Assembly: GCA_958296045.1 (NCBI GenBank)
Contig: CATQHT010000001.1
Location: forward strand, 310,001 to 374,000
DNA length: 64,000 nt
Direction: 5' to 3'
Source: Rhodothermales bacterium
GTDB lineage: Bacteria > Bacteroidota > Rhodothermia > Rhodothermales > Bin80
Translations under genes and position numbers: made by a program
Shown: in pieces, positions 1-64,000 of the stretch
Layout: the number at the start of each line of letters is the position of its first letter
Position numbering within the stretch: the stretch's first letter is position 1
Notes under the pieces: generated by a model
What the model was told of the DNA's origin: nothing
Seen by the model: the letters and a program-made list of their open reading frames with translations, nothing else
Databases searched by the model: none

Positions 1-2
1 TG

Positions 3-344
3 GCGCCCGTGGATTCTGGAAGTGTAGCGCACGTAGCGCTGGAACGCTATGGTCCGCGAGAGATCGTGCTAAGCATCCAGACGGACGCGCCGCGCCTTCT
101 GCTTCTTAGCGAGGTGTACTATCCGGCTGGGTGGAAGGCCACCGTAGACGGCGCAGAGGCCACCATTTATCGTGCCGACTATTTGCTACGGGCAGTCCAT
201 GTCCCGGCTGGAAGCCAGGAAGTGGTATTCAGGTTTGATCCGAATAGCTATGTGGTGGGCCGATGGATCAGTGTGACGTCGACCACGCTGGTTTATTTGG
301 CAATACTCTTGCTCGGCTTACACGCTTGGCGGAGACGGCGCTGA
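3..344 (+). CDS. C-terminal part of a YfhO-like integral membrane protein (5' end outside window)
   Basis: The frame is already open at the first bases, so the gene begins upstream of the window; only about 114 codons remain. The visible part has an extracytoplasmic beta-rich stretch with the signature LLLLSEVYYPAGWKA and then VPAGSQEVVFRF, followed by one hydrophobic segment (LVYLAILLLG) and a short basic tail (WRRRR). The phrase 'seVYYPAGWkAtvDG' followed by a final membrane helix is characteristic of the C-terminus of bacterial YfhO-family membrane proteins, large multi-helix proteins linked to glycosylation of cell-surface polymers. The closing helix with a positive tail fits a cytoplasmic C-terminus. 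It converges with the minus-strand glycosyltransferase gene. Family assignment is fairly safe; the substrate is unknown. Confidence 0.7.
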   Translation, partial: APVDSGSVAHVALERYGPREIVLSIQTDAPRLLLLSEVYYPAGWKATVDGAEATIYRADYLLRAVHVPAGSQEVVFRFDPNSYVVGRWISVTSTTLVYLAILLLGLHAWRRRR

Positions 345-614
345 CGCCGGCATTTCGGTTTGGGCGCCCGATTTGGGCTCATGGTCAAGCGGGTGCGGGC
401 AGGTAAAGGTTGTGGTTACGGTAGCAATTCAATGGCAGCATTGTTGTGCTGGGCCCGGCTAACAATTCTAGGGCTTTAGTCGAAGGGCGACAGGTGTGTT
501 AGACACGGTTTGGGCAAAGCCACAGTGCACAGCACATTACACTAGTCCCGCGGAGCACGCCGCCGTCAGAATGCGGGTGCCCAGCCTTGTAGGGACGATC
601 GCTTCTGAGGAGCT
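345..614. other. Intergenic region between convergent genes
   Basis: It lies between the end of the YfhO-like gene and the end of the minus-strand glycosyltransferase gene. I see no credible ORF, RNA gene or strong hairpin with a T-run here. Confidence 0.5.
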
Positions 615-1841
615 CTAGGCTGCAGACTGCAATTCCTGGTAGAGCCGGACGAGCCCTTGTGCCGTGTGATCCCAGCTGTAGCGCTGCTGGATGGCCTGAT
701 GCCCTGCAATGCCCATCCGACGCCGCAGGTCGGGATCATGATAAAGCGTCAGGATGGCCTCACTCATGCTTTTTGGATCCCCAGACCTGCAGATTATGCC
801 GCACTGAGCATCATTGATGATCCGCTGCAGGGGTATGCAATCTGTGGCGACAACAGGTCGTTGCAGATACATGTAGTGAAATAGCTTGTGCGGGATAGCT
901 GCATCAGTCTGAGCGGTTTTCTGACGGGGCAGCATGCATACATCACAGCCCACGATGTAGCTCTTCATGTATTCCTGAGGCCGCCAGCCAGCAAAAATGA
1001 TGTGGTTGCGCAAACCCAATGAGTGAGCCAGGGCCTCAAGGTCGGGCCGGATGCGCCCCTTACCGACTATAAACAGGCGGGCAGGCGCTACGTTGCGAAC
1101 GAGCACCATTGCGCGAATGAGTGTATTAAGCCCCCTGTTCAGCTCAATGGTACCCGTGTACACAAGGCTAAAGGGAGATCGAACTTCCGCGAGCACATCT
1201 CCAAACAACGGATACCGATCAAAGTCCTGCGTATTGATGGTGTTGGGCACCAGGGTGATCTTAGAGCCAGGAATACCCGCTTCCGTCAGGTAACGACGTC
1301 CCTCGTCTGCTACCGCGATGACGCGGTCCGCTGCCAGGAGCCATCGGCGCTGCAGCTTTTTCCAACACGCAATGTTGATGAACAGCTTAGCTGGGTAGCG
1401 CGTGCTCCACGCGTAATCCGAGAGCGTCCTAACCCAGTTTTCATGCAGATCCGCGACCAGCGGTAGCTTCAGGCGTTTGGCACCTGCCAAGCCGCCGCCC
1501 ACCAGGTACAGGTCATGCATATGTAGGCAATCAAACGGGTGGCGCCGGTGGACGCGGGGCAGCAGCCAGGCAAGGAACACCGTCAGTAGTGGCACAGATC
1601 CGGCCATGCCACGCATCCAGTTGCGTAGTTTGCCAGGAACCTTAAACCTCAAGATGGTGATGCCGCGATAGGAGTCCTCGGTGGGACGGTCATCCGGGCC
1701 AATCGAGAGCAGGGTCACCTGCATGCCCGCGCCCAAGAGCGAGAGCGCCTCATTGAGCACGCGGATGTCCTGTGGAAACGGTTGGTCTAGCACCATCAGG
1801 ATTCTGAATGGCTGCACCTGCTGCTGAGCTTTTGGTGGCAT
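615..1841 (-). CDS. Glycosyltransferase family 4 (GT-B fold) protein
   Basis: 408 aa, the usual length for a GT4 retaining glycosyltransferase. The N-terminal Rossmann half starts near residue 13 with RILMVLDQPFPQDIRVLNEA and contains HMHDLYLVGGG near 108. The C-terminal donor-binding half has VPNTINTQDF near 200, LVYTGTIELNRGLNTLIRA near 230, and the nucleotide-sugar region IPHKLFHYMYLQRPVVATD near 320. Family knowledge: these enzymes transfer a sugar from a nucleotide-sugar donor to a growing surface glycan, at the cytoplasmic face of the membrane. The gene sits 13 bp downstream of the UDP-GlcNAc 2-epimerase gene on the same strand, so the two are probably co-transcribed and may act in one polysaccharide pathway. 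Donor and acceptor cannot be read from sequence. Confidence 0.85.
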   Translation of the reverse strand: MPPKAQQQVQPFRILMVLDQPFPQDIRVLNEALSLLGAGMQVTLLSIGPDDRPTEDSYRGITILRFKVPGKLRNWMRGMAGSVPLLTVFLAWLLPRVHRRHPFDCLHMHDLYLVGGGLAGAKRLKLPLVADLHENWVRTLSDYAWSTRYPAKLFINIACWKKLQRRWLLAADRVIAVADEGRRYLTEAGIPGSKITLVPNTINTQDFDRYPLFGDVLAEVRSPFSLVYTGTIELNRGLNTLIRAMVLVRNVAPARLFIVGKGRIRPDLEALAHSLGLRNHIIFAGWRPQEYMKSYIVGCDVCMLPRQKTAQTDAAIPHKLFHYMYLQRPVVATDCIPLQRIINDAQCGIICRSGDPKSMSEAILTLYHDPDLRRRMGIAGHQAIQQRYSWDHTAQGLVRLYQELQSAA

Positions 1842-1854
1842 ACCTATGAACGTG

Positions 1855-2925
1855 TTATTGCCTATGGTTGCGGATTAGTGCTCTTGCTATGGCAGCGGAA
1901 GCACTGCCACCGTCTGGAGCTGCTCCGAGCGGGCGACGAGGTCCGGTAGGAGGTGTTTGCGTTGCGTGCAGGATCGATGCGGGGTCCGCTCCGACGCAAT
2001 GGTTCCATCCGTGCTCGAGCGTCTCTGTCCATTCGGTGTTTTCGCGCAGGGTGATGCAGGGGATGCCGTGCCAGTACGCTTCTTTTTGAATGCCTCCGCT
2101 GTCCGTAAGGATGGTGCGTGCGTGCTTCTGCAGGGTGAGCATGGACAGGTAACCGATGGGGTCCATAACTTCGACGTTGGTAGGCACCGTAATCGACGTC
2201 AAACGTGCCCGAGTCCGCGGGTGCAGTGGCAGAAGCACCGGCCATGGCAGCTGCCCCAGTGCGCCAAAGATACCGTCCAGCCTACTGGGCGTGTCCGTGT
2301 TGGCCGCCCTGTGAACCGTGGCTAGTGCATATGTACCTGAAGCATGCGCAGTGATCTGATTCAAGGGCGCCCTAGCCTCCGCGCGCGGCGCAAAGTGGCG
2401 CACGGCATCCAGCATAACATCGCCTACCAGCTCTGTAGCATGCCCCAGACCGGCTGCCTCCAGGTTGTGGACCGCCGTCTGCGTGGGCGCCAGCAACAAC
2501 GTGGAGAGGCAGTCGGTGACGATCCGGTTGACCTCCTCGGGCATTGATCGGTCCCAGCTTCGAAGCCCAGCTTCAACATGGGCAAGCGGAATATTGGCTT
2601 TAGCTGCCACCAGTGCACCAGCCAGCGTGCTATTGGTGTCGCCGTAGACCAGGATCGCATCAAAACTGGGTATGTCATCCAGGTATGCCTCAAGGCGCCG
2701 CATGATTCTGCCGGTCTGCTCGGCATGAGATCCTGATCCCGCCAGGAGGTTGCGCGCTGGCGCCGCCAAGCCCAGCTCTTCGAAGAATATGGCGCTAAGC
2801 CCGTCGTCGTAGTGCTGCCCGGCATGCACTACTGTTTCCTGGATGCCGGCGGCTTTCAGGGCCGGACTGACGGCTCCTGTTTTGATAAACTGGGGCCTTG
2901 CGCCCACTACGGTGCAGATGCGCAT
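1855..2925 (-). CDS. wecB: UDP-N-acetylglucosamine 2-epimerase (non-hydrolysing)
   Basis: About 356 aa from the ATG at 2925-2923. The frame is open 23 codons further up, but family proteins begin at MRICTVVGARPQFIK, which is where this start falls. Motifs of the non-hydrolysing epimerase are all present: GARPQFIK at the N-terminus, HAGQHYDDGLS, VYGDTNSTLAGALVA, HVEAGLRSWDRSMPEEVNR, and the C-terminal LTDSGGIQKEAYWHGIPC with LRENTEWTET. The enzyme interconverts UDP-GlcNAc and UDP-ManNAc in the cytoplasm, the entry to ManNAc-type surface glycans. It is followed after 13 bp by a GT4 glycosyltransferase. The function is well supported; which glycan uses the product is inference. Confidence 0.93.
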   Translation of the reverse strand: MRICTVVGARPQFIKTGAVSPALKAAGIQETVVHAGQHYDDGLSAIFFEELGLAAPARNLLAGSGSHAEQTGRIMRRLEAYLDDIPSFDAILVYGDTNSTLAGALVAAKANIPLAHVEAGLRSWDRSMPEEVNRIVTDCLSTLLLAPTQTAVHNLEAAGLGHATELVGDVMLDAVRHFAPRAEARAPLNQITAHASGTYALATVHRAANTDTPSRLDGIFGALGQLPWPVLLPLHPRTRARLTSITVPTNVEVMDPIGYLSMLTLQKHARTILTDSGGIQKEAYWHGIPCITLRENTEWTETLEHGWNHCVGADPASILHATQTPPTGPRRPLGAAPDGGSASAAIARALIRNHRQ

Positions 2926-3670
2926 CAGGGAATTTGCAAGCGAGTCGCGACGCGAAAGGCGAATATACCGCGCGGCCTTGATCCAGATCAGCACGGAGGC
3001 GGATCCAGATTCGCGCGCAATACTCCTGGTTACCTCTCTGTCGGGCTACCATGCCATCTGGTGTGCACAGATGTACGCAGTCCTCCTCGATGCTGTGGCG
3101 TCAACGTGTAGCAGCCGTCTGTCCGGTCTTAAACGCCAGACTAGCGACGCGCCTTGGACCGACCTTCGGCGTGGACGGGGGCGCAGCAAAAAGTGATGGG
3201 GCCCACACAATTAAACCCGATACAGAATCAACATGTAGCTTATGTGTTAATGGATTGTATATCAAGTCAGGATAGATAGCCGACATATAGGCGACTGCGC
3301 GGCCAGTTTGGGCGTAGCAATGCTTTTCGTGACTGACGAGATACTGGCGGTGCCTTTTCAATGGTCGCGCAATCACCCCGCAACCGGCCAAGAATCTGTA
3401 CTGAAGCTGTGGCCGACTGCCCAGATAGGCAGTTACTCTTCGGGCATAGAAGCGCGTGGGCGACGTTACCTTCTGATCGTGTCCTGAACACTGCAGCAAC
3501 AGATTCTCACAATGGGCCGCTACCGTTCCGCGTGGCGATAGGCGGCCTCACGGGACTGGGCCAACCCTGAGTCTCTCGTGCAGCTCAATTAGCGTGCTAA
3601 GACCGGTGCAGCACTGAATCGCATAACCTGGCTCCGGTCCATATTTGTGAGTCCTGTGAGGTGCAACAAA
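2926..3670. other. Gene-poor spacer between the epimerase gene and the outer TnpB element
   Basis: About 745 bp with no ORF that resembles a known family on either strand; the longest frames have no recognisable motif. It presumably holds the promoter of the minus-strand epimerase/glycosyltransferase pair, but I cannot point to a convincing one. The right edge is set by the left inverted repeat of the outer mobile element at 3671. Confidence 0.4.
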
Positions 3671-3695
3671 GGGGACTTATATACGAAAGTTGACA
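3671..3695 (+). repeat. Left terminal inverted repeat of the outer TnpB element
   Basis: 25-bp sequence starting GGGGACTTATATACGAAAG. It matches the reverse complement of 7232-7256 with three transitions. Confidence 0.75.
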
Positions 3696-3739
3696 GGGCC
3701 ATGAAACTCAGGTGCGATGTGATAGTCGGACATCTTAGC

Positions 3740-4765
3740 ATGGTAAAGACGTAGACATATCGTATCACCGGACTACGCTAGCCCAAGCGATCCGAGCTTG
3801 GCCAATGCTGACGCCACCTGAGGTGGCTGCGCAACCATTTGGTGGGGTATTGCCGGGCCCGTTATCAGCACGGTGAGAAGCATCCGAATTACTATGACCT
3901 GTGCAAGTGGCTGACGGCATTGGGCGGAGGGGTGGACGTTGAAGCCAGCTTCGCTTGTAGGGCGCAGCGGAGTGTGCTGCCTCGGGTTTGAATGGGCTAG
4001 ACGCGGGCCTCCAAAACGTTGGGCAAATTTCCTAGGTTTGGCGTGGACAACAACAGCGTCGAACTGCAGGAGATACGGCCCAGGCATGGGCAAAATGGCA
4101 AGTGGTCGATGTAGGTGAAGCGCGTAGACAAGTTGTACATTGAGGGCTACCGCAACCTATTGAGATGGTGTCAGGGTAAGATACGTGCGGATAAAGCGCA
4201 TTCCGGCCGGCAGCGGCATTTAGGTACGGGTGATCTACGAACAGGAGGTTCCATTCGAAGGGGCGTGCGAGGACAAACCGATGGGCATCGATCCTGGCCT
4301 AAAGGCTCAGTGCGCGTTGCCGAGGGGCGCGCAGTACACGCTCATACGTTCGGACGAGCGCAAGTGCATCGAGTGGCAGCGCAGGATGGCTCGTGCTCAA
4401 GAAACAAGCAAGAACAGTAAGAAGGCCAAGGCAGCTGCACGCAGGGGACCCTTCAGGATCGCACCGCGCCGCAAGGCAACGGTGGACAACATCGCAGTGG
4501 ACATCGTTAAGCAGAGCAGCGATGTGGCGTGCGAAGACCTGCAAGTTTGCAACCTGACCCGCAAAGGAGTCGCTCGCAAGCGTAGTCAGAACCATACCTT
4601 TGGGCTGATAAAACAGCAGCTTACCTACAAGACTACGTAAGAGGGCGGCACCTTCGTGCGTGTGCCGCCCCGCAATACCACACACAGTGTAATAGCTGCG
4701 GTCAAATGCCCGCTGAGAAACGCACACTGCGGGTGAGGGATTACATGTGCGAATATTGCGACTAA
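3740..4765 (+). pseudogene. tnpB: tnpB pseudogene of the outer element, first part
   Basis: Translating from ATG 3740 gives a TnpB-type N-terminus (MVKT, stop, TYRI) and then RWLRNHLVGYCR and GEKHPNYYDLCKWL, which align with the inner tnpB product (KWVRNWAVEQCR, AEKHPSYFTLTKLW). In-frame stops occur at 3752 (TAG), 3779 (TAG), 3809 (TGA), 3989 (TGA), 3998 (TAG) and 4112 (TAG). A frameshift before about 4230 moves the RuvC-like part to another frame (MGIDPGLKAQCAL with the first catalytic Asp; VACEDLQVCNLTR with the Glu). The frame returns to the original one for the zinc ribbon QCNSCGQ...CEYC, ending at TAA 4763-4765. There the inner element begins; the missing C-terminus resumes at 7066. TnpB proteins are RNA-guided nucleases; this copy is plainly dead. 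Confidence 0.85.
4763..4765 (+). repeat. Left copy of the TAA target-site duplication
   Basis: TAA lies immediately outside the left inverted repeat (4766) of the inner element; an identical TAA at 7063-7065 lies immediately outside the right repeat. Confidence 0.6.
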
Positions 4766-4787
4766 GGGCTGGCGAAAAATTAACCTA
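4766..4787 (+). repeat. Terminal inverted repeat (left on plus strand) of the inner element
   Basis: 22 bp beginning GGGCTGGCGAAAAATTAAC. It matches the reverse complement of 7041-7062 at 20 positions and contains the stop codon of the inner tnpB (4780-4782). Confidence 0.8.
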
Positions 4788-5988
4788 TCTGCCTGGTTGG
4801 CCGGTGGTCAATTTCGCCTGCACTCGTGGGTGCGCAACACCCCTGCGGATGCAGCTCACGAGCACGATGCTGTACACTCCCCAGACCCGCCACAGCATCC
4901 AACAGCGGATGCCGCTCAGCGTCCGGGTGAGCAGACACGTGTTGCGCGTACGATAGGCTCGCCGCCCATCCATCAGGGCAAAGGCCCCGATACAACACGT
5001 TCAACGCCGCGTTAACGTCGCGGCACTGGGTCTTTCCGCACATGGCGCAACGATGCTTCCTGTCAGCCAGGCGTAGCCTTTCCTCTGGCTTGTGATGGTA
5101 AGCGCTGCATCTCTGCGTTGTGTCGTTCGGCGGAACCAGCTCCACCTTGCCGCCAAGCAAAGCGGATTTGTACTTCAACAGCTGCACCAATTCGTACAGC
5201 CCTTGCGCGCGCATCGATCGGTTCAGCCCCGTCTTGCGACTGCCACCGGCGCGTGTCATGCGTTCTACTTTCAGGTCTTCCAGAAACAGATTCGCGGATC
5301 GCTTGACGACGTCGGCCGCCACCTCGTGGCGGTACCCGCGGTTGCGTCTTACTACTCGCTCGGCCTCCTTGCGCCAAGCACCGAACCGCTTTCGGCGCAG
5401 ACGCGTGCCTTTCTTCGTCTTAGCAGCCCGACGCTGCAAAGCGTCCCTGCGGGGCGCACTCTTTTTGATGGGCGCGTAGCTCTTTCCATCCGCCAGCGTC
5501 GCGATGGCCTTGCAGCCAAGGTCCACGGCCATCGGTGTGTCTGCGCAGCTGTTCTCTGGCGCCTCGGGGCGCTCGTACACGACTTGTATCGTGTATTCGG
5601 TACCCAGCGACGACCGCACGATGCGCACGAACTTGCAGCCGTAGCGCTTGATCAACCCGCGCCGATCGGTGAACCGGACGTACCCGACGCCCTTGATGTG
5701 AACGCGATAGTCTTGGCGCCTGACGCGTTCGGGCTTTCGTAGCAGCCTGAAGCTCTTCACCAAGTCGCCGCTGAAACGCGGCGGGCGCGCATTGTGCTAA
5801 TTGAAAAAGCGCTTGTAACCCTCCGTCACGCCCCTGATCACAGAACGCTGCTCCGTCACGCCGAACTCGAGATTGCGCTCATCGGCGTTGCGGGCGGCCG
5901 TCCAGAGCTTCGTCAATGTGAAATAGCTCGGATGCTTCTCTGCTGCCTTGTGTGCGTTGCGGCATTGTTCTACCGCCCAGTTACGGAC

Positions 5989-6059
5989 ATCGCGGTAGCC
6001 CCAGGGTTTCCCCTGGGGCCCCGCACAGATCCGTGCGTGCGCGGTGACGCACACGGCTC
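5989..6059 (-). ncRNA. Group II intron domains V and VI
   Basis: Domain V: proximal helix from GAGCCGTG paired to CACGGATC with one internal mismatch, a CG bulge, a distal five-pair helix and a CACC loop in place of the usual GNRA tetraloop; 32 nt instead of the common 34. Domain VI: nine-pair GC-rich helix capped by GAAA, with a bulged A at 5996 followed by CCGCGAT to the 3' end. Confidence 0.8.
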
Positions 6060-6694
6060 CTCCCGCAGGTCGCGCTGTCGCGCATGACGTTAGGAAGTGG
6101 GGATACCCACCTCCAGCCGTAAGCGGTACACTTGCGCCCCGACTGTGGCTCTGAGTCCACAGCCATTTGGACAGATTCACGAAATCCGACCCAGAGTCCG
6201 GCATGAACCCAGCTTTCCGCTTTCCCCTTGGGTGCGACCCTTGGCTCCACCGGCTCCGTCCCGTGGTCATCCACGCGTTGTTCGCTGGCTTCGTAGCTAC
6301 TATGGTCACATCTGACTTCTCTCCACCGTACATCCTCCGATCAGCATTTAGCCTACGCTTTGGCGACCCTCCCCGAAGGGATGGGTAATGGAGAGACCTC
6401 CCAGGTCCCGATGCAGTACGTACGTGCGTGCCTGGGTTCTTGGACACCGCGGGACCCTCCTCCGCCTCACCATTAACGGCAAAGAAGGTGTTGCCTTCGA
6501 CCAAGCAGAAAGCCTCGGCATCCCGGACTATAACATTTTCGGTGCTCATTAGCCCTGCCCACCCGCACCTCTACCGACGCTTCGCTGGCACCCTCGCGGG
6601 TACCAACGCACGGCTCGAGGAGATGCGTGGATGGTTAATCCTTCACATCGGGAGACTTTCACTCCCTGTACTGGCACCAGTTAGCCTGGCGCAC
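5989..6694 (-). mobile_element. ORF-less group II intron inside the inner tnpB
   Basis: 706 nt on the minus strand. The 5' end reads GTGCGCC, matching the GUGYG consensus, immediately after exon codon TGG. The 3' end has a domain V-like hairpin (6059-6028: GAGCCGTG...CACGGATC, with AGC triad and a two-base bulge) and a domain VI-like hairpin (GCCCCAGGG GAAA CCCTGGGGC) with an unpaired A eight bases from the 3' end, which is the expected branch-point spacing. Deleting exactly this interval fuses two tnpB exons in frame at a conserved position. No reverse transcriptase/maturase is encoded, so splicing and mobility would need a protein in trans. Subclass is not certain. Confidence 0.85.
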
Positions 6695-6780
6695 CCACTT
6701 ACCGTTTACGAACTTCCGCCGCAGACGGGCATAGCCCGCCTTCTTTGTATAGCAGCGGTATGTCTGGCCCAGGAGCAAGG

Positions 6781-6972
6781 CTACGAGCGCTCTCGTGGGC
6801 CGGCTTGCAGGCGTGCCGTCTGGGCAGCCCGTATCCGCTTCGAGTACGCAATGGCCTCATCGACAACGGCTCGGCGCACGACGTCCATGTACGGCGCCCC
6901 TTCGCGCAGGGCCAGACCGAAAGCAGCGTCAAGGGCGCTACGTGAAACGTAAATAAGGACTATTTCCGACAT
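6781..6972 (-). CDS. Small hypothetical protein of the inner element
   Basis: 63 codons from ATG 6972 (MSEIVLIYVSRSALDAAFG) to TAG 6783-6781. It lies between the right inverted repeat and the tnpB exon 1 and ends two bases before the proposed TTG of tnpB, an arrangement consistent with translational coupling. The sequence predicts mostly helix with a basic C-terminal half (AYSKRIRAAQTARLQAGPRE). I do not recognise a family. No clear ribosome-binding site precedes the ATG, so it could be a chance ORF. The outer element has no room for an equivalent gene: only 44 bp separate its repeat from its tnpB. Confidence 0.35.
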   Translation of the reverse strand: MSEIVLIYVSRSALDAAFGLALREGAPYMDVVRRAVVDEAIAYSKRIRAAQTARLQAGPRERS

Positions 6973-7040
6973 TCAGGCGGGAGCGGTTATCGGCGTGCAT
7001 AGCATCTGCGCAGTTATGGAGCCGATGGTTCCGGTCAGGC

Positions 7041-7062
7041 TAAGTTAATATTTCGCCAGCCC
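7041..7062 (-). repeat. Terminal inverted repeat (right on plus strand) of the inner element
   Basis: Read on the minus strand from 7062 it begins GGGCTGGCGAAATATTAAC; 20 of 22 positions match 4766-4787. Confidence 0.8.
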
Positions 7063-7065
7063 TAA
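7063..7065 (+). repeat. Right copy of the TAA target-site duplication
   Basis: TAA directly after the right inverted repeat, matching 4763-4765. Counting only one TAA restores the reading frame of the outer tnpB. Confidence 0.6.
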
Positions 7066-7158
7066 GCTATTGATCGCGACCTAAATGCCTCGATCAGTAT
7101 TCTTTCTAGGGGCGCTGAGCTCCTGCGTCGGGGCGGGAGGTCCCACGAGCTGGAATAG
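7066..7158 (+). pseudogene. tnpB: tnpB pseudogene of the outer element, C-terminal part
   Basis: Reads AIDRDLNASISILSRGAELL and on to a TAG at 7156. 'IDRDLNASISIL' is the third RuvC motif region of TnpB, which normally follows the CxxCG of the zinc ribbon directly. It is in the same frame as the end of the first part (3740-4765) once 4766-7065 is removed, so it is the severed end of that gene. Confidence 0.85.
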
Positions 7159-7231
7159 AAACATCCTGAGTCCCTGGTGCTGCTCAAACAGAGGACTGAG
7201 CTCAGCTACAGCTCAGAATCATGTGCGCAAG

Positions 7232-7256
7232 TGTTAACTTTCGTACATAAGTTCCC
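7232..7256 (-). repeat. Right terminal inverted repeat of the outer TnpB element
   Basis: Read on the minus strand it begins GGGAACTTATGTACGAAAG, matching 3671-3695 with three transitions. About 70 bp of non-coding DNA lie between the tnpB stop and this repeat, the place where a TnpB guide RNA would normally end. Confidence 0.75.
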
Positions 7257-7339
7257 AAGATTCTAATGCCACATCGGACCATTGTGCACGAAGAACAAGG
7301 CACATGCCTGTCCCTATCGCAGCAGGCGGTTAGCAAGCC

Positions 7340-8344
7340 ATGACCTCGGTGCCGGAACCGTCCAGACTGCACAGCTTGGTGCGCGACATGGCACAGGTGC
7401 AGAGCACACAGATGCACGACCCAACACGGCCTGACGGACAGCGTCGCAAACGGGGAGTTGTTATTACGGTCTGCACGGTAGTCGCCTTTACGCTTTGGCT
7501 GCTGCTCAGCTTTGATGATCCCGGCGAAATCAGACTCAAGCTGGACACCACCATCGTTAATCCGCCTCCCGATACGGCATTTGCCAAACTGCCCGTGACC
7601 TCGGTGATGGCAAGTGTGCAAGGGGAAGTCTTAACGCTGTTCAATCTGAAGATGAGGCCTCCCGTCTTTCTCCTCGATGCGTCAAGAGATGTTACTGTCT
7701 CGCAAACAGCAGTAAGCTGGCCCCAAGGGGTCACTGCGCAGTTTGATAGCCCGGAGATCAGGCTCGTCAGGGAGCCGCGCCAAGAACGTATGGTGCCGGT
7801 CAAAGCCCGCATAGCAGTGGAACCTGTGACCGGGTATTCGCTCTTCGAGGCGCCCATGATACGTCCAGATTCGATAGCGGTGGGCGGCGCAGAATCCATC
7901 GTTAGGAACCTGCAAGCCTGGACTACAACTACGGTGCGGCAGGTAGAAGTCAAAGACTCACTGACGATGGAGCTATCATTGGCAGATTCCCTGCCAGGCT
8001 TAGTATCGCTATCGCACGACTACGTAGTGCTAACCGCACAGGCATACCGGTTCACCGAGGGAATCCGGGAGCTAACAGTGATTGTGACGGACGTTCCAAA
8101 TCCAGAGAACGTGGTGGACCTAGATCCTCCACAGGTGTCTGTCGTGTTCCACTCGCCGCTGCACCAGTTTGGTGCCGCCCACTCCACAGAGGATTTCTAC
8201 GCAACAGTCTCCTATGAGGCCATCCGGGAAGACACCACAGGCTCGGTAGTGCCGACGATCATTTTACCGCCGGACCTGCTCATCCGCCACATGGAAACGA
8301 AGCCCCGGTCGCTTAACTACTACGTGAATACCGGACTGCAGTAG
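7340..8344 (+). CDS. YbbR-like domain protein (CdaR-related), membrane anchored
   Basis: 334 aa from ATG 7340; ATG 7388 is an alternative. A basic N-terminus (RRKRG near 35-39) precedes a single membrane helix at about 39-58 (VVITVCTVVAFTLWLLLSF). The rest is extracytoplasmic and beta-rich, with repeated segments of the YbbR type, best seen in IRPDSIAVGGAESIVRNLQA near 175-195 and VTDVPNPENVVDLDPPQVSV near 254-273. In Firmicutes the related CdaR regulates the diadenylate cyclase CdaA, but no disA/cdaA gene is next door here, so that role is not supported. It is followed by a small membrane protein and the menaquinone operon. Family assignment is moderate. Confidence 0.6.
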   Translation: MTSVPEPSRLHSLVRDMAQVQSTQMHDPTRPDGQRRKRGVVITVCTVVAFTLWLLLSFDDPGEIRLKLDTTIVNPPPDTAFAKLPVTSVMASVQGEVLTLFNLKMRPPVFLLDASRDVTVSQTAVSWPQGVTAQFDSPEIRLVREPRQERMVPVKARIAVEPVTGYSLFEAPMIRPDSIAVGGAESIVRNLQAWTTTTVRQVEVKDSLTMELSLADSLPGLVSLSHDYVVLTAQAYRFTEGIRELTVIVTDVPNPENVVDLDPPQVSVVFHSPLHQFGAAHSTEDFYATVSYEAIREDTTGSVVPTIILPPDLLIRHMETKPRSLNYYVNTGLQ

Positions 8345-8405
8345 CATGTGGTGCAACCGGAGGGTGGATCAGATGTATGACTAGGCTGCCCTTAGCGCTA
8401 GCCTA

Positions 8406-9038
8406 ATGAAACGGCACAGGCCGCAAGAATACTCGGCTACCTTCGTCGAGACGCCAGAGGGCATTTTCACAGAAGATGGGATCTGGTTTCGGACGCGTGA
8501 GCGGTGGATTAAGGAATATGCTGGGGGCGTACTGGAGGAAGGACGTGTTGGTGAGCTCTTAAAGGAGGCGGCCGTGTGGCTGCGTACTGCCCAGACGCTG
8601 GCCCTCTGGCTGCTTCTGGCCACGTTGGCTGTGGCCACTCCGTTGCAGTCGGCTGTTGCGACGGTGGCGTTTTTTGCCCTCTGGCAGGCTATCGGGCCAG
8701 CGATGGTCAGCCGATGGGCGATCCCGGCGCTCAGGGTGCTTGAGCTGGTCGTACTGCAGGCGCTGTGCTTTGTGGGCGTACTCAGCTGGCTGGGCGCCTC
8801 GGGTCAGGTTGCGGCTGTAGTGACGGGCTTGGCGGGATTCGTGATGCTCCGGTGGGGGTTGCTCCAGAGGCTGTTACAGCCGCTAACCGAAAAGATCTGG
8901 AAAAGACTCTATCGCATGCCCGTACCGGATCATGTGCTGCGCGCTCTGATCGTGCGCAGGGCGTTGCGCCATGGAATAACGCTGGCAGACTTCGCTGGCA
9001 TTGAAGCGCGTATACAGAGCCACCTGAAAAAGCGGTAG
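8406..9038 (+). CDS. Hypothetical membrane protein upstream of menF
   Basis: 210 aa, family not recognised. The first 60 residues are soluble and charged (MKRHRPQEYSATFVETPEG). Three or four hydrophobic segments follow at roughly 66-82, 84-100, 112-131 and 135-151. The C-terminal 55 residues are basic and amphipathic (LTEKIWKRLYRMPVPDHVLR, ending SHLKKR). It starts 61 bp after the YbbR-like gene and ends 12 bp before menF on the same strand, so it may be transcribed with the menaquinone operon. No catalytic motif is visible. The position suggests but does not prove a link with quinone or membrane metabolism. Confidence 0.6.
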   Translation: MKRHRPQEYSATFVETPEGIFTEDGIWFRTRERWIKEYAGGVLEEGRVGELLKEAAVWLRTAQTLALWLLLATLAVATPLQSAVATVAFFALWQAIGPAMVSRWAIPALRVLELVVLQALCFVGVLSWLGASGQVAAVVTGLAGFVMLRWGLLQRLLQPLTEKIWKRLYRMPVPDHVLRALIVRRALRHGITLADFAGIEARIQSHLKKR

Positions 9039-9050
9039 CGCGCCCCGCGA

Positions 9051-10505
9051 ATGCCCACGGAAATGGTCCACGCTACGGTGGCGGAAAGATATGCGGCAGC
9101 CAGGCAGCAGTTGGCTCGCCAAGTGCACACGCTGTTGGATCAGAAAGGCGCGGAGCCAGGGTGTATAGTGCAGGCTTCGGTGGCGCTGCCGCCGATGAGT
9201 CCGCTCCACTGGCTGATGGGGCAGCGATCAGGGCATTCGCTCGAGCACGATTCTCGGATGTATTGGGCAGGCCGCGAAGATGGCACGGCCGTGGCCGGTA
9301 TCGGAGAAGCCGATGTCGTTTACGGACCGCCGGGCGCCAGCCTTCACAAACTGGCTGGGCCACTGGGACCGATGCTGCAGCGTGGGCCAGCAGGTGTCCG
9401 GTACTATGGAGGTCTGCGCTTCGATCCGTCGGCCGAGCCAGAAGGCAAATGGCGGCCGTTTGGAGCGTTCTGGTTTGTGCTGCCCCGTTTTGAGGTGCGT
9501 ACCTGCGCACATCAGACGACCTTATGTTGCAACCTGGTCCCGGCACGAGACTATTGGGTACAGGAATCGATTCTGGCGATGATTGCCAGAATCGGCATGC
9601 CGGATTTTACACCTCAGGGTCCCTTGGCCAAACCCATAAGCCGGATCAACCGGCCGGATATGGCAGAGTGGCACGCAAAGATTGATTGGGCTCTGGGGGC
9701 GTTTGTAGAACAGGCTGTTGCTAAGGTGGTGCTGTCGCGTGAGGCCTTGTACATCTTTGCCGAGCCCCTCAAGCCGTTGGTCCTTCTCGAGCGTCTAGCG
9801 GGCGGTGCGCCGCACTGTTTTCATTTTCTGTTCCAGCCAAAGGGGGGCGCCGCCTTTGTAGGTGCGTCTCCAGAGCGGCTCTTTGAGCGCCGTGGGCGCG
9901 CCATAGCAAGCGAGGCGGTGGCCGGTACACGGCCGCGGGGAGCTTGCCCTGTCGAGGATGCGCGCCTACTAAATGAGCTTCTGCACAGCGATAAGGAGAG
10001 GCTAGAGCACGAGTACGTGCGCATCAGCCTGCGCGAGCAGCTGCAGCCCCTGGCAGGCACGCTGCACCTGGATGCGGAGCCTTCAGAAATGAAGCTTACC
10101 AACGGGCGCCACCTAGTGTCCAAAGTGCATGCGGTGCTGCGGCCGGGTGTCACCAGTCTGGATGTATTGGAAGCTCTGCACCCAACGCCTGCGGTTGGCG
10201 GCTATCCCGGGCGCGCGGCACTCAGGGCCATCAGAGCCCAAGAACCGATTGATCGGGGCTGGTATGCGGGTCCGGTGGGCTGGCTGGGAAAGAATCAGGC
10301 AGACTTTTGCGTAGGCATCAGGTCTGGGCTGATAGTTGGCAATGAGCTGGCGCTGTATTCTGGTGGCGGTATCGTGACGGGGTCCGAGGCGCAGGCGGAA
10401 TGGCAGGAGCTGGAGCACAAGATTCAGGGATTCACCCGAGTACTTGGCATAGAGCAGAGAGGAGCGATGCCCGAAATGGCTTGTATGGCTTCGTTGGCAG
10501 TCTGA
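9051..10505 (+). CDS. menF: Isochorismate synthase
   Basis: 484 aa, typical for the chorismate-utilising family. The catalytic half carries FVGASPERLFERRGRAIASE near 270, AGTRPRG, DKERLEHEYVR, and the C-terminal signature ALHPTPAVGGYPGRAALRAI followed by DRGWYAGPVGW and GGGIVTGSEAQAEWQE. It converts chorismate to isochorismate, the first committed step of menaquinone synthesis. Being followed after 13 bp by menD and then the remaining men genes separates it from a salicylate or siderophore isochorismate synthase. The N-terminal 200 residues are the less conserved half, as usual. Confidence 0.93.
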   Translation: MPTEMVHATVAERYAAARQQLARQVHTLLDQKGAEPGCIVQASVALPPMSPLHWLMGQRSGHSLEHDSRMYWAGREDGTAVAGIGEADVVYGPPGASLHKLAGPLGPMLQRGPAGVRYYGGLRFDPSAEPEGKWRPFGAFWFVLPRFEVRTCAHQTTLCCNLVPARDYWVQESILAMIARIGMPDFTPQGPLAKPISRINRPDMAEWHAKIDWALGAFVEQAVAKVVLSREALYIFAEPLKPLVLLERLAGGAPHCFHFLFQPKGGAAFVGASPERLFERRGRAIASEAVAGTRPRGACPVEDARLLNELLHSDKERLEHEYVRISLREQLQPLAGTLHLDAEPSEMKLTNGRHLVSKVHAVLRPGVTSLDVLEALHPTPAVGGYPGRAALRAIRAQEPIDRGWYAGPVGWLGKNQADFCVGIRSGLIVGNELALYSGGGIVTGSEAQAEWQELEHKIQGFTRVLGIEQRGAMPEMACMASLAV

Positions 10506-10518
10506 TGCACCGGTCACG

Positions 10519-12249
10519 ATGAAGGGCGGAATCAACCGCATCTGGGCCTCGTTGGTGGTCGAAGAGCTGATCCGGTGTGGCGTAGATACCTTTGTGATGG
10601 CGTCTGGCTACCGAAGTGCTCCTTTGGCACTTGCTGCTGCAGCGCATTCTGGAGCGCGTGTCATTAGCCACTTCGATGAGCGGGGCGCAGCATTCGTTGC
10701 GTTGGGGTCTGCACGCGTGACCGGTCGTGCGGCCGCATGGATCACGACTTCAGGGACGGCGGCAGCCAACGGGTTGCCAGCCGCCATTGAAGCCCACGCG
10801 GATCGTGTCCCGTTGCTGCTCTTAACCGCGGATCGTCCCCCAGAACTGCAAGCCACAGGCGCTAATCAGACTATTCGTCAGTCCGCACTCTTCCAGCCAT
10901 TTGTGCGGTGGTCATTTCAGCTGCCGCCCCCGTCTGAGGCTGTCGCACCTACCATGATACTGACGACCGTGGATCAGGCGGTGCACCGTATGCATGGCCA
11001 GTACGCGGGCCCGGTGCATCTGAACTGCCGGTTTCGGGCGCCGCTTGTACGGGAAGCGCCTGTGAATCCTGCGTACCTTGAGCCGCTGTGCCAGTGGGCG
11101 CAGTCAGGCAAGCCATTCACGACATATGTCCGTGCCCCTGACCAGTCAGCGGGGACAGAGATTGCAGAAACTTTGGATGGTGTTTCGCGAGTCCTGATGG
11201 TGATCGGACGTCTCAGACGCCCAGAAGATGGCGCCGCGGCTTTGGACTTAGCGCAAGCCTGCCGATGGCCAGCGATAGCCGACATAGGTAGCCAGGTGCG
11301 ACTCGGCGCAGCGTCTGATGTCAGGATGGAGGCAGCTGCCCAGTGTCTGGAAGCGGATGCGCTGGATCGGGTGCCTCCTCCACAGGCTGTGCTGTACTTG
11401 GGTGCGCCCGCGGTATCGAAGAAGCTGAGGCAGTACCTGCACCGCCATCGCCCGCCGCGTTTTGTCACCGCAGACGAGTCGCCCTGCAGGTTCGATCCGC
11501 AGCACGAGGTTACCCAACGCATACAGTGTAGGGTGGCTTCGGCCTGCGCCGCGGCCAAGGCGGCGTTGTCGGGGCGCACCTTCGACGAAGCATGGCTTGG
11601 TAGCTGGCAGCATGTAAACAGGTGCGCGCGTCGCGCGATAAGCAAGGAAGTGGCTAGCAGCGGGCTGATAAGCGAGCCGGCGGTTGTTCGTATTGTGTCA
11701 CGACTCATCCCGCAGGCACACACCCTGGTGCTGGGCAGCAGCATGCCGATTCGCGACGCGGACCGGTTCAGCAGCATCCAGGGACCACGCGTGCGGGTCG
11801 TAGCTAACCGGGGCGCCAGCGGCATTGACGGCACCGTGGCTACGGCGGCGGGCGCGGCTGCGGCAAGCGGTGCGCCAGCAACGGTTGTGCTGGGGGACCT
11901 CGCATTGCTGCATGACCTGAACTCTCTGTCGCTAGCGCGGTCTGCGCCCTTGGTGATCATCGTGATCAATAACGATGGCGGTGGAATTTTCCACATGGTG
12001 GACATAGCTACCTCGCCGGAGCTGTTTGAGCAGTGTTTCGGGACGCCGCACGGCCTGCATTTTGCGGATGCCGCACATCAGTTCGAGCTTAGCTATGCCC
12101 GCGTCAGCACAATAGAAACACTAGCTGCGGTATATTCGGAGGCCTGCGGCCGTGCCATGTCCACGCTTATTGAGATTTGCACAGACAGGAGCGAAAACAG
12201 CGCGTACCATGCTGCGCTAGCTTCGCGGACGGCCGCGGCTATCAAGTAA
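10519..12249 (+). CDS. menD: SEPHCHC synthase (2-succinyl-5-enolpyruvyl-6-hydroxy-3-cyclohexene-1-carboxylate synthase)
   Basis: 576 aa, normal for this thiamine-diphosphate enzyme. The N-terminal domain has [14 protein letters not shown] near 29 (family consensus SPGSRSTPL, here altered in two places), [14 protein letters not shown] with the glutamate that activates Th[20 protein letters not shown], and [20 protein letters not shown]. The C-terminal ThDP-binding domain has [15 protein letters not shown] and [12 protein letters not shown], the metal/diphosphate site. It condenses isochorismate with 2-oxoglutarate. It follows menF by 13 bp and precedes menB by 7 bp. Confidence 0.94.
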
Positions 12250-12256
12250 AACGGCT

Positions 12257-13147
12257 ATGGCAGACACCAGAAGGAAACATCACTTCACGCATCGACCGAC
12301 GGTCACTGGACCCTTCTTATGGACATCCGTTGGGAGCTTTGAAGATATCCTCTATCACACGGGCAAGGCCGGGACCGACACCGAGGGCATTGCTAAAATC
12401 ACTATTAACCGTCCTGAAGTTCGCAACGCGTTTCGTCCGCGTACGGTAGTGGAGATGCAGGAGGCGTTCGGGCTGGCGCGGGACGATGCTGCAGTCGGTG
12501 TTATTGTCCTTGCAGGGCAGGGAACGAAAGCGTTCTGCTCTGGAGGCGATCAGCGCATCCGAGGAGATCACGGATACACAGAGTCTGGCACAGGCGTGCA
12601 GCGCCTTAACGTGCTGGATCTGCAGCGTCAGATTCGAACCTGCCCTAAACCGGTGATCGCCATGGTGGCCGGCTGGGCCGTAGGTGGCGGCCATGTGCTC
12701 CACGTCATGTGCGACCTGACGATTGCAGCGGACAATGCCAGGTTCATGCAGACCGGGCCCAAAGTGGGGTCGTTTGACGGAGGGTACGGAGCGAGCTACT
12801 TGGCCCGCATGGTGGGCCAAAAGAAGGCGCGCGAAATCTGGTTCCTTTGCCGGCCTTATGACGCCGAGGCAGCCCTGAAGATGGGGCTGGTAAATACGGT
12901 CGTGCCAGTCAAATACCTGGAACGGGAAACCGTCCAGTGGTGTCGGGAGATTCTGCAGAACTCCAACATCGCCATTCGGATGCTCAAGGCCGGACTCAAT
13001 GCTGACTGCGATGGTCAAGCCGGGCTTCAGGAGCTCGCCGGGCATGCCACGATGCTCTTCTATATGACAAAGGAGGGTCAAGAGGGGCGCAATGCATACC
13101 TGGAGAAGCGTCCGCCCGCCTTTGATCGCCAAGGGTACAGGCCGTAG
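12257..13147 (+). CDS. menB: 1,4-dihydroxy-2-naphthoyl-CoA synthase
   Basis: 296 aa crotonase-fold protein. Landmarks: [18 protein letters not shown] near 45-62, the oxyanion-hole segment AFCSGGDQ near 95, [20 protein letters not shown] near 140, and the MenB-specific [20 protein letters not shown] near 172, then [17 protein letters not shown]. These distinguish it from ordinary enoyl-CoA hydratases. It closes the second ring, turning o-succinylbenzoyl-CoA into 1,4-dihydroxy-2-naphthoyl-CoA in the cytoplasm. Unlike the E. coli gene order, it is placed between menD and menA, before menC and menE. Confidence 0.95.
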
Positions 13148-13149
13148 CT

Positions 13150-14049
13150 GTGGCACGGGACACACCATCGTCGCCAGCAAGGATCTGGTTGTGGGCGGCG
13201 CGCCCGAAGACGCTGCCAGCAGCTGTGGCACCAGTCATGATAGGCGGTGCCATGGCGTACGACGCTGGGGGGTTGCACCTGCCAGCGTTGCTGGCGGCGC
13301 TGGTCGGCGCCATGCTGCTGCAGGTCGGCACGAACTTCTGCAATGACTATTGCGACTGGCGCAATGGGGCGGATACCCCTAGTCGTAAGGGGCCAGTACG
13401 CATGACGCAGGCAGGTCTGGTATCGCCAGTGGCGATGCGCCAAGCCACTTTGGCGGTATTTCTCTTAGCTACTGCAGTCGGTGTTTTCCTTATCGTGCGC
13501 GGAGGCTGGCCAATAGCTGTGATAGGCGTTTGCTCCATTCTGGCTGGCGTACTGTATTCGGCTGGCCGCTTTCCGCTGGCGTATCTGGGGTTGGGCGACC
13601 TGTTTGTGCTGACGTTTTTCGGACCGGTGGCTACTGGTGGTACGTTCTACGTTCTAACGCTGCAGATGAGTGCCGAGGTGCTGATCGCCGGTATGGCACC
13701 GGGCCTCTTAGCGACGGCGATCCTACAGGTGAACAACATCCGCGACCGGGAGGAGGACAGTGTTGCGGGCAAGAAGACGCTGGTTGTGCGCTTCGGGAGG
13801 CGTCTTGGGCTTGGCATATGGGCGGGATGCGTCGTAGTGGCGGCGCTTATCCCGCTGGAGCTCTTAGCAGCGACAGCAGAGCACCGGTGGGCGGCACTGA
13901 CGGTCCTTATCCTCATACCGGCCCTGGCAATGTTTGCACGGCTGCGGGAGGAAACGGCGGCAGAGCGCCTCAATCCGCTACTGGGCCAGACCGGGGTGCT
14001 GATGCTCGCGCACAGTGTGCTATTCTCACTGGGCTGGATTCTTGGCTGA
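13150..14049 (+). CDS. menA: 1,4-dihydroxy-2-naphthoate polyprenyltransferase
   Basis: 299 aa, UbiA superfamily integral membrane protein; GTG start at 13150, two bases after the menB stop. The first Asp-rich motif is NFCNDYCDWRNGADTPSRKG near 64-83 and the second is VNNIRDREEDSVAGKKTL near 195, both needed for Mg-diphosphate binding. Seven to nine hydrophobic helices fill the remainder. The enzyme attaches the isoprenoid chain to DHNA at the membrane to give demethylmenaquinone. No ubiE/menG methyltransferase is in this cluster. It is followed by menC after 4 bp. Confidence 0.94.
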   Translation: MARDTPSSPARIWLWAARPKTLPAAVAPVMIGGAMAYDAGGLHLPALLAALVGAMLLQVGTNFCNDYCDWRNGADTPSRKGPVRMTQAGLVSPVAMRQATLAVFLLATAVGVFLIVRGGWPIAVIGVCSILAGVLYSAGRFPLAYLGLGDLFVLTFFGPVATGGTFYVLTLQMSAEVLIAGMAPGLLATAILQVNNIRDREEDSVAGKKTLVVRFGRRLGLGIWAGCVVVAALIPLELLAATAEHRWAALTVLILIPALAMFARLREETAAERLNPLLGQTGVLMLAHSVLFSLGWILG

Positions 14050-14053
14050 GGCG

Positions 14054-15043
14054 ATGTGGCCGCAGCTGGGTGAAGAGCTGTACCGGTATCGCGTGCCGCT
14101 TGCGGTTCCGGTCCAGTGGGGTGGTACCTGGCATACCTGTCGCGAGGGGCTGCTGCTGCGGCGCACGTTCGAAGGTATTGGTGAAGCTTGGGGAGAAATC
14201 GCGCCGTTGCCCGGATTCAGTCGCGAACGACTGCAGGATGTGATGCCGGGTGCGCAACCGCGTGGCGCGCCCGTGTCGGCGTCGGTGGTATGCGGCAGGG
14301 AATCGGCGCACTTGCTCCTGAGCGCGCAGCATTCTCGCGCAGCAGGCGTACGCAGGCGCACCATTCAAGTTTGTGCGCTGCTCACTGGAACCCGATCACA
14401 GGTGTTAGAGCAGGCGCAAAGCGCTCAAGCGGCTGGATATTCGGCCGTCAAAGTAAAGGTCGGTCGCCAGTCTGTAGGTGAAGATATCCGCCTAGTGCGT
14501 GACGTCAGACAATGCGTCGGGGCGGCCATAGAGCTGCGGTTGGACGCCAACAGAGCGTGGACCATGCATGAAGCGGACTTATTTGCGCACGGCATAAAAG
14601 GGTACGATGTTGCCTTCGTCGAGGAACCCCTTGCGCGTCCAGACCAGCTGCCTGAGTTGGCGAGCACCGTGCCGATAGCCTTGGACGAAAGCCTGACTGA
14701 ATTCTCATTGGGAGAGTTATCGCAGCATCGTTATGCCCGGGCGATCGTAATCAAACCCATGCTGCTGGGCGGGCCCCAAATCGCACTTGCCTGGGCGTCC
14801 TATGCGTCACATCTGGGCATAGTGCCGGTTATCAGCGCGGCGTTTGAGACGGGCATTGGAATGCTTGCGCTGTTGCATACGGTCGGGCGCATGTCATCTG
14901 CCGCAACTGCAGGGCTAGATACCTACCGGTATATTGCGCGCGATGTTCTGAATCCAAGGCTGAAGCTATCCGCGCCGCGTGTCAGTATACCCCTAACGTC
15001 GAGTATAACGGTGGATTACAGCCTATTGACACGTATCGCATGA
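14054..15043 (+). CDS. menC: o-Succinylbenzoate synthase
   Basis: 329 aa from ATG 14054 (MWPQLGEELYRYRVPL); the frame is open 13 codons further into menA but the ATG just after the menA stop is the better start. Enolase-superfamily residues are all visible: the catalytic Lys pair AVKVKVG, metal ligands Asp in LRLDANRAW, Glu in FVEEPLARP, Asp in IALDESL, and the second catalytic Lys in AIVIKPMLLGG. It dehydrates SHCHC to o-succinylbenzoate. The stop overlaps the menE start (ATGA), so translation is probably coupled. Confidence 0.92.
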   Translation: MWPQLGEELYRYRVPLAVPVQWGGTWHTCREGLLLRRTFEGIGEAWGEIAPLPGFSRERLQDVMPGAQPRGAPVSASVVCGRESAHLLLSAQHSRAAGVRRRTIQVCALLTGTRSQVLEQAQSAQAAGYSAVKVKVGRQSVGEDIRLVRDVRQCVGAAIELRLDANRAWTMHEADLFAHGIKGYDVAFVEEPLARPDQLPELASTVPIALDESLTEFSLGELSQHRYARAIVIKPMLLGGPQIALAWASYASHLGIVPVISAAFETGIGMLALLHTVGRMSSAATAGLDTYRYIARDVLNPRLKLSAPRVSIPLTSSITVDYSLLTRIA

Positions 15044-16461
15044 GTGCTGTTCCTCCGGCGCCAGACCTCCTGAGTAGGGCTGCCAGCCGCTGGCCGCAGC
15101 GCTCTGCCGTGGTGTTTTCCGGGGGTGCGCTATCGTTTAAGGAGTTGGAGCGCCGTGCCTGCGCAGCTGCCTTGGCTGTTGCCGAATGGACGGATGCCTC
15201 CTGGGTGGGTCTGGTGCCACGCCGGACTTGGCCGACTATCGTGCTGCTGCTCGCGCTGATGCGCGCCGGCCGCACGGTGTGCCTGCTGAGTCCTCGGTGG
15301 CCGCCTGCGGCGCGGCAGCGTGCGGCGCAACAGGTGGATGCCGAAATGCCGATCCTGGACGACACGGCTGCGGATGCATTGGGGCGTACGGCCCCGATGT
15401 CTGGCGCGGCATTATCCGAATCTTCAGCGTTGCCTTGCAAAGCGGGTGCTAAAGCGGGTGCTATCGTGTTCACCTCAGGGACGACAGCCGGGCCGAAAGC
15501 GGCGCTGCTTAGCGCGGGGAATCTCTTCTATAGCGCGTTTGGTGCACTGCACCGCGTTCGCCTTGACGCAGGAGATCGGTGGTTGCTGTCTTTGCCGATC
15601 TACCACGTTGCAGGCCTGGGGGTCGTGTGGCGCTGCATGTGCGCAGGTGCCGCGACCGTGCTGCCAATCCCAGAAGCGAGTCTAGGAGAACTGATGCCCC
15701 GCTTTGCCTGTACGCATGCATCGATGGTACCGACACAGCTCACAAGGGTGCTCAACAATGAAGGAGACGTCGGTCCTTCGCACCTGAAGGCGATACAGGT
15801 CGGTGGCGCCGGGGTGCCACTTGACCTGCTGCGCCAGGCCCGCAGCAGGGGTTACCCGGTGTGCACCACATACGGACTGACAGAATCCGCTTCGCAGATG
15901 ACGGCACTGGGACCTGACGCCCCTTCGGCTTTGTTGGCCACATCGGGTCGGATCCTGCCGTACAGGGAGATGCGAATCGCCGAAGACGGCGAGATTCTCA
16001 TTCGCGGCTCCGTGCGGTTTCAGGGGTACATTGAGGATGGACGCTTGCTACGACCTTTTGACGCAGAGGGATGGTTTGCCACGGGCGATGTCGGACACAT
16101 GGATGCGTTTGGTAACCTCCATGTGGAGTACCGGAAGGATAACATGTTCATCTCTGGAGGTGAAAATATCGCGCCGGAAGCTATTGAGCGTGCGTTAAGA
16201 GCGATTCGTGGTGTAGAACGAGCTATCGTCGTGCCGGTATCTGACCGAGATTTCGGGGCGCGCCCGCTCGCGTTTGTAGCCGGAACCGATGACTGGGTGA
16301 GGATTTCTCGGGAGCTGGAGAAGGAACTGCCGCGATTCATGATTCCGTCATTACGAAGGTGGCCGCCAGGACTTGCCCGTACGAGGGCAAAGGCCATTCG
16401 AGGTATGCTCAAAGCGATGATACGGGCTGAGAATGCGGCTGGCGGATCGACAGGGATCTGA
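15040..16461 (+). CDS. menE: o-Succinylbenzoate-CoA ligase
   Basis: 473 aa adenylate-forming enzyme. Core motifs: A3 AIVFTSGTTAGPKAALLS near 143-160, A5 PVCTTYGLTESASQM near 275, A7 EGWFATGDVGHMDAFG, A8 EYRKDNMFISGGENIAPEA, and a final catalytic-Lys region near ARTRAKAIRGML. It activates o-succinylbenzoate to its CoA thioester for MenB. Starts by ATGA overlap with menC and is the last gene of the men run. No menH or menI is seen beside it; those activities are either elsewhere or served by other hydrolases. Confidence 0.92.
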   Translation: MSAVPPAPDLLSRAASRWPQRSAVVFSGGALSFKELERRACAAALAVAEWTDASWVGLVPRRTWPTIVLLLALMRAGRTVCLLSPRWPPAARQRAAQQVDAEMPILDDTAADALGRTAPMSGAALSESSALPCKAGAKAGAIVFTSGTTAGPKAALLSAGNLFYSAFGALHRVRLDAGDRWLLSLPIYHVAGLGVVWRCMCAGAATVLPIPEASLGELMPRFACTHASMVPTQLTRVLNNEGDVGPSHLKAIQVGGAGVPLDLLRQARSRGYPVCTTYGLTESASQMTALGPDAPSALLATSGRILPYREMRIAEDGEILIRGSVRFQGYIEDGRLLRPFDAEGWFATGDVGHMDAFGNLHVEYRKDNMFISGGENIAPEAIERALRAIRGVERAIVVPVSDRDFGARPLAFVAGTDDWVRISRELEKELPRFMIPSLRRWPPGLARTRAKAIRGMLKAMIRAENAAGGSTGI

Positions 16462-16855
16462 CCTTGGGGTGCGCTGGTGCCGAGTTCGCAATGCAGGCTG
16501 GTGCAGGGTCGCACGCCCTGACGCGTCTGGCACGAGGTCTGGACGGTGCAAAAAAAACGCAGCGACAGTGGCGGAGGTCTTGATTTTTGAATTGTATATA
16601 AGTACTTTGTGTCCGATCGCGAACTAGGGAGGCACACCAGCCTGACACACAGTTACGGACATCTCTTGCTAAGCTGCCGTCGCGGAACAGGACGGATCGG
16701 TGCAGAACCGCTTGGGGCGGCATTCCCCGTTAGGTATGGCTCGTCGCGATGTGGTATCTTGTCTGGGTGGTGCAGGGGCCTTCCTGAGCCATGTCGCAAG
16801 GTACAACGGCTTGGTGCACACCTGCCTGATTTCATTCACTAATCGGAGGTTGAAC
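16462..16855. other. Intergenic region before the TonB-dependent receptor gene
   Basis: 394 bp. It contains a run of eight A at about 16549-16556 and an AT-rich patch around 16580-16605 (GAATTGTATATAAGTAC) that is the likeliest promoter area, but I cannot define -33/-7 or -35/-10 boxes with confidence. A GGAGG-type ribosome-binding site lies at 16845-16849, seven bases before the ATG at 16856. Confidence 0.45.
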
Positions 16856-19800
16856 ATGCTACGCAAATGGAGTGCAGTAGTAATGGCGCTGTCTTTGGCG
16901 CCAGTTCTTGCGTTCGCGCAGAATACCGGAAAGGTTGCAGGCCAGGTCACGGATGCGACGACCGGTGAATCACTGCCCGGCGCTTCTGTGTTGCTGGTTG
17001 GAACAACGCTGGGAACCGCGGCAGATGTCGACGGCAACTACTTCATCATCGGGGTCCCTGTGGGCACCTACGATGTCCGCGTGTCTTTTGCTGGCTACCA
17101 GACCGAAACCGTCATCGGAGCAGAGGTGAACGGGGGATACACCCGAGAGCTCAATTTCGCTTTGCAGCCCGGGGTCGAGCTGGAGGAGATCATAGTGGAC
17201 TATGAGCGCCCGCTGATCCAGAAGGATGCGGTCGGCGTGCCTCGGATAGCGACCTCGGAGGATATTGAGCGGTTACCGGTACGCGGTGCCGCTGCCGTGG
17301 CCAAGATCCAGGCCGGCGTGGTGAGCAAGGAAGGAAGCGGAACGCTCAACATCCGCGGTGGCCGCGGCGGTGAGGTCAGTTACTATGTGGATGGCGTCAA
17401 GAGCGCAAGTACCGGCGTGCCCCAGTCTGCGGTGCAGGAGCAGGAGATGCAGATTGGGAGCATCAATGCGCGTTATGGCGATGCGATGTCGGGTGTCATC
17501 AATATCACGACCAAGTCTGGGGCTTCCGATTTCTTCGGTTCTGTGGAAGCATTGTCTTCCAACCAGACCGATGTGTACGGATACAACCTAGCTTCGGCGA
17601 CCTTAGGGGGACCGCTCGGGACGGACGCGCTCAACTTCTTCGTTTCGGCCGAGTATGTTGACCGGCAGGACGGCAACCCCCGCAATGTCCAGACCTGGAC
17701 GGTTCCAGATGACTTGCTGCGGGACTTGATCGATGCGCCAACGGGGTTCTTGGTAACAGCTCCAGGTGGCAGCGAGTTCATTGTGCCTATTCCTGCTTCA
17801 TTAGCAGACAGCGCCTACATCCTGGTCGATGAGTTCTCCGCGCCTGATCTGAGCGAAGGCGGGATCATGTTCAGTGACGGGACCTTTTTGCCTGGCGTTC
17901 CTGAAGGGTCCAGCATCTCACTCAATCCGATCAGCCGCCTTGAGTATGTGGGTGAATCGGATTTGACGCGTGAATACAAGAAGCGTGGGCGGAAGAGTCG
18001 GGCCCTGAGGCTCAGTGGCAATGTAACGGTGAACGTTATCGAGAGTGGACGCTTTCGCGTGGGGGCCGCTATTCAGACAGGAGATTACCAGAGTGGCATC
18101 GGCGGAACCACGGAAATGTTCAGCCCACACTTGTGGCAGGCGAACGAGTATTTCAACGGACAGCTTCATGCTCGGTGGACGCAATACCTGTCTCAATCGA
18201 CCTACTACCAGATTCAGGGCGAATACCGATTTAGCAGCAGCGAGTACTGGGATCCACGTTTCGGAAAGACTGAGGCCGACTGGTGGCATTACCGTGATGC
18301 GGATCATTCAGTACATCAGAATTACAACGGCTACAAGAATCTCAGCTACGCGCTTGAGGAGTTCACCGATGCAGACGGGAATACGGTCCAGCGTCTGGCC
18401 CCCAAGTTCACGCGTAGGTATCCCGACGGCCTGCTGGCAGGCAATCAGGCGACCGCAGGATTGGTCGGCCTGACGGGACGCACCTTCGGTTACGGCCACG
18501 CTGCCGGTGGCACATTCAGGATGCACGGTTCTGCTACGACTCAGATCGGTATTAATCAGCTCGAATTCGGCGCTGAATTCGAACAGGGTGCATACCGCAA
18601 TTTCTGGGTCAGCACATACAACCTGTCGCGCCTTTATGCGGACGGTAATCCTGAGTATATCGGTGCTGAAGACACGGAGCTGAACACCGACGGGTACACC
18701 AGCACAGACGACATGCCCACTTGGCTTCAGGCCAGGATCTTTGGCGGGACCGGGTACTACTTTGATGGTAAGACGCATTTCAATTCCGACGAGCACTATT
18801 TCACGGACAATGGCTTCTTGTCCACCAGCAAGGATAAGCCGGAAGAGTCGTACCTGCTCCCGCCGCACCAGCCGGTGTTGTTTGGTGGCTACATCCAGGA
18901 CAAGATTGAGTTCAGGGATATCGTACTGAATTTCGGCTTGCGCTTGGACATCTACGACAACAACCGCCTGATATTCAAAGACAAGTACGCGAGGCGCCCC
19001 ATCGTCAGGGTAGGGGATCTAGATGGTGTCTCTGTGCCGTCGAACATTGGTGCGGAGTACGCGGTCTACTTCAGTGGAGAAGACGTTGTGGGCTTCAGGG
19101 ACTACGACGGCAATTTCTACAATGTAGACGGGCAACAGGTGCAGGCAGCCGAGGTATTGTTGAATGGCTTGGTCAAGATCACCAACCAGCAGGTTGAGCC
19201 CGACATGTTCGAGGACTTCAAGCCCATCTGGACGCTTATGCCGCGCGTCGGCGTCAGCTTCCCGGTGACTGATCAGGCTCTGTTCTTTGCCAGTTACGGT
19301 GTAGTTACGCAGCGACCAGGTGGTGCTAACGCGGATATCGGATGTATCGCCGCTACGGGATGCAGTCGAAATCCCAGTTTGAAGCCCACGGTCACCACCA
19401 AGTATGAACTTGGGTTCCGGCAGCGTATCGGACCGCGGTCGGCTATGACGATCAATGGCTTCTTTCACCAGATCAACAACCTGATCCAGATACGCGACAT
19501 ACGCGGTGCGAGTCCGAGCACCTATTCGCGTTTCGAGAACGTGGATTTTGGGACGGTCAAGGGACTCGAGTTCGCATATGACCTGCGACGGACCGCTGGG
19601 CTCCGCATCAATGCGAACTACACGCTGTCGTATGCGAAGGGCACTGGCTCTGGAAGTGGCACTACCAGCACGATCGTTTGGATTGATGAGACACCGCCCA
19701 ACTTCATCAGCTGGCTCAGCTTTGACCAGCGTCACAAGTTCAATATCTCACTGGACTACTCGTTTGGGCACGGTGAGGGGCCGACGCTTATCGGAACAAA

Positions 19801-20230
19801 GCTACTGCAGAATATGGGCTTCAGCATTTTGGCAACTTCCGGCAGCGGTTTCCCCTATACGGGCGTTCTTGATCCAGTTCCGCTCGGCGTGTCTCGCGCC
19901 CCGGTTCCCAAGGGTGCGATCAATGATGACCGGATGGCTTGGACCAATCGCATTGACCTGCGCATTCAGCGGCGTTTTCGCATGGCCAACAACAGTCGTT
20001 TAACTGCATTCCTCTGGATCCAGAACCTGATGAACACCGTCAACATCCAGAATGTATGGCGCTATTCTGGATTGCCAGGGGACGACGGCTTTCTTGCTAC
20101 CAGAGAAGGCCAATCGCGGATCGAGGATGGCGTGCCGTTGTATCCGATTGCCTACCAGCACCGCAATCGTTCTTTGGGTAATTACGGACTGCCACGGCTT
20201 ACTCGCCTCGGGATCAGGTTTGACTTTTAG
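16856..20230 (+). CDS. TonB-dependent outer-membrane receptor with carboxypeptidase-regulatory-like N-terminal domain
   Basis: 1124 aa. I chose ATG 16856 because it has a good Shine-Dalgarno and opens a signal peptide (MLRKWSAVVMALSLAPVLAF, cut after AFAQ). The frame is open 52 codons further upstream without such features. Residues about 24-105 form a CarboxypepD_reg-like beta-sandwich (GKVAGQVTDATTGESLPGAS, VPVGTYDVRVSFAGYQTE). The plug has LNIRGGRGGEVSYYVDGVKS and INARYGDAMSGVINITTKSG. The remainder is beta-barrel strands with alternating aromatics, ending LTRLGIRFDF with a terminal aromatic. Such receptors import ligands or act as Oar-like outer-membrane proteins; the ligand is unknown. 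No SusD partner follows, so a classical Sus pair is unlikely. Confidence 0.9.
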   Translation: MLRKWSAVVMALSLAPVLAFAQNTGKVAGQVTDATTGESLPGASVLLVGTTLGTAADVDGNYFIIGVPVGTYDVRVSFAGYQTETVIGAEVNGGYTRELNFALQPGVELEEIIVDYERPLIQKDAVGVPRIATSEDIERLPVRGAAAVAKIQAGVVSKEGSGTLNIRGGRGGEVSYYVDGVKSASTGVPQSAVQEQEMQIGSINARYGDAMSGVINITTKSGASDFFGSVEALSSNQTDVYGYNLASATLGGPLGTDALNFFVSAEYVDRQDGNPRNVQTWTVPDDLLRDLIDAPTGFLVTAPGGSEFIVPIPASLADSAYILVDEFSAPDLSEGGIMFSDGTFLPGVPEGSSISLNPISRLEYVGESDLTREYKKRGRKSRALRLSGNVTVNVIESGRFRVGAAIQTGDYQSGIGGTTEMFSPHLWQANEYFNGQLHARWTQYLSQSTYYQIQGEYRFSSSEYWDPRFGKTEADWWHYRDADHSVHQNYNGYKNLSYALEEFTDADGNTVQRLAPKFTRRYPDGLLAGNQATAGLVGLTGRTFGYGHAAGGTFRMHGSATTQIGINQLEFGAEFEQGAYRNFWVSTYNLSRLYADGNPEYIGAEDTELNTDGYTSTDDMPTWLQARIFGGTGYYFDGKTHFNSDEHYFTDNGFLSTSKDKPEESYLLPPHQPVLFGGYIQDKIEFRDIVLNFGLRLDIYDNNRLIFKDKYARRPIVRVGDLDGVSVPSNIGAEYAVYFSGEDVVGFRDYDGNFYNVDGQQVQAAEVLLNGLVKITNQQVEPDMFEDFKPIWTLMPRVGVSFPVTDQALFFASYGVVTQRPGGANADIGCIAATGCSRNPSLKPTVTTKYELGFRQRIGPRSAMTINGFFHQINNLIQIRDIRGASPSTYSRFENVDFGTVKGLEFAYDLRRTAGLRINANYTLSYAKGTGSGSGTTSTIVWIDETPPNFISWLSFDQRHKFNISLDYSFGHGEGPTLIGTKLLQNMGFSILATSGSGFPYTGVLDPVPLGVSRAPVPKGAINDDRMAWTNRIDLRIQRRFRMANNSRLTAFLWIQNLMNTVNIQNVWRYSGLPGDDGFLATREGQSRIEDGVPLYPIAYQHRNRSLGNYGLPRLTRLGIRFDF

Positions 20231-20288
20231 CCTTGTTGGGGTCAATCCGCCGCTAGTAAACAGCACCAATTAACAAAACGGGAAGGAC

Positions 20289-23200
20289 ATGCATCATTTT
20301 CGCAACGCACTTGCGGTAGCACTATGCACCCTGTTGTTTGTCGGGGTTCCCGAAGTGGAGGCGCAGCAGACAGGCACCTGCACATCGCCTCTTAGCGAGC
20401 AGTACTTGGACATCAACAATGTTCGTGCTCGGCTCTTCAATAACGGGAACCTGTTTTGGCGGGGTTCTCCAGCCGTATACGAGGTACCGAAGGGTGGGGG
20501 TGCCAGTGCCATTTTTAACTCTGGGATCTGGGTAGCAGGCTTGGTAGGCGGGCAGCTTCGAGTCACTGCCGCCCGCTACGGAAATTATCAGTTCTGGGCT
20601 GGCCCATTGGATGATAACGGCAATCCGCCAGACGACTGTTCGGTGTATGACCGTATGTACAAGGTTAGTCGGGGGGACGTCACCGATTACGATGCGACGG
20701 GATCTGCGGCCCCGGACCTACGCGATTGGCCCACGGGCTTGGGCGCGCCCACGCTGGCGCCTTCCAACAATGGGCTGGATGATGACAATGACGGTGCGAT
20801 AGACGAGGAGGGAGGGGAAGTTATGATTGTAGTCGACCAGCCGCTTACCACCCGAGCAGACCGAAAGATTGACCTAGCTGGCGGAGAGCGCCCAGCGATT
20901 CTCGGTGATCAGTCAATCTGGTGGATCATGAATGACCGGGGGAATGAGCATTTGCTACCAGGTGGGGACACGCCTCCTATCGGCCTGGAGGTTCACGGGA
21001 TGGCGTTCGCCTTTAATGCCGCTGGGCCGATAGGTGATGCGACCTTTTATAAGTATGACATCTTCTACAAGGGCAACGACCCACTAACGGATGCGTACAT
21101 GGCGGTGTATTCGGATCCAGACCTCGGCAATTTCTTGGATGATTGGGTAGGCTCTGACACGGTTCGGGGGATTGGATTCGTGTGGAACGGGGACAACGAG
21201 GATGAAGGTGGTAGCGGTTACGGCACGCCACCGCCTGCTGCGGGATACGACTATTTCCAGGGACCTATCGTGCCAAGTCCGGGCGATACCGCCAACGTGA
21301 GCGGCGTAAAGGTGCCAGATTTCAAGAATTTGGGGATGTCCTACTTCGCCTACTATAATAATGCTGCCGCTGGTCCAACTACAGATCCTCGCAATGGTGT
21401 CGCTTACTACAACTTCATGCAGGGGCGCTGGGCGGACGGGCAGCGATTTACTTATGGCGGTGACGGGCGCTCATATTCGCAGGATGGTGTGGACCATGTG
21501 TTCCCAGGCGATGTGGGCAACAGCCCGGAAACCTGCCAGTTCTGGTCCGAGTGCAACATTGATGAAATCGGCACGGCTAACCAGTCGACGGATCGCCGTT
21601 TCAACATATCGTCAGGTCCCTTCACGATCAACCCGGGTGATTACCAGCAGATCGTGTTTGGTATCGTCTGGGCGAGGGGAAATAATAACCACCACTCGGT
21701 CACGGCGATGAAGCAGGCGGACGAGCTTGCGCAGGCGGCGTTTGACGTCAACTTTGAGGTGCCGGGCCCGCCGGATCCGCCGATGCTCGTTGCGACCCCT
21801 GCCGATGAGGCGGTCATATTAGAGTGGTCCTATTCACCGCTTTCGAACAACTACCTTAATTCTTACTCGGCCGAGGATCCGTTTACGCCGGATGATGACA
21901 AGGATTACCTGTTTGAGGGGTACGACGTGATTCAATACGAGAACGTCTTGGATGATGTTGGACGAGTGATTGCGACGTTTGACGTTCCGAACGGGGTCAT
22001 GCGGGTCATCGATGGATTTCCGGGTGAGCCGTCGGAGGTCACAGCCACGGGCAGCGATAATGGCGTGGTGAACTCGTATACCGTATCGGGGCTGACGAAC
22101 TACAAGACGTATCACTTTGCCGTGCAGGCGTACGCGTACAATGCGCCGTCTTTCCCGAAGGTTTATCGGGGGCCGGTTACGCGCGTGAGCGTGGTGCCAA
22201 CGATCCCGACCAGGGATGTTTCTGACGCGGCGCAGGCTTTGATGGGTGGATCTGCTCCAGACTTTGTGGCTGAGGCTATCGTATCTGTCGGAGACGGCGA
22301 GGTATACGCACGGGTGGTGAATCCGGTAAGGATGCTGAATGCCACGTATACGGTAGACTTTTACGAGCACGACTTTGGCAAGAACAATGCCGCAGTGATC
22401 GCTGCTGCTGAGGACGGCGTGGTGGATCCGATGGGGCCAGACGCGCTGACAAAGGTACAGGACGTTGCTGAGGTAGCGATCACGTACAACATATCGCGTA
22501 ATGACGAGCCCCTCTTTGTAGGCAGCGACATACCTTTCGCGGCGCCGCTGGGGCAGGGCGTATTTTCGGCAGATGGGCTCACCTTTGACGTGCTGGGGCC
22601 GTCTGCGGGATTCAAGGATTTTCATGTGACAGCCAATGCCGACGGTGTATTGGATCCTTCGGACTACGCTGCTTGGGGATGGGCGGGCATGCCTGACCCG
22701 CGTGGGTACGTGGTAGGATTCAGGGGCTACCAGCAGGTCAGTGGTGCGGTATGGGGTTACCATGCTGGCGGTGGTGCTGAGCAGAACAACACTTATCCTT
22801 CGTATGGGCCGGCGTCCAATGGGAACTCGTTCCTAGGGCGCACGATGAGAGGCGGAGCCTTGTATCCGTTCCTGGGCGTCTGGGACTACGAGCAGCGATT
22901 CTCGGAGGACTGCGTGGATGGAATGGATGGTACCATTGACGTCGACAACGATTGCCTTGCGTTTCGTGAGTACAGCGACGATGCGATTATGGAGATGCCG
23001 TTCACGCTGTGGCGGGTTGGGGTAGACACTCCAGATGACCCAAGCGACGATATTCAGATGGTTCCGATCATCTGTGACAGCAACACATGTGGCGGTGGGA
23101 ACGAGCATGATGCATATGACATCGGCGGTGACCACGGTGCGTCCAGTGGTAACAACGATCCGCTTACGGACTGGATTTACTGGAATCTGCCCAGTGACGC

Positions 23201-23780
23201 CAGCCCTGGCTCCGCGGGTTATAAGGACTTTTTCACGCAGCTAGATGGTGGCACGGTCTCCGCTTACACGCAGGTGATTGCGCGTACGGTACTCGTGGCA
23301 TGGAATGAGGGTACGGCCCCGCCGTACGACCGGCCATTGCCAGAGTCAGGGACGGTCTTTCTTATTCAGACCAACAAGAGCAATCAGCCGGGGGACAAGT
23401 ATGCCTTTTCTACGGACGGATACGGGGCGGTGCAGCCGGAAGGTGACCGGGCCCTTGAGCGTCTGGACGAGATCGGCATCGTACCCAATCCGTACAAGGG
23501 TGCTTCTGATTACGAGGTCAGCCAGCTGACCAACGAGGTTCGTTTCACCAACATGCCGGATGTGGCGACCATTCGCGTGTTCACGCTTAACGGCACGTTG
23601 GTGAAGACGATTGAGAAGAGGTCACCGGGTATTGCCACGATATCGTGGGACATGGTGACAGACTTCAACCTGCCGATTGCGAGTGGGCTGTACCTGATTC
23701 ATGTTACGGTACCTGATGTGGGCGAGAAGGTGCTGAAGTTTGGGGTCATCAAGAAGCGCGTCCAGCTTAACACGTATTAG
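20289..23780 (+). CDS. Large secreted protein with fibronectin-III-like region and T9SS-type C-terminal domain (copy A)
   Basis: 1163 aa. Signal peptide MHHFRNALAVALCTLLFVGV, cut near VEAQQ. The N-terminal half (LDINNVRARLFNNGNLFWRG, SGIWVAGLVGGQLRV) is a domain common in large secreted proteins of this phylum, without known enzymatic motif; Asp/Asn-rich loops such as NNGLDDDNDGAIDEE look calcium-binding. Near residues 495-625 lies an FN3-like segment (PGPPDPPMLVATPADEAVIL to NYKTYHFAVQAYAYNA). The C-terminus has NPYKG, then ATIRVFTLNGTLVKTIE and ASGLYLIHVTV, the layout of a T9SS sorting domain. From about residue 471 the DNA is nearly identical to the paralogue at 25210. It lies between the TonB receptor and a PorV-like gene, which fits export by T9SS. 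Confidence 0.8.
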   Translation: MHHFRNALAVALCTLLFVGVPEVEAQQTGTCTSPLSEQYLDINNVRARLFNNGNLFWRGSPAVYEVPKGGGASAIFNSGIWVAGLVGGQLRVTAARYGNYQFWAGPLDDNGNPPDDCSVYDRMYKVSRGDVTDYDATGSAAPDLRDWPTGLGAPTLAPSNNGLDDDNDGAIDEEGGEVMIVVDQPLTTRADRKIDLAGGERPAILGDQSIWWIMNDRGNEHLLPGGDTPPIGLEVHGMAFAFNAAGPIGDATFYKYDIFYKGNDPLTDAYMAVYSDPDLGNFLDDWVGSDTVRGIGFVWNGDNEDEGGSGYGTPPPAAGYDYFQGPIVPSPGDTANVSGVKVPDFKNLGMSYFAYYNNAAAGPTTDPRNGVAYYNFMQGRWADGQRFTYGGDGRSYSQDGVDHVFPGDVGNSPETCQFWSECNIDEIGTANQSTDRRFNISSGPFTINPGDYQQIVFGIVWARGNNNHHSVTAMKQADELAQAAFDVNFEVPGPPDPPMLVATPADEAVILEWSYSPLSNNYLNSYSAEDPFTPDDDKDYLFEGYDVIQYENVLDDVGRVIATFDVPNGVMRVIDGFPGEPSEVTATGSDNGVVNSYTVSGLTNYKTYHFAVQAYAYNAPSFPKVYRGPVTRVSVVPTIPTRDVSDAAQALMGGSAPDFVAEAIVSVGDGEVYARVVNPVRMLNATYTVDFYEHDFGKNNAAVIAAAEDGVVDPMGPDALTKVQDVAEVAITYNISRNDEPLFVGSDIPFAAPLGQGVFSADGLTFDVLGPSAGFKDFHVTANADGVLDPSDYAAWGWAGMPDPRGYVVGFRGYQQVSGAVWGYHAGGGAEQNNTYPSYGPASNGNSFLGRTMRGGALYPFLGVWDYEQRFSEDCVDGMDGTIDVDNDCLAFREYSDDAIMEMPFTLWRVGVDTPDDPSDDIQMVPIICDSNTCGGGNEHDAYDIGGDHGASSGNNDPLTDWIYWNLPSDASPGSAGYKDFFTQLDGGTVSAYTQVIARTVLVAWNEGTAPPYDRPLPESGTVFLIQTNKSNQPGDKYAFSTDGYGAVQPEGDRALERLDEIGIVPNPYKGASDYEVSQLTNEVRFTNMPDVATIRVFTLNGTLVKTIEKRSPGIATISWDMVTDFNLPIASGLYLIHVTVPDVGEKVLKFGVIKKRVQLNTY

Positions 23781-23878
23781 CGAGGCCGTGCGGGTCCCCG
23801 ACAGCGGGGACCCGCACAACCTTAGAAAACCAATTCCTTTCAACGACGAGGGACAACTGCTATGAAAACTCTGACTAC
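21699..23878 (+). repeat. 2180-bp direct repeat, copy 1
   Basis: Matches 26617-28796 at an offset of 4918 bp. By eye I find one difference (22188: A here, G in copy 2; Thr/Ala). It covers the C-terminal 60 percent of the large secreted protein, the intergenic hairpin, and the first 17 bases of the PorV-like gene. Upstream of 21699 the two genes are clearly diverged. Confidence 0.9.
23788..23817 (+). terminator. Perfect hairpin after the large secreted protein gene (copy A)
   Basis: 12-bp perfect stem GTGCGGGTCCCC / GGGGACCCGCAC with a 6-base loop GACAGC, 8 bases after the stop. There is no T-run after it, so it may act as an mRNA-stabilising or partial-termination hairpin. The identical hairpin occurs in the second repeat copy. 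Confidence 0.6.
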
Positions 23879-24941
23879 GGACTTGCATCCTGCTCTGGGC
23901 GGTCTTATGATTGCGTTTGTACTGGCCTTTACCAGTCATTCCGCTTGGGCTCAGGAGGGGGGAGGCACCGACAAGCCAGACCAGAACCGCGTTGGAACGG
24001 CTGGCGCGGTTGAACTACTTGTTCCGCTAACCGCTCGTTACGTCGCGCTAGGTGCGACGACGACGAGCTCTCTGGCTGACATGAATGGCCTTGAGGCTCT
24101 TTATGCGAATCCCGCGGGGCTGGTCAACAATTCTGGAACCTCGGCGCTGTTTAGCCGAATGAACTATGTCGCAGACATTGGTGTGAGCTACTTTGGGTTT
24201 GCGCAGCGTCTGGGCAGCGACAACCATCTAGCCGTGGCTGTTTCCTCGTGGGAAATCGGCGACATTGCGCGGCAGTCCGAGCTGGCTCCCGAGAAGTCGG
24301 ATGTCACCTTCAACGTGTCTTTCGTAGCTGTAGGCCTGACGTATGCTAAGGTCCTAACGGACCGGATTTCGGCGGGCGGTACGATCAAGATTGTCAATGA
24401 GAGCATTGACGACGTATCGGCGTCGGGCGTAGTGTTTGATGCCGGAATGACGTATGTGGTTGGTGAGACCGGTTTGCGTGTGGGTGTAGCGCTAAAAAAC
24501 ATCGGTAATCAGCTTCAGTTTGACGGTGTGGGTCTGACGCGGCGCGTGCAGCTTCCGTCACAGCCTGGCAACGCTACGGTGAATGCGGTGAAGATTGAGT
24601 CGGAGGCGATGGAGTATCCGACGCTGCTGAATTTCGGGATGGCCTACACACGGCAGGTGGCTGGTGCGGCGAGCCTCACGGTACTTGGTAACTTCAGGTC
24701 AAACAGCTTTGAGCAGGACCAGTTTAGCGGTGGTCTAGAGCTCGGGTTTCGCGGCATGTTGTTCCTGCGGGGCGGATACGAGTATGTGGCCGACAGCGAT
24801 GTATCCATGTGGAAGGGATACACATTTGGTGCAGGCCTGAACCTTGACCTGCAAGGAACCGGCATCAGCATTGACTATGCGATGGCTCCGACCGACTACT
24901 TCGATGATGTTCAGTTCTTGACGGTCGCAGCCACCCTTTAG
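23862..24941 (+). CDS. PorV/PorQ-family outer-membrane protein
   Basis: 359 aa. Signal peptide through SHSAWAQ near residue 30. The mature start has the PorV-like pattern GTAGAVELLVPLTARYVALG followed by LEALYANPAGLVNNSGTSAL, the 'NPAGL' segment being typical of this FadL-like 14-strand barrel family. The rest is beta-strands, including ISAGGTIKIVNESID and FLRGGYEYVADSDVS. PorV shuttles cargo from the T9SS translocon to the sortase complex; close relatives such as PorQ have related roles. Its position directly after a sorting-domain protein gene fits a dedicated export partner. The start ATG lies inside the 2.18-kb repeat and is shared with the gene at 28780. Confidence 0.85.
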   Translation: MKTLTTDLHPALGGLMIAFVLAFTSHSAWAQEGGGTDKPDQNRVGTAGAVELLVPLTARYVALGATTTSSLADMNGLEALYANPAGLVNNSGTSALFSRMNYVADIGVSYFGFAQRLGSDNHLAVAVSSWEIGDIARQSELAPEKSDVTFNVSFVAVGLTYAKVLTDRISAGGTIKIVNESIDDVSASGVVFDAGMTYVVGETGLRVGVALKNIGNQLQFDGVGLTRRVQLPSQPGNATVNAVKIESEAMEYPTLLNFGMAYTRQVAGAASLTVLGNFRSNSFEQDQFSGGLELGFRGMLFLRGGYEYVADSDVSMWKGYTFGAGLNLDLQGTGISIDYAMAPTDYFDDVQFLTVAATL

Positions 24942-24950
24942 ATCGTGTAA

Positions 24951-24975
24951 TGGCCCGGGTTGGCACGCGCGGGCC
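24951..24975 (+). terminator. Hairpin downstream of the PorV-like gene
   Basis: GGCCCG (24952-24957) can pair with CGGGCC (24970-24975) across a 12-base loop, ten bases after the stop. There is no following T-run; weak candidate. The rest of the 268-bp gap up to 25209 shows nothing else I can name. Confidence 0.35.
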
Positions 24976-25209
24976 GTGCTACCTATGTGTGGGCCTTGGG
25001 TCCTTGATCTGCGGTCCGTAGGTGATTGAGACGGGGACTCGTCACCCAGAACAAGGCTTCTCGTGGTGATGTCGGCTACCTGACAGTTAGGTGGCTGGCA
25101 TCGCTGTTTGTGGCTAGACTTAGGGGGGTATGTCCTTGTTGAACACGTCTTGTTGCCCCATGCCAGTTGGTTGAGCGTTGCCAGTATCGACTGTGAACCG
25201 TAGACTATC

Positions 25210-28200
25210 ATGTATCCCTTCGTGAGGAAGAGTTGGATGGCGCTATGCGCCCTGTTGTCTGTCGTAGTTCCAGAAGTAGCGGCGCAGCAGACAGGCACAT
25301 GCACGTCGCCTCTGAGCGAGGAGTACTTGGACATCAACAACGTGCGTGCTCGGGTCTTTAATAACGGAAACTTGTTTTGGCGGGGCTCGCCAAGCGTTTA
25401 CGAGGTACCGGACGGCGGAGGCGTCAGTGCGATATTCAACTCCGGAATTTGGGTAGGCGGCCTTGTGGGGGATGAGTTGCGAGTGGCAGCTGCGCGGTAC
25501 GGTAATTATCAGTTCTGGGCTGGCCCGCTGGATGATGAGGGCGCTCCGCCAGACGACTGCTCGGTGTATGACCGCATGTACAAGGTGAGCCGGGGGGACA
25601 TTATTGAGTACGACGCAATGGGGTCAGCCGAGCCGGACCTACGCGATTGGCCAACGGGCTTGGGCGCGCCCACGCTGGCGCCTCCCAACAATGGGCTGGA
25701 TGATGATGATGACGGTGTGGTGGACGAGGAGGAAGGGGAACTCGTTATTGTAATAGGCCAGCCGCTTGCCAGCCGAGTAGGCCGAGTGATAGACCTAGCT
25801 GGAGGTGAGAGGCCAGCGATTCTCGGTGATCAGTCGATCTGGTGGATCATGAACGACCGGGGGAATGAGCATTTGCTACCAGGTGGGGACACGCCTCCGG
25901 TTGGTTTGGAGGTGCACGCGATGGCGTTCGCCTTTAATGCCGCCGGACCGATGGGTGATGCGACCTTTTACAAGTATGACCTCTTTTACAAGGGCAGTGA
26001 TGCGCTAAGGGAAGCGTACATGGCGGTGTATTCGGATCCAGACCTAGGGCATTATCAGGATGACTGGATTGGTTCCGATACGATTCGCGGAATCGGATTC
26101 GTGTGGAACGCCGACAATGATGACGAAGGGGGTAGCGGGTATGGGACTCCGCCTCCAGCGCTAGGTTATGATTTCGTTCAAGGACCTATCGTACCCAGTC
26201 CGGGCGATACAGCCACTGTCAGCGGGGTAAGGGTACCGGATTTCAGGAATCTTGGTATGTCCGTTTTTGGGTACTACAGTAGTTCTCTCGGTCCGACCAG
26301 TGAGCCGAATAACGCAGTGGAGTACTACAACTACATGCAGGGGCGCTGGGCGGACGGGCAGCGATTTACTTATGGCGGTGACGGGCGCTCATATTCGCAG
26401 GATTCGGTGGACCATGTATTCCCAGGCGATGTGGGTAACAGTCTAGAGACCTGCCAGTTTTGGTCTGAGTGCAATGTGGACGGCCTCGGATTGGTCAATA
26501 TCAAGTCGGATCGGGTGTTTTTTATATCGTCAGGTCCCTTCACGATCAACCAGGGTGACTACCAGCAGATCGTGTTTGGGATCATCTGGGCGAGAGGGGA
26601 GAACAACCACAATTCCGTCACGGCGATGAAGCAGGCGGACGAGCTTGCGCAGGCGGCGTTTGACGTCAACTTTGAGGTGCCGGGCCCGCCGGATCCGCCG
26701 ATGCTCGTTGCGACCCCTGCCGATGAGGCGGTCATATTAGAGTGGTCCTATTCACCGCTTTCGAACAACTACCTTAATTCTTACTCGGCCGAGGATCCGT
26801 TTACGCCGGATGATGACAAGGATTACCTGTTTGAGGGGTACGACGTGATTCAATACGAGAACGTCTTGGATGATGTTGGACGAGTGATTGCGACGTTTGA
26901 CGTTCCGAACGGGGTCATGCGGGTCATCGATGGATTTCCGGGTGAGCCGTCGGAGGTCACAGCCACGGGCAGCGATAATGGCGTGGTGAACTCGTATACC
27001 GTATCGGGGCTGACGAACTACAAGACGTATCACTTTGCCGTGCAGGCGTACGCGTACAATGCGCCGTCTTTCCCGAAGGTTTATCGGGGGCCGGTTGCGC
27101 GCGTGAGCGTGGTGCCAACGATCCCGACCAGGGATGTTTCTGACGCGGCGCAGGCTTTGATGGGTGGATCTGCTCCAGACTTTGTGGCTGAGGCTATCGT
27201 ATCTGTCGGAGACGGCGAGGTATACGCACGGGTGGTGAATCCGGTAAGGATGCTGAATGCCACGTATACGGTAGACTTTTACGAGCACGACTTTGGCAAG
27301 AACAATGCCGCAGTGATCGCTGCTGCTGAGGACGGCGTGGTGGATCCGATGGGGCCAGACGCGCTGACAAAGGTACAGGACGTTGCTGAGGTAGCGATCA
27401 CGTACAACATATCGCGTAATGACGAGCCCCTCTTTGTAGGCAGCGACATACCTTTCGCGGCGCCGCTGGGGCAGGGCGTATTTTCGGCAGATGGGCTCAC
27501 CTTTGACGTGCTGGGGCCGTCTGCGGGATTCAAGGATTTTCATGTGACAGCCAATGCCGACGGTGTATTGGATCCTTCGGACTACGCTGCTTGGGGATGG
27601 GCGGGCATGCCTGACCCGCGTGGGTACGTGGTAGGATTCAGGGGCTACCAGCAGGTCAGTGGTGCGGTATGGGGTTACCATGCTGGCGGTGGTGCTGAGC
27701 AGAACAACACTTATCCTTCGTATGGGCCGGCGTCCAATGGGAACTCGTTCCTAGGGCGCACGATGAGAGGCGGAGCCTTGTATCCGTTCCTGGGCGTCTG
27801 GGACTACGAGCAGCGATTCTCGGAGGACTGCGTGGATGGAATGGATGGTACCATTGACGTCGACAACGATTGCCTTGCGTTTCGTGAGTACAGCGACGAT
27901 GCGATTATGGAGATGCCGTTCACGCTGTGGCGGGTTGGGGTAGACACTCCAGATGACCCAAGCGACGATATTCAGATGGTTCCGATCATCTGTGACAGCA
28001 ACACATGTGGCGGTGGGAACGAGCATGATGCATATGACATCGGCGGTGACCACGGTGCGTCCAGTGGTAACAACGATCCGCTTACGGACTGGATTTACTG
28101 GAATCTGCCCAGTGACGCCAGCCCTGGCTCCGCGGGTTATAAGGACTTTTTCACGCAGCTAGATGGTGGCACGGTCTCCGCTTACACGCAGGTGATTGCG

Positions 28201-28698
28201 CGTACGGTACTCGTGGCATGGAATGAGGGTACGGCCCCGCCGTACGACCGGCCATTGCCAGAGTCAGGGACGGTCTTTCTTATTCAGACCAACAAGAGCA
28301 ATCAGCCGGGGGACAAGTATGCCTTTTCTACGGACGGATACGGGGCGGTGCAGCCGGAAGGTGACCGGGCCCTTGAGCGTCTGGACGAGATCGGCATCGT
28401 ACCCAATCCGTACAAGGGTGCTTCTGATTACGAGGTCAGCCAGCTGACCAACGAGGTTCGTTTCACCAACATGCCGGATGTGGCGACCATTCGCGTGTTC
28501 ACGCTTAACGGCACGTTGGTGAAGACGATTGAGAAGAGGTCACCGGGTATTGCCACGATATCGTGGGACATGGTGACAGACTTCAACCTGCCGATTGCGA
28601 GTGGGCTGTACCTGATTCATGTTACGGTACCTGATGTGGGCGAGAAGGTGCTGAAGTTTGGGGTCATCAAGAAGCGCGTCCAGCTTAACACGTATTAG
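25210..28698 (+). CDS. Large secreted protein with T9SS-type C-terminal domain (copy B)
   Basis: 1162 aa paralogue of the 20289 product with the same architecture: signal peptide (MYPFVRKSWMALCALLSVVV to VAAQQ), LDINNVRARVFNNGNLFWRG, an Asp-rich loop NNGLDDDDDGVVDEEEGE, an FN3-like region and the same sorting-type C-terminus. The first 470 residues differ throughout from copy A, whereas residues from about 471 on are identical apart from one position (PVAR in place of PVTR). Diverged N-termini with identical C-termini point to gene conversion or a very recent segmental duplication. The N-terminal half probably sets ligand or surface specificity; that is inference. Confidence 0.8.
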   Translation: MYPFVRKSWMALCALLSVVVPEVAAQQTGTCTSPLSEEYLDINNVRARVFNNGNLFWRGSPSVYEVPDGGGVSAIFNSGIWVGGLVGDELRVAAARYGNYQFWAGPLDDEGAPPDDCSVYDRMYKVSRGDIIEYDAMGSAEPDLRDWPTGLGAPTLAPPNNGLDDDDDGVVDEEEGELVIVIGQPLASRVGRVIDLAGGERPAILGDQSIWWIMNDRGNEHLLPGGDTPPVGLEVHAMAFAFNAAGPMGDATFYKYDLFYKGSDALREAYMAVYSDPDLGHYQDDWIGSDTIRGIGFVWNADNDDEGGSGYGTPPPALGYDFVQGPIVPSPGDTATVSGVRVPDFRNLGMSVFGYYSSSLGPTSEPNNAVEYYNYMQGRWADGQRFTYGGDGRSYSQDSVDHVFPGDVGNSLETCQFWSECNVDGLGLVNIKSDRVFFISSGPFTINQGDYQQIVFGIIWARGENNHNSVTAMKQADELAQAAFDVNFEVPGPPDPPMLVATPADEAVILEWSYSPLSNNYLNSYSAEDPFTPDDDKDYLFEGYDVIQYENVLDDVGRVIATFDVPNGVMRVIDGFPGEPSEVTATGSDNGVVNSYTVSGLTNYKTYHFAVQAYAYNAPSFPKVYRGPVARVSVVPTIPTRDVSDAAQALMGGSAPDFVAEAIVSVGDGEVYARVVNPVRMLNATYTVDFYEHDFGKNNAAVIAAAEDGVVDPMGPDALTKVQDVAEVAITYNISRNDEPLFVGSDIPFAAPLGQGVFSADGLTFDVLGPSAGFKDFHVTANADGVLDPSDYAAWGWAGMPDPRGYVVGFRGYQQVSGAVWGYHAGGGAEQNNTYPSYGPASNGNSFLGRTMRGGALYPFLGVWDYEQRFSEDCVDGMDGTIDVDNDCLAFREYSDDAIMEMPFTLWRVGVDTPDDPSDDIQMVPIICDSNTCGGGNEHDAYDIGGDHGASSGNNDPLTDWIYWNLPSDASPGSAGYKDFFTQLDGGTVSAYTQVIARTVLVAWNEGTAPPYDRPLPESGTVFLIQTNKSNQPGDKYAFSTDGYGAVQPEGDRALERLDEIGIVPNPYKGASDYEVSQLTNEVRFTNMPDVATIRVFTLNGTLVKTIEKRSPGIATISWDMVTDFNLPIASGLYLIHVTVPDVGEKVLKFGVIKKRVQLNTY

Positions 28699-28796
28699 CG
28701 AGGCCGTGCGGGTCCCCGACAGCGGGGACCCGCACAACCTTAGAAAACCAATTCCTTTCAACGACGAGGGACAACTGCTATGAAAACTCTGACTAC
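26617..28796 (+). repeat. 2180-bp direct repeat, copy 2
   Basis: Second copy of 21699-23878. It ends 17 bases into the gene at 28780, so that gene begins with the same MKTLTT codons and upstream region as the PorV-like gene. Confidence 0.9.
28706..28735 (+). terminator. Perfect hairpin after the large secreted protein gene (copy B)
   Basis: Identical to the hairpin at 23788-23817, carried by the direct repeat: 12-bp stem, loop GACAGC, no T-run. Confidence 0.6.
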
Positions 28797-29937
28797 AGAG
28801 CTGGCACGCAGCCCTGCAAGTCGCTACGAAGCAGCAAGGTGTGCTTATGCCTCTCCCATCTGTCCGCGGACTTGTCTTGCATGGGGGAAATGCTTTGTGC
28901 TTTACGCCGTTGTGCTTGTTCAGTTGTCGTCTGTTTCAATCGCCAGCTCGCAGCCTGCTGATTCCGAGCAACTAGCGCATTTCGAGTGGGTCAGGACGAT
29001 TAAGCTTTCCGACCCGAATGGCGTGCATCCAGACAGCTTGCTGATCTCGGAAATCAAAAGTCTGGATGTGGGCCCCGATGGCCGTATGCTTGTCGTTGAT
29101 TTGCTCGGAGGGCAAGCATTGCTGTTCGGTCCAGCCGGAGAACTTCTGGTCTTGCTTGATCCCTCCGTTTGTCATCCAGGATTTGAGGTTCGGCCTGTGA
29201 ATGCGAGGTTCTTAGGAAGCGAGTCCATCTTTCTAAACAACGCTGGTCCATGGGGATACCGGTTCACGTCAGATGGGAGGTGCTTGGGCAGTGTTGATAC
29301 GGACTATGCCATGGTTGTGCACAGCGGATTCCAGGATGTAGACGAGCAAGGGGATTTGTTTGGTCTGTATCGATTCCCGGACAAGCAGGTTATCAGGCAC
29401 ATGGATACCAGTGGTAAGACCGTGAGTGAGTTCGTCTTGCCTCCTAGCGCTTACCCGATTGCTATCGACCGGATTGGCATGGGTGGCTTGGTGGTAGATG
29501 ATTCCCACATATTCTATGCTGGATCGGTGGAAAGAGAGATATTGAAATTGACGCGTGACGGTACTGTCGTAGCTAGGATGTCACACCGAAGCCGTTGGTT
29601 TCGTGATGTAAGGAAAGATCTTCCAGACCCTAAAACCGATGGCACTCAGGCGTTTGTGACGGCCTCTGGTGCTCTGTTTGGGAACACTACGCTTATAGTT
29701 GACCTTTTCGAACTCTCTAGCGAGACTTTGCTGGTTCAGTACAGCAATGGATCTAGAGGTTCAGGCTACCAAGTCTTTACCAAGGAAGGAGTTGTCGTCG
29801 CACAGGAGCTCGGCGTACGCCATCGATTCCTGCATGGAAGCAACGGATTGGTCTACCGCGTGGTTCAGCCCGACCTAGACGACGCTGGCCAGTTGCCCAA
29901 CCCTTATATCGAGGTTTACGAATTCGTCGTACCGTAG
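28780..29937 (+). CDS. Secreted 6-bladed beta-propeller protein with a start borrowed from the PorV-like gene
   Basis: 385 aa. The first six residues and the upstream leader are identical to the PorV-like gene because they lie in the direct repeat; the sequence then diverges. A hydrophobic signal segment appears late, at about 46-62 (CFVLYAVVLVQLSSVSIASS), after an odd, Cys/Ala-rich stretch. This suggests that the original start was internal and the present N-terminus is a fusion product. The mature part has repeats of propeller type: KSLDVGPDGRMLVVDLLGGQ, YRFTSDGRCLGSVDTD, ILKLTRDGTVVARM. Such NHL/6-blade proteins are common in Bacteroidota, with no assigned enzyme activity. The terminus EVYEFVVP has no sorting domain. 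Confidence 0.65.
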   Translation: MKTLTTELARSPASRYEAARCAYASPICPRTCLAWGKCFVLYAVVLVQLSSVSIASSQPADSEQLAHFEWVRTIKLSDPNGVHPDSLLISEIKSLDVGPDGRMLVVDLLGGQALLFGPAGELLVLLDPSVCHPGFEVRPVNARFLGSESIFLNNAGPWGYRFTSDGRCLGSVDTDYAMVVHSGFQDVDEQGDLFGLYRFPDKQVIRHMDTSGKTVSEFVLPPSAYPIAIDRIGMGGLVVDDSHIFYAGSVEREILKLTRDGTVVARMSHRSRWFRDVRKDLPDPKTDGTQAFVTASGALFGNTTLIVDLFELSSETLLVQYSNGSRGSGYQVFTKEGVVVAQELGVRHRFLHGSNGLVYRVVQPDLDDAGQLPNPYIEVYEFVVP

Positions 29938-30360
29938 TCCATGGAAGCTATGGAGAGTGGGCTAAAATTAGTGAAAACGTGGCAGGGGGTAGAAGGGAAT
30001 ATTGGGGTTTGGTAGTCGGGTTCTGGCCAGCGGGGGTTATCGCATACCGTGGCATGCCAGAAGATCTTACAGATTGAAGACGGGTACATGAGTATAGGCC
30101 AAGCTGAGACGTACGCCATATGCAGGTGTACTGTGCCCCTTAGCATACCTGGCGGCGACCGCCGAAAGAGTTTCGGCGGAACTCCTTCCGATGAGTTCGC
30201 GCGCGTCTACGAAGAGCGTGGCTGACAGGCCTTGGCTTCGTTGCCAGACTAAGGCAAGCCCAGGGGACAAAAATGTGCCATAAGTCTTGGCACATGCCGA
30301 TCCGTGAACATTGTGCTGACGTTTGCGTCAGATTGGCACTGAAACAGAGGGTCTAGGCTC
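29938..30360. other. Intergenic region with three hairpins
   Basis: 423 bp before the TPR lipoprotein gene. No convincing gene. It holds a perfect hairpin at 30159-30179, another at 30274-30294 (TGTGCCA, 7-base loop, TGGCACA) and a small one at 30317-30330 (TGACG TTTG CGTCA). The last two sit within 90 bases of the start codon and would be in the 5' leader if transcription starts upstream of them. Confidence 0.45.
30159..30179 (+). terminator. Perfect 9-bp hairpin in the 29938-30360 gap
   Basis: CCGCCGAAA, loop GAG, TTTCGGCGG. It lies 222 bases after the beta-propeller gene stop. No T-run follows. It could be a terminator-like or processing structure. Confidence 0.4.
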
Positions 30361-31614
30361 ATGAACAGGTGTTTCCATCGAGGGGGCTTGCTGGTCGTCA
30401 TTGTCTTGTGCGCTGGGTTCGCCAAGTGCGGGAGCAACCCGAATCTGGAGGGGGCGAGGCTGGATCTGGGGAGCAAAGACTACAACCGCGCTCTGGAGAA
30501 CGTTGGAAAGGCGTTGGAGGCAGACCCCAACAGCAGCGAGGCCCTTATGCTGAAAGGGGACATTCTAAGAGAAATTGTACGGGAGACAAGGGACAGCGAG
30601 GAGCGGCTGGCATATGTACGGGAGATGGCGGGCGCATACCGGAGTGCCAGCGAATTGGACCAGGTACGTGGGGCGGAAATCGAACGAAACTTGCTGTTCG
30701 CGTACCTGCAGGAATTCAATCGGGGCATAGAGGACTACAGCAGTGCACAGCACGCTGAAGCGGAGCTTGCATCCGAGGCATTTTCGGAAGCGGCTGCGCG
30801 CTTTCATGGTGCGGCACTCCTAATGCCTGACTCGGTGGCCGCTTATGTGAATGAGGCATTCGCCCACCATAGTGGCGGAGCATTTTCCAGAGCCGTCGAA
30901 GCCTACGAGGCGGCATTGGCCCTTGGACATACATCGCGGCAGCTGTACGTCTACATGGCGCGGATGCTTGAGTTGATGGCTGACCAGGTGACAGGTCAGG
31001 AGGAGCGTATCGCATTATACCGCCGTGCGGCGCGGGTAACCGACGCGGCACTTGAGCAATATCCGCAAGACCCTGAATTGGGGGACATGTCGCTCAACTT
31101 TTACGCGCTGGCGGATAAGCCGGAGGTAGCGCTTGCGCATTTTGGAAACATGCAAGCTGAAAAGAGCACCGATCCGGTGTTCTGGTACAACTATGGTACG
31201 CTGCTGCTGCGAACGGGTGACTACCCTGAGGCTGTGCGTAAACTGATGGAGGCGATCCGCCTGGATCCAGAGTACACGAAAGCCCGATTCAATCTGGGCG
31301 CGGCCATGGTTAATAGAGCGAGGGTGCTTGCCCAAACGGAAGAGGCTATCCGAGATTCTCTCGACATGATGAAACGAGAGGATATACGGGCCGGCAGAAC
31401 AAGGCTCGAGGGTCGGCAACAGAGAGTGAGTGCGGACCGCGAAACTCTGCTCCAGAATGCGATCGAACATCTCTTGGTGGCCAGGGTTCAGGCAGAGGAT
31501 GCGCTCGAGGATCCGACAAGTATCTGTAAAGCGCTTTACCGTGCATACGGGCAGGCCAACCGGCGCTCTGATGCCGAGGCCGTGGCGTCATGCGCAGGAA
31601 TTGGCGGTTCTTGA
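30361..31614 (+). CDS. TPR-repeat lipoprotein
   Basis: 417 aa. The N-terminus MNRCFHRGGLLVVIVLCAGF followed by AKCGSN looks like a lipoprotein signal with Cys near residue 23, though the lipobox (GFAKC) is not classical. Tetratricopeptide repeats follow: YNRALENVGKALEADPNSSE near 40, FSRAVEAYEAALALGHTS near 177, and DYPEAVRKLMEAIRLDPEYT near 287 with KARFNLGAAMVNRA after it. TPR proteins serve as scaffolds; this one would sit on the periplasmic face of a membrane. The C-terminal 90 residues are helical and charged without TPR consensus. The next gene, an amino-acid enzyme, starts 78 bp later; no functional link is evident. Confidence 0.75.
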   Translation: MNRCFHRGGLLVVIVLCAGFAKCGSNPNLEGARLDLGSKDYNRALENVGKALEADPNSSEALMLKGDILREIVRETRDSEERLAYVREMAGAYRSASELDQVRGAEIERNLLFAYLQEFNRGIEDYSSAQHAEAELASEAFSEAAARFHGAALLMPDSVAAYVNEAFAHHSGGAFSRAVEAYEAALALGHTSRQLYVYMARMLELMADQVTGQEERIALYRRAARVTDAALEQYPQDPELGDMSLNFYALADKPEVALAHFGNMQAEKSTDPVFWYNYGTLLLRTGDYPEAVRKLMEAIRLDPEYTKARFNLGAAMVNRARVLAQTEEAIRDSLDMMKREDIRAGRTRLEGRQQRVSADRETLLQNAIEHLLVARVQAEDALEDPTSICKALYRAYGQANRRSDAEAVASCAGIGGS

Positions 31615-31692
31615 AGTTGGGTGCGGCTGGCAAATGGTCCAAGAGATAGATGGGCGCCAGCGTAGGTTGATCGGGAGCACATCGGGCATGGC

Positions 31693-32850
31693 ATGAAACG
31701 GGCTTGGAGATTCGCTACGCAGGCTGTACACGCGGGAAGCGGCCCAGATGTGCACTCCGGCGCTGTAATGATGCCGATCTACCAGAGCTCCACATTTGCC
31801 CAGTCGGAGCCTGGCATACCTCGGAGCTACGAGTACGGACGTGTGTCGAATCCGACACGTACGGCGCTCGAGCAGAACTTAGCAGCACTCGAAGGTGCGA
31901 CGCACGGCATCGCCTTTGCCTCGGGCCTCGCCGCCGCGGACGCTATATTGAAATGCCTGCGTCCCGGCGATCATGTGCTTTGCTCTAACGACCTGTACGG
32001 TGGCAGCTACCGCCTATTAAGAAGCGTGTATGGGCCACTGGGGATTCGCTCTTCGTTCGTTGACATGCGAGATGTGGATCGTGTGGGGCGTGCCATTGGG
32101 CCGAATACCAAGCTGTTTTGGCTGGAGACACCGGGGAATCCATTGCTGCACGTGATCGACATCGCGGCGACCGCGCAGGTGGCCAAGCGGCATGGCGCCC
32201 ACGTTGTGGTTGATAACACGTTTGCTACGCCGTTCTTGCAGCGCCCGCTGGAGCTGGGGGCGGACCTGGTGCTGCATTCTACGACGAAGTATGTGGGTGG
32301 CCATTCCGACGTGATCGGCGGTGCCATTTGTACGAATAACGCGCAATGGGAGACGAGACTTCGGTTTCAGGTGAAATGTGCCGGGGCCGTTCCCGGGCCG
32401 ATGGATTGCTTTCTTCTGCTACGTGGGGCCAAGACGCTACATGTGAGGATGGAACGTCACTGTGCAAATGCACGGCACTTGGCCGCCTTTCTCGGGCAGC
32501 ACCCAAAGGTTGATCGGGTGTACTATCCAGGGCTCGCATCGCACCCAGGCTATGAGGTAGCCAAACACCAGATGTCGGACTTCGGGGGGATGATCGCGTT
32601 TACGCTAATGGCCGCAACGCTCGAAGATACGCTGCGCGTACTTGCAGGCTGCGAGGTGTTTACGCTGGCAGAGAGTCTGGGAGGGGTAGAAAGCCTGATT
32701 GGGCATCCGGCAACGATGACGCATGCCTCCATCCCGCGTGAGGAGCGCATAGCCGCGGGTCTGGGTGACAACGTGCTGCGGTTGTCGGTCGGCCTGGAAG
32801 ATGTCCGCGACTTGGAAAACGACCTCGCTGCTGCGCTTGCCACGGCGTAA
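31693..32850 (+). CDS. metB: Cystathionine gamma-synthase / gamma-lyase family PLP enzyme
   Basis: 385 aa, the standard length for the Cys/Met metabolism PLP family. Motifs: MPIYQSSTFAQ near 26, SYEYGRVSNPTRTALEQNLA near 42, ASGLAAADAILKCLRPGDHV, LYGGSYRLL, WLETPGNPLLHVIDI, VDNTFATPFLQRPLELGADL, and the PLP-binding lysine in HSTTKYVGGHSDVIGG near 200. ESLGGVESLIGHPATMTHAS near the C-terminus is also conserved. The family includes cystathionine gamma-synthase, gamma-lyase and homocysteine-forming enzymes that sequence alone separates poorly; gamma-synthase or lyase is most likely. It is cytoplasmic and is transcribed convergently to the E1 dehydrogenase gene. Confidence 0.85.
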   Translation: MKRAWRFATQAVHAGSGPDVHSGAVMMPIYQSSTFAQSEPGIPRSYEYGRVSNPTRTALEQNLAALEGATHGIAFASGLAAADAILKCLRPGDHVLCSNDLYGGSYRLLRSVYGPLGIRSSFVDMRDVDRVGRAIGPNTKLFWLETPGNPLLHVIDIAATAQVAKRHGAHVVVDNTFATPFLQRPLELGADLVLHSTTKYVGGHSDVIGGAICTNNAQWETRLRFQVKCAGAVPGPMDCFLLLRGAKTLHVRMERHCANARHLAAFLGQHPKVDRVYYPGLASHPGYEVAKHQMSDFGGMIAFTLMAATLEDTLRVLAGCEVFTLAESLGGVESLIGHPATMTHASIPREERIAAGLGDNVLRLSVGLEDVRDLENDLAAALATA

Positions 32851-32969
32851 AAAGAGCAGGCTTCACTCGACGCAGCGAAACTGCAGAATGCGCCAGCCAA
32901 TGGATTGTGCGCTGTCTTGTGCACTGTCTTGTGCACTGTGATACCGCAGTACAGCCCGTCTCCGCGGAC

Positions 32970-35147
32970 CTAGTAACGGAGAAGTTTGCGCGTGGCAGCT
33001 AGAATGTCATGCTCCTGCGGTAAGATGGTGTGCTCCAGCGGATGGGCAAAAGCCACATAAGAGAATGCGCTAGCAACGCGCCGAACAGGCGCATCCAGGT
33101 ACTCAAAGGAGTGGTCAGCTATCTGTGCACAGATCTCGGCTCCGAATCCTCCAAATTCGTGATCCTCGTGCACAACCAGCACGCGATTGGTGCGTCTGAC
33201 CGATGCAGTCACAGATTCCATGTCCACCGGCATGATGGAGCGCAGATCGATCACCTCGATGGACGCATCCATCGATCGAGCCAACGCGCGGGCCACGTTA
33301 AGGCATTTGTGCACCATGTAGCCATAGGTCACAATGGTCAGGTCGCGACCGGTGCGGCATGTCCGGGCCTTCCCAAACGGCAGCACATATGCATCGCCAG
33401 GCTCTGGAGTTCTGGCTGCCGCCGATCGGTATAGGGCCTTGTGTTCTAGAAATAAGACGGGATCCTGTCCGCGAATCGCGGCTTTCAGAAGCCCTTTTGC
33501 ATCTGCGGCAGTCGCAGGCAATACCACGCGCAGTCCCGGCATATGCGCAAAGATGCCTTCGACATTCTGGGAATGGCACAGCCCCCCGTGGATGTACCCG
33601 CCTACAGGCACACGAATCACCATTGGACAGCTCCAGTCATCGTTGGACCGGTAACGTAAGGATGATACCTGGCTGCGCAACTGCTGCATCGCAGGCCAGA
33701 TGTAGTCCGCAAACTGGATCTCGATGACAGGCTTGAATCCAGCCACGCTGAGACCCACAGCTGTACCCACAATTGAGGCCTCCGCAAGTTGTGTATTGAA
33801 GCAACGGTCCTTGCCAAATCGCGCGGTAAGATTCCTTGTTGCCGTAAATACGCCGCCTTTCGGACCGGCGACGTCTTCTCCATAGACGAGCACCGAGTCG
33901 TCGCGCTGCATTTCCTCATGCAGCGCATGGTTAATGGCGTCAACCATGACCACGGGAGGCCCTGCTGCAGGCTCGACGGGGACGGAAGCAGACTCCTTAC
34001 CTTCAAAATAGACGTACGAGGTGGCGGTAGCCGGCTCTGGGTCGGACTGTTGTTCCGCCCAGGCAGCAGCGGCGTTGATCTCCTCGTGCAGCTCCTGGCG
34101 CATAGCATCGACCTCCGTAACGGTCAGGATACCTGCATCCAACAAAGCACCCTCCATCTTGACGATCGGATCGACGGAGCGGGCCTGCGTAAGCTCCACC
34201 TCAGTCCGATACTTCAAGTGGTTGTCAGACGATGAGTGCGGAAACAGGCGCACCACATCAGTTACCAGACAGACGGGTCCGTTGCCAGCTCGCAGGTAAT
34301 CGATGGCCGCTTTGGCAACCGCATACACCTTGAAAAAGTCCGTGCCGTCCACCCGGTAGCGCACCAGTCCCTCGTATCCCGCTGCAAGCTTGTAGGGTGT
34401 GCCGCCCGCCGTCTGGTCCGAGACATGAACCGAGATAGCATACTGATTATCCTGGACGAGAAACAGCACCGGAGCCCTGCTCCGAGTAGCCCAGTTTAGG
34501 GCCTCATGAAAATCACCCTGGGAGGTTGCACCGTCGCCGCTGGAGCAAAGTACATAGGCGCCACCACCCCGACGTTGCACGGCCAACCCCATGCCCAGCG
34601 CCGGCAGATACTGGGAGCCTACTGAGCTGCATACCGAAAACACCTGCCGCCTCCGGGAGCAGAAATGCTGGGGCATTTGCCTTCCACCGGAATTGGTTCC
34701 GCTGGCTTTGGACAAATGGTCAAGAAGCGTGTCACGGACGCTCTGGCCTAGCATCAGCGCCAGCACTAAGTCCCGGTAATAGGGGGTGAACCAGTCTGAA
34801 CCCGGATGGGAGAGCAACCCAAGAGCCGCCTGCGCAGCTTCGTGCCCCGCGCATCCGATGTGAAAAAATCCTTTGCCCTGCTTGAGCAGCGCCAGCATCT
34901 TGTGATCCAAGCGGCGTGCCGTCAGCATGGTCCGAAATACACGCACCAAGGTGGCCCGGTCAAACTCTGTTGGCCCAACAGGGTGTACCTGCAGCCCAGC
35001 GCCTGTGATGCCGTCGCTGGCTAATGACGGCCGAGGTGCTTCCCCGTTACTTCCGTTGTTGCGCGCTTCATGCCCGGTACCAGACGGTCGAAGCGGCTTA
35101 GCTCTTGTTGGATCGTGGAAACCTTCCTCCATCAATGTAATGCTCAC
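32970..35147 (-). CDS. 2-oxoacid dehydrogenase E1 component, alpha and beta subunits fused
   Basis: 725 aa. The alpha part (about 60-390) has RRLDHKMLALLKQGKGFFHI, CAGHEAAQAALGLL, and the ThDP motif SSGDGATSQGDFHEALN ending in VQDNQYAIS. The beta part (about 400-725) has MVDAINHALHEEM, LVYGEDVAGPKGGVF, NTQLAEASIVGTAVGLS, FADYIWPAMQQL, and VGGYIHGGLCHSQNVEG. This is the single-chain E1 found in many Bacteroidota and acts with E2 and E3 to oxidise branched-chain 2-oxoacids (or pyruvate) to acyl-CoA. No E2/E3 gene is adjacent, so the substrate is open; the beta sequence resembles the branched-chain type. The first 50 residues are a low-complexity leader and the start could be internal. Confidence 0.88.
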   Translation of the reverse strand: MSITLMEEGFHDPTRAKPLRPSGTGHEARNNGSNGEAPRPSLASDGITGAGLQVHPVGPTEFDRATLVRVFRTMLTARRLDHKMLALLKQGKGFFHIGCAGHEAAQAALGLLSHPGSDWFTPYYRDLVLALMLGQSVRDTLLDHLSKASGTNSGGRQMPQHFCSRRRQVFSVCSSVGSQYLPALGMGLAVQRRGGGAYVLCSSGDGATSQGDFHEALNWATRSRAPVLFLVQDNQYAISVHVSDQTAGGTPYKLAAGYEGLVRYRVDGTDFFKVYAVAKAAIDYLRAGNGPVCLVTDVVRLFPHSSSDNHLKYRTEVELTQARSVDPIVKMEGALLDAGILTVTEVDAMRQELHEEINAAAAWAEQQSDPEPATATSYVYFEGKESASVPVEPAAGPPVVMVDAINHALHEEMQRDDSVLVYGEDVAGPKGGVFTATRNLTARFGKDRCFNTQLAEASIVGTAVGLSVAGFKPVIEIQFADYIWPAMQQLRSQVSSLRYRSNDDWSCPMVIRVPVGGYIHGGLCHSQNVEGIFAHMPGLRVVLPATAADAKGLLKAAIRGQDPVLFLEHKALYRSAAARTPEPGDAYVLPFGKARTCRTGRDLTIVTYGYMVHKCLNVARALARSMDASIEVIDLRSIMPVDMESVTASVRRTNRVLVVHEDHEFGGFGAEICAQIADHSFEYLDAPVRRVASAFSYVAFAHPLEHTILPQEHDILAATRKLLRY

Positions 35148-35364
35148 GGGATGGGCCGCGCGGTCGGCCGCACGGCATCTGCCGCCGATGTGCCTGTCAT
35201 GAGCACCCGAACGTAAACTACGTCAATGCGGCGAATTGGTTCCTTGGATACAATCCGTCCATCGCCACGGCTGGTCCTGAAGACTTAGCCAACGGCGTCT
35301 GAGGTTTGCATTAGCACGCAGAACCTTGTCACTTGCCAGGACGGATCCATATGGTACAGGCCCA

Positions 35365-36912
35365 TCATGCCTTGGCAGGCGGAGCTGAAGGTGGCAATGC
35401 AAACCAGAATCGTGTGCCCTTTCCAGGAGCGCTGGCCAAGTGAATCGGCTCCTTATGAGCTTGCAGAATCTGCTTTACGATCGACAGTCCCAAGCCGGCG
35501 CCACCGCTTTGGCGCGATCGGTCGGGTTCTACCCGAACGAAGCGATCGAATATGCGCTCCTGGTGGACAGCGCTGATGCCGCGCCCCTGGTCGCTTACCT
35601 CAATCCGAACCTTATCATCCTGAAGCTTCCAGCGGCATGTAATCGTCCCCTGATCACTGTACACGATAGCATTCTCGATCAGGTTCACCAGCACCCGTCG
35701 AATTCTGTCACGGTCTGCGCATACTGAGAGCGCTGGACCACGAAGTGTCAGTACAAGACCCTTATCTTCCGCCTTTGGTCCCAACATGTCGGCCACTTCC
35801 TGGGTCAGGTCAGCAAAATTAAAGTTGGAAGCCTCGATCAGGTCTTCGCGGTATTCGAGGCGCGCGATTTCAATGAGGTTCTCAAACAGGTTGCCGAGCC
35901 TCTGCAGATTCTTGAGTCCCTTCGCTACGAAGTGCTCGCGCTTGGATCGGTCCAGATTCGGCAACGCAAGCGCTTCAAGGTATCCTGAGACCGAGAAGAG
36001 TGGGTTGCGGACCTCATGAGCAACGTTGCCGATGAATTCACCCTGGAGTCGCGTCAGTTTCTCCAGCTCACTGATCTTCTCCCGGTAGCTGACAGTCATG
36101 CGGTCCAGGTGTATGGCTAAGTCCTGAATCTCCGCAGACCGGGTCGCCACACGTATAGGGGTATCCAACTCACCGGCGGTGATCTCTTTTGCACTGCGGC
36201 TGATTGCCTGAAGGGGGGTAGTCACCTTGTCGGCCATCACCCAGCTGCTGACCATGGCCATGGCCAGCGCCATGATCATGCCCAGAAGCAGGGTCCAGCG
36301 CGAACGACGAGCCTCCGCATGCAAAGGACTCTCTGGCCGTTCTATATACACGGTGCCGCCGGAGGCCAGAATGGTGGAGGCCAAGACCACTCGCCGTGCA
36401 CCAGACGGCGTCGTGATCGTCAGGAAGGCCTGCCCTCCATTGTGAAGGCGTCGCAGTATCTCAGGCCATCCATCCGGTGTAACCGCACTGATGAAACCGG
36501 TTGGTGCCTGGCTCCACCGGATGGAATCGCCCTCTGCCATCACGATGTGTACGTGCACCGCCCGCGCAAGAGACATGGCGGATCGCACCTGAGCACTGTC
36601 GGCACCTGCCTCATCAATAATATGTGCGATGCGGTCTACCTGCATCACATATGCCTGCTGGGCGGCATCGCGCACCTGGGTGCCATGGATGAACAGCACA
36701 TATAGCGCCACGCAGGCCACAGACACCGTTACCAGCAACATTAGCGTGAGGAACATCCACATTTGTGTAGATGCTCGCTCGGGAAAAATCAGCAGTGCGA
36801 TCCTGCGAGTCCAACGCATCGGCCAGCGGTCCTGCATGCCTGCAGTTCTGGTCTCCGTAACGACGGAGGAGGCAGGAGGCTTAATCAGGAGAGATGAAGG
36901 ACTCGATGTCAC
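35365..36912 (-). CDS. Sensor histidine kinase (HAMP-HisKA-HATPase)
   Basis: 515 aa as read from GTG 36912; ATG 36837 (MQDRWPMRWTRR) is an equally good start and avoids most of the overlap with the regulator gene. TM1 at about 50-72 (FLTLMLLVTVSVACVALYVL), a periplasmic sensor to about 200, TM2 near 204-222 (LLLGMIMALAMAMVSSWVM), then HAMP (VTTPLQAISRSAKEITAGEL). The phospho-acceptor His is in GNVAHEVRNPLFSVSGYLEA near 300. ATPase motifs: NLIENAIVYSD (N box), VSDQGRGIS (G1), GGAGLGLSIVKQIL (G2). It pairs with the response regulator directly upstream, the two genes overlapping, as in PhoR-type systems. The stimulus is unknown. Confidence 0.9.
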   Translation of the reverse strand: MTSSPSSLLIKPPASSVVTETRTAGMQDRWPMRWTRRIALLIFPERASTQMWMFLTLMLLVTVSVACVALYVLFIHGTQVRDAAQQAYVMQVDRIAHIIDEAGADSAQVRSAMSLARAVHVHIVMAEGDSIRWSQAPTGFISAVTPDGWPEILRRLHNGGQAFLTITTPSGARRVVLASTILASGGTVYIERPESPLHAEARRSRWTLLLGMIMALAMAMVSSWVMADKVTTPLQAISRSAKEITAGELDTPIRVATRSAEIQDLAIHLDRMTVSYREKISELEKLTRLQGEFIGNVAHEVRNPLFSVSGYLEALALPNLDRSKREHFVAKGLKNLQRLGNLFENLIEIARLEYREDLIEASNFNFADLTQEVADMLGPKAEDKGLVLTLRGPALSVCADRDRIRRVLVNLIENAIVYSDQGTITCRWKLQDDKVRIEVSDQGRGISAVHQERIFDRFVRVEPDRSRQSGGAGLGLSIVKQILQAHKEPIHLASAPGKGTRFWFALPPSAPPAKA

Positions 36913-37621
36913 TCACGTCATGGACGAATCGGTACCCGACTCCGCGAACAGTCTGGATGTGGGTAGCACAGGGACCAAGCTTCTCACGAAGGTTCTTCAC
37001 ATGCGCATCAACAGTGCGTTCTGTGACCATCATGGCATCCTTCCAGATGGTCTCCAACAGCTGCTGCCTCCGAAAGGCGACCCGAGGATGCCGAACAAGA
37101 AAACGAAGCAGCTGAAACTCCGTGAGCGTTACGCCAATATCCTCTCCGTCGTACGTGGCTTTGTACTCGTCCTCGTAAATCTTAAGCTTATTGACAATAA
37201 TCGTCCTGCTCTCCCCGATACCGCTACGCCGCAGCACGGCGCGCGCGTGAGCCAGAATGACCCTAGGTGACACTGGCTTGGTGAGATAGTCATCGCCGCC
37301 AAGCATGAGACCGCGGATCTGGTCTTTCTCCTCTACCTTCGCGCTGAAAAATATGATTGGGATCAATTCTGTCTCGACACGGGAGCGAAGGATCTTGCAG
37401 ACCTCGTAGCCATTCAGCTTCGGAAGCATGATGTCCAGGAGGATCAGGTGGATGTCGCGGCCGACCTTCTTCAGGGCCTCTTCACCGTCATATGCTACAG
37501 AAACGTTGTAGCCTTCTCGCTCAAAGAAGTAACAGATGACCTCAGCCACGTCGATTTCATCCTCAACTACGAGCACGTTGATTTCGGAGGGCTCAAGCGT
37601 TACAGGAGTTATGTCAGCCAT
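36881..37621 (-). CDS. OmpR/PhoB-family response regulator
   Basis: 246 aa from ATG 37621 (MADITPVTLEPSEINVLVVE); the frame is open 29 codons further but this ATG puts the receiver at the usual distance. The receiver domain has the acidic pair VVEDEID, the phospho-acceptor Asp in LILLDIMLPKLNGYE, Ser in IIFFSAKVEEKDQ and Lys in DDYLTKPVSPR. The winged-helix DNA-binding domain begins near 150: ATYDGEDIGVTLTEFQLLRF, then ERTVDAHVKNLREKLGP and IQTVRGVGYRF. It forms a two-component system with the histidine kinase whose gene overlaps its 3' end by up to 32 bp. Targets cannot be read from sequence. Confidence 0.92.
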   Translation of the reverse strand: MADITPVTLEPSEINVLVVEDEIDVAEVICYFFEREGYNVSVAYDGEEALKKVGRDIHLILLDIMLPKLNGYEVCKILRSRVETELIPIIFFSAKVEEKDQIRGLMLGGDDYLTKPVSPRVILAHARAVLRRSGIGESRTIIVNKLKIYEDEYKATYDGEDIGVTLTEFQLLRFLVRHPRVAFRRQQLLETIWKDAMMVTERTVDAHVKNLREKLGPCATHIQTVRGVGYRFVHDVSDIESFISPD

Positions 37622-37960
37622 AAAAGCGGTCTGGAAAGTCTGTCCGGTAGAATAGTGAAGGTACCAAACCCTTCGGTAGGGCCAGAAAACGCCTCCTACC
37701 TCTCCCAATTATCGCATGGCTTTGGAGAGTCGCCCCTTGACCTCGAGATCGTAGTGCATGCATATGTCTGCCGAAGGCGCACATCTAAGTGGGTAGCGGC
37801 CGCTCAGGTGAGAGGAGCTGCGCAGGCTAGCACGGCACCGCACTCTGTGGCCGCGTGCAACCTCCATAAACCGTGTATGTCGGGATTTGTTGCGAATCGG
37901 TGAAGGGACGCATTGGGTGCCGCGCGTTATATTAGCGTCACTCCACGTATCTCTTGGGTG
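37622..37960. other. Divergent intergenic region between response regulator and pyrC
   Basis: 339 bp expected to carry both promoters. On the plus strand TATATT at 37928-37933, 28 bases before the pyrC ATG, is a fair -10-like box, in a context (GCGTTATATTAGCG) much like the promoter proposed at 45742-45770; I do not see a matching -35. No ORF here is convincing. Confidence 0.4.
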
Positions 37961-39244
37961 ATGCAGGATGTGTTGATTCGTAATGGAACGCTGCTGGATC
38001 CGGTTACCGGCGATGTTCGGCGCGCTGACATCATTATCCGCAATGGAATCATCACAGCCGTAGGAGAACAACTCCCGTCTTCGGGGCTCACCCCGTATGA
38101 TGCCGCAGGCAAGTTCGTTTCACCCGGGTGGATTGACATGCATGTGCACCTGCGCGAGCCCGGGCTGGAGTATAAAGAGACGATAGCCTCGGGCTGCAGG
38201 GCAGCAGCCTTCGGCGGGTTTACGGAGGTGGCCTGCCTGCCCAACACGGAACCGCCGATTGACTCCGCGGAGGTCATCCTTGCGATTCAAAGCCGGGCGC
38301 AGGGCTTGCCAGTAAACGTCTATCCCATTGCGTGTGTCTCCAAGGGCAGAAAAGGACGGGAGTTGGCCCCCCTTTTTGAGCTGAAGACATGCGGCGCGGT
38401 GGCCTTTAGTGACGATGGCTCACCGGTCCAGAGCGGGCACTTGATGCGCCGGGCGCTGGAATATGCGTCGATGCTGGATCGACCCATAGTCAACCATATG
38501 GAGGACCTCCATATGGGTCCGAAAGGGCATATGCATGAAGGCGCGGTATCTGCCCGCTTAGGTGTACCTCCGGTACCGGCGTTGTCCGAAGAATCGATGC
38601 TGGCGCGGGACCTGCTCTTAGCGGAGCTTACGGGCGGGCACCTGCATGTGGCGCACATCTCAACGTCGAAATCTGTGGCATTGGTACGTCAGGCCAAAGC
38701 GAGCGGGGTTCCCGTAACCGCGGAAGCGTGTACGCATCACTTTGCGCTCACAGACTTGGCTGTAGAGGAGAGCGGGTTCTCTACGCAGACCAAGATGCAT
38801 CCACCTCTGCGCTCACAGGCCGATACAGATGCCATCAAAGAGGGACTCGAGGACGGCACGATCGATGCCATCTGTACCGATCACGCTCCACACGCAGCGT
38901 TTGAGAAGAATGTAGAGTTCACCGCTGCCCCATTTGGGATCATTGGCCTTGAGTCAGCTTGGGGGCTCATTGGCCGTCACTTGGTGGCTGAACAGCACCT
39001 GGACGTTGCTGCGGCGGTGCACAAGGTGTGTGTCGCACCACGGAAGATTCTGCGCCTGCCGGTACCGGAGATTCGTGAGGGAGCACATGCTAACCTCACC
39101 ATTTTTGACGCTACCACCAAGTGGACCTTTGCGGCGCGCCATATCCGGTCAAAAAGCAGCAATACGCCGTTCTTGGGTGCAAGAATGACAGGAAAGGCGT
39201 GGGCGATTTACAACAATGGGCAGCTGGTGGATAATGGTGATTGA
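37961..39244 (+). CDS. pyrC: Dihydroorotase (type I)
   Basis: 427 aa from ATG 37961; the frame is open 16 codons upstream, but the family starts with MQDVLIRNGTLLDPVTGDV as here. Metal-binding motifs of the amidohydrolase are present: DMHVHLREPGLEYKETIASG near 57-76, NHMEDLHMGPKGHMHEGAVS near 180, HVAHISTSKSVALVR near 229, and the catalytic Asp in AICTDHAPHA near 305. The enzyme cyclises carbamoyl-aspartate to dihydroorotate in pyrimidine synthesis, in the cytosol. It is followed by ddl and murF on the same strand, a housekeeping cluster without functional connection. Confidence 0.93.
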   Translation: MQDVLIRNGTLLDPVTGDVRRADIIIRNGIITAVGEQLPSSGLTPYDAAGKFVSPGWIDMHVHLREPGLEYKETIASGCRAAAFGGFTEVACLPNTEPPIDSAEVILAIQSRAQGLPVNVYPIACVSKGRKGRELAPLFELKTCGAVAFSDDGSPVQSGHLMRRALEYASMLDRPIVNHMEDLHMGPKGHMHEGAVSARLGVPPVPALSEESMLARDLLLAELTGGHLHVAHISTSKSVALVRQAKASGVPVTAEACTHHFALTDLAVEESGFSTQTKMHPPLRSQADTDAIKEGLEDGTIDAICTDHAPHAAFEKNVEFTAAPFGIIGLESAWGLIGRHLVAEQHLDVAAAVHKVCVAPRKILRLPVPEIREGAHANLTIFDATTKWTFAARHIRSKSSNTPFLGARMTGKAWAIYNNGQLVDNGD

Positions 39245-39337
39245 CTCGACTGGGCCGGTTGCGGTGCGCCTTGGATGCAGCTCTCTACTGTCGTGCCCAA
39301 CAGATCGCTTCACGATGCCGGCTGCTAACGTGACCGT

Positions 39338-40432
39338 GTGACTTTGGAGATTCCAGCAAAGATCAGACTTGGACTGCTGTTTGGCGGCCAGTCGGCCGAA
39401 CGTGAGGTTTCGGCCGCTTCTGCGCAGGCAGTCGCCGCTGCAGCCAGTCCAGCCGCATACGACATTCTTCCGGTTCGGATCGAGCGCGACGGTACCTGGG
39501 TCTGGCTTGCTAAGTGGAGTCCGGGCGATCCGTGGGAGGAGGCCATTGGGGTTCCCACCGAGCTGATGTTGGAGCCAGGCGGGAAGGCTGCGCTGAGATC
39601 AAGAGCAGGGTCTGAAGGGATAACTGCCCTCGTGGATGTGATATTTCCGGTGCTGCACGGACCGAACGGAGAAGATGGGTCCGTGCAGGGATTGCTTCAG
39701 ATGCTTGGTGTCGCCTTTGTGGGGACCGGTGTCCTAGGATCTGCCATTGGGATGGACAAGGACGTCATGAAGCGTCTGCTGCGCGAAGCCGGACTACCAA
39801 CGGCCCGCTGCATGGTGTTGTGCCGTGGGGATACCCGCACGGACTTGTACGAGCGGGCCCAGGGCGTACTTGGCTTACCCATGTTTGTCAAGCCAGCCAA
39901 CACCGGCTCTTCGGTGGGTATCTCGAAGGTGCGGGACAGGAATGACTTTGATGGCGCTCTGCTGCACGCTTTCGCTTACGATGACAAGGTGGTACTAGAG
40001 CAGTTTGTGGATGGGCGTGAAGTTGAATGTGGAGTGATCGGCACCAGCAGTCCTCGGGTCTCAATGCCGGGCGAGATCGTGACCACGCACGACTTCTATT
40101 CGTACGAGGCCAAATACCATGATGCGTCCGCGACCTCGCTATTGATTCCGGCAACCATGTCCCAGGACGCGCAGGAGCGGGTCAGGACGCTCGCGCTGAA
40201 GACGTATCGGACGCTATATTGCGAAGGGATGGCGCGCGTAGATTTCTTTGTGGATGCAGATGAGCGTATCTGGATCAACGAGGTGAATACTATCCCGGGG
40301 TTCACTCGCTATTCCATGTTCCCCCTGCTATGGGCATATTCTGGCATGAGCCTAGCTGAGCTGGTGGACTATCTGGTAGCGGATGCGTTAGTGCGCCAGC
40401 GGCAACGTGCCGCACTACGGCGAAGCCGCTGA
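39338..40432 (+). CDS. ddl: D-alanine--D-alanine ligase
   Basis: 364 aa, GTG start at 39338 chosen because the family N-terminus IRLGLLFGGQSAEREVSAAS follows a few residues later. ATP-grasp signatures: FPVLHGPNGEDGSVQGLLQM near 104, FVGTGVLGSAIGMDKDVMK, FVKPANTGSSVGISKV near 183, EQFVDGREVECGVIG, and the C-terminal WINEVNTIPGFTRYSMFP near 310. It joins two D-alanines for peptidoglycan. murF, which uses the product, starts 8 bp downstream, so the pair is very likely co-transcribed. The N-terminal motif lets the subgroup be called VanA/Ddl-type, but nothing suggests D-lactate specificity. Confidence 0.93.
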   Translation: MTLEIPAKIRLGLLFGGQSAEREVSAASAQAVAAAASPAAYDILPVRIERDGTWVWLAKWSPGDPWEEAIGVPTELMLEPGGKAALRSRAGSEGITALVDVIFPVLHGPNGEDGSVQGLLQMLGVAFVGTGVLGSAIGMDKDVMKRLLREAGLPTARCMVLCRGDTRTDLYERAQGVLGLPMFVKPANTGSSVGISKVRDRNDFDGALLHAFAYDDKVVLEQFVDGREVECGVIGTSSPRVSMPGEIVTTHDFYSYEAKYHDASATSLLIPATMSQDAQERVRTLALKTYRTLYCEGMARVDFFVDADERIWINEVNTIPGFTRYSMFPLLWAYSGMSLAELVDYLVADALVRQRQRAALRRSR

Positions 40433-40440
40433 AAGCCACT

Positions 40441-41742
40441 ATGCGCTACGCGACAGATACACGCACCATTCGCCCAGGTGAGGCTTTTGTGGCGATCCGA
40501 GGTGAGCGCTACGACGGTCATGCCTTCATTCCAGAAGCCGTTCGTAAGGGAGCGTCCGCGGTCGTAGTGGAGCGACGGGTTGCCGTACCGCCGAATGTGA
40601 GGGTGATTCAAGTGCCTGATTCGGTCGAGTACATGGCAAAACAAGCGAGCCGCAGGCTGGCGGCCTCAGGCTCCACAGTGATCGCGATCACGGGCTCTAT
40701 TGGTAAGACCAGTACCAAGAATGCCATTGCGACGGTCTTGGACGGGCAGTTTCCTGTACTCTCAACGCCCGGCAACCTGAACACGGTGCAGGGCATCGCG
40801 CAAACGCTTCTGAACAGTACGCTTGGTCCGTCGACCAAAGTGGTCCTTGAAATGGGCGCCTGTCGGGTGGGCGACATCGAGGAGCTCTGCGGGTATTTCC
40901 CGCCAGACTTGGCGCTTGTCACCAACGTCCATGGTGTGCACCTGGAGACCTTCGGAACGATCGAAGATGTCGCCAGGGCGAAGGGGGAAATCGTGGAAGC
41001 ACTGGGAATGGGAGGCACCGCCTGCCTTAACGCGGATGATCCGCGCGTGGATGCCATGGCTGCGCGATGCCAGGGTAATGTGATCCGTTACGGTGCGCGC
41101 GCAGCCAGTGACGTCATGCCGCACCATATCACGACCAGGATTCCGCTATTGGGTGAACATACGATTTACCTCGCGCTTGCGGCTTATGCAACGGGACATG
41201 TGCTCGGCATGACCGGCGAAGACATCAATCAGCGTCTGGGTCTTTTGCAAACCGAGAATGGGCGGCTGAGCCTACTCGCGGGCATCCGCGGATGTACGCT
41301 CATCGACGATTCCTACAATGCATCGCCGGCTTCGACGCGTGCTGCATTGCGCGTCCTTCAGACGCAGCCTGCGGCGCGCCGCATGGCGGTGCTGGGCGAC
41401 ATGCTCGAGCTGGGGGCTCAATCTCACGTTGAGCATGTCGAGATTATCAGGTGCGCGCTAGGTGTTGCAGACGGGCTGATCGTGGTGGGCCAGCTTATGG
41501 GCCAGGCCCGCTTATCATTGCTTCCTGAGGAGGCGCGCAACGTGATTCATGTCCCTACTTCGGCCTTAGCTGCTTCCGAATTGGCAAAACAAGTCCCTGG
41601 CAGCGTCACCAAGGGAGATGTAGTCTTGGTCAAGGGCTCGCAAGGTGTTCGAATGGAGCATGTCAGCCGCGCACTGCTTCACCCGGATATCGCGCCGGAG
41701 TCCGTGCTATGCCGGCAGTCTGCAAGCTGGAGGCAGATCTGA
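40441..41742 (+). CDS. murF: UDP-N-acetylmuramoyl-tripeptide--D-alanyl-D-alanine ligase
   Basis: 433 aa. The N-terminal domain has DTRTIRPGEAFVAIRGERYD, which binds the UDP-sugar precursor; then the Mur-ligase ATP site AITGSIGKTSTKNAIATVL near 82-100, FGTIEDVARAKGEIVEAL, NADDPRVDAMAA near 197, and the C-terminal LIDDSYNASPASTRAALRVL near 283 with MAVLGDMLELG. It adds D-Ala-D-Ala to the muramyl tripeptide in the cytoplasm. The neighbouring ddl makes its substrate. Other mur genes are not in this window. Confidence 0.93.
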   Translation: MRYATDTRTIRPGEAFVAIRGERYDGHAFIPEAVRKGASAVVVERRVAVPPNVRVIQVPDSVEYMAKQASRRLAASGSTVIAITGSIGKTSTKNAIATVLDGQFPVLSTPGNLNTVQGIAQTLLNSTLGPSTKVVLEMGACRVGDIEELCGYFPPDLALVTNVHGVHLETFGTIEDVARAKGEIVEALGMGGTACLNADDPRVDAMAARCQGNVIRYGARAASDVMPHHITTRIPLLGEHTIYLALAAYATGHVLGMTGEDINQRLGLLQTENGRLSLLAGIRGCTLIDDSYNASPASTRAALRVLQTQPAARRMAVLGDMLELGAQSHVEHVEIIRCALGVADGLIVVGQLMGQARLSLLPEEARNVIHVPTSALAASELAKQVPGSVTKGDVVLVKGSQGVRMEHVSRALLHPDIAPESVLCRQSASWRQI

Positions 41743-42006
41743 CCCGCGCGCAGATTGGTCGCGGTTGCGCGTAGAATGCTCCGTTGCTGCGCAAAGCTGG
41801 TCGCGGAGATGGCCTGCAACCCTGACGGGCGGCTTATGCGGTGTGCGCTCATTGTGTGGACCGCCAGCCCATAAAGGTTTGTAAGGCTGGGCGGGCTATG
41901 GATCGGGCATGGATTCCCGCGCAACGTCGTCTCCTAACGTGCTCTTAGAACAAGATTGCGGATTGCTGGTACCAAGGCACGCTATGATGCCAATATTGCT
42001 GCACCT
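41743..42006. other. Intergenic region before the DHH phosphoesterase gene
   Basis: 264 bp with no recognisable gene. TGGTCGCGG occurs twice (near 41757 and 41800). The frame of the downstream gene is open back to 41956. Confidence 0.4.
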
Positions 42007-43062
42007 ATGGTAGAGGATGTCATCCAGGTCCTTCTTGCGTGTACGGATGTAGTAATCACAACCCATGTTCGTCCAGACGGAGATGCCATAGGTTCCCAGC
42101 TTGCGCTGGGGTTGTTTTTGCAGGAGCAAGGCATGCGGGTAACGATGATCAATGCGGATCCGGTGCCCAGCAATCTGGCTTGGATGGAAGGTGCTGAGGC
42201 GATAGAGGTGTTTGCGGGTGATCTGGGACAGCTGCATCGGTTGAGCAAAGCGGATGCCATCATCTTCGTGGACCTGAACGCAGCGCATCGCGTGGGGCGG
42301 AGCTTGGAGCGCCTTTTACGTGATTCGCCTGCGGTCAAGGTCTTGATCGATCATCATCGTAAGCCAGAGCAATGGTTTGACTGCACCTTCGTTCGCGAGG
42401 GGGCGGCGGCAACGGGCATGCTGGTGTATGATCTCATCCGGGCATGGGATGATTCCTGCCTGCACAGCGCGATGGCAACAGCCCTATATGTGGCTGTCGT
42501 GACGGACACGGGTATGTTTCGGTATACGACTACGACCCCTGCCGTGCATAGCGCGGTGGCCTGCATGATGGAGCGGGGGAATGTTGATCCCTCCCGAGTG
42601 CACAGCGAAGTGTTTGAGACTCGCAGTCCGCAATGGCCTCACCTTCTGTCGCGCGTGATGAAGACGCTCACGCTCCGTTTTGGCGGTAAGCTGGCGTACA
42701 TCGTGATTACCAGGCGCATGCTCAGGGAGTGCGCTGCAGACCATCAGGACACGGAGGGATTCGTGGATTTTGCCTTGGCCGTGGACGGTGTTCAGGTCGC
42801 ACTAGTATTTACGGAGACCAGCAGGGGCGTTAAGGTCAGCTTTCGCTCCAAGCGTGGCTACCCGGTGGACGCCTGGGCGCGGGCTTTAGGTGGCGGTGGC
42901 CATCGCAACGCGGCTGGCGCGTATTTGCACAGTTCTGTTGATGCAGCCATCGGTCGCCTGTTAGAATCGGCACCCCGACACACTGGCATTACGTTTGCTC
43001 CGATGGAGGACTTGATCGCGGGCGAAGATGTAGCATACTTGACTGCGTTGACGAGTTCATGA
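42007..43062 (+). CDS. DHH-family phosphoesterase (NrnA-like nanoRNase / pAp phosphatase)
   Basis: 351 aa from ATG 42007; the frame is open to a TTG at 41956, but the residues in between are not family-like. Metal-site motifs of the DHH superfamily are all visible: VITTHVRPDGDAIGSQLALG near 16-35, FVDLNAAHR near 85, the DHH itself in VLIDHHRKPEQWF near 109, and VAVVTDTGMFRYTTTTP near 157. The DHHA1 domain near the end carries ARALGGGGHRNAAGAYLH. NrnA-type enzymes degrade very short RNAs, pAp or pGpG; which of these applies is not decidable. It overlaps pepA by ATGA, so the two are translationally coupled. Confidence 0.85.
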   Translation: MVEDVIQVLLACTDVVITTHVRPDGDAIGSQLALGLFLQEQGMRVTMINADPVPSNLAWMEGAEAIEVFAGDLGQLHRLSKADAIIFVDLNAAHRVGRSLERLLRDSPAVKVLIDHHRKPEQWFDCTFVREGAAATGMLVYDLIRAWDDSCLHSAMATALYVAVVTDTGMFRYTTTTPAVHSAVACMMERGNVDPSRVHSEVFETRSPQWPHLLSRVMKTLTLRFGGKLAYIVITRRMLRECAADHQDTEGFVDFALAVDGVQVALVFTETSRGVKVSFRSKRGYPVDAWARALGGGGHRNAAGAYLHSSVDAAIGRLLESAPRHTGITFAPMEDLIAGEDVAYLTALTSS

Positions 43063-44552
43063 TGAAGATCTCAGTTACTCGAATTCCACTGGCCGAGCTG
43101 CGAGTGAATCTACTCGTAGTACCGGTTCCTACTGGTGAGGCGCGCAAGACTGCCACTGCCATTGGAGGCGACATCGGAGACGCATTGACAAGAACGCTGG
43201 GCGACTTCTCTAGGGAATTGGGTTCCGTGGCGCTGGCCTATCCAAGTGGCACGCGTTCGGACCGGGTGGCCCTGGTGGGGTTGGGACCGGCGCACAAGGC
43301 AGATGTGGAAGCACTGCGTGTCGCTGCCGCGACAGGTGCCGGACTGGCCCAAAAGACTGATGGCACGACAGCCGCAATTGTGGTACCTCGGCTTGGCGCC
43401 ATCTCGGGCGAAGCTGCGGGGCAGGCACTCGTCGAGGGATTCCGGTTGGCCTCCTATAAGTTTGCGCGATACAAGACTCGCGATATTGGCGGCTATGACC
43501 GCACAGATCGACTGATATTGCATGCGGCTGGCCAAGAGAAGGCGGTGCGTCGTGGTGCGGAGAGGGGAAGGACGGTGGCGGAAGCCACATGTACGGCGCG
43601 AGATCTTGTGAATCTGTCTCCTCATGACAAGACACCTACGTTGTTGGGCAGGGCCGCCGAGCGGGTCGCACGAAAGAGCGGATTCGGCATTACCGTTTGG
43701 GATAAGTCGGCAATTGAGGCTGAGCGTATGGGCGGTTTGCTTGCTGTCAACCGGGGCAGCATGGAGCCTCCGGTGCTCATCGAAATGACCTGGCAACCGC
43801 AGAATGTGGTAAACAGCCGCCCAGTAGTGCTCATTGGTAAGGGTATCGTCTTTGATACGGGCGGGTTGTCCCTGAAGCCTACGCGAAACGCCATGGACCA
43901 GATGAAGGCGGACATGGCAGGGGGAGCCGCGGTTATCGCTGTGATGGAGGCGTTGGCCCGTCTTCGGATCCCCGTGTATGTAGTTGGGCTGGTTCCGGCC
44001 ACGGACAATCGTCCGGGTCAGCGTGCCTATGTGCCCGGTGATGTGGTCACCATGCATTCGGGCAACACCGTGGAGGTGCTCAATACTGATGCGGAAGGGC
44101 GCATGGTACTGGCCGACGCTTTGTCGTATGCGAAAATTTTCCGTCCTGAGTTGGCCATCACTCTGGCAACATTGACCGGAGCGCAGCGCGTCGCATACGG
44201 AAGCAGGGTAGCGGCCGCGATGACCAATCAGGGGCCTATTGACAAGTTGTTCGCCGCGGGCGAGACGAGTGGCGACTTCGTTCATTCGATGCCGATGCAT
44301 GCGCACTATGCTGAGGCTATGGAGAGCGAGGTGGCAGACATCAGAAATGTGGGCAAAGAGCGCGAGGCCGGAGCTATTCAGGCTGCTAAGTTTCTGGAGT
44401 TCTTTGTTGATTACGACTGGCTGCATGTGGACTTTGCCGGTCCCTCATTCTTGCAGCATGCTTTGCCCTACCGGCCAAAGGGCGGCACGGGATTTGGTGT
44501 GCGTCTGATTGTTGAGTTCCTGAGCCGGATGGCAAAAGAGAGGAAGCGCTAG
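43059..44552 (+). CDS. pepA: Leucyl aminopeptidase (M17)
   Basis: 497 aa. ATG 43059 overlaps the previous stop; ATG 43062 is equally possible. The C-terminal catalytic domain has VLIGKGIVFDTGGLSLKP near 265, MDQMKADMAGGAAVIAVME, LVPATDNRPGQRAYVPGDVV and the family signature NTDAEGRMVLADALSYAK near 343, which supply the two-zinc site and catalytic Lys/Arg. These cytosolic aminopeptidases clear peptides and glutathione breakdown products; some also bind DNA. The pdxA start codon overlaps the last base of its stop, so the run 42007-45619 is one translational unit. Confidence 0.93.
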   Translation: MMKISVTRIPLAELRVNLLVVPVPTGEARKTATAIGGDIGDALTRTLGDFSRELGSVALAYPSGTRSDRVALVGLGPAHKADVEALRVAAATGAGLAQKTDGTTAAIVVPRLGAISGEAAGQALVEGFRLASYKFARYKTRDIGGYDRTDRLILHAAGQEKAVRRGAERGRTVAEATCTARDLVNLSPHDKTPTLLGRAAERVARKSGFGITVWDKSAIEAERMGGLLAVNRGSMEPPVLIEMTWQPQNVVNSRPVVLIGKGIVFDTGGLSLKPTRNAMDQMKADMAGGAAVIAVMEALARLRIPVYVVGLVPATDNRPGQRAYVPGDVVTMHSGNTVEVLNTDAEGRMVLADALSYAKIFRPELAITLATLTGAQRVAYGSRVAAAMTNQGPIDKLFAAGETSGDFVHSMPMHAHYAEAMESEVADIRNVGKEREAGAIQAAKFLEFFVDYDWLHVDFAGPSFLQHALPYRPKGGTGFGVRLIVEFLSRMAKERKR

Positions 44553-45619
44553 TGGACTTGGCGATTCCGTCATTACACGAGGCAACAAGCGACCGAAAGC
44601 CGCGGTACCGGCCCTGTCTGGCCATCACGCACGGAGACCCCAACGGTATCGGTCCAGAGGTGGTGCTGAAGGCGCTTGCAGATCGGCGTGTCAGGCAATT
44701 CATGGATCCTGTCCTGGTAGGCTCGGCGCATGTGTGGAGGCGGTATGCGAATCAGTTACAACTCGCTTCGCTGAAACTCGAAGTGATCGCCGAGCCGGGC
44801 GTTGGGCTTGGTGAGGGACTGATGGGCATAATCGATATCCTTCCTCGCAAGAAGGCAAAATTGGCATTGGGTCAGGGCACCCGGGAAGGCGGCAGGCTGT
44901 CCATGGAGGCTGTCCGCGTAGCGGCAGACCTTGCTAAGGAGGGCGCAGTGGATGCCATCGTTACCGCACCAATTTCCAAGCGTGCGATATCACTGGCTGG
45001 CTACAAGTTTCCGGGACATACGGAATATTTAGCGGCACGCACAGGATCGGATCGCGCGATGATGATCTTGGTGTCAGATGTATTGCGCGTGGGGCTGGTT
45101 ACGCACCATGTGCCGCTTGGCCAAGTGTCCGCCCTCGTCACCGCTGGAGCGGTCAAACGACATATCGTCCGCCTCAGTCAGAGTCTGCAGGAGGATTTTG
45201 GCATCAGCCGGCCCAAGGTTGCGGTTCTTGGATTGAATCCGCATGCTGGTGATGGTGGTGTCTTGGGAAGGGAGGAGATTGAGCAGATCACGCCAGCTAT
45301 CAAGGCCGCTTGCAAAGAAGAGTGGCTTGCTTTCGGCCCATTTCCGGCGGATGGCTTTTTTGGAGCCGGTCGCTATCGGCAGTATGATGCTGTTCTGGCC
45401 ATGTACCACGACCAAGGACTGACTCCTTTTAAGGCATTGGCGTTTGGAGTTGGAGTCAACTTTACAGCGGGGCTGCCAATCATTCGGACCTCTGTGGATC
45501 ACGGAACGGCGTTTGACATTGCAGGCCAGGGCATAGCATCGCCGAAAAGCATGCTGCATGCCATCTGGCTGGCGGTAGATATCGTCGGGCAGCACAGGTT
45601 GAACGACCAAGTGGCCTGA
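44552..45619 (+). CDS. pdxA: 4-hydroxythreonine-4-phosphate dehydrogenase
   Basis: 355 aa, GTG start overlapping the pepA stop by one base. Motifs: LAITHGDPNGIGPEVVLKAL near 24-43, VDAIVTAPISKRAISLAGYK, FPGHTEYLAARTGSD, VAVLGLNPHAGDGGVLGREE, and the metal/substrate site AMYHDQGLTPFKALAFGVGV near 285 followed by RTSVDHGTAFDIAGQGIA. It is an NAD-dependent oxidative decarboxylase of the DXP-dependent vitamin B6 pathway, supplying the amino-acetone partner for PdxJ. No pdxJ in the window. Confidence 0.93.
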   Translation: MDLAIPSLHEATSDRKPRYRPCLAITHGDPNGIGPEVVLKALADRRVRQFMDPVLVGSAHVWRRYANQLQLASLKLEVIAEPGVGLGEGLMGIIDILPRKKAKLALGQGTREGGRLSMEAVRVAADLAKEGAVDAIVTAPISKRAISLAGYKFPGHTEYLAARTGSDRAMMILVSDVLRVGLVTHHVPLGQVSALVTAGAVKRHIVRLSQSLQEDFGISRPKVAVLGLNPHAGDGGVLGREEIEQITPAIKAACKEEWLAFGPFPADGFFGAGRYRQYDAVLAMYHDQGLTPFKALAFGVGVNFTAGLPIIRTSVDHGTAFDIAGQGIASPKSMLHAIWLAVDIVGQHRLNDQVA

Positions 45620-45741
45620 GCGGGGTTGTGGTGCCGTATGCTCATAGCTGAGCTATCGGTGGTCTGGGATTCAATTCTTTCGGGTACAAGCTGCCGCGGC
45701 TATCGGCAGGGTGACGGGCAGCATCATGCATGACGGCCGGG

Positions 45742-45770
45742 TTGTTCCGCGCGTCAGCGCGGCGTATATT
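45742..45770 (+). promoter_or_regulatory. Candidate sigma-70-like promoter for the AGCS symporter
   Basis: TTGTTC (45742-45747) and TATATT (45765-45770) are separated by 17 bp and lie 34 bp before the ATG at 45805. A GC-rich palindrome GCGCGTCAGCGC fills the spacer. Assigned by eye only. Confidence 0.45.
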
Positions 45771-45804
45771 GCGCTAAGGGGAAAAGTCACCGCATCCGAA
45801 TCTG

Positions 45805-47511
45805 ATGGACATCATAGTACAGATCCAGGGCTTCATTGACGAGCTGATCAAGTATCCGCTCTTGATCATGTTGTTGGGTACGGGCGTCTTTTTGACCTTT
45901 CGGCTTGGGTTCATCCAGTTTCGGCGCATGGGCCACGGTATCAAGGTGGCGCTCGGCAAGTACGATGACCCGAACGATACCGGTGATGTCACGCATTTTC
46001 AGGCGTTAACGACCGCGTTGTCGGCAACCGTCGGGATCGGCAACATTGCTGGCGTAGCTATTGCCATCCACTGGGGAGGTCCAGGCGCCATATTCTGGAT
46101 GTGGATGACCGCCCTTTTGGGAATGGCCACCAAGTACACAGAGGTGACGCTTGCGCTGCGATTTCGCCATGTGGAGAAAGGCGCAGGTCGCATGGTGGGT
46201 ACGGTGTCGGGTGGGCCCATGTACTACATTGAGCGTGGGCTAGGGCCCAAGTTCAAGCCGCTGGCCATATTCGTGGCCTCCGGTGTGGTTTTGACGGCAC
46301 TGCTGACCGGTAACGCCATCCAAGCCAATACCGTGGCCGACCTTATGAACGCGGAGTTTGGCGCGGCAACGTGGGTGACCGGTCTGGTTACGGCCGGGGT
46401 GGTAGCGATGGTGATTCTGGGGGGGATCAGGAGGATTGGCAAGGTTACTGGCATTCTGGCGCCGTCGATGGCGGCCATCTATGTCCTTGGTGGCCTCATA
46501 ATTCTTGCCATGCACTACGATACAGTGCTTCCAGCGCTGGGCTTGATCTTCACGGAGGCCTTCAATCCGACGGCTGGGGTCGCCGGTACGGGTGTAGGGA
46601 TATTGCTCCAGACCTTGCTATGGGGTGTCAGGCGCGGCCTGTTTTCTAACGAAGCAGGTCAGGGGTCTGCGCCTATTGCGCATTCGGCGGCTAAGACGGA
46701 GGAGCCTGTATCTGAGGGTGTCGTCGCGTTGTTGGAGCCGTTCATCGATACGATTGTAATCTGCACTATCACGGCACTTGTAGTGCTGACCACGGGGGTA
46801 TGGAATTCGACCACGGATACGGTATTGACCCTGACGGAGGGAGACTACTCGTATGTGACGGATACAGAACAGGGGTATCAGCCGGTTGAGGAGGCTCCAG
46901 ATGCTATAGAAGTGCGCGAGGGGCAGCAGATGGGTGGGGTACGTTTCGCATGGCATGAGGTCCCGGTTGAAGTGTTGTACTTGGATGCGGACCACTCTAT
47001 GCCGTTCACCGGAGAGATCCGCCCTGGCACTGAGGTGGCCGTGGACGAGAACGGTCAGAGCTATGAGACGCTGTATGGGCCAGCCGTGGAAAATGGCGCT
47101 CCGCTAACCGCATTTGCATTCTCGTCAGGCCTTGGGCGATTCGGCAACTTGATCGTCGTAATCAGCGTGCTGCTGTTTGGTATCTCGACAGCGATATCCT
47201 GGAGCTACTATGGCGATCGCAGCGCGATGTACATCTTCGGACGCTCAGCCATCTTGCCGTACAAGCTGATTTTTGTCATCATGCACTTTGTCGGGGCTGT
47301 GGTGTCGTTGAACGTGATCTGGGGTCTCGGTGACACTGCATTGGCCCTGCTAACGATACCGAACGTCTTGGCGCTGGTGTTGCTTTCCGGCATTGCGAAA
47401 AAGCTCACCGACGATTACTTCAGCGTATTCAGATCCGACATTTCCAGGGCGGAATACCTACGTATAACGCGTGAGCGTCAGAAGCTGCGCCGGGATCGGG
47501 GTAAGTCTTGA
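45805..47511 (+). CDS. Sodium:alanine symporter (AGCS family) with an enlarged loop
   Basis: 568 aa. About ten hydrophobic helices. Family signatures: TTALSATVGIGNIAGVAIAI near 69-88, GPGAIFWMWMTALLGMATKY, GGPMYYIERGLG, and RRGLFSNEAGQGSAPIAHSA near 276, plus GRFGNLIVVISVLLFGISTA near 443. It imports alanine or glycine with sodium across the inner membrane. Between LVVLTTGVWNST (near 330) and LTAFAFSSGLGRFG there is a hydrophilic insert of roughly 95 residues ([40 protein letters not shown]) longer than in ordinary family members. It is followed by an NhaC-type antiporter that could recycle the sodium. Confidence 0.88.
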   Translation: MDIIVQIQGFIDELIKYPLLIMLLGTGVFLTFRLGFIQFRRMGHGIKVALGKYDDPNDTGDVTHFQALTTALSATVGIGNIAGVAIAIHWGGPGAIFWMWMTALLGMATKYTEVTLALRFRHVEKGAGRMVGTVSGGPMYYIERGLGPKFKPLAIFVASGVVLTALLTGNAIQANTVADLMNAEFGAATWVTGLVTAGVVAMVILGGIRRIGKVTGILAPSMAAIYVLGGLIILAMHYDTVLPALGLIFTEAFNPTAGVAGTGVGILLQTLLWGVRRGLFSNEAGQGSAPIAHSAAKTEEPVSEGVVALLEPFIDTIVICTITALVVLTTGVWNSTTDTVLTLTEGDYSYVTDTEQGYQPVEEAPDAIEVREGQQMGGVRFAWHEVPVEVLYLDADHSMPFTGEIRPGTEVAVDENGQSYETLYGPAVENGAPLTAFAFSSGLGRFGNLIVVISVLLFGISTAISWSYYGDRSAMYIFGRSAILPYKLIFVIMHFVGAVVSLNVIWGLGDTALALLTIPNVLALVLLSGIAKKLTDDYFSVFRSDISRAEYLRITRERQKLRRDRGKS

Positions 47512-47581
47512 CGTTCAGCATCCTCGCCAGCAGGGGACCTAGTTGGGCAAATTGGACAGTGTCATGGTAAGGCGCGCAGAC

Positions 47582-49063
47582 ATGGAACGTCAGGAGCCAA
47601 CCCTCTGGCAAGCGCTGCTCCCTATCGCCGTGCTGGTTGTGCTTTTGGCAGCGTCGGTCGTACTGTTCGGGTCAGATTCGTCATATGGACCAAACCAGAT
47701 TGCGCTGATGCTGGCTGGCGTGATTGCTGCGGTGATCGGTTTGCGCCTGGGGTACACATGGAAAGAGATGCAGGATGCGATGGTAGGTGGCGTATCGGTG
47801 GCGATGGGAGCCATTTTTATCCTGCTCGTGGTCGGAGCGCTTATCGGTTCGTGGATTATGGGTGGCATCGTTCCTACCATGATCTACTACGGGTTGAAGC
47901 TGCTTAGTCCGCAGGTGTTTTATGCTGCCTGCTGCGTGATCTGTGCCGTGGTAGCCATCACCACAGGGAGCTCGTGGACGACGGCCAGCACGGTTGGCGT
48001 AGCGATGGTAGGCGTTGCTGCCGCGTTCGGGCTCAGCTTAGGGATCACGGCCGGTGCGATAATTTCCGGCGCGTATTTTGGCGACAAGTTGTCGCCTCTG
48101 TCGGACACGACCAACTTAGCCCCGGCCATGGTGGGCACAGAGTTGTTTACGCACATTCGCCACATGCTCTGGACCACCGTGCCCAGCATCACGATTGCGT
48201 TGGTGGTGTTCGCCATTCTGGGCGTGATGCACAAGCCTGCCGTTGGCGAAGGTGGTGGCTTGGAGACTATGCTAGCGTCTCTGAGCCAGACATTCACACT
48301 CGGTTGGTACATGCTGATTCCGCTCGGCGTGGTACTGTTCGTGATTTACAAGAAGGTGCCAGCCTTTCCGGCATTGCTTATCGGTGCGCTTCTGGGCGGC
48401 GTTTTCGCGATAGTCTTCCAGCAGGAAGTGGTGCTGACCTATGTGGATGATTCGACCCTTACGCGGCCGTTGGCGTTGGTCAAGGGGTTCTGGATGGTGT
48501 TATTTGACGGTTACAGGGCGAATACGGGCAATGCGGCGCTTGACGATCTATTGACGCGTGGTGGAATGGCAAGCATGCTCAACACCATTTGGCTGGTCAT
48601 CTCCGCGATGGTGTTTGGTGCCGCAATGGAGAAGGCTGGCTTCTTGAAGCTGGTCGCGACGCGCATCATGAGTGGCGCGAAGACGGCTGGCAGCATGATT
48701 GCTACGACCCTTGCCACGAGCATTTCGATGAATGTGATTGCCTCGGACCAGTATATTTCCATCGTGGTACCGGGACGCATGTTCCAGGCGGAATTCAAGC
48801 GCCGCGGGTTGCACCCTAAGAACCTGTCCCGGGCATTGGAAGACTCTGGAACGTTAACGTCAGCCATAGTGCCTTGGAACACCTGCGGCGCCTTTATGGC
48901 TGCGGCATTGGGGGTGCCTACTTTGGTGTATCTGCCCTATGCGGTATTCAACTACGTGAGCCCTGTCATTTCAGGCATATACGGTGTTACGGGATTCAGC
49001 ATTGTTCGGCTGGATCCAGAGCACCGCGAAGCTGCGCCACCTGTGGCCGCCTTGGACGCATAG
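47582..49063 (+). CDS. nhaC: NhaC-family Na+/H+ antiporter
   Basis: 493 aa from ATG 47582, which has AAGG about 11 bases upstream; ATG 47564 and TTG 47543 are in-frame alternatives. Roughly 11-12 membrane helices. NhaC-type signatures: MVGGVSVAMGAIFILLVVGA, IGSWIMGGIVPTMIYYGLKL, AITTGSSWTTASTVGVAMVG, and AGAIISGAYFGDKLSPLSDT with TNLAPAMVGT. The charged FGDKLSPLSDTTNLA stretch is the conserved ion-path region. It exchanges internal Na+ for protons; some relatives exchange malate or lysine, which cannot be excluded. It follows the sodium-coupled alanine symporter by 70 bp. Confidence 0.88.
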   Translation: MERQEPTLWQALLPIAVLVVLLAASVVLFGSDSSYGPNQIALMLAGVIAAVIGLRLGYTWKEMQDAMVGGVSVAMGAIFILLVVGALIGSWIMGGIVPTMIYYGLKLLSPQVFYAACCVICAVVAITTGSSWTTASTVGVAMVGVAAAFGLSLGITAGAIISGAYFGDKLSPLSDTTNLAPAMVGTELFTHIRHMLWTTVPSITIALVVFAILGVMHKPAVGEGGGLETMLASLSQTFTLGWYMLIPLGVVLFVIYKKVPAFPALLIGALLGGVFAIVFQQEVVLTYVDDSTLTRPLALVKGFWMVLFDGYRANTGNAALDDLLTRGGMASMLNTIWLVISAMVFGAAMEKAGFLKLVATRIMSGAKTAGSMIATTLATSISMNVIASDQYISIVVPGRMFQAEFKRRGLHPKNLSRALEDSGTLTSAIVPWNTCGAFMAAALGVPTLVYLPYAVFNYVSPVISGIYGVTGFSIVRLDPEHREAAPPVAALDA

Positions 49064-49282
49064 TCCGAGTGTGCAGCTTGAGGCGAGAGGTGATTCCCTT
49101 GCAGACACGGGTCCCCTCCGCCATTGAGAAGCCGCGCGCGCCAGCGCGGCTGGCCAAAAGTAGTTTCCGGCCTGACCCCGGAGCCGGGCAGGGGAGCACG
49201 CACCGAGCCCGCTGGATCTCAGCTACCGTGCACGACTGGCTGAGTTACATCGTGATACGGAAACAGGACTTAGGTCGCGCCA
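49064..49282. other. Intergenic region between convergent genes
   Basis: About 220 bp between the antiporter stop and the true (frame-corrected) end of the minus-strand sorting-domain gene. It contains AGCCGCGCGCGCCAGCGCGGCT (49131-49152), an inverted repeat AGCCGCGC / GCGCGGCT that could end transcription from either side; no T-run. Confidence 0.4.
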
Positions 49283-49334
49283 TCACTGCACACGGACAAG
49301 TATTCCCGACCTCACGGTTTTGCCTGTTTCCAGT

Positions 49335-50978
49335 CTATAGATATAGGTGCCGGGGAGGCAACTTGGCACCTCGTAACGTGGTTGAATGCCTTCCGGCTTC
49401 ATACCTGCGATCGGTCAGCAGAGCCACTCTTCGTCCGAGCATGTCAAACACGGCCAGTCTAACATTGCCTGCGCTTAGCACCACGAAATCGATGTCGGCT
49501 TGGTCACTAAATGGGTTTGGGTGCACCGTAGAGGCAATATGGCCCGCTGTTGTCTCCTGCTTGCGCAATGCGCTGTTACGGTTCAAGTCGTTGCTGGCCA
49601 CAGCGGCAGTCTTGGCTTTGGCTGGGTTGCCGGTTATGGACCGGGTCGTGTCACTATGGGGGTGACCTGGGCTAAACACAGCAGGGATGCCGCACATTTG
49701 GTCAGTCACCGTACCTACTGTGCCATTAATCTGCACAACGCCAGACCCTTTGATTACGGGGGGCAATGGACCCGAAGGGGGCCAATAAATGTTATTAACG
49801 GTAATCCGTCCGTTCGAGGCTGCAAGCGTAGTTCCTGACGAACAAATGGCAAGGTTTGAGGCCGCAATCCCTGCGTTAAATCCCGCCTTCAGGCCCGGAC
49901 CTGAGTCAATGCGCTCTACGGACGTACTGGCAAGCTGCACAGAAGCATAGTCCTTCGTGTTTATAGGTGAATGGTCTGAACCGCCCACTCCGCTGATGTG
50001 TGTATTGAGCAACAGACCAGATCCACCCCCGAACGCCAATCCACCCCAGCCATCGCTTGCTGTTAGAGCCGAAAACGTTGTACCTGATGTCCGCAGCGTT
50101 CCTTTTACGGTAAAGGTCTCGCCCTTGGAAAATAGTACCGTGGTCGCGCCAAAGTCCCATGTGTGACTGCTGGGCACTGTTATCCCGTCCCCAACGAATG
50201 GTCCGTTGAAGACATTGGCGGGTATCTGCTCGGTTACAAACACACCTGACCTCACATTCTGGTCAAGCGAATAGTCACCGCAATACTTCTCATCATGATG
50301 TGGGATAATCCAGCTTTCCCCAACGACCTCATTGTAAGGTTCGCGCGTCCTCGGCGGACAAGGGTTCCAGTCCGTCATGATCTCGATGCGTGGACTATCG
50401 TAGCCGATGAAATAGTTTATATGTATATCTGCAACGTCCCTGGCCCACGCTATATCGTCCGCCCGAGGACAGTGGAAGCGCGTCCAACGATAATACGATG
50501 GCGGAGTTAACCCCGGATCCACGCAATCCATGTATAGGAGCGCGATGGTCTTTCCTGGCATCCCCAGCTGGGTGAACTGCAGTTGGTAGGGTGTAGCATG
50601 TTTCAGCACATGTGCGCCTGCATTATCATTGCCAGCATTATTGGTTTCCGCTACCCAGTCACACTCCTGCAACACGTTTGTCTCCGACGTTACGGTATCG
50701 GATATGGCAATGCCGGTGACGAGATTGGTCGCCGTGATCTTGACAGATGTCGGTGTCACAGCCCCTCCATCTTCGTAAACACGAATGAGTATCTCCAAGT
50801 CTCGCGCGCCACAGGCAGGAGTCATCGGCTGCCCGAACGCATCCCATGCCACCAATGCGCAGCAACCCAGCGCACCAAGGCATGCCAGTGATGGTGGAAC
50901 GATGAGTGTGGAGAGCCTCGCCAACAGGGGCTGGAAAACCTCCCTCAAACCCTTCGAGACTGTGTCGTGGCATGACAT
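49335..50978 (-). CDS. Secreted protein with T9SS type A sorting domain, frameshifted near its end
   Basis: 547 aa as an open frame. A hydrophobic signal segment lies around 28-45 (IVPPSLACLGALGCCALVAW) before AFGQP. The middle is beta-rich with right-handed-helix-like repeats (TWDFGATTVLFSKGETFTVK, DGWGGLAFGGGSG) and Cys residues; function not recognised. The C-terminus has HPNPFSDQADIDFVV then RLAVFDMLGRRVALL and EAGRHSTTLRGAKLPP, clearly the start of a sorting domain, but the frame ends RHLYL. Removing one C from the CCCC tract at 49355-49352 gives PGTYIYRLETGKTVRSGILV and a stop at 49285-49283, a complete domain. So either the gene is broken, or the tract is an assembly or phase-variable slip. 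Confidence 0.75.
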   Translation of the reverse strand: MSCHDTVSKGLREVFQPLLARLSTLIVPPSLACLGALGCCALVAWDAFGQPMTPACGARDLEILIRVYEDGGAVTPTSVKITATNLVTGIAISDTVTSETNVLQECDWVAETNNAGNDNAGAHVLKHATPYQLQFTQLGMPGKTIALLYMDCVDPGLTPPSYYRWTRFHCPRADDIAWARDVADIHINYFIGYDSPRIEIMTDWNPCPPRTREPYNEVVGESWIIPHHDEKYCGDYSLDQNVRSGVFVTEQIPANVFNGPFVGDGITVPSSHTWDFGATTVLFSKGETFTVKGTLRTSGTTFSALTASDGWGGLAFGGGSGLLLNTHISGVGGSDHSPINTKDYASVQLASTSVERIDSGPGLKAGFNAGIAASNLAICSSGTTLAASNGRITVNNIYWPPSGPLPPVIKGSGVVQINGTVGTVTDQMCGIPAVFSPGHPHSDTTRSITGNPAKAKTAAVASNDLNRNSALRKQETTAGHIASTVHPNPFSDQADIDFVVLSAGNVRLAVFDMLGRRVALLTDRRYEAGRHSTTLRGAKLPPRHLYL

Positions 50979-51032
50979 AGGAAGTTGTCGTTGTGGGTCG
51001 AAATCAGTCTTGGTTGTTATTTTGAAGTAGGT

Positions 51033-54000
51033 CTATTTGATTAGCGTCATCTGCTGAGTCTGGATCAGCTTACCATCTGCCTCCATGCGATACGAGTACA
51101 CCCCACTCGCGTATCCACCCGCATTCCAAGTCACCTGGTGGGATCCCGCAGCATACTGCGCCTGCTCCGCCAAGACAGCAACCTTTCTCCCAATAACATC
51201 AAACACCGTAAGCGTGACCAGTGACTCGTGCGGCACCGAAAACGTGATGGTCGTCGAGGGGTTGAAGGGGTTGGGGTAATTCTGTTCGAGAGAGAATCCA
51301 CTGGGCAGTTCACGAGCGATGTCGTCGGTACCGGTCTGCACCTCGGATAGCGGCAAACTCCATACTCCGCGGCCATGCGTCCCGACGATCAACTCGTCGT
51401 CACGAATCTTCATGCGCCATACAGATACTGCTGGCAGTCCGTTGTGCGCGTAGTTCCATTCCTTACCGTAGCTCCTGGACACGAAAATGCCAATAGCGGT
51501 ACCTACCCAAATGACGTTCGTTGAATGGGGCATAACCACAAGGTCATACGTGGCCACTTCGGGGTAGCCGTTGGTGCTAACACCAGTAGTGTCATAACCG
51601 GATAGGTCAGTCCACGTATCTCCATAGTCCTTGGTCTCTAGCACTTTGGCATAACTGAATCGCGAAAACAAGGCGTAAGCCGTTCCAGCTTCGGTCGGAT
51701 GCGTAGCGAGTCCCGATATAATAGTTTCGGGAGCCCGAGCCATGCCACTGGGAAGCTCCACCGCTTCAAAAGTCTCTCCACTATCCATAGAGACATGCAG
51801 CTTGCGGTCAGGGCTGGAATCCAATCCATGGCCTGCCCATACCACCTCCGGGTCAGCAATGGAAACGCGTGCCTTGCCAACACTGGTTGGACCCCACGAT
51901 TCAGTGATAGGAGTTAGTTCCCAGCTTGCTCCAAAGTTGCGCGTGTACCACACGCCGTCAGCTTTGGTCGTGTAAACGTTGTCAGGGGCCGCATCCGAGC
52001 TGCCCAGCGTAGTGATGAACTGCCCATTTTGGGTGTCATAGGGCATGCCAGGCGATCCGACAAAACTCACCCCTCCGTTAGTGCTTCGCAAGACGTAGCT
52101 GAACTGAATAGTCCCCAAAACCAAATTCGGATCAGTCGCATGCCAGACGGCCTCAAACCCGTCGCCTCCTAATACCTCCCTCCATCCGCGTCTGTTGTTC
52201 GGATTCCCAAACGATATCCATGTCCCATTGTCCTGAGTACCTCCCATATAGATGGGGGAACCGGGCTTCTTGGCGATCCCATAGAATTGCGACGTGTTGT
52301 ACCCAGCAAACCCATCGTCCAGCTCGCGAAATGCCACGGCATTATCCGTGGAGACGGCTACGCCGCCGTCGTTTGCATTAAGCATCCAAAACCGCTCAGC
52401 AGCCTCGTCAATGATGACTGGAACCAGATTGTGGTGATCGACGTGCGCATTCCCTGCAGGGTCGATCCCTCTATCAATGGTGCGCTCAAGACCATCGACA
52501 ACGGAATACTCGATCGTAAGGGTCTGATTCGGTAGGTTGTTGGAGTCCCAGGTGGCACCGGCGGCCAACACCGGCCACATGAAATAGAGCATCCCATTAA
52601 CCAAGCCGCCGTCTTGTGCAATATCAGCATGCGGCGCTGCAGCGTCATAGTCGTACTTGTGAATGAACATGTACTCCCGACTCTGGTTGTCGCGCTGACC
52701 AGCATCAGTGAAGATCTCTATCAGATTGAATTCGCCGTCGTCTGCCTGATCGCGAAAAGAAAACATCAGCTGGCGGTTGTTGTCTGTATCCCATACCTGA
52801 AACGGAATGTCCGCGTAGTCTCCGAACTGGTAGCTGCTGAACGGAATGCCTTGGCCGCCATCCCCGTTGGTGCCTGCTGTCTCGGATACCCAGAATCTAT
52901 GTGCTTTTTGCGTACCCTGGCCAAACCGCACTTCAATGGTAGTGTAGTCCATCCAAGCCACATCGACGGCATCGGTATCCAAGTAGGAGAGTATGCCGCC
53001 GAAATGAGAGGCACCAAAATTGACGAAGCCCATCCACGCTTCCGTGCCGCCGGTGTCAAATTCAGACGGCCCGGCTACGGTCGTCGACTGCCCTGACACC
53101 ATGTTACGCCAGAGGCTGATACCGCCGACGTAAACGATGTTCGGGTCAAACGGGTGAACTGCCAGTGTATTGTCATACCAGCCTTGGCCGCCCATCCAGT
53201 TTTGGTACGTGCTTTCCACAGTGATTGCGAAGCTCATACCTCCGTCGGTACTTCTGTAGAGGTCCGACACCGAGCCAGCCCATGCAGCCGCATACGCGAT
53301 ATCGGGGTCGGAGCGGGAGTATGTAACTTCCAGTCTGCTGAAGCCATTTACCCATACGACAGACGCTGGCTGCCAAGTGAGGCCTGCATCGGTGGAGTAA
53401 AAGATACCTTGTCCATTAACGCCAGCGATCTGCATATCAAAGTTGCCTGGCTGCGCACGCAGATCCTGAACGCGACCGGGACCCGTATAGGTTTCCGTCC
53501 ACGTCGCGCCACCATCCGTCGTCCGGAAAATGCCAGCGCCCGTACCTGCTACGACAACGTCCTCGTCGGTCGGGTCAACAGCGAGCCGATTGACATGTAG
53601 GAAGTCACGGTTGTTTGTGGTGGAGGTCAAGTGCTCCCAGGATTCTCCACGATCGCTGGAGCGAAACATGCCATTGCCATCCACGCCGTCAAGGTTTCCG
53701 AATCCTTCGCCTGTACCCATATAGATGACGTCGGGGTTGCCCGCTGCCATAGCGAGGCTTGTGACCGACATCACCGGAAGGTGGTCTGACTGGTATTCCC
53801 ACTTGAGACCGCCATTGATGGTTTTCCACAATCCGCCGCCGACGGCTCCGACCCACCATGTGTGCATGTCTGGATCGTCTGGATCAACGAGAATCGGCCG
53901 GGTGCGTCCGCCGACGTTGCCGGGGCCGCGCTCCACCCAGTTGAGCGCACTGCTTCCGGTCTTCATGGCCGCCATGGCCTTATTGAACTCAGCGAGGCGA

Positions 54001-54233
54001 TGCCCTGGGGGGTATTCCATGGAGCCATCTTCTGAAGCGCGGATCTCGCGATGATATTCAAAAAACAGGTCGGGGTAGCCCTGAGGGCTGGACATGACTT
54101 TTGACTTCTCGGAGCGAACTCCCTGCTGTCCCTGCTCAGCGCCTGGATCGTGCGCATCAGGCAACAGATGAATGGCAAACGGAAGGACCAGGAGGGACGT
54201 GAGGACGACCGCGATCAGCTTGGGTGCTTTCAT
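51033..54233 (-). CDS. Large secreted BNR/sortilin-type beta-propeller protein with T9SS sorting domain
   Basis: 1066 aa. Signal peptide MKAPKLIAVVLTSLLVLPFA. Repeats of the BNR/Asp-box type occur throughout: RSSDRGESW, RTTDGGATW, YSTDAGLTW, RSTDGGMSF, RSTNGGVSF, SMDSGETF, TKDYGDTW; together with WVERGPGNVGGRTRPILVDP near 100 they identify the VPS10/WD40-like glycosyl-hydrolase-fold group. A long insert near 370-560 carries FSSYQFGDYADIPFQVWDTD. The C-terminus has FSLEQNYPNPFNPSTTITFS, LTVFDVIGRKVAVLAE and ASGVYSYRMEADGKLIQTQQ, a textbook type A sorting domain. Exported by the T9SS to the surface or medium. Enzymatic activity is not certain, as many such propellers only bind. Confidence 0.88.
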   Translation of the reverse strand: MKAPKLIAVVLTSLLVLPFAIHLLPDAHDPGAEQGQQGVRSEKSKVMSSPQGYPDLFFEYHREIRASEDGSMEYPPGHRLAEFNKAMAAMKTGSSALNWVERGPGNVGGRTRPILVDPDDPDMHTWWVGAVGGGLWKTINGGLKWEYQSDHLPVMSVTSLAMAAGNPDVIYMGTGEGFGNLDGVDGNGMFRSSDRGESWEHLTSTTNNRDFLHVNRLAVDPTDEDVVVAGTGAGIFRTTDGGATWTETYTGPGRVQDLRAQPGNFDMQIAGVNGQGIFYSTDAGLTWQPASVVWVNGFSRLEVTYSRSDPDIAYAAAWAGSVSDLYRSTDGGMSFAITVESTYQNWMGGQGWYDNTLAVHPFDPNIVYVGGISLWRNMVSGQSTTVAGPSEFDTGGTEAWMGFVNFGASHFGGILSYLDTDAVDVAWMDYTTIEVRFGQGTQKAHRFWVSETAGTNGDGGQGIPFSSYQFGDYADIPFQVWDTDNNRQLMFSFRDQADDGEFNLIEIFTDAGQRDNQSREYMFIHKYDYDAAAPHADIAQDGGLVNGMLYFMWPVLAAGATWDSNNLPNQTLTIEYSVVDGLERTIDRGIDPAGNAHVDHHNLVPVIIDEAAERFWMLNANDGGVAVSTDNAVAFRELDDGFAGYNTSQFYGIAKKPGSPIYMGGTQDNGTWISFGNPNNRRGWREVLGGDGFEAVWHATDPNLVLGTIQFSYVLRSTNGGVSFVGSPGMPYDTQNGQFITTLGSSDAAPDNVYTTKADGVWYTRNFGASWELTPITESWGPTSVGKARVSIADPEVVWAGHGLDSSPDRKLHVSMDSGETFEAVELPSGMARAPETIISGLATHPTEAGTAYALFSRFSYAKVLETKDYGDTWTDLSGYDTTGVSTNGYPEVATYDLVVMPHSTNVIWVGTAIGIFVSRSYGKEWNYAHNGLPAVSVWRMKIRDDELIVGTHGRGVWSLPLSEVQTGTDDIARELPSGFSLEQNYPNPFNPSTTITFSVPHESLVTLTVFDVIGRKVAVLAEQAQYAAGSHQVTWNAGGYASGVYSYRMEADGKLIQTQQMTLIK

Positions 54234-55299
54234 AGCTGCTACCGGTTGTTACGGCCCCGGCAGGAGCCGTAAGTTGATGCCCTTGCTGGGCAAACACATG
54301 TCTGCGAATAATATAGGCACGAACGTCACCAAGATGCAAGTCGAAGGGTGGTGGGCTTTGCATCTGGCATCTACAGTGCTGACTGGGCGCCAGAGTCTTG
54401 AGGGTCATTTGTCTGCCGCCCGAGGCAGGGTCGGATCCAAGGGATAACTGTGAATGGTCGAGGTTGCTGAAGGAGGGCTGCAGGTCGCGTAGGCTGCACC
54501 CCGGAGTTACCAATGTTGATGCGACCTCATTTCCGAGGGGGTGCAATGGCCGGCGACTGCTGGTGATGGAATCGGGAATGGGAGGACTTAAAGCATTCGC
54601 GTCACTAACGCCTTCGGCGTGAAATATCGGGCCGATTGAAATCAGACGCAGGGTAGCAACTCGGCGGGGCACCAAGGTACACCGCGGTCGGTCTCTGGTC
54701 AAACAGTGGCAGCACACCGTGTTGCTATAGGCGGGGTTTCTGGGAGGAACATCATATTTGCATGTGGCTGGATCGGAGGTCTGAATGCCGACTGCAAGGC
54801 CATCTCCAGACGGCACTTGCCCAAAGCTGGAATGGATGCTGACTCGGTCTGGGCGTAGCCTCCCAACCGGTGTCGGCCACAGCAACTCCTCCTGGACTGG
54901 ATGAAATTCCAGACGGCAGAAGGGAAGCCATGCGTTCTGTTTCCACGCCCACATGTGCCGGTTTTGCCCCAGGCAGCGGCTGCAATTCACTTCAAGGTGA
55001 CTCGAAAGTGGGTCCCGCTTTTGCAGTTGGATACTCCAGCAGGTGTTTCTGGTACCCGGCGATTTCGGGTCTGCGCCAGCGCAGGTTATTGGTAATATCG
55101 GATATCTCGCTGCTTCGATGACTGAGCGCTGACGGGTCAGGGCCCATGTCCCTTGTCGTCTGTTAACTCAGTCATCGGCTTTAACAATGGTATGGATCGG
55201 GAACTGAAGATGGTAGCGGCCTTGTGCTTCATTTCCGAACCTGCGGCTCACGTTGACGTCAGACAGGAAGATGAGGAAGCCTGATTCCAAACCCACCGT
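54234..55299. other. Long intergenic region
   Basis: 1066 bp between divergently transcribed genes. Several overlapping frames exist but none has family motifs or a ribosome-binding site. One plus-strand frame (54901-55095) has a faint excisionase/MerR-like look (see findings); I do not annotate it as a gene. Promoters for the propeller protein and the membrane glycosyltransferase should lie here but I cannot pin them down. Confidence 0.4.
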
Positions 55300-57141
55300 A
55301 TGAATCGTGCCTTACCTGCTACGGGTCTCCTGATCCTGCTGACAGGCGCAACGTTTGCGCTGGCCGTCTTAGCACAGGACCGGACCCTCCTTGTAACCTT
55401 GGTTGCTGTGGCATTGGCGGGAAGCGGCGTCCTTGTGCTCCTATGGTGGAAGATGGATGTCGAAACCAAGGATGTTCTGATCCTTGCCCTAGTGTTCAGA
55501 ATAGCTATGTTTTGGCTGCCGCCGTCCCTGTCGGATGACGCATATCGGTACGTTTGGGATGGGATTGTACAGGCGCATGGAGTCAATCCCTACGAATACA
55601 GGCCTAACGATATGAGACTGGAGCGGCTGCATCAGGAGGAAGTCTATTCCAGACTGAATTCCCGGTCGTTCTATTCCGTATATCCGCCGGTCTCGCAGTA
55701 CATCTTTCGACTTGGGAGCGTCTTTTATGGCCTAACGTGGCAAGGGAGTCACTACGCCATCAAGGCCGTCCTGGTGTTGGCAGAACTGCTGGCGCTATTG
55801 ATGCTGTCGCGCCTCGTTACTGCCCGATCAATGATGCTGTACGCATTAAATCCCCTGGTATTGTTGGAGACGGCAGGACAGGGTCACACGGAATCGCTGC
55901 TAATCCTGCTGCTGATTATCGCGATTGTGGCACTGCGCAGTAACAAGAGAATAACGGCGTCAATCGCCCTTTCCGCGGCAGTTTGGGTAAAGCTGTATCC
56001 GCTGTTTCTATTGCCCTTTCTGTGGCGTCGCGTCGGGTGGCGCGCCAGCGGGGTAGGGGCATTGGCGCTGGCCTTGCTGGCTATGCCGTTTGCAGCGCCC
56101 ATGGTCGTCAGCAACGTGCGAGAATCTCTTGACTTGTATGTGCGCTACTTCGAGTTCAATGCAGGGCTGTACTACGGCATCAAGCAGGGGTTGCTCTGGT
56201 TGACAGGCGCTGACTTCAGCAAGCAGATTGGCCCGGCGCTGCGGACATGCTTCCTGTTGGCGCTTCCGCTGGTGTACGCCGTCGATTTCCGAAGACGGTG
56301 GCCTCTGGAAAAGGCCTGTCTGGTTGTGCTCGCGCTGTACATACTCTTTTCGACTACTGTTCACCCTTGGTATCTCCTGACCATTCTGCTACTCGCCACG
56401 TTTCTCGAGAGGCCTTTGTGGTTTTGGCTTTGGATCGGTGCCTTTTCCATTGGTACGTATTTACTCTACTCTGGAGGGCCATATTGGGTATTCGTCATTA
56501 TTGCCTGGGGTGGGGGGGCAATCTTGGCCGCCATCAGAGCTGTACCGGTCGGCATGCAGCGTTTACTGCGTGGGAGGGCGTGGCGAAAGGTATGGACCAT
56601 CAAACCATACCTTCCGCGCATAAAGCGCCCACTTCAGGTGCTGGATCTGGGGTGTGGAGAGGGCTATGTGGGTGAACGCATCAGCCAGGGCATGCAGGCA
56701 GAGGTCACCTTGGCGGACATCGTTGACATGAATAAGACGGATCTTCCGCACGTCGTGTATGACGGGAGACGACTTCCGTGGGCCGCAGGGTCCTTTGATG
56801 CCGTAGTGCTGTACTTCGTGCTGCACCATGCGCAGAATCCGCGTGCGGTGATTCGCGAAGCGCTGCGGGTGGCGCCACAGCGAGTCATCATTGTCGAGTC
56901 CGTCTGCAGGAGCTCTCTTGGGTGCAAGCTGCTCACCGCTCTGGACCGGGTCGCCAACCGAATGCGACACTGGCGGCACATGTCCGCGCAGGAAGCGAAC
57001 CTCAACATCCGCAGTGAACAAGCGTGGCGAACCGTTCTCCGTGACTTGGGCGCTCCAATCTTGGCTGAAGCCTCCCACGGAGTCCTCATCGATCGTCACA
57101 AGGTGTATGTGGTACACGCGTTCGGCGTGCAGGCAGCATAG
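55300..57141 (+). CDS. Fusion of a polytopic mannosyltransferase-like (GT-C) domain and a SAM-dependent methyltransferase
   Basis: 613 aa. Residues 1-425 are a multi-helix membrane domain with the GT-C pattern: acidic motif SLSDDAYRYVWDGIVQAHGV near 78-97, NPYEYRPND, VYPPVSQYIF, LLYALNPLVLLETAGQGH-like segment near 185, and VHPWYLLTILLLATFL near 355. This resembles the GT87/DUF2029 group that uses polyprenyl-phosphate sugars. Residues about 430-613 are a class I methyltransferase: LQVLDLGCGEGYVGERI (motif I), VTLADIVDM, GSFDAVVLYFVLHHAQNPRA, ALRVAPQRVIIVESV. No stop or frameshift separates the two. A lipid-linked sugar transfer coupled to methylation is inferred. Nearby dpm- and GDP-sugar genes support the glycan context. 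Confidence 0.82.
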   Translation: MNRALPATGLLILLTGATFALAVLAQDRTLLVTLVAVALAGSGVLVLLWWKMDVETKDVLILALVFRIAMFWLPPSLSDDAYRYVWDGIVQAHGVNPYEYRPNDMRLERLHQEEVYSRLNSRSFYSVYPPVSQYIFRLGSVFYGLTWQGSHYAIKAVLVLAELLALLMLSRLVTARSMMLYALNPLVLLETAGQGHTESLLILLLIIAIVALRSNKRITASIALSAAVWVKLYPLFLLPFLWRRVGWRASGVGALALALLAMPFAAPMVVSNVRESLDLYVRYFEFNAGLYYGIKQGLLWLTGADFSKQIGPALRTCFLLALPLVYAVDFRRRWPLEKACLVVLALYILFSTTVHPWYLLTILLLATFLERPLWFWLWIGAFSIGTYLLYSGGPYWVFVIIAWGGGAILAAIRAVPVGMQRLLRGRAWRKVWTIKPYLPRIKRPLQVLDLGCGEGYVGERISQGMQAEVTLADIVDMNKTDLPHVVYDGRRLPWAAGSFDAVVLYFVLHHAQNPRAVIREALRVAPQRVIIVESVCRSSLGCKLLTALDRVANRMRHWRHMSAQEANLNIRSEQAWRTVLRDLGAPILAEASHGVLIDRHKVYVVHAFGVQAA

Positions 57142-57485
57142 TAGTGGCCCGATCCTACCCGGCGAAGACTGTCCATCCCGTCTCTGTAGGCAGTGCTCCT
57201 TAGTCATCGCGTTGCCGGTACTCAATTCGGGAGCAGACCGTCATTGTGGAATCCTGATCCATGCGCACAGCCGAACGGCGATGAGGATTCACCGTCCTGG
57301 CGACGAATTTGAGCGTATCGACGGTGGTTTTACGCGCACCAGGACCGCAGATCACCGTAGTGTACCTGAGATGGTCGGTAGCCACGGTTCACCCGATGGT
57401 CAGCGAAAGCGCGAATCCATGCTATCGGCTTCAGAAGGCCACGTTCGGCATGTCCAGAGTCAAGGCAGCCTCCAGCCTCGGGTGT
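57142..57485. other. Intergenic region between convergent genes
   Basis: 344 bp between the fusion gene (plus) and gmd (minus). No recognisable gene or strong terminator. Confidence 0.4.
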
Positions 57486-58535
57486 CTACATATCCGCATG
57501 TGCCGCTGCGAGGTCGGCTTCCACCATCTCGGCAATCATGGTATCGAGAGTGTACCGGGGGGCCCAACCTAATTCTCTGCGAGCTTTTCGTGCGTTGCCG
57601 ACGAGTAGGTTGCTTTCTGCAGGCCGATAAAAGCGCTTATCAACCTTAACAATGGTCTTGCCAGAACGGGTACAGATAGCGTGTTCTTCTGACCCTTCAC
57701 CATGCCATTCCAGCGCAATCCCGCAGGCCGCGAATGCACGCTCGCAGAACGCACGCACTGTCGTACTATTTCCCGTTGCTAACACATAGTCGTCTGGCTG
57801 ATCCTGCTGGAGCATCAGCCACATGCCCATCACGTAGTCCTTGGCATGGCCCCAATCCCTGGAAGCGTCCAGATTTCCCAGGTAGATGCATTGCTGCAGC
57901 CCGAGCTTGATGCGCGCAGCGGCCCGTGTAATTTTGCGCGTCACGAATGTCTCGCGACGCATCGGGCTCTCATGATTGAAGAGGATTCCATTGCACGCGA
58001 AAAAGCCGTATGCCTCCCGATAGTTCACGGTGATCCAGTATGCGTACAGCTTCGCTACTCCGTAAGGGCTGCGAGGGCAGAATGGAGAGTCCTCGTCCTG
58101 AGGGTGCGACTCGGCGCTGCCGTACAACTCACTCGTGGATGCCTGGTAGAAACGGACAGAGTTTCCCAAACCCAGAATGCGAATCCCTTCGAGAAGGCGC
58201 AAGACTCCAAGAGCATCGGCATTGGCGGTGTATTCCGGGGTGTCAAAGCTGACGTGCACATGACTCTGAGCACCGAGGTTGTAGATCTCATCCGGTTGCA
58301 CCTGCTGAATCACCCGGATCAGATTGGTGGAATCAGTGAGGTCACCAAAATGCAGGACAAAATCGTCCGACTGCGCCTGTGGCTCCTGGTATAGATGGTC
58401 AATGCGCTGGGTACTGAAGAGGCGTGCCCGACGCTTAATCCCGTGTACCACATATCCCTTCTTGAGCAGGAATTCCGCCAGATAGGCGCCATCCTGGCCT
58501 GTAATTCCCGTGATCAGCGCCGATGGTTGCTTCAT
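57486..58535 (-). CDS. gmd: GDP-mannose 4,6-dehydratase
   Basis: 349 aa extended SDR. The NAD(P) site is [20 protein letters not shown] near 6-25, then [60 protein letters not shown] and [14 protein letters not shown]; the catalytic YxxxK is in [37 protein letters not shown] is the GDP-mannose region. It turns GDP-mannose into GDP-4-keto-6-deoxymannose, which the overlapping upstream gene (fcl) turns into GDP-fucose. The two reading frames overlap by ATGA. Family members more often read SSSFNT where this one has RARLFST. Confidence 0.94.
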
Positions 58536-59494
58536 ATGTCAGCATGCTGCAGCATCCACGCGTAGGTGGCCCGGATGCCGGCGTCGAGGGACGTTGGGGC
58601 TCGCCAACCTAGGCCATGCAGTCGAGATACGTCAACTAGCTTCCGTGGTGTACCATCAGGTTTTGACGTGTCATGCACCACGGAGCATTCCGTGCCGACA
58701 ATGCGCTTAATCAGCTGCAACAGTTCGATTATCTGGATGTCTTTTCCTACGCCCACGTTGAACAGCCCATCTGGTGCTACGTCGTAAAGCGTCGCCTCTG
58801 GGCGTTGCAACACGAATAGACAGGCATCGGCGAGGTCATCACAGTACATGAATTCGCGCCGCGGTGTGCCGGTGCCCCAGAGAATTATTTTCCGGTCGCC
58901 GTTAAGCTTTGCTTCGTGCACTTTCCGCAGGAGTGCGGGCAGTACATGACTCGTCTTAAGGTCAAAGTTGTCTCCCGGCCCGTATAGGTTCGTTGGCATG
59001 AGCGAAAGAAAATCGCATCCATGCTGTTTCCGCAGTGCCTGGCAGTACTTTATTCCGGCAATCTTAGCAACGGCGTACCACTCGTTCGTATGCTCTAAGG
59101 GCCCGGTCAGAAGGTATTGTTCGCGAAGCGGTTGCGGAGCATCTCTGGGGTAGACGCAGGTGCTTCCCAAAAACAGCAGACGTTTGGTGTCGTTTCTGAA
59201 CGCAGCTTGCAGAACGTTGGTCTGAATAGCCAGGTTATCGCCGATGAAGTCAGCTGGGTAGGTGGCGTTGGCCAAGATTCCTCCTACGCGGGCTGCAGCA
59301 ACGACGACAAATTCAGGTCGCTCGCATTCAAAGAATCGATTGACGGCCTGCTGATCTCTAAGATCCAGCGCCTGCCGAGTCTTCGTCAGCAGGTTGTCGA
59401 ACCCTGAGGCTCGCAGCTTCCGTGTTACCGCGGAGCCTACGAGCCCGCGGTGCCCAGCCACGAAGATGCGTTCCTGTCGGGAGGTAAGGTGCAT
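58532..59494 (-). CDS. fcl: GDP-L-fucose synthase
   Basis: 320 aa from ATG 59494 ([20 protein letters not shown]); the frame is open 19 codons further upstream, but this start fits the family length. NADP site [17 protein letters not shown] near 11-27; [40 protein letters not shown] with the catalytic Ser-Thr-Cys, and [19 protein letters not shown] with YxxxK; then [15 protein letters not shown] and [18 protein letters not shown]. It epimerises and reduces GDP-4-keto-6-deoxymannose to GDP-L-fucose. It precedes gmd on the minus strand, with ATGA overlap. GDP-fucose would feed the surface glycan or glycoprotein pathways indicated by neighbouring genes. Confidence 0.93.
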
Positions 59495-59768
59495 GCGGGT
59501 CCGGCGTCGCAGGTCGCGTTGTACGCACCTGAACGTTGCATGTCCCTGCAAGGGTCCGTTCGAGTATCCGCATCGGTCAGGATCTCACTGGAATCCCAGG
59601 AAGGTCGCTCGGCCTTCAGGCTGTCCGCTGTCCAACGACGGCTGACCATGCCGCCGTTGCTATCGGCGAGAGGGTGGCCACATGTCCCGCGAACATCCTA
59701 CCTTTCGAACGGTGAGCCTTTGTCGCGGTGGTCCGTTTGATGGCTGCGGTGATTCCCTCCAATAGCAG
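59495..59768. other. Divergent intergenic region between fcl and the mannosyltransferase gene
   Basis: About 274 bp with no clear gene; it must hold both promoters. An in-frame stop TAG at 59763-59765 closes the downstream frame on the 5' side. Confidence 0.4.
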
Positions 59769-60506
59769 ATCAGCAGCCACATTTCGCGGATTCTGGTAAT
59801 AGTCCCCACGTATAACGAGCGTGAAAACGTCGGTACTGCGATCGAGAGGATTCTGCAGCAGCCGGGTCGTTTGGACGTGCTCGTGGTGGACGATGGTTCA
59901 CCGGATGGCACGTCGGATGTGATCCGAGACATGGCCGAAGCATATCCTGGACGTATAGCTCTCTTGGAGCGCTCAGGCAAGCTCGGGCTTGGCACCGCAT
60001 ATCTCGACGGATTCCGTTACGCGCTGGACCGGGATTATCAGATTATCTGTGGGATGGATGCGGATCTGTCGCACAACCCAGACGACTTGCCTCGGATGAT
60101 TGAGCCCGTCCAGGAACGGCGCGCAGACATGGCGATCGGGTCCAGGTACGTAGGAGGCGTACGCATCGTAAACTGGCCGCTGTCACGGCTCATGCTCTCG
60201 TACTTTGCGGGCGTTTATACCCGTGCGATCACGCGGATGCGGGTAAGGGATGTCACTGCTGGCTTTCTGTGCTACCATCGGCGCGTCTTGGAGAGCCTCG
60301 ATTTTGGACGCATCAAGTCCAATGGATACTCGTTCCTAATCGAGATGAAATTCCGGATCTGGCGCAAGGGCTACAGTCTATTGGAGATACCCATCATCTT
60401 TACGGAGCGCACCGAGGGTCAGTCAAAGATGAGCAAGGCCATCATTCGCGAGGCTGCCGTCAAGGTCTGGGAATTTCGCTGCCGAGACCTGTTTCGGCGG
60501 CTGTAG
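59769..60506 (+). CDS. Polyprenyl-phosphate mannosyltransferase-like GT2 protein without a canonical start codon
   Basis: Up to 245 aa. The domain runs from ILVIVPTYNERENVGTAIER through VLVVDDGSPDGTSDVIRDMA, CGMDADLSHNPDDLPRMIEP (DxD-type metal site), MAIGSRYVGGVRIVNWPLSR and DVTAGFLCYHRRVLESLDFG to IPIIFTERTEGQSKMSKAII. This is the dolichyl/polyprenyl-phosphate mannose synthase type of GT2: GDP-mannose plus polyprenyl phosphate gives lipid-linked mannose at the cytoplasmic face. Between the stop at 59763 and the conserved ILVIVPTYN there is no ATG, GTG or TTG; the only candidates are ATC 59769, ATT 59781 or CTG 59793. The first ATG-like start (TTG 59871) would drop the first third of the nucleotide site. 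Start is therefore unresolved; CDS is given from 59769. Confidence 0.82.
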   Translation: MSSHISRILVIVPTYNERENVGTAIERILQQPGRLDVLVVDDGSPDGTSDVIRDMAEAYPGRIALLERSGKLGLGTAYLDGFRYALDRDYQIICGMDADLSHNPDDLPRMIEPVQERRADMAIGSRYVGGVRIVNWPLSRLMLSYFAGVYTRAITRMRVRDVTAGFLCYHRRVLESLDFGRIKSNGYSFLIEMKFRIWRKGYSLLEIPIIFTERTEGQSKMSKAIIREAAVKVWEFRCRDLFRRL

Positions 60507-60558
60507 CCTTAGCGGCACGGTGCCTCCCGCGCACCTAATGCCTGCATACCTATCGGGG

Positions 60559-61500
60559 TTATTTTTCGGAAAGGCTCTTGAAATCGTGTCGCCAGCGTCC
60601 CAGCCGGGCAAGCTCTGGGTTATCCAAGTCTATCCAGCAGATTTCTGGATAGCGGCGGAACCAAGTCAGCTGCCGTTTGGCGTAGCGGCGCGTATTCCTT
60701 TTGATCAGCCGAACCATTTCGGTCTCATCCGTATTGCCTGCCACGAAGGCAGCGACTTCTTTGTACCCGATCGTGCGCAGCACCGGCATTGAGTGCTTAG
60801 GTCCTCTAGCCAGGATTGTTCGCACCTCATCAACCAGACCCTGCTCCAACATGCGCTCAACGCGCAGGTTGATTCTCGAGTATAGCCGCTCTCTGTCCCT
60901 GTTGAGAACTTTGATGTCGTAGCGGTAGGGTGGGGGAATGCGACGAGCGTGGAAAGAGGATAGCGGCTGGCCAGTCTGAAGATATACCTCTAGTCCGCGA
61001 ATGAGTCGTTGCGATTTTGTGGGATCCAAAGTCCTGGCAAGCGCAGGATCAGCGGCCCGCAGTTCCCTATACAGCACATGACTGCCTTCACGCTGGAGGC
61101 GGGTCTCAAGCATATGTCGAATAGAAGGATCTGGTGGAGGTGTCGCGGACAGCCCGTGCAATAGTGCCTGCAGGTACAGCGTCGATCCGCCAACAATGAG
61201 CGGTACCTTTCCGCGTGCCAGGATGTCGCTGATCCGAATATTTGCCTGCTCAGCGAAAGTGCCAGCCGAATAGCGCTCGTTCAGCTTCAGCTCGCCAATG
61301 AAGTGGTGCGGAACCCGGGATAGCTCTGCGCTGGACGGCTTGGCTGTTCCGATAGTCAGCGCCCGGAACACCTGCCTGCTGTCTGCTGAGATAATCTCTG
61401 CGCCCTGCGCCTCGGCGACTAGAATGCTGATCGACGTCTTACCTACCGCCGTCGGCCCGACCAGCGCAAGGATGGGCTTTGCGGGAGCTGAATGCGTCAC
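60559..61500 (-). CDS. miaA: tRNA dimethylallyltransferase
   Basis: 313 aa. The P-loop is ALVGPTAVGKTSISILVAEA near 11-30, followed by EIISADSRQVFRALTIGTAK (conserved Asp-Ser-Arg-Gln), VPHHFIGELKLNERYSAGTF, VPLIVGGSTLYLQALLHGL, RLIRGLEVYLQTGQPLSSFH and, near the C-terminus, TIGYKEVAAFVAGN with NTRRYAKRQLTWFRR. It transfers a dimethylallyl group to A37 of tRNAs that read UNN codons. Immediately upstream on the same strand is a rhodanese gene (18 bp gap). All family motifs are intact. Confidence 0.94.
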   Translation of the reverse strand: MTHSAPAKPILALVGPTAVGKTSISILVAEAQGAEIISADSRQVFRALTIGTAKPSSAELSRVPHHFIGELKLNERYSAGTFAEQANIRISDILARGKVPLIVGGSTLYLQALLHGLSATPPPDPSIRHMLETRLQREGSHVLYRELRAADPALARTLDPTKSQRLIRGLEVYLQTGQPLSSFHARRIPPPYRYDIKVLNRDRERLYSRINLRVERMLEQGLVDEVRTILARGPKHSMPVLRTIGYKEVAAFVAGNTDETEMVRLIKRNTRRYAKRQLTWFRRYPEICWIDLDNPELARLGRWRHDFKSLSEK

Positions 61501-61518
61501 AGGTGTCCGACCGGTGCC

Positions 61519-61848
61519 CTAGTACTCCGGGAGCGAGGGATCAATTTCTTGGCTCCAGGCAAGCGTGCCGCCGCGCAGATTTCGTGCATGGGGAAAACCG
61601 GCTGCGCGCAGGAATCTCACGGCTTGCGCGCTTCGGGCTCCGCTCCGGCAATGGACCACTATCATGTCATCCCGGTACGGCTCTAGTTCACCGATGCGGG
61701 TCACGATCTTGCTGAGCGGAACTAAGTGCCCGCCCAGGTTGGCGATCGCGTACTCTCGCTTCCCCCGTACATCCAGGACAAACGGACGCCGATCTGCGTC
61801 AATGAGCTGCTTCAGCTCCTGGACAGTGATTTCGGGGACCCGAAACAT
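61519..61848 (-). CDS. Single-domain rhodanese-like protein
   Basis: 109 aa from ATG 61848 (MFRVPEITVQELKQLIDADR); the frame is open to an ATG nine codons upstream. It shows the rhodanese fold in order: PFVLDVRGKREYAIANLGGH near 22-41 and the active-site loop IVVHCRSGARSAQAVRFLRA near 63-82 with Cys as the catalytic residue, then NLRGGTLAWSQEID. Small proteins of this kind shuttle sulfane sulfur or regulate sulfur metabolism, in the cytoplasm (no signal peptide visible). It is directly followed by miaA; a link to tRNA thio-modification is possible but only by proximity. Confidence 0.88.
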   Translation of the reverse strand: MFRVPEITVQELKQLIDADRRPFVLDVRGKREYAIANLGGHLVPLSKIVTRIGELEPYRDDMIVVHCRSGARSAQAVRFLRAAGFPHARNLRGGTLAWSQEIDPSLPEY

Positions 61849-63192
61849 ACTTGCTCGGCTGGATGGCTGATGCACATGATTGCCCAGTCAAACTAGTGAG
61901 AGCAGGGCACAACCGTCAAGTGCGGCTCGGGCAACTAAGGTGAAAAATGGTGTAATACGTCCTCAGGCGTGCACCACTACAAGTCTGCTGACGCTACCGC
62001 GGTCCGCGGCGAGGACGGCAGCAATGCTGAGTGCACAGAGAAAAAGCAAATCGCGGAGCGCCAGGCATCACGGCAATACAATGAGGTCTGCGTACAGCAC
62101 GCGCAAGCGTGCTGCCATTGGGCCTTAAACCCAAAGTACTTTGGTCATAAATCCCTGCCTTTCCTGTACGAAAGCAACAATGGCCCGGCGGGTCCTTGGC
62201 CGAAGCCGAAGCTCCTGATTCCTCAGTGTGCGGCATATGGCAGAGGCAACGCCTCGGATGTCTGATCGCCCGAGTCGTGCCCGACGCCCAAGATGTCCGT
62301 GCCCGCAAGCGTGGGCAGCAACGCGTGCGGCAGTCGCGATAAGAGTTCGGCTTGCAGCGGAACGTGATACTCCTCGTAAGAACAGGCATCATATGGCGAG
62401 CTTACTACAACCAGGCCGTAAACGGTAAACGGTTTCAAATTACTGTGCTGACATTGCGAGGGGCACCGGCACCGGATCTGTGCGCAAGACCGCGCAGGAT
62501 CCGCTGGAATTTGCCACCGAATACGTCGATACTGAATGTAACATAATTACCCTTATGTTGCATAAAGGAATCATATTGCCGGAATCGGAGCCGTTTTTCG
62601 CTCTCTTGCCGCGTTTGGAGCTGCGCCGCCCGTGGGTTCCGCTGGATTTATGGCCATTGGCTGGGAGCTTCCCGAGTCGCTTGCGCAGGCGCGGTGAAAA
62701 GCCTGCCCGCATTCGTGTCCCTTCCAGGCAGTGCGCTGACTGGACAGAAAACCCGGCCAGACGCGGCGGTCGCGCTGCAGCGAGCAAGCCGGAGTGCCGC
62801 AGCCATGCGCGGAACTGCCCGACGTTGGCGGCACGGTGCCGTGCGGCTGTGGTGGAATGCTGTCTTCTTGCGGACACCTGCCTAACTGGGGCCGCGTCCG
62901 TTGGCCTGCGCTCTGAGCTCGCCAGAAGAACTGGACGGTGAATGACATTGTCGGTACGCAAAGGCGTAATTGGCCTAGTCCGCAGTAGCGCACTGCCATT
63001 TAACGGATACGCCGCCGATCAGCCGGGAAGGTGATGGTCGCTGGCCAGCAAATCCAAGGATCGCCATGCTGTCTACCGTACCAGCCTATCCATATCACCT
63101 CCCTCCTATTCGCCCCTTCTCCGTTGATGGATGCGTCATGTTCGCGGGGCACATCTTTCATTCCAGCGAGCGATTGTATAGCCTCTTCGTCA
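61849..63192. other. Gene-poor region
   Basis: About 1.34 kb with no ORF that looks like a gene on either strand. On the minus strand around 61950-62130 a hydrophobic reading occurs but it has several stops. A hairpin lies at 62538-62561 (GTAACATAA TTACCC TTATGTTGC, one G-T pair). The decayed IS3 sequence just downstream suggests that the region is old mobile-element or degraded DNA. Confidence 0.45.
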
Positions 63193-63899
63193 TACTTGGA
63201 CATCTTCAGCGGGTATGTGACAGGCTGGATGGTTACCCGTGGCGAATCGGCCAGCCTGGAAAACGAGTTCATTGCTCGCACCTGCGAACGCTACGGCATC
63301 GAAGAACAACAGCTCGCCATCCACTCGGACCGAAAACATGCCATGACCTACCAGCTATACGCAGTTACTGGCCGACCTGAAGGTGGAACGCTCCTACGCA
63401 CATCCCTACAGATCCAATGACCATCCCAGCTCCGAAGCACAATTCAAAACCCTCAAGGTTCAGCTCCCCTACCCCAGCCGCTTCGGATCACTGGAAGACG
63501 CCAAGACCTGGGCTAGACATTTCTTCGACTGACACTAACGACGCGCACTGCAACGCGGGATTGGCGCCCATCTGACTCAGTATCGTCTATTTCCATCAGA
63601 CCCGTCAACTGCTTGCGCGCCTGCAACGCGTACTCAGTGACGCCTATCCACGCCACCCCGAGTGTTTTCCCCGACGCCCTTCAAATGTCCCCAGACCACC
63701 TGAACGGGCTTGGATCAACCTACCACAATGCGATGGACGCCTTAACCGACAGGGCTTTGAACCACCGCCAAAACCACCCGCCCGCAGCGGCGACACGACC
63801 CAAGGCGCTCACCATTACGATACACCACTTGAAACCGCAATCCGTACCGAAACCGCCTGCCATTTCCGGCTAGGCTCTTCCTCTTCCGTCATACTCTAA
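63193..63899 (+). pseudogene. IS3-family transposase (OrfB, DDE integrase core) remnant
   Basis: Reading three frames in succession gives typical IS3 OrfB pieces in the right order. YLDIFSGYVTGWMVTRGESA leads into the region of the first catalytic residues, then IARTCERYGIEEQQLAIHSD with the second catalytic Asp. After a frameshift come QLLADLKVERSYAHPYRSND and SSEAQFKTLKVQLPYPSRFG, with the final catalytic Glu in SEAQFKTLK, then SLEDAKTWARHFFD. After another change come NAGLAPI and LLARLQRVLSDAYPRHPECF with RAWINLP. The N-terminal helix-turn-helix part is missing. Several stops and frameshifts show a dead element. I cannot find inverted ends. Confidence 0.75.
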
Positions 63900-64000
63900 C
63901 CCCCGCACCTAAACGTGACACACGCCCCCCTGCAGTGATCGAGTCGACGGTTCTGAACTACTTCTGCTATGTTACTTCCGCGCGGCAAGGAGCACGCGAA
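63900..64000. other. Window end
   Basis: About 100 bp after the IS3 remnant with nothing I can assign. Confidence 0.3.

Follow-up and report, generated by a model that had tools for sequence, protein, structure and literature searches.

Probable interlocus gene conversion of the C-terminal half in two neighboring secreted-protein paralogs of Rhodothermales

Two neighboring paralogous genes of a Rhodothermales bacterium, designated P1 and P2, have clearly distinguishable N-terminal halves and almost identical C-terminal halves. How did this pair arise, and why is the identity confined to one half of the gene? We analyzed the locus within a 64-kb stretch of DNA (64,000 nucleotides, hereafter the window), together with the genome it comes from (G000) and related loci in other Rhodothermales MAGs.

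Gene content of the locus and extent of the duplicated tract

The genes are arranged in the order TonB receptor, P1, PorV-like barrel, P2, a 385-aa ORF, a TPR protein and a cystathionine-lyase-like gene (the last named by eye). The features of the locus are as follows.

16853-20230 (+): TonB-dependent receptor, the first gene of the operon (Pfam PF13715 and PF00593; CarboxypepD_reg-like domain, plug and barrel), upstream of P in relatives too
20289-23780 (+): P1, an ORF of 1163 aa with a signal-peptide-like start, a weak FnIII match and a candidate C-terminal T9SS-type/FlgD-Ig-like domain
21699-23878 (+): putative conversion tract, P1 copy, running from codon 471 through the first 17 bp of the porV-like gene (sequence comparison)
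23788-23817 (+): hairpin with a 13-bp stem and a 4-nt loop (z -5.7), between P1 and the porV-like gene and inside the tract
23862-24941 (+): gene of a PorV/PorQ-family outer-membrane barrel (NF033709, 125 bits, above cut-off)
25210-28698 (+): P2, a 1162-aa paralog of P1 (80% DNA identity in the N-half, 99.9% in the C-half; every segment of the N-half has P1 as its sister)
26617-28796 (+): putative conversion tract, P2 copy (sequence comparison)
28706-28735 (+): second copy of the intercistronic hairpin, part of the identical tract
28780-28796 (+): relic of the porV-like gene start (ATGAAAACTCTGACTAC), in frame with the next gene
28780-29937 (+): 385-aa ORF, propeller-like by eye, with no Pfam match, and starting with six codons that form the porV relic

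Among the Rhodothermales MAGs compared, the core of TonB receptor, P and PorV-like genes is kept in genera of the same family. In G006, which has a single-P arrangement, the PorV-like gene directly precedes the TPR and lyase genes; thus, the lineage of the window seems to have gained P2 and the 385-aa ORF by insertion. Hairpins of differing sequence occupy the gap between P and the porV-like gene in G002, G006, G003, G015 and G011, the structure being kept across genera. A Pfam search with the N-half of P gave no match, nor did a search with the P alignment against the sequences of solved structures, and structure prediction for P1 from five sequences yielded a mean pLDDT of 26.5.

The original prediction described a near-perfect direct repeat of 2.18 kb with sharp edges, and direct comparison bore out both points. 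The segments 21699-23878 and 26617-28796 are each 2180 bp long, are spaced by 4918 bp and differ at one position, A22179 in P1 versus G27097 in P2, which replaces Thr by Ala. They contain the C-terminal 693 codons of P1 and P2, the 81-bp intergenic region with its hairpin, which perhaps sets the relative expression of P and the barrel, and the first 17 bp of the PorV-like gene. The left edge coincides exactly with codon 471 of P1 and lies within homologous DNA (54-94% P1/P2 identity per 50 bp over the preceding 300 bp), and the right edge is the point at which recognisable homology stops. The longest identical coding runs between P1 and P2 measure 1598 and 480 bp in the tract versus at most 70 bp elsewhere, which excludes chance as the cause of the identity; no second repeat of comparable size is present in the 64-kb window. 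The first 1.4 kb of the two genes had been said to differ throughout. The differences are real (276 of 1392 sites, 80.3% DNA identity), but they amount to merely 20% divergence between homologous N-halves.

Divergence of the two halves and its recurrence in relatives

The N-halves of P1 and P2 (82% protein identity) show a dN of 0.11, a dS of 0.77 and a dN/dS of about 0.14, versus a dS of 0 in the C-half. Since P1 and P2 are sisters in the trees of every N-half segment, the duplication is lineage-specific and a single event suffices to explain the N-half, whereas the dN and dS values mark it as old. We thus interpret P2 as an old, lineage-specific duplicate of P1. Its N-half changes about two times faster than that of P1 (branch lengths 0.20 versus 0.10; 70 versus 41 derived sites), and the substitution pattern indicates that it remains under purifying selection despite this faster rate. 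A recent overwrite of the C-half is the sole simple reading of the contrast between a dS of 0.77 and a dS of 0. The identity includes synonymous positions and continues beyond the P reading frame into non-coding DNA, through the 81-bp intergenic region to 17 bp of porV. Four-fold-site identity between P1 and P2 is 71-85% at residues 117-284 and 33-50% at residues 39-136 and 265-363; older partial conversion tracts may also lie in the N-half.

In comparisons across species, it is the N-half that is better conserved (about 65%, against 51% for the C-half, in g6, another genus of the family). This bears on the earlier proposal of one C-terminal half shared by variable N-terminal halves. The C-half is indeed shared and the N-halves keep separate identities, but they are not variable: given the better conservation of the N-half across species, a diversity of N-halves on a constant anchor is unsupported, and the N-halves merely retain separate histories.

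In g6, the P duplication is also old, with one copy in the operon and the others stand-alone. Trees of these paralogs group the N-halves by orthology across genomes (G015_P2 with G011_P2, support 100/99; G009_C9a with G007_C115, 100/99) and the C-halves within each genome (G015_P1 with P2, 100/99; G011_P1 with P2, 95/96; G009_C36 with C21, 95/95). AU tests rejected the within-genome pairs for the N-half (p 0.0097 in G015, 0.0105 in G011 and 4e-6 in G009) and the ortholog pairs for the C-half (p < 1e-49). In a site map of G015 and G011, sites of the within-genome and ortholog classes number 10 versus 28 at residues 150-449 and 158 versus 4 at residues 500-1049; the totals are 23 versus 32 before residue 450 and 171 versus 16 after it (Fisher p 8e-14). 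A comparison of tract edges in relatives had been proposed, and the switch in these two genomes, near residue 500, indeed falls close to the codon-471 edge of the window. Trees, AU tests and site map agree that concerted evolution in g6 affects the C-half and spares the N-half. The phylogenetic conflict between the halves is thus shown in g6; for the genome of the window, what can be shown is the tract and a duplication specific to its lineage.

Two G009 copies are about 100% identical at residues 710-900, a stretch that we interpret as a fresh tract. The first ~136 residues are homogenised in G015 as well, so that protection covers less than the full N-half. In G035 and G001, the paralogs pair in both halves, so that no conversion is needed there; for G035, raw identities had hinted at a further conflict that the trees removed. 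A similar hint from raw identities in G057 stayed only suggestive in the trees (N-half pair support 61/46; C-half ortholog pair rejected, p 3e-5). Taken across Rhodothermales, C-half conversion is recurrent and not universal.

A breakpoint at the porV start of G002 was considered as a parallel and dropped, the copy being truncated beside a transposase-like ORF (by eye). In the same genome, part of the operon has recently been duplicated (99%; L037:4332-8874); P residues 1-177 are joined to 612-693 in this duplicate, which transposase-like ORFs flank. The stand-alone g6 copies of P (L043, L045, L047, L053) lie directly 3' of ExbB-ExbD-ExbD-like genes (by eye); ExbB and ExbD are the energy source for TonB transport.

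Conversion model and competing explanations

The identity of the P1 and P2 C-halves very probably reflects interlocus gene conversion. In the proposed sequence of events, an early duplication would have copied P, the intergenic region and just the first bases of the porV-like gene, giving rise to P2. Much later, non-reciprocal homologous recombination would have overwritten P2 from codon 471 onwards, up to and including the 17 bp of porV, and the same process would have acted repeatedly on the C-half of the P family in other Rhodothermales. The left edge would then be a tract stop within about 80%-identical DNA, and the right edge the limit of homology.

Conversion probably ran from P1, the most likely donor, to P2. 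The 17-bp relic behind P2, with its ribosome site, agrees with what is conserved at the porV starts of G002 and G006; as an unaided relic should have drifted over the time implied by a dS of 0.77, it was probably re-copied from P1. The lone tract difference is derived in P2, since relatives carry Thr, and this Thr-to-Ala replacement would have arisen after the overwrite. The relative-rate ratios fit either direction, P1 to P2 or the reverse.

The 385-aa ORF of the window starts at the ATG of the relic and stays in frame with it for six codons, and relatives of this ORF align only from about residue 17-38 onwards; a search of viral contigs gave no match to it. In G011, an LRR protein of 878 aa that carries a Por_Secre_tail domain (L045:1704-4340, minus strand) also starts in frame at the relic start. 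Thus, in each of two lineages another gene has come to lie behind the former porV start, which is its putative start codon.

The original prediction left the choice between gene conversion and a recent segmental copy. The former is well supported, the half-gene pattern recurring independently in relatives, and the latter is improbable. In a segmental copy, end-joining or template switching would have attached 2.18 kb of P1 to a P2 gene truncated to its N-terminal part. The abrupt end of homology at the right edge is what such pasting would leave, and G002 carries a recently duplicated, broken P. However, the join in the window is in perfect register at a homologous codon with flanks that are 80-88% identical, as homologous recombination gives, and the full-length stand-alone P copies of g6 likewise end a few bases into porV, which makes this ending a usual state.

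An assembly artefact, by which the C-half of P1 was misassigned to P2, is less probable again. Short-read MAG assemblies of the clade do break inside P: in G009 the assembly forks there, with contig ends overlapping by exactly 55 nt, as expected from its near-identical copies. But the 4.78-Mb genome of the window is assembled in only 4 contigs, so that repeat collapse is unlikely; the tract copies have an internal difference and intact reading frames, and G015 and G011 repeat the pattern at 5-12% divergence, where collapse is impossible.

Still harder to credit is a set of antigenic-variation cassettes, in which P2 and other copies swap N-halves onto one expressed C-half. A shared C-half with separate N-halves, and the several stand-alone copies in g6, would suit such a system, but the N-halves are under purifying selection and better conserved than the C-halves, and G000 has two copies only and no silent N-only cassettes. 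Finally, stronger purifying selection on the C-half with no exchange at all, for which nothing speaks beyond the identity itself, can be dismissed for practical purposes, as synonymous sites are identical too and the C-half evolves faster than the N-half between species.

Gene conversion thus remains the preferred reading. Unequal crossing-over between the two tract copies had also been predicted; it would delete 4918 bp, taking out the PorV-like gene together with the N-half of P2, but no such product was found among the relatives, and the single-P arrangement of G006 retains the PorV-like gene.

Secretion context and comparison with known systems

Residues 1047-1154 of P1 match the C-terminal-domain models of PorZ and PorU with E-values of 7e-6 and 1e-4, far below the model cut-offs; the fn3 and FlgD_ig matches are sub-threshold (FlgD_ig E 0.01), and Pfam gave no Por_Secre_tail match in P. 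These matches weakly suggest a T9SS-type domain at the C-terminal end of P. T9SS machinery is encoded in the genome (SprA, 1689 bits, and PorU, 942 bits, both above cut-off), and the gene at 23862-24941 exceeds the NF033709 cut-off of 90 bits and scores under the cut-offs of the PorV and PorQ equivalog models. The triad of TonB receptor, CTD-like protein and PorV-family barrel occurs five times in the genome (16853-24941, L095, L096, L097 and L098), which has ten PorV-family matches in total. Among the P-like C-terminal-domain matches of the genome, P2 alone lacks a barrel gene directly behind it.

In T9SS, type B CTD proteins and PorP-like barrels (SprB-SprF, PG1035-PorP) form several pairs per genome, in which a FadL-family barrel gene adjoins the cargo and the partners are thought to be cognate (PMC9143113). 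The P locus resembles these pairs in having a barrel gene beside a CTD-bearing cargo and multiple pairs per genome, and differs in that the barrel is of the PorV/PorQ family, a TonB receptor lies upstream and the pairing is putative. By this analogy (PMC9143113), the PorV-like barrel may be the partner of the C-half of P1; P2, without its own barrel, would present the same C-half to that partner, so C-half conversions would be kept and N-half conversions selected against. Such sharing of the P1 partner is a speculative and rather unlikely reason for the conversion. Equally doubtful is its general form, namely that a type IX-like cargo that has lost its own cognate PorV-like barrel keeps using that of its sibling, different N-modules being carried on one export/anchor half and repeated C-half conversion across Rhodothermales being the trace. 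Alternatively, conversion could be frequent everywhere, with N-half events removed because N-half functions differ. If partner sharing does drive conversion, one could read from the tracts which half of a secreted protein has to fit the partner that exports it.

Half-gene homogenising was not found described in the literature for a P-type secreted protein. The closest precedent appears to be babA/babB and homA/homB of H. pylori, in which, as PMC2795765 recounts (citing Pride and Blaser 2002), segment 3 of both genes clusters per strain by gene conversion and segment 1 diverges. These are likewise outer-surface paralogs with a concerted 3' segment and a divergent 5' segment, but the proteins are unrelated to P. 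In that account, the process acts between strains of one species and is tied to antigenic variation, whereas the P family, in another phylum, shows it over longer times, between species and genera, with a conserved N-half in place of a variable segment. Long-lasting concerted evolution, with paralogs within a genome more alike than orthologs and recurrent over lineages, has been surveyed in prokaryotes (PMC6053082); the portion of that survey considered here treats whole genes, whereas in the P family the conflict divides one gene into two halves. The P family thus offers a clean example, outside pathogens, of recurrent concerted evolution confined to half a gene, in a secretion setting where cargo and barrel are apparently paired one to one.

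Another probable T9SS cargo is encoded inside the window, by a 1066-aa ORF at 51033-54233 (-) with a Por_Secre_tail match above cut-off (G000:C1:361063-361278).
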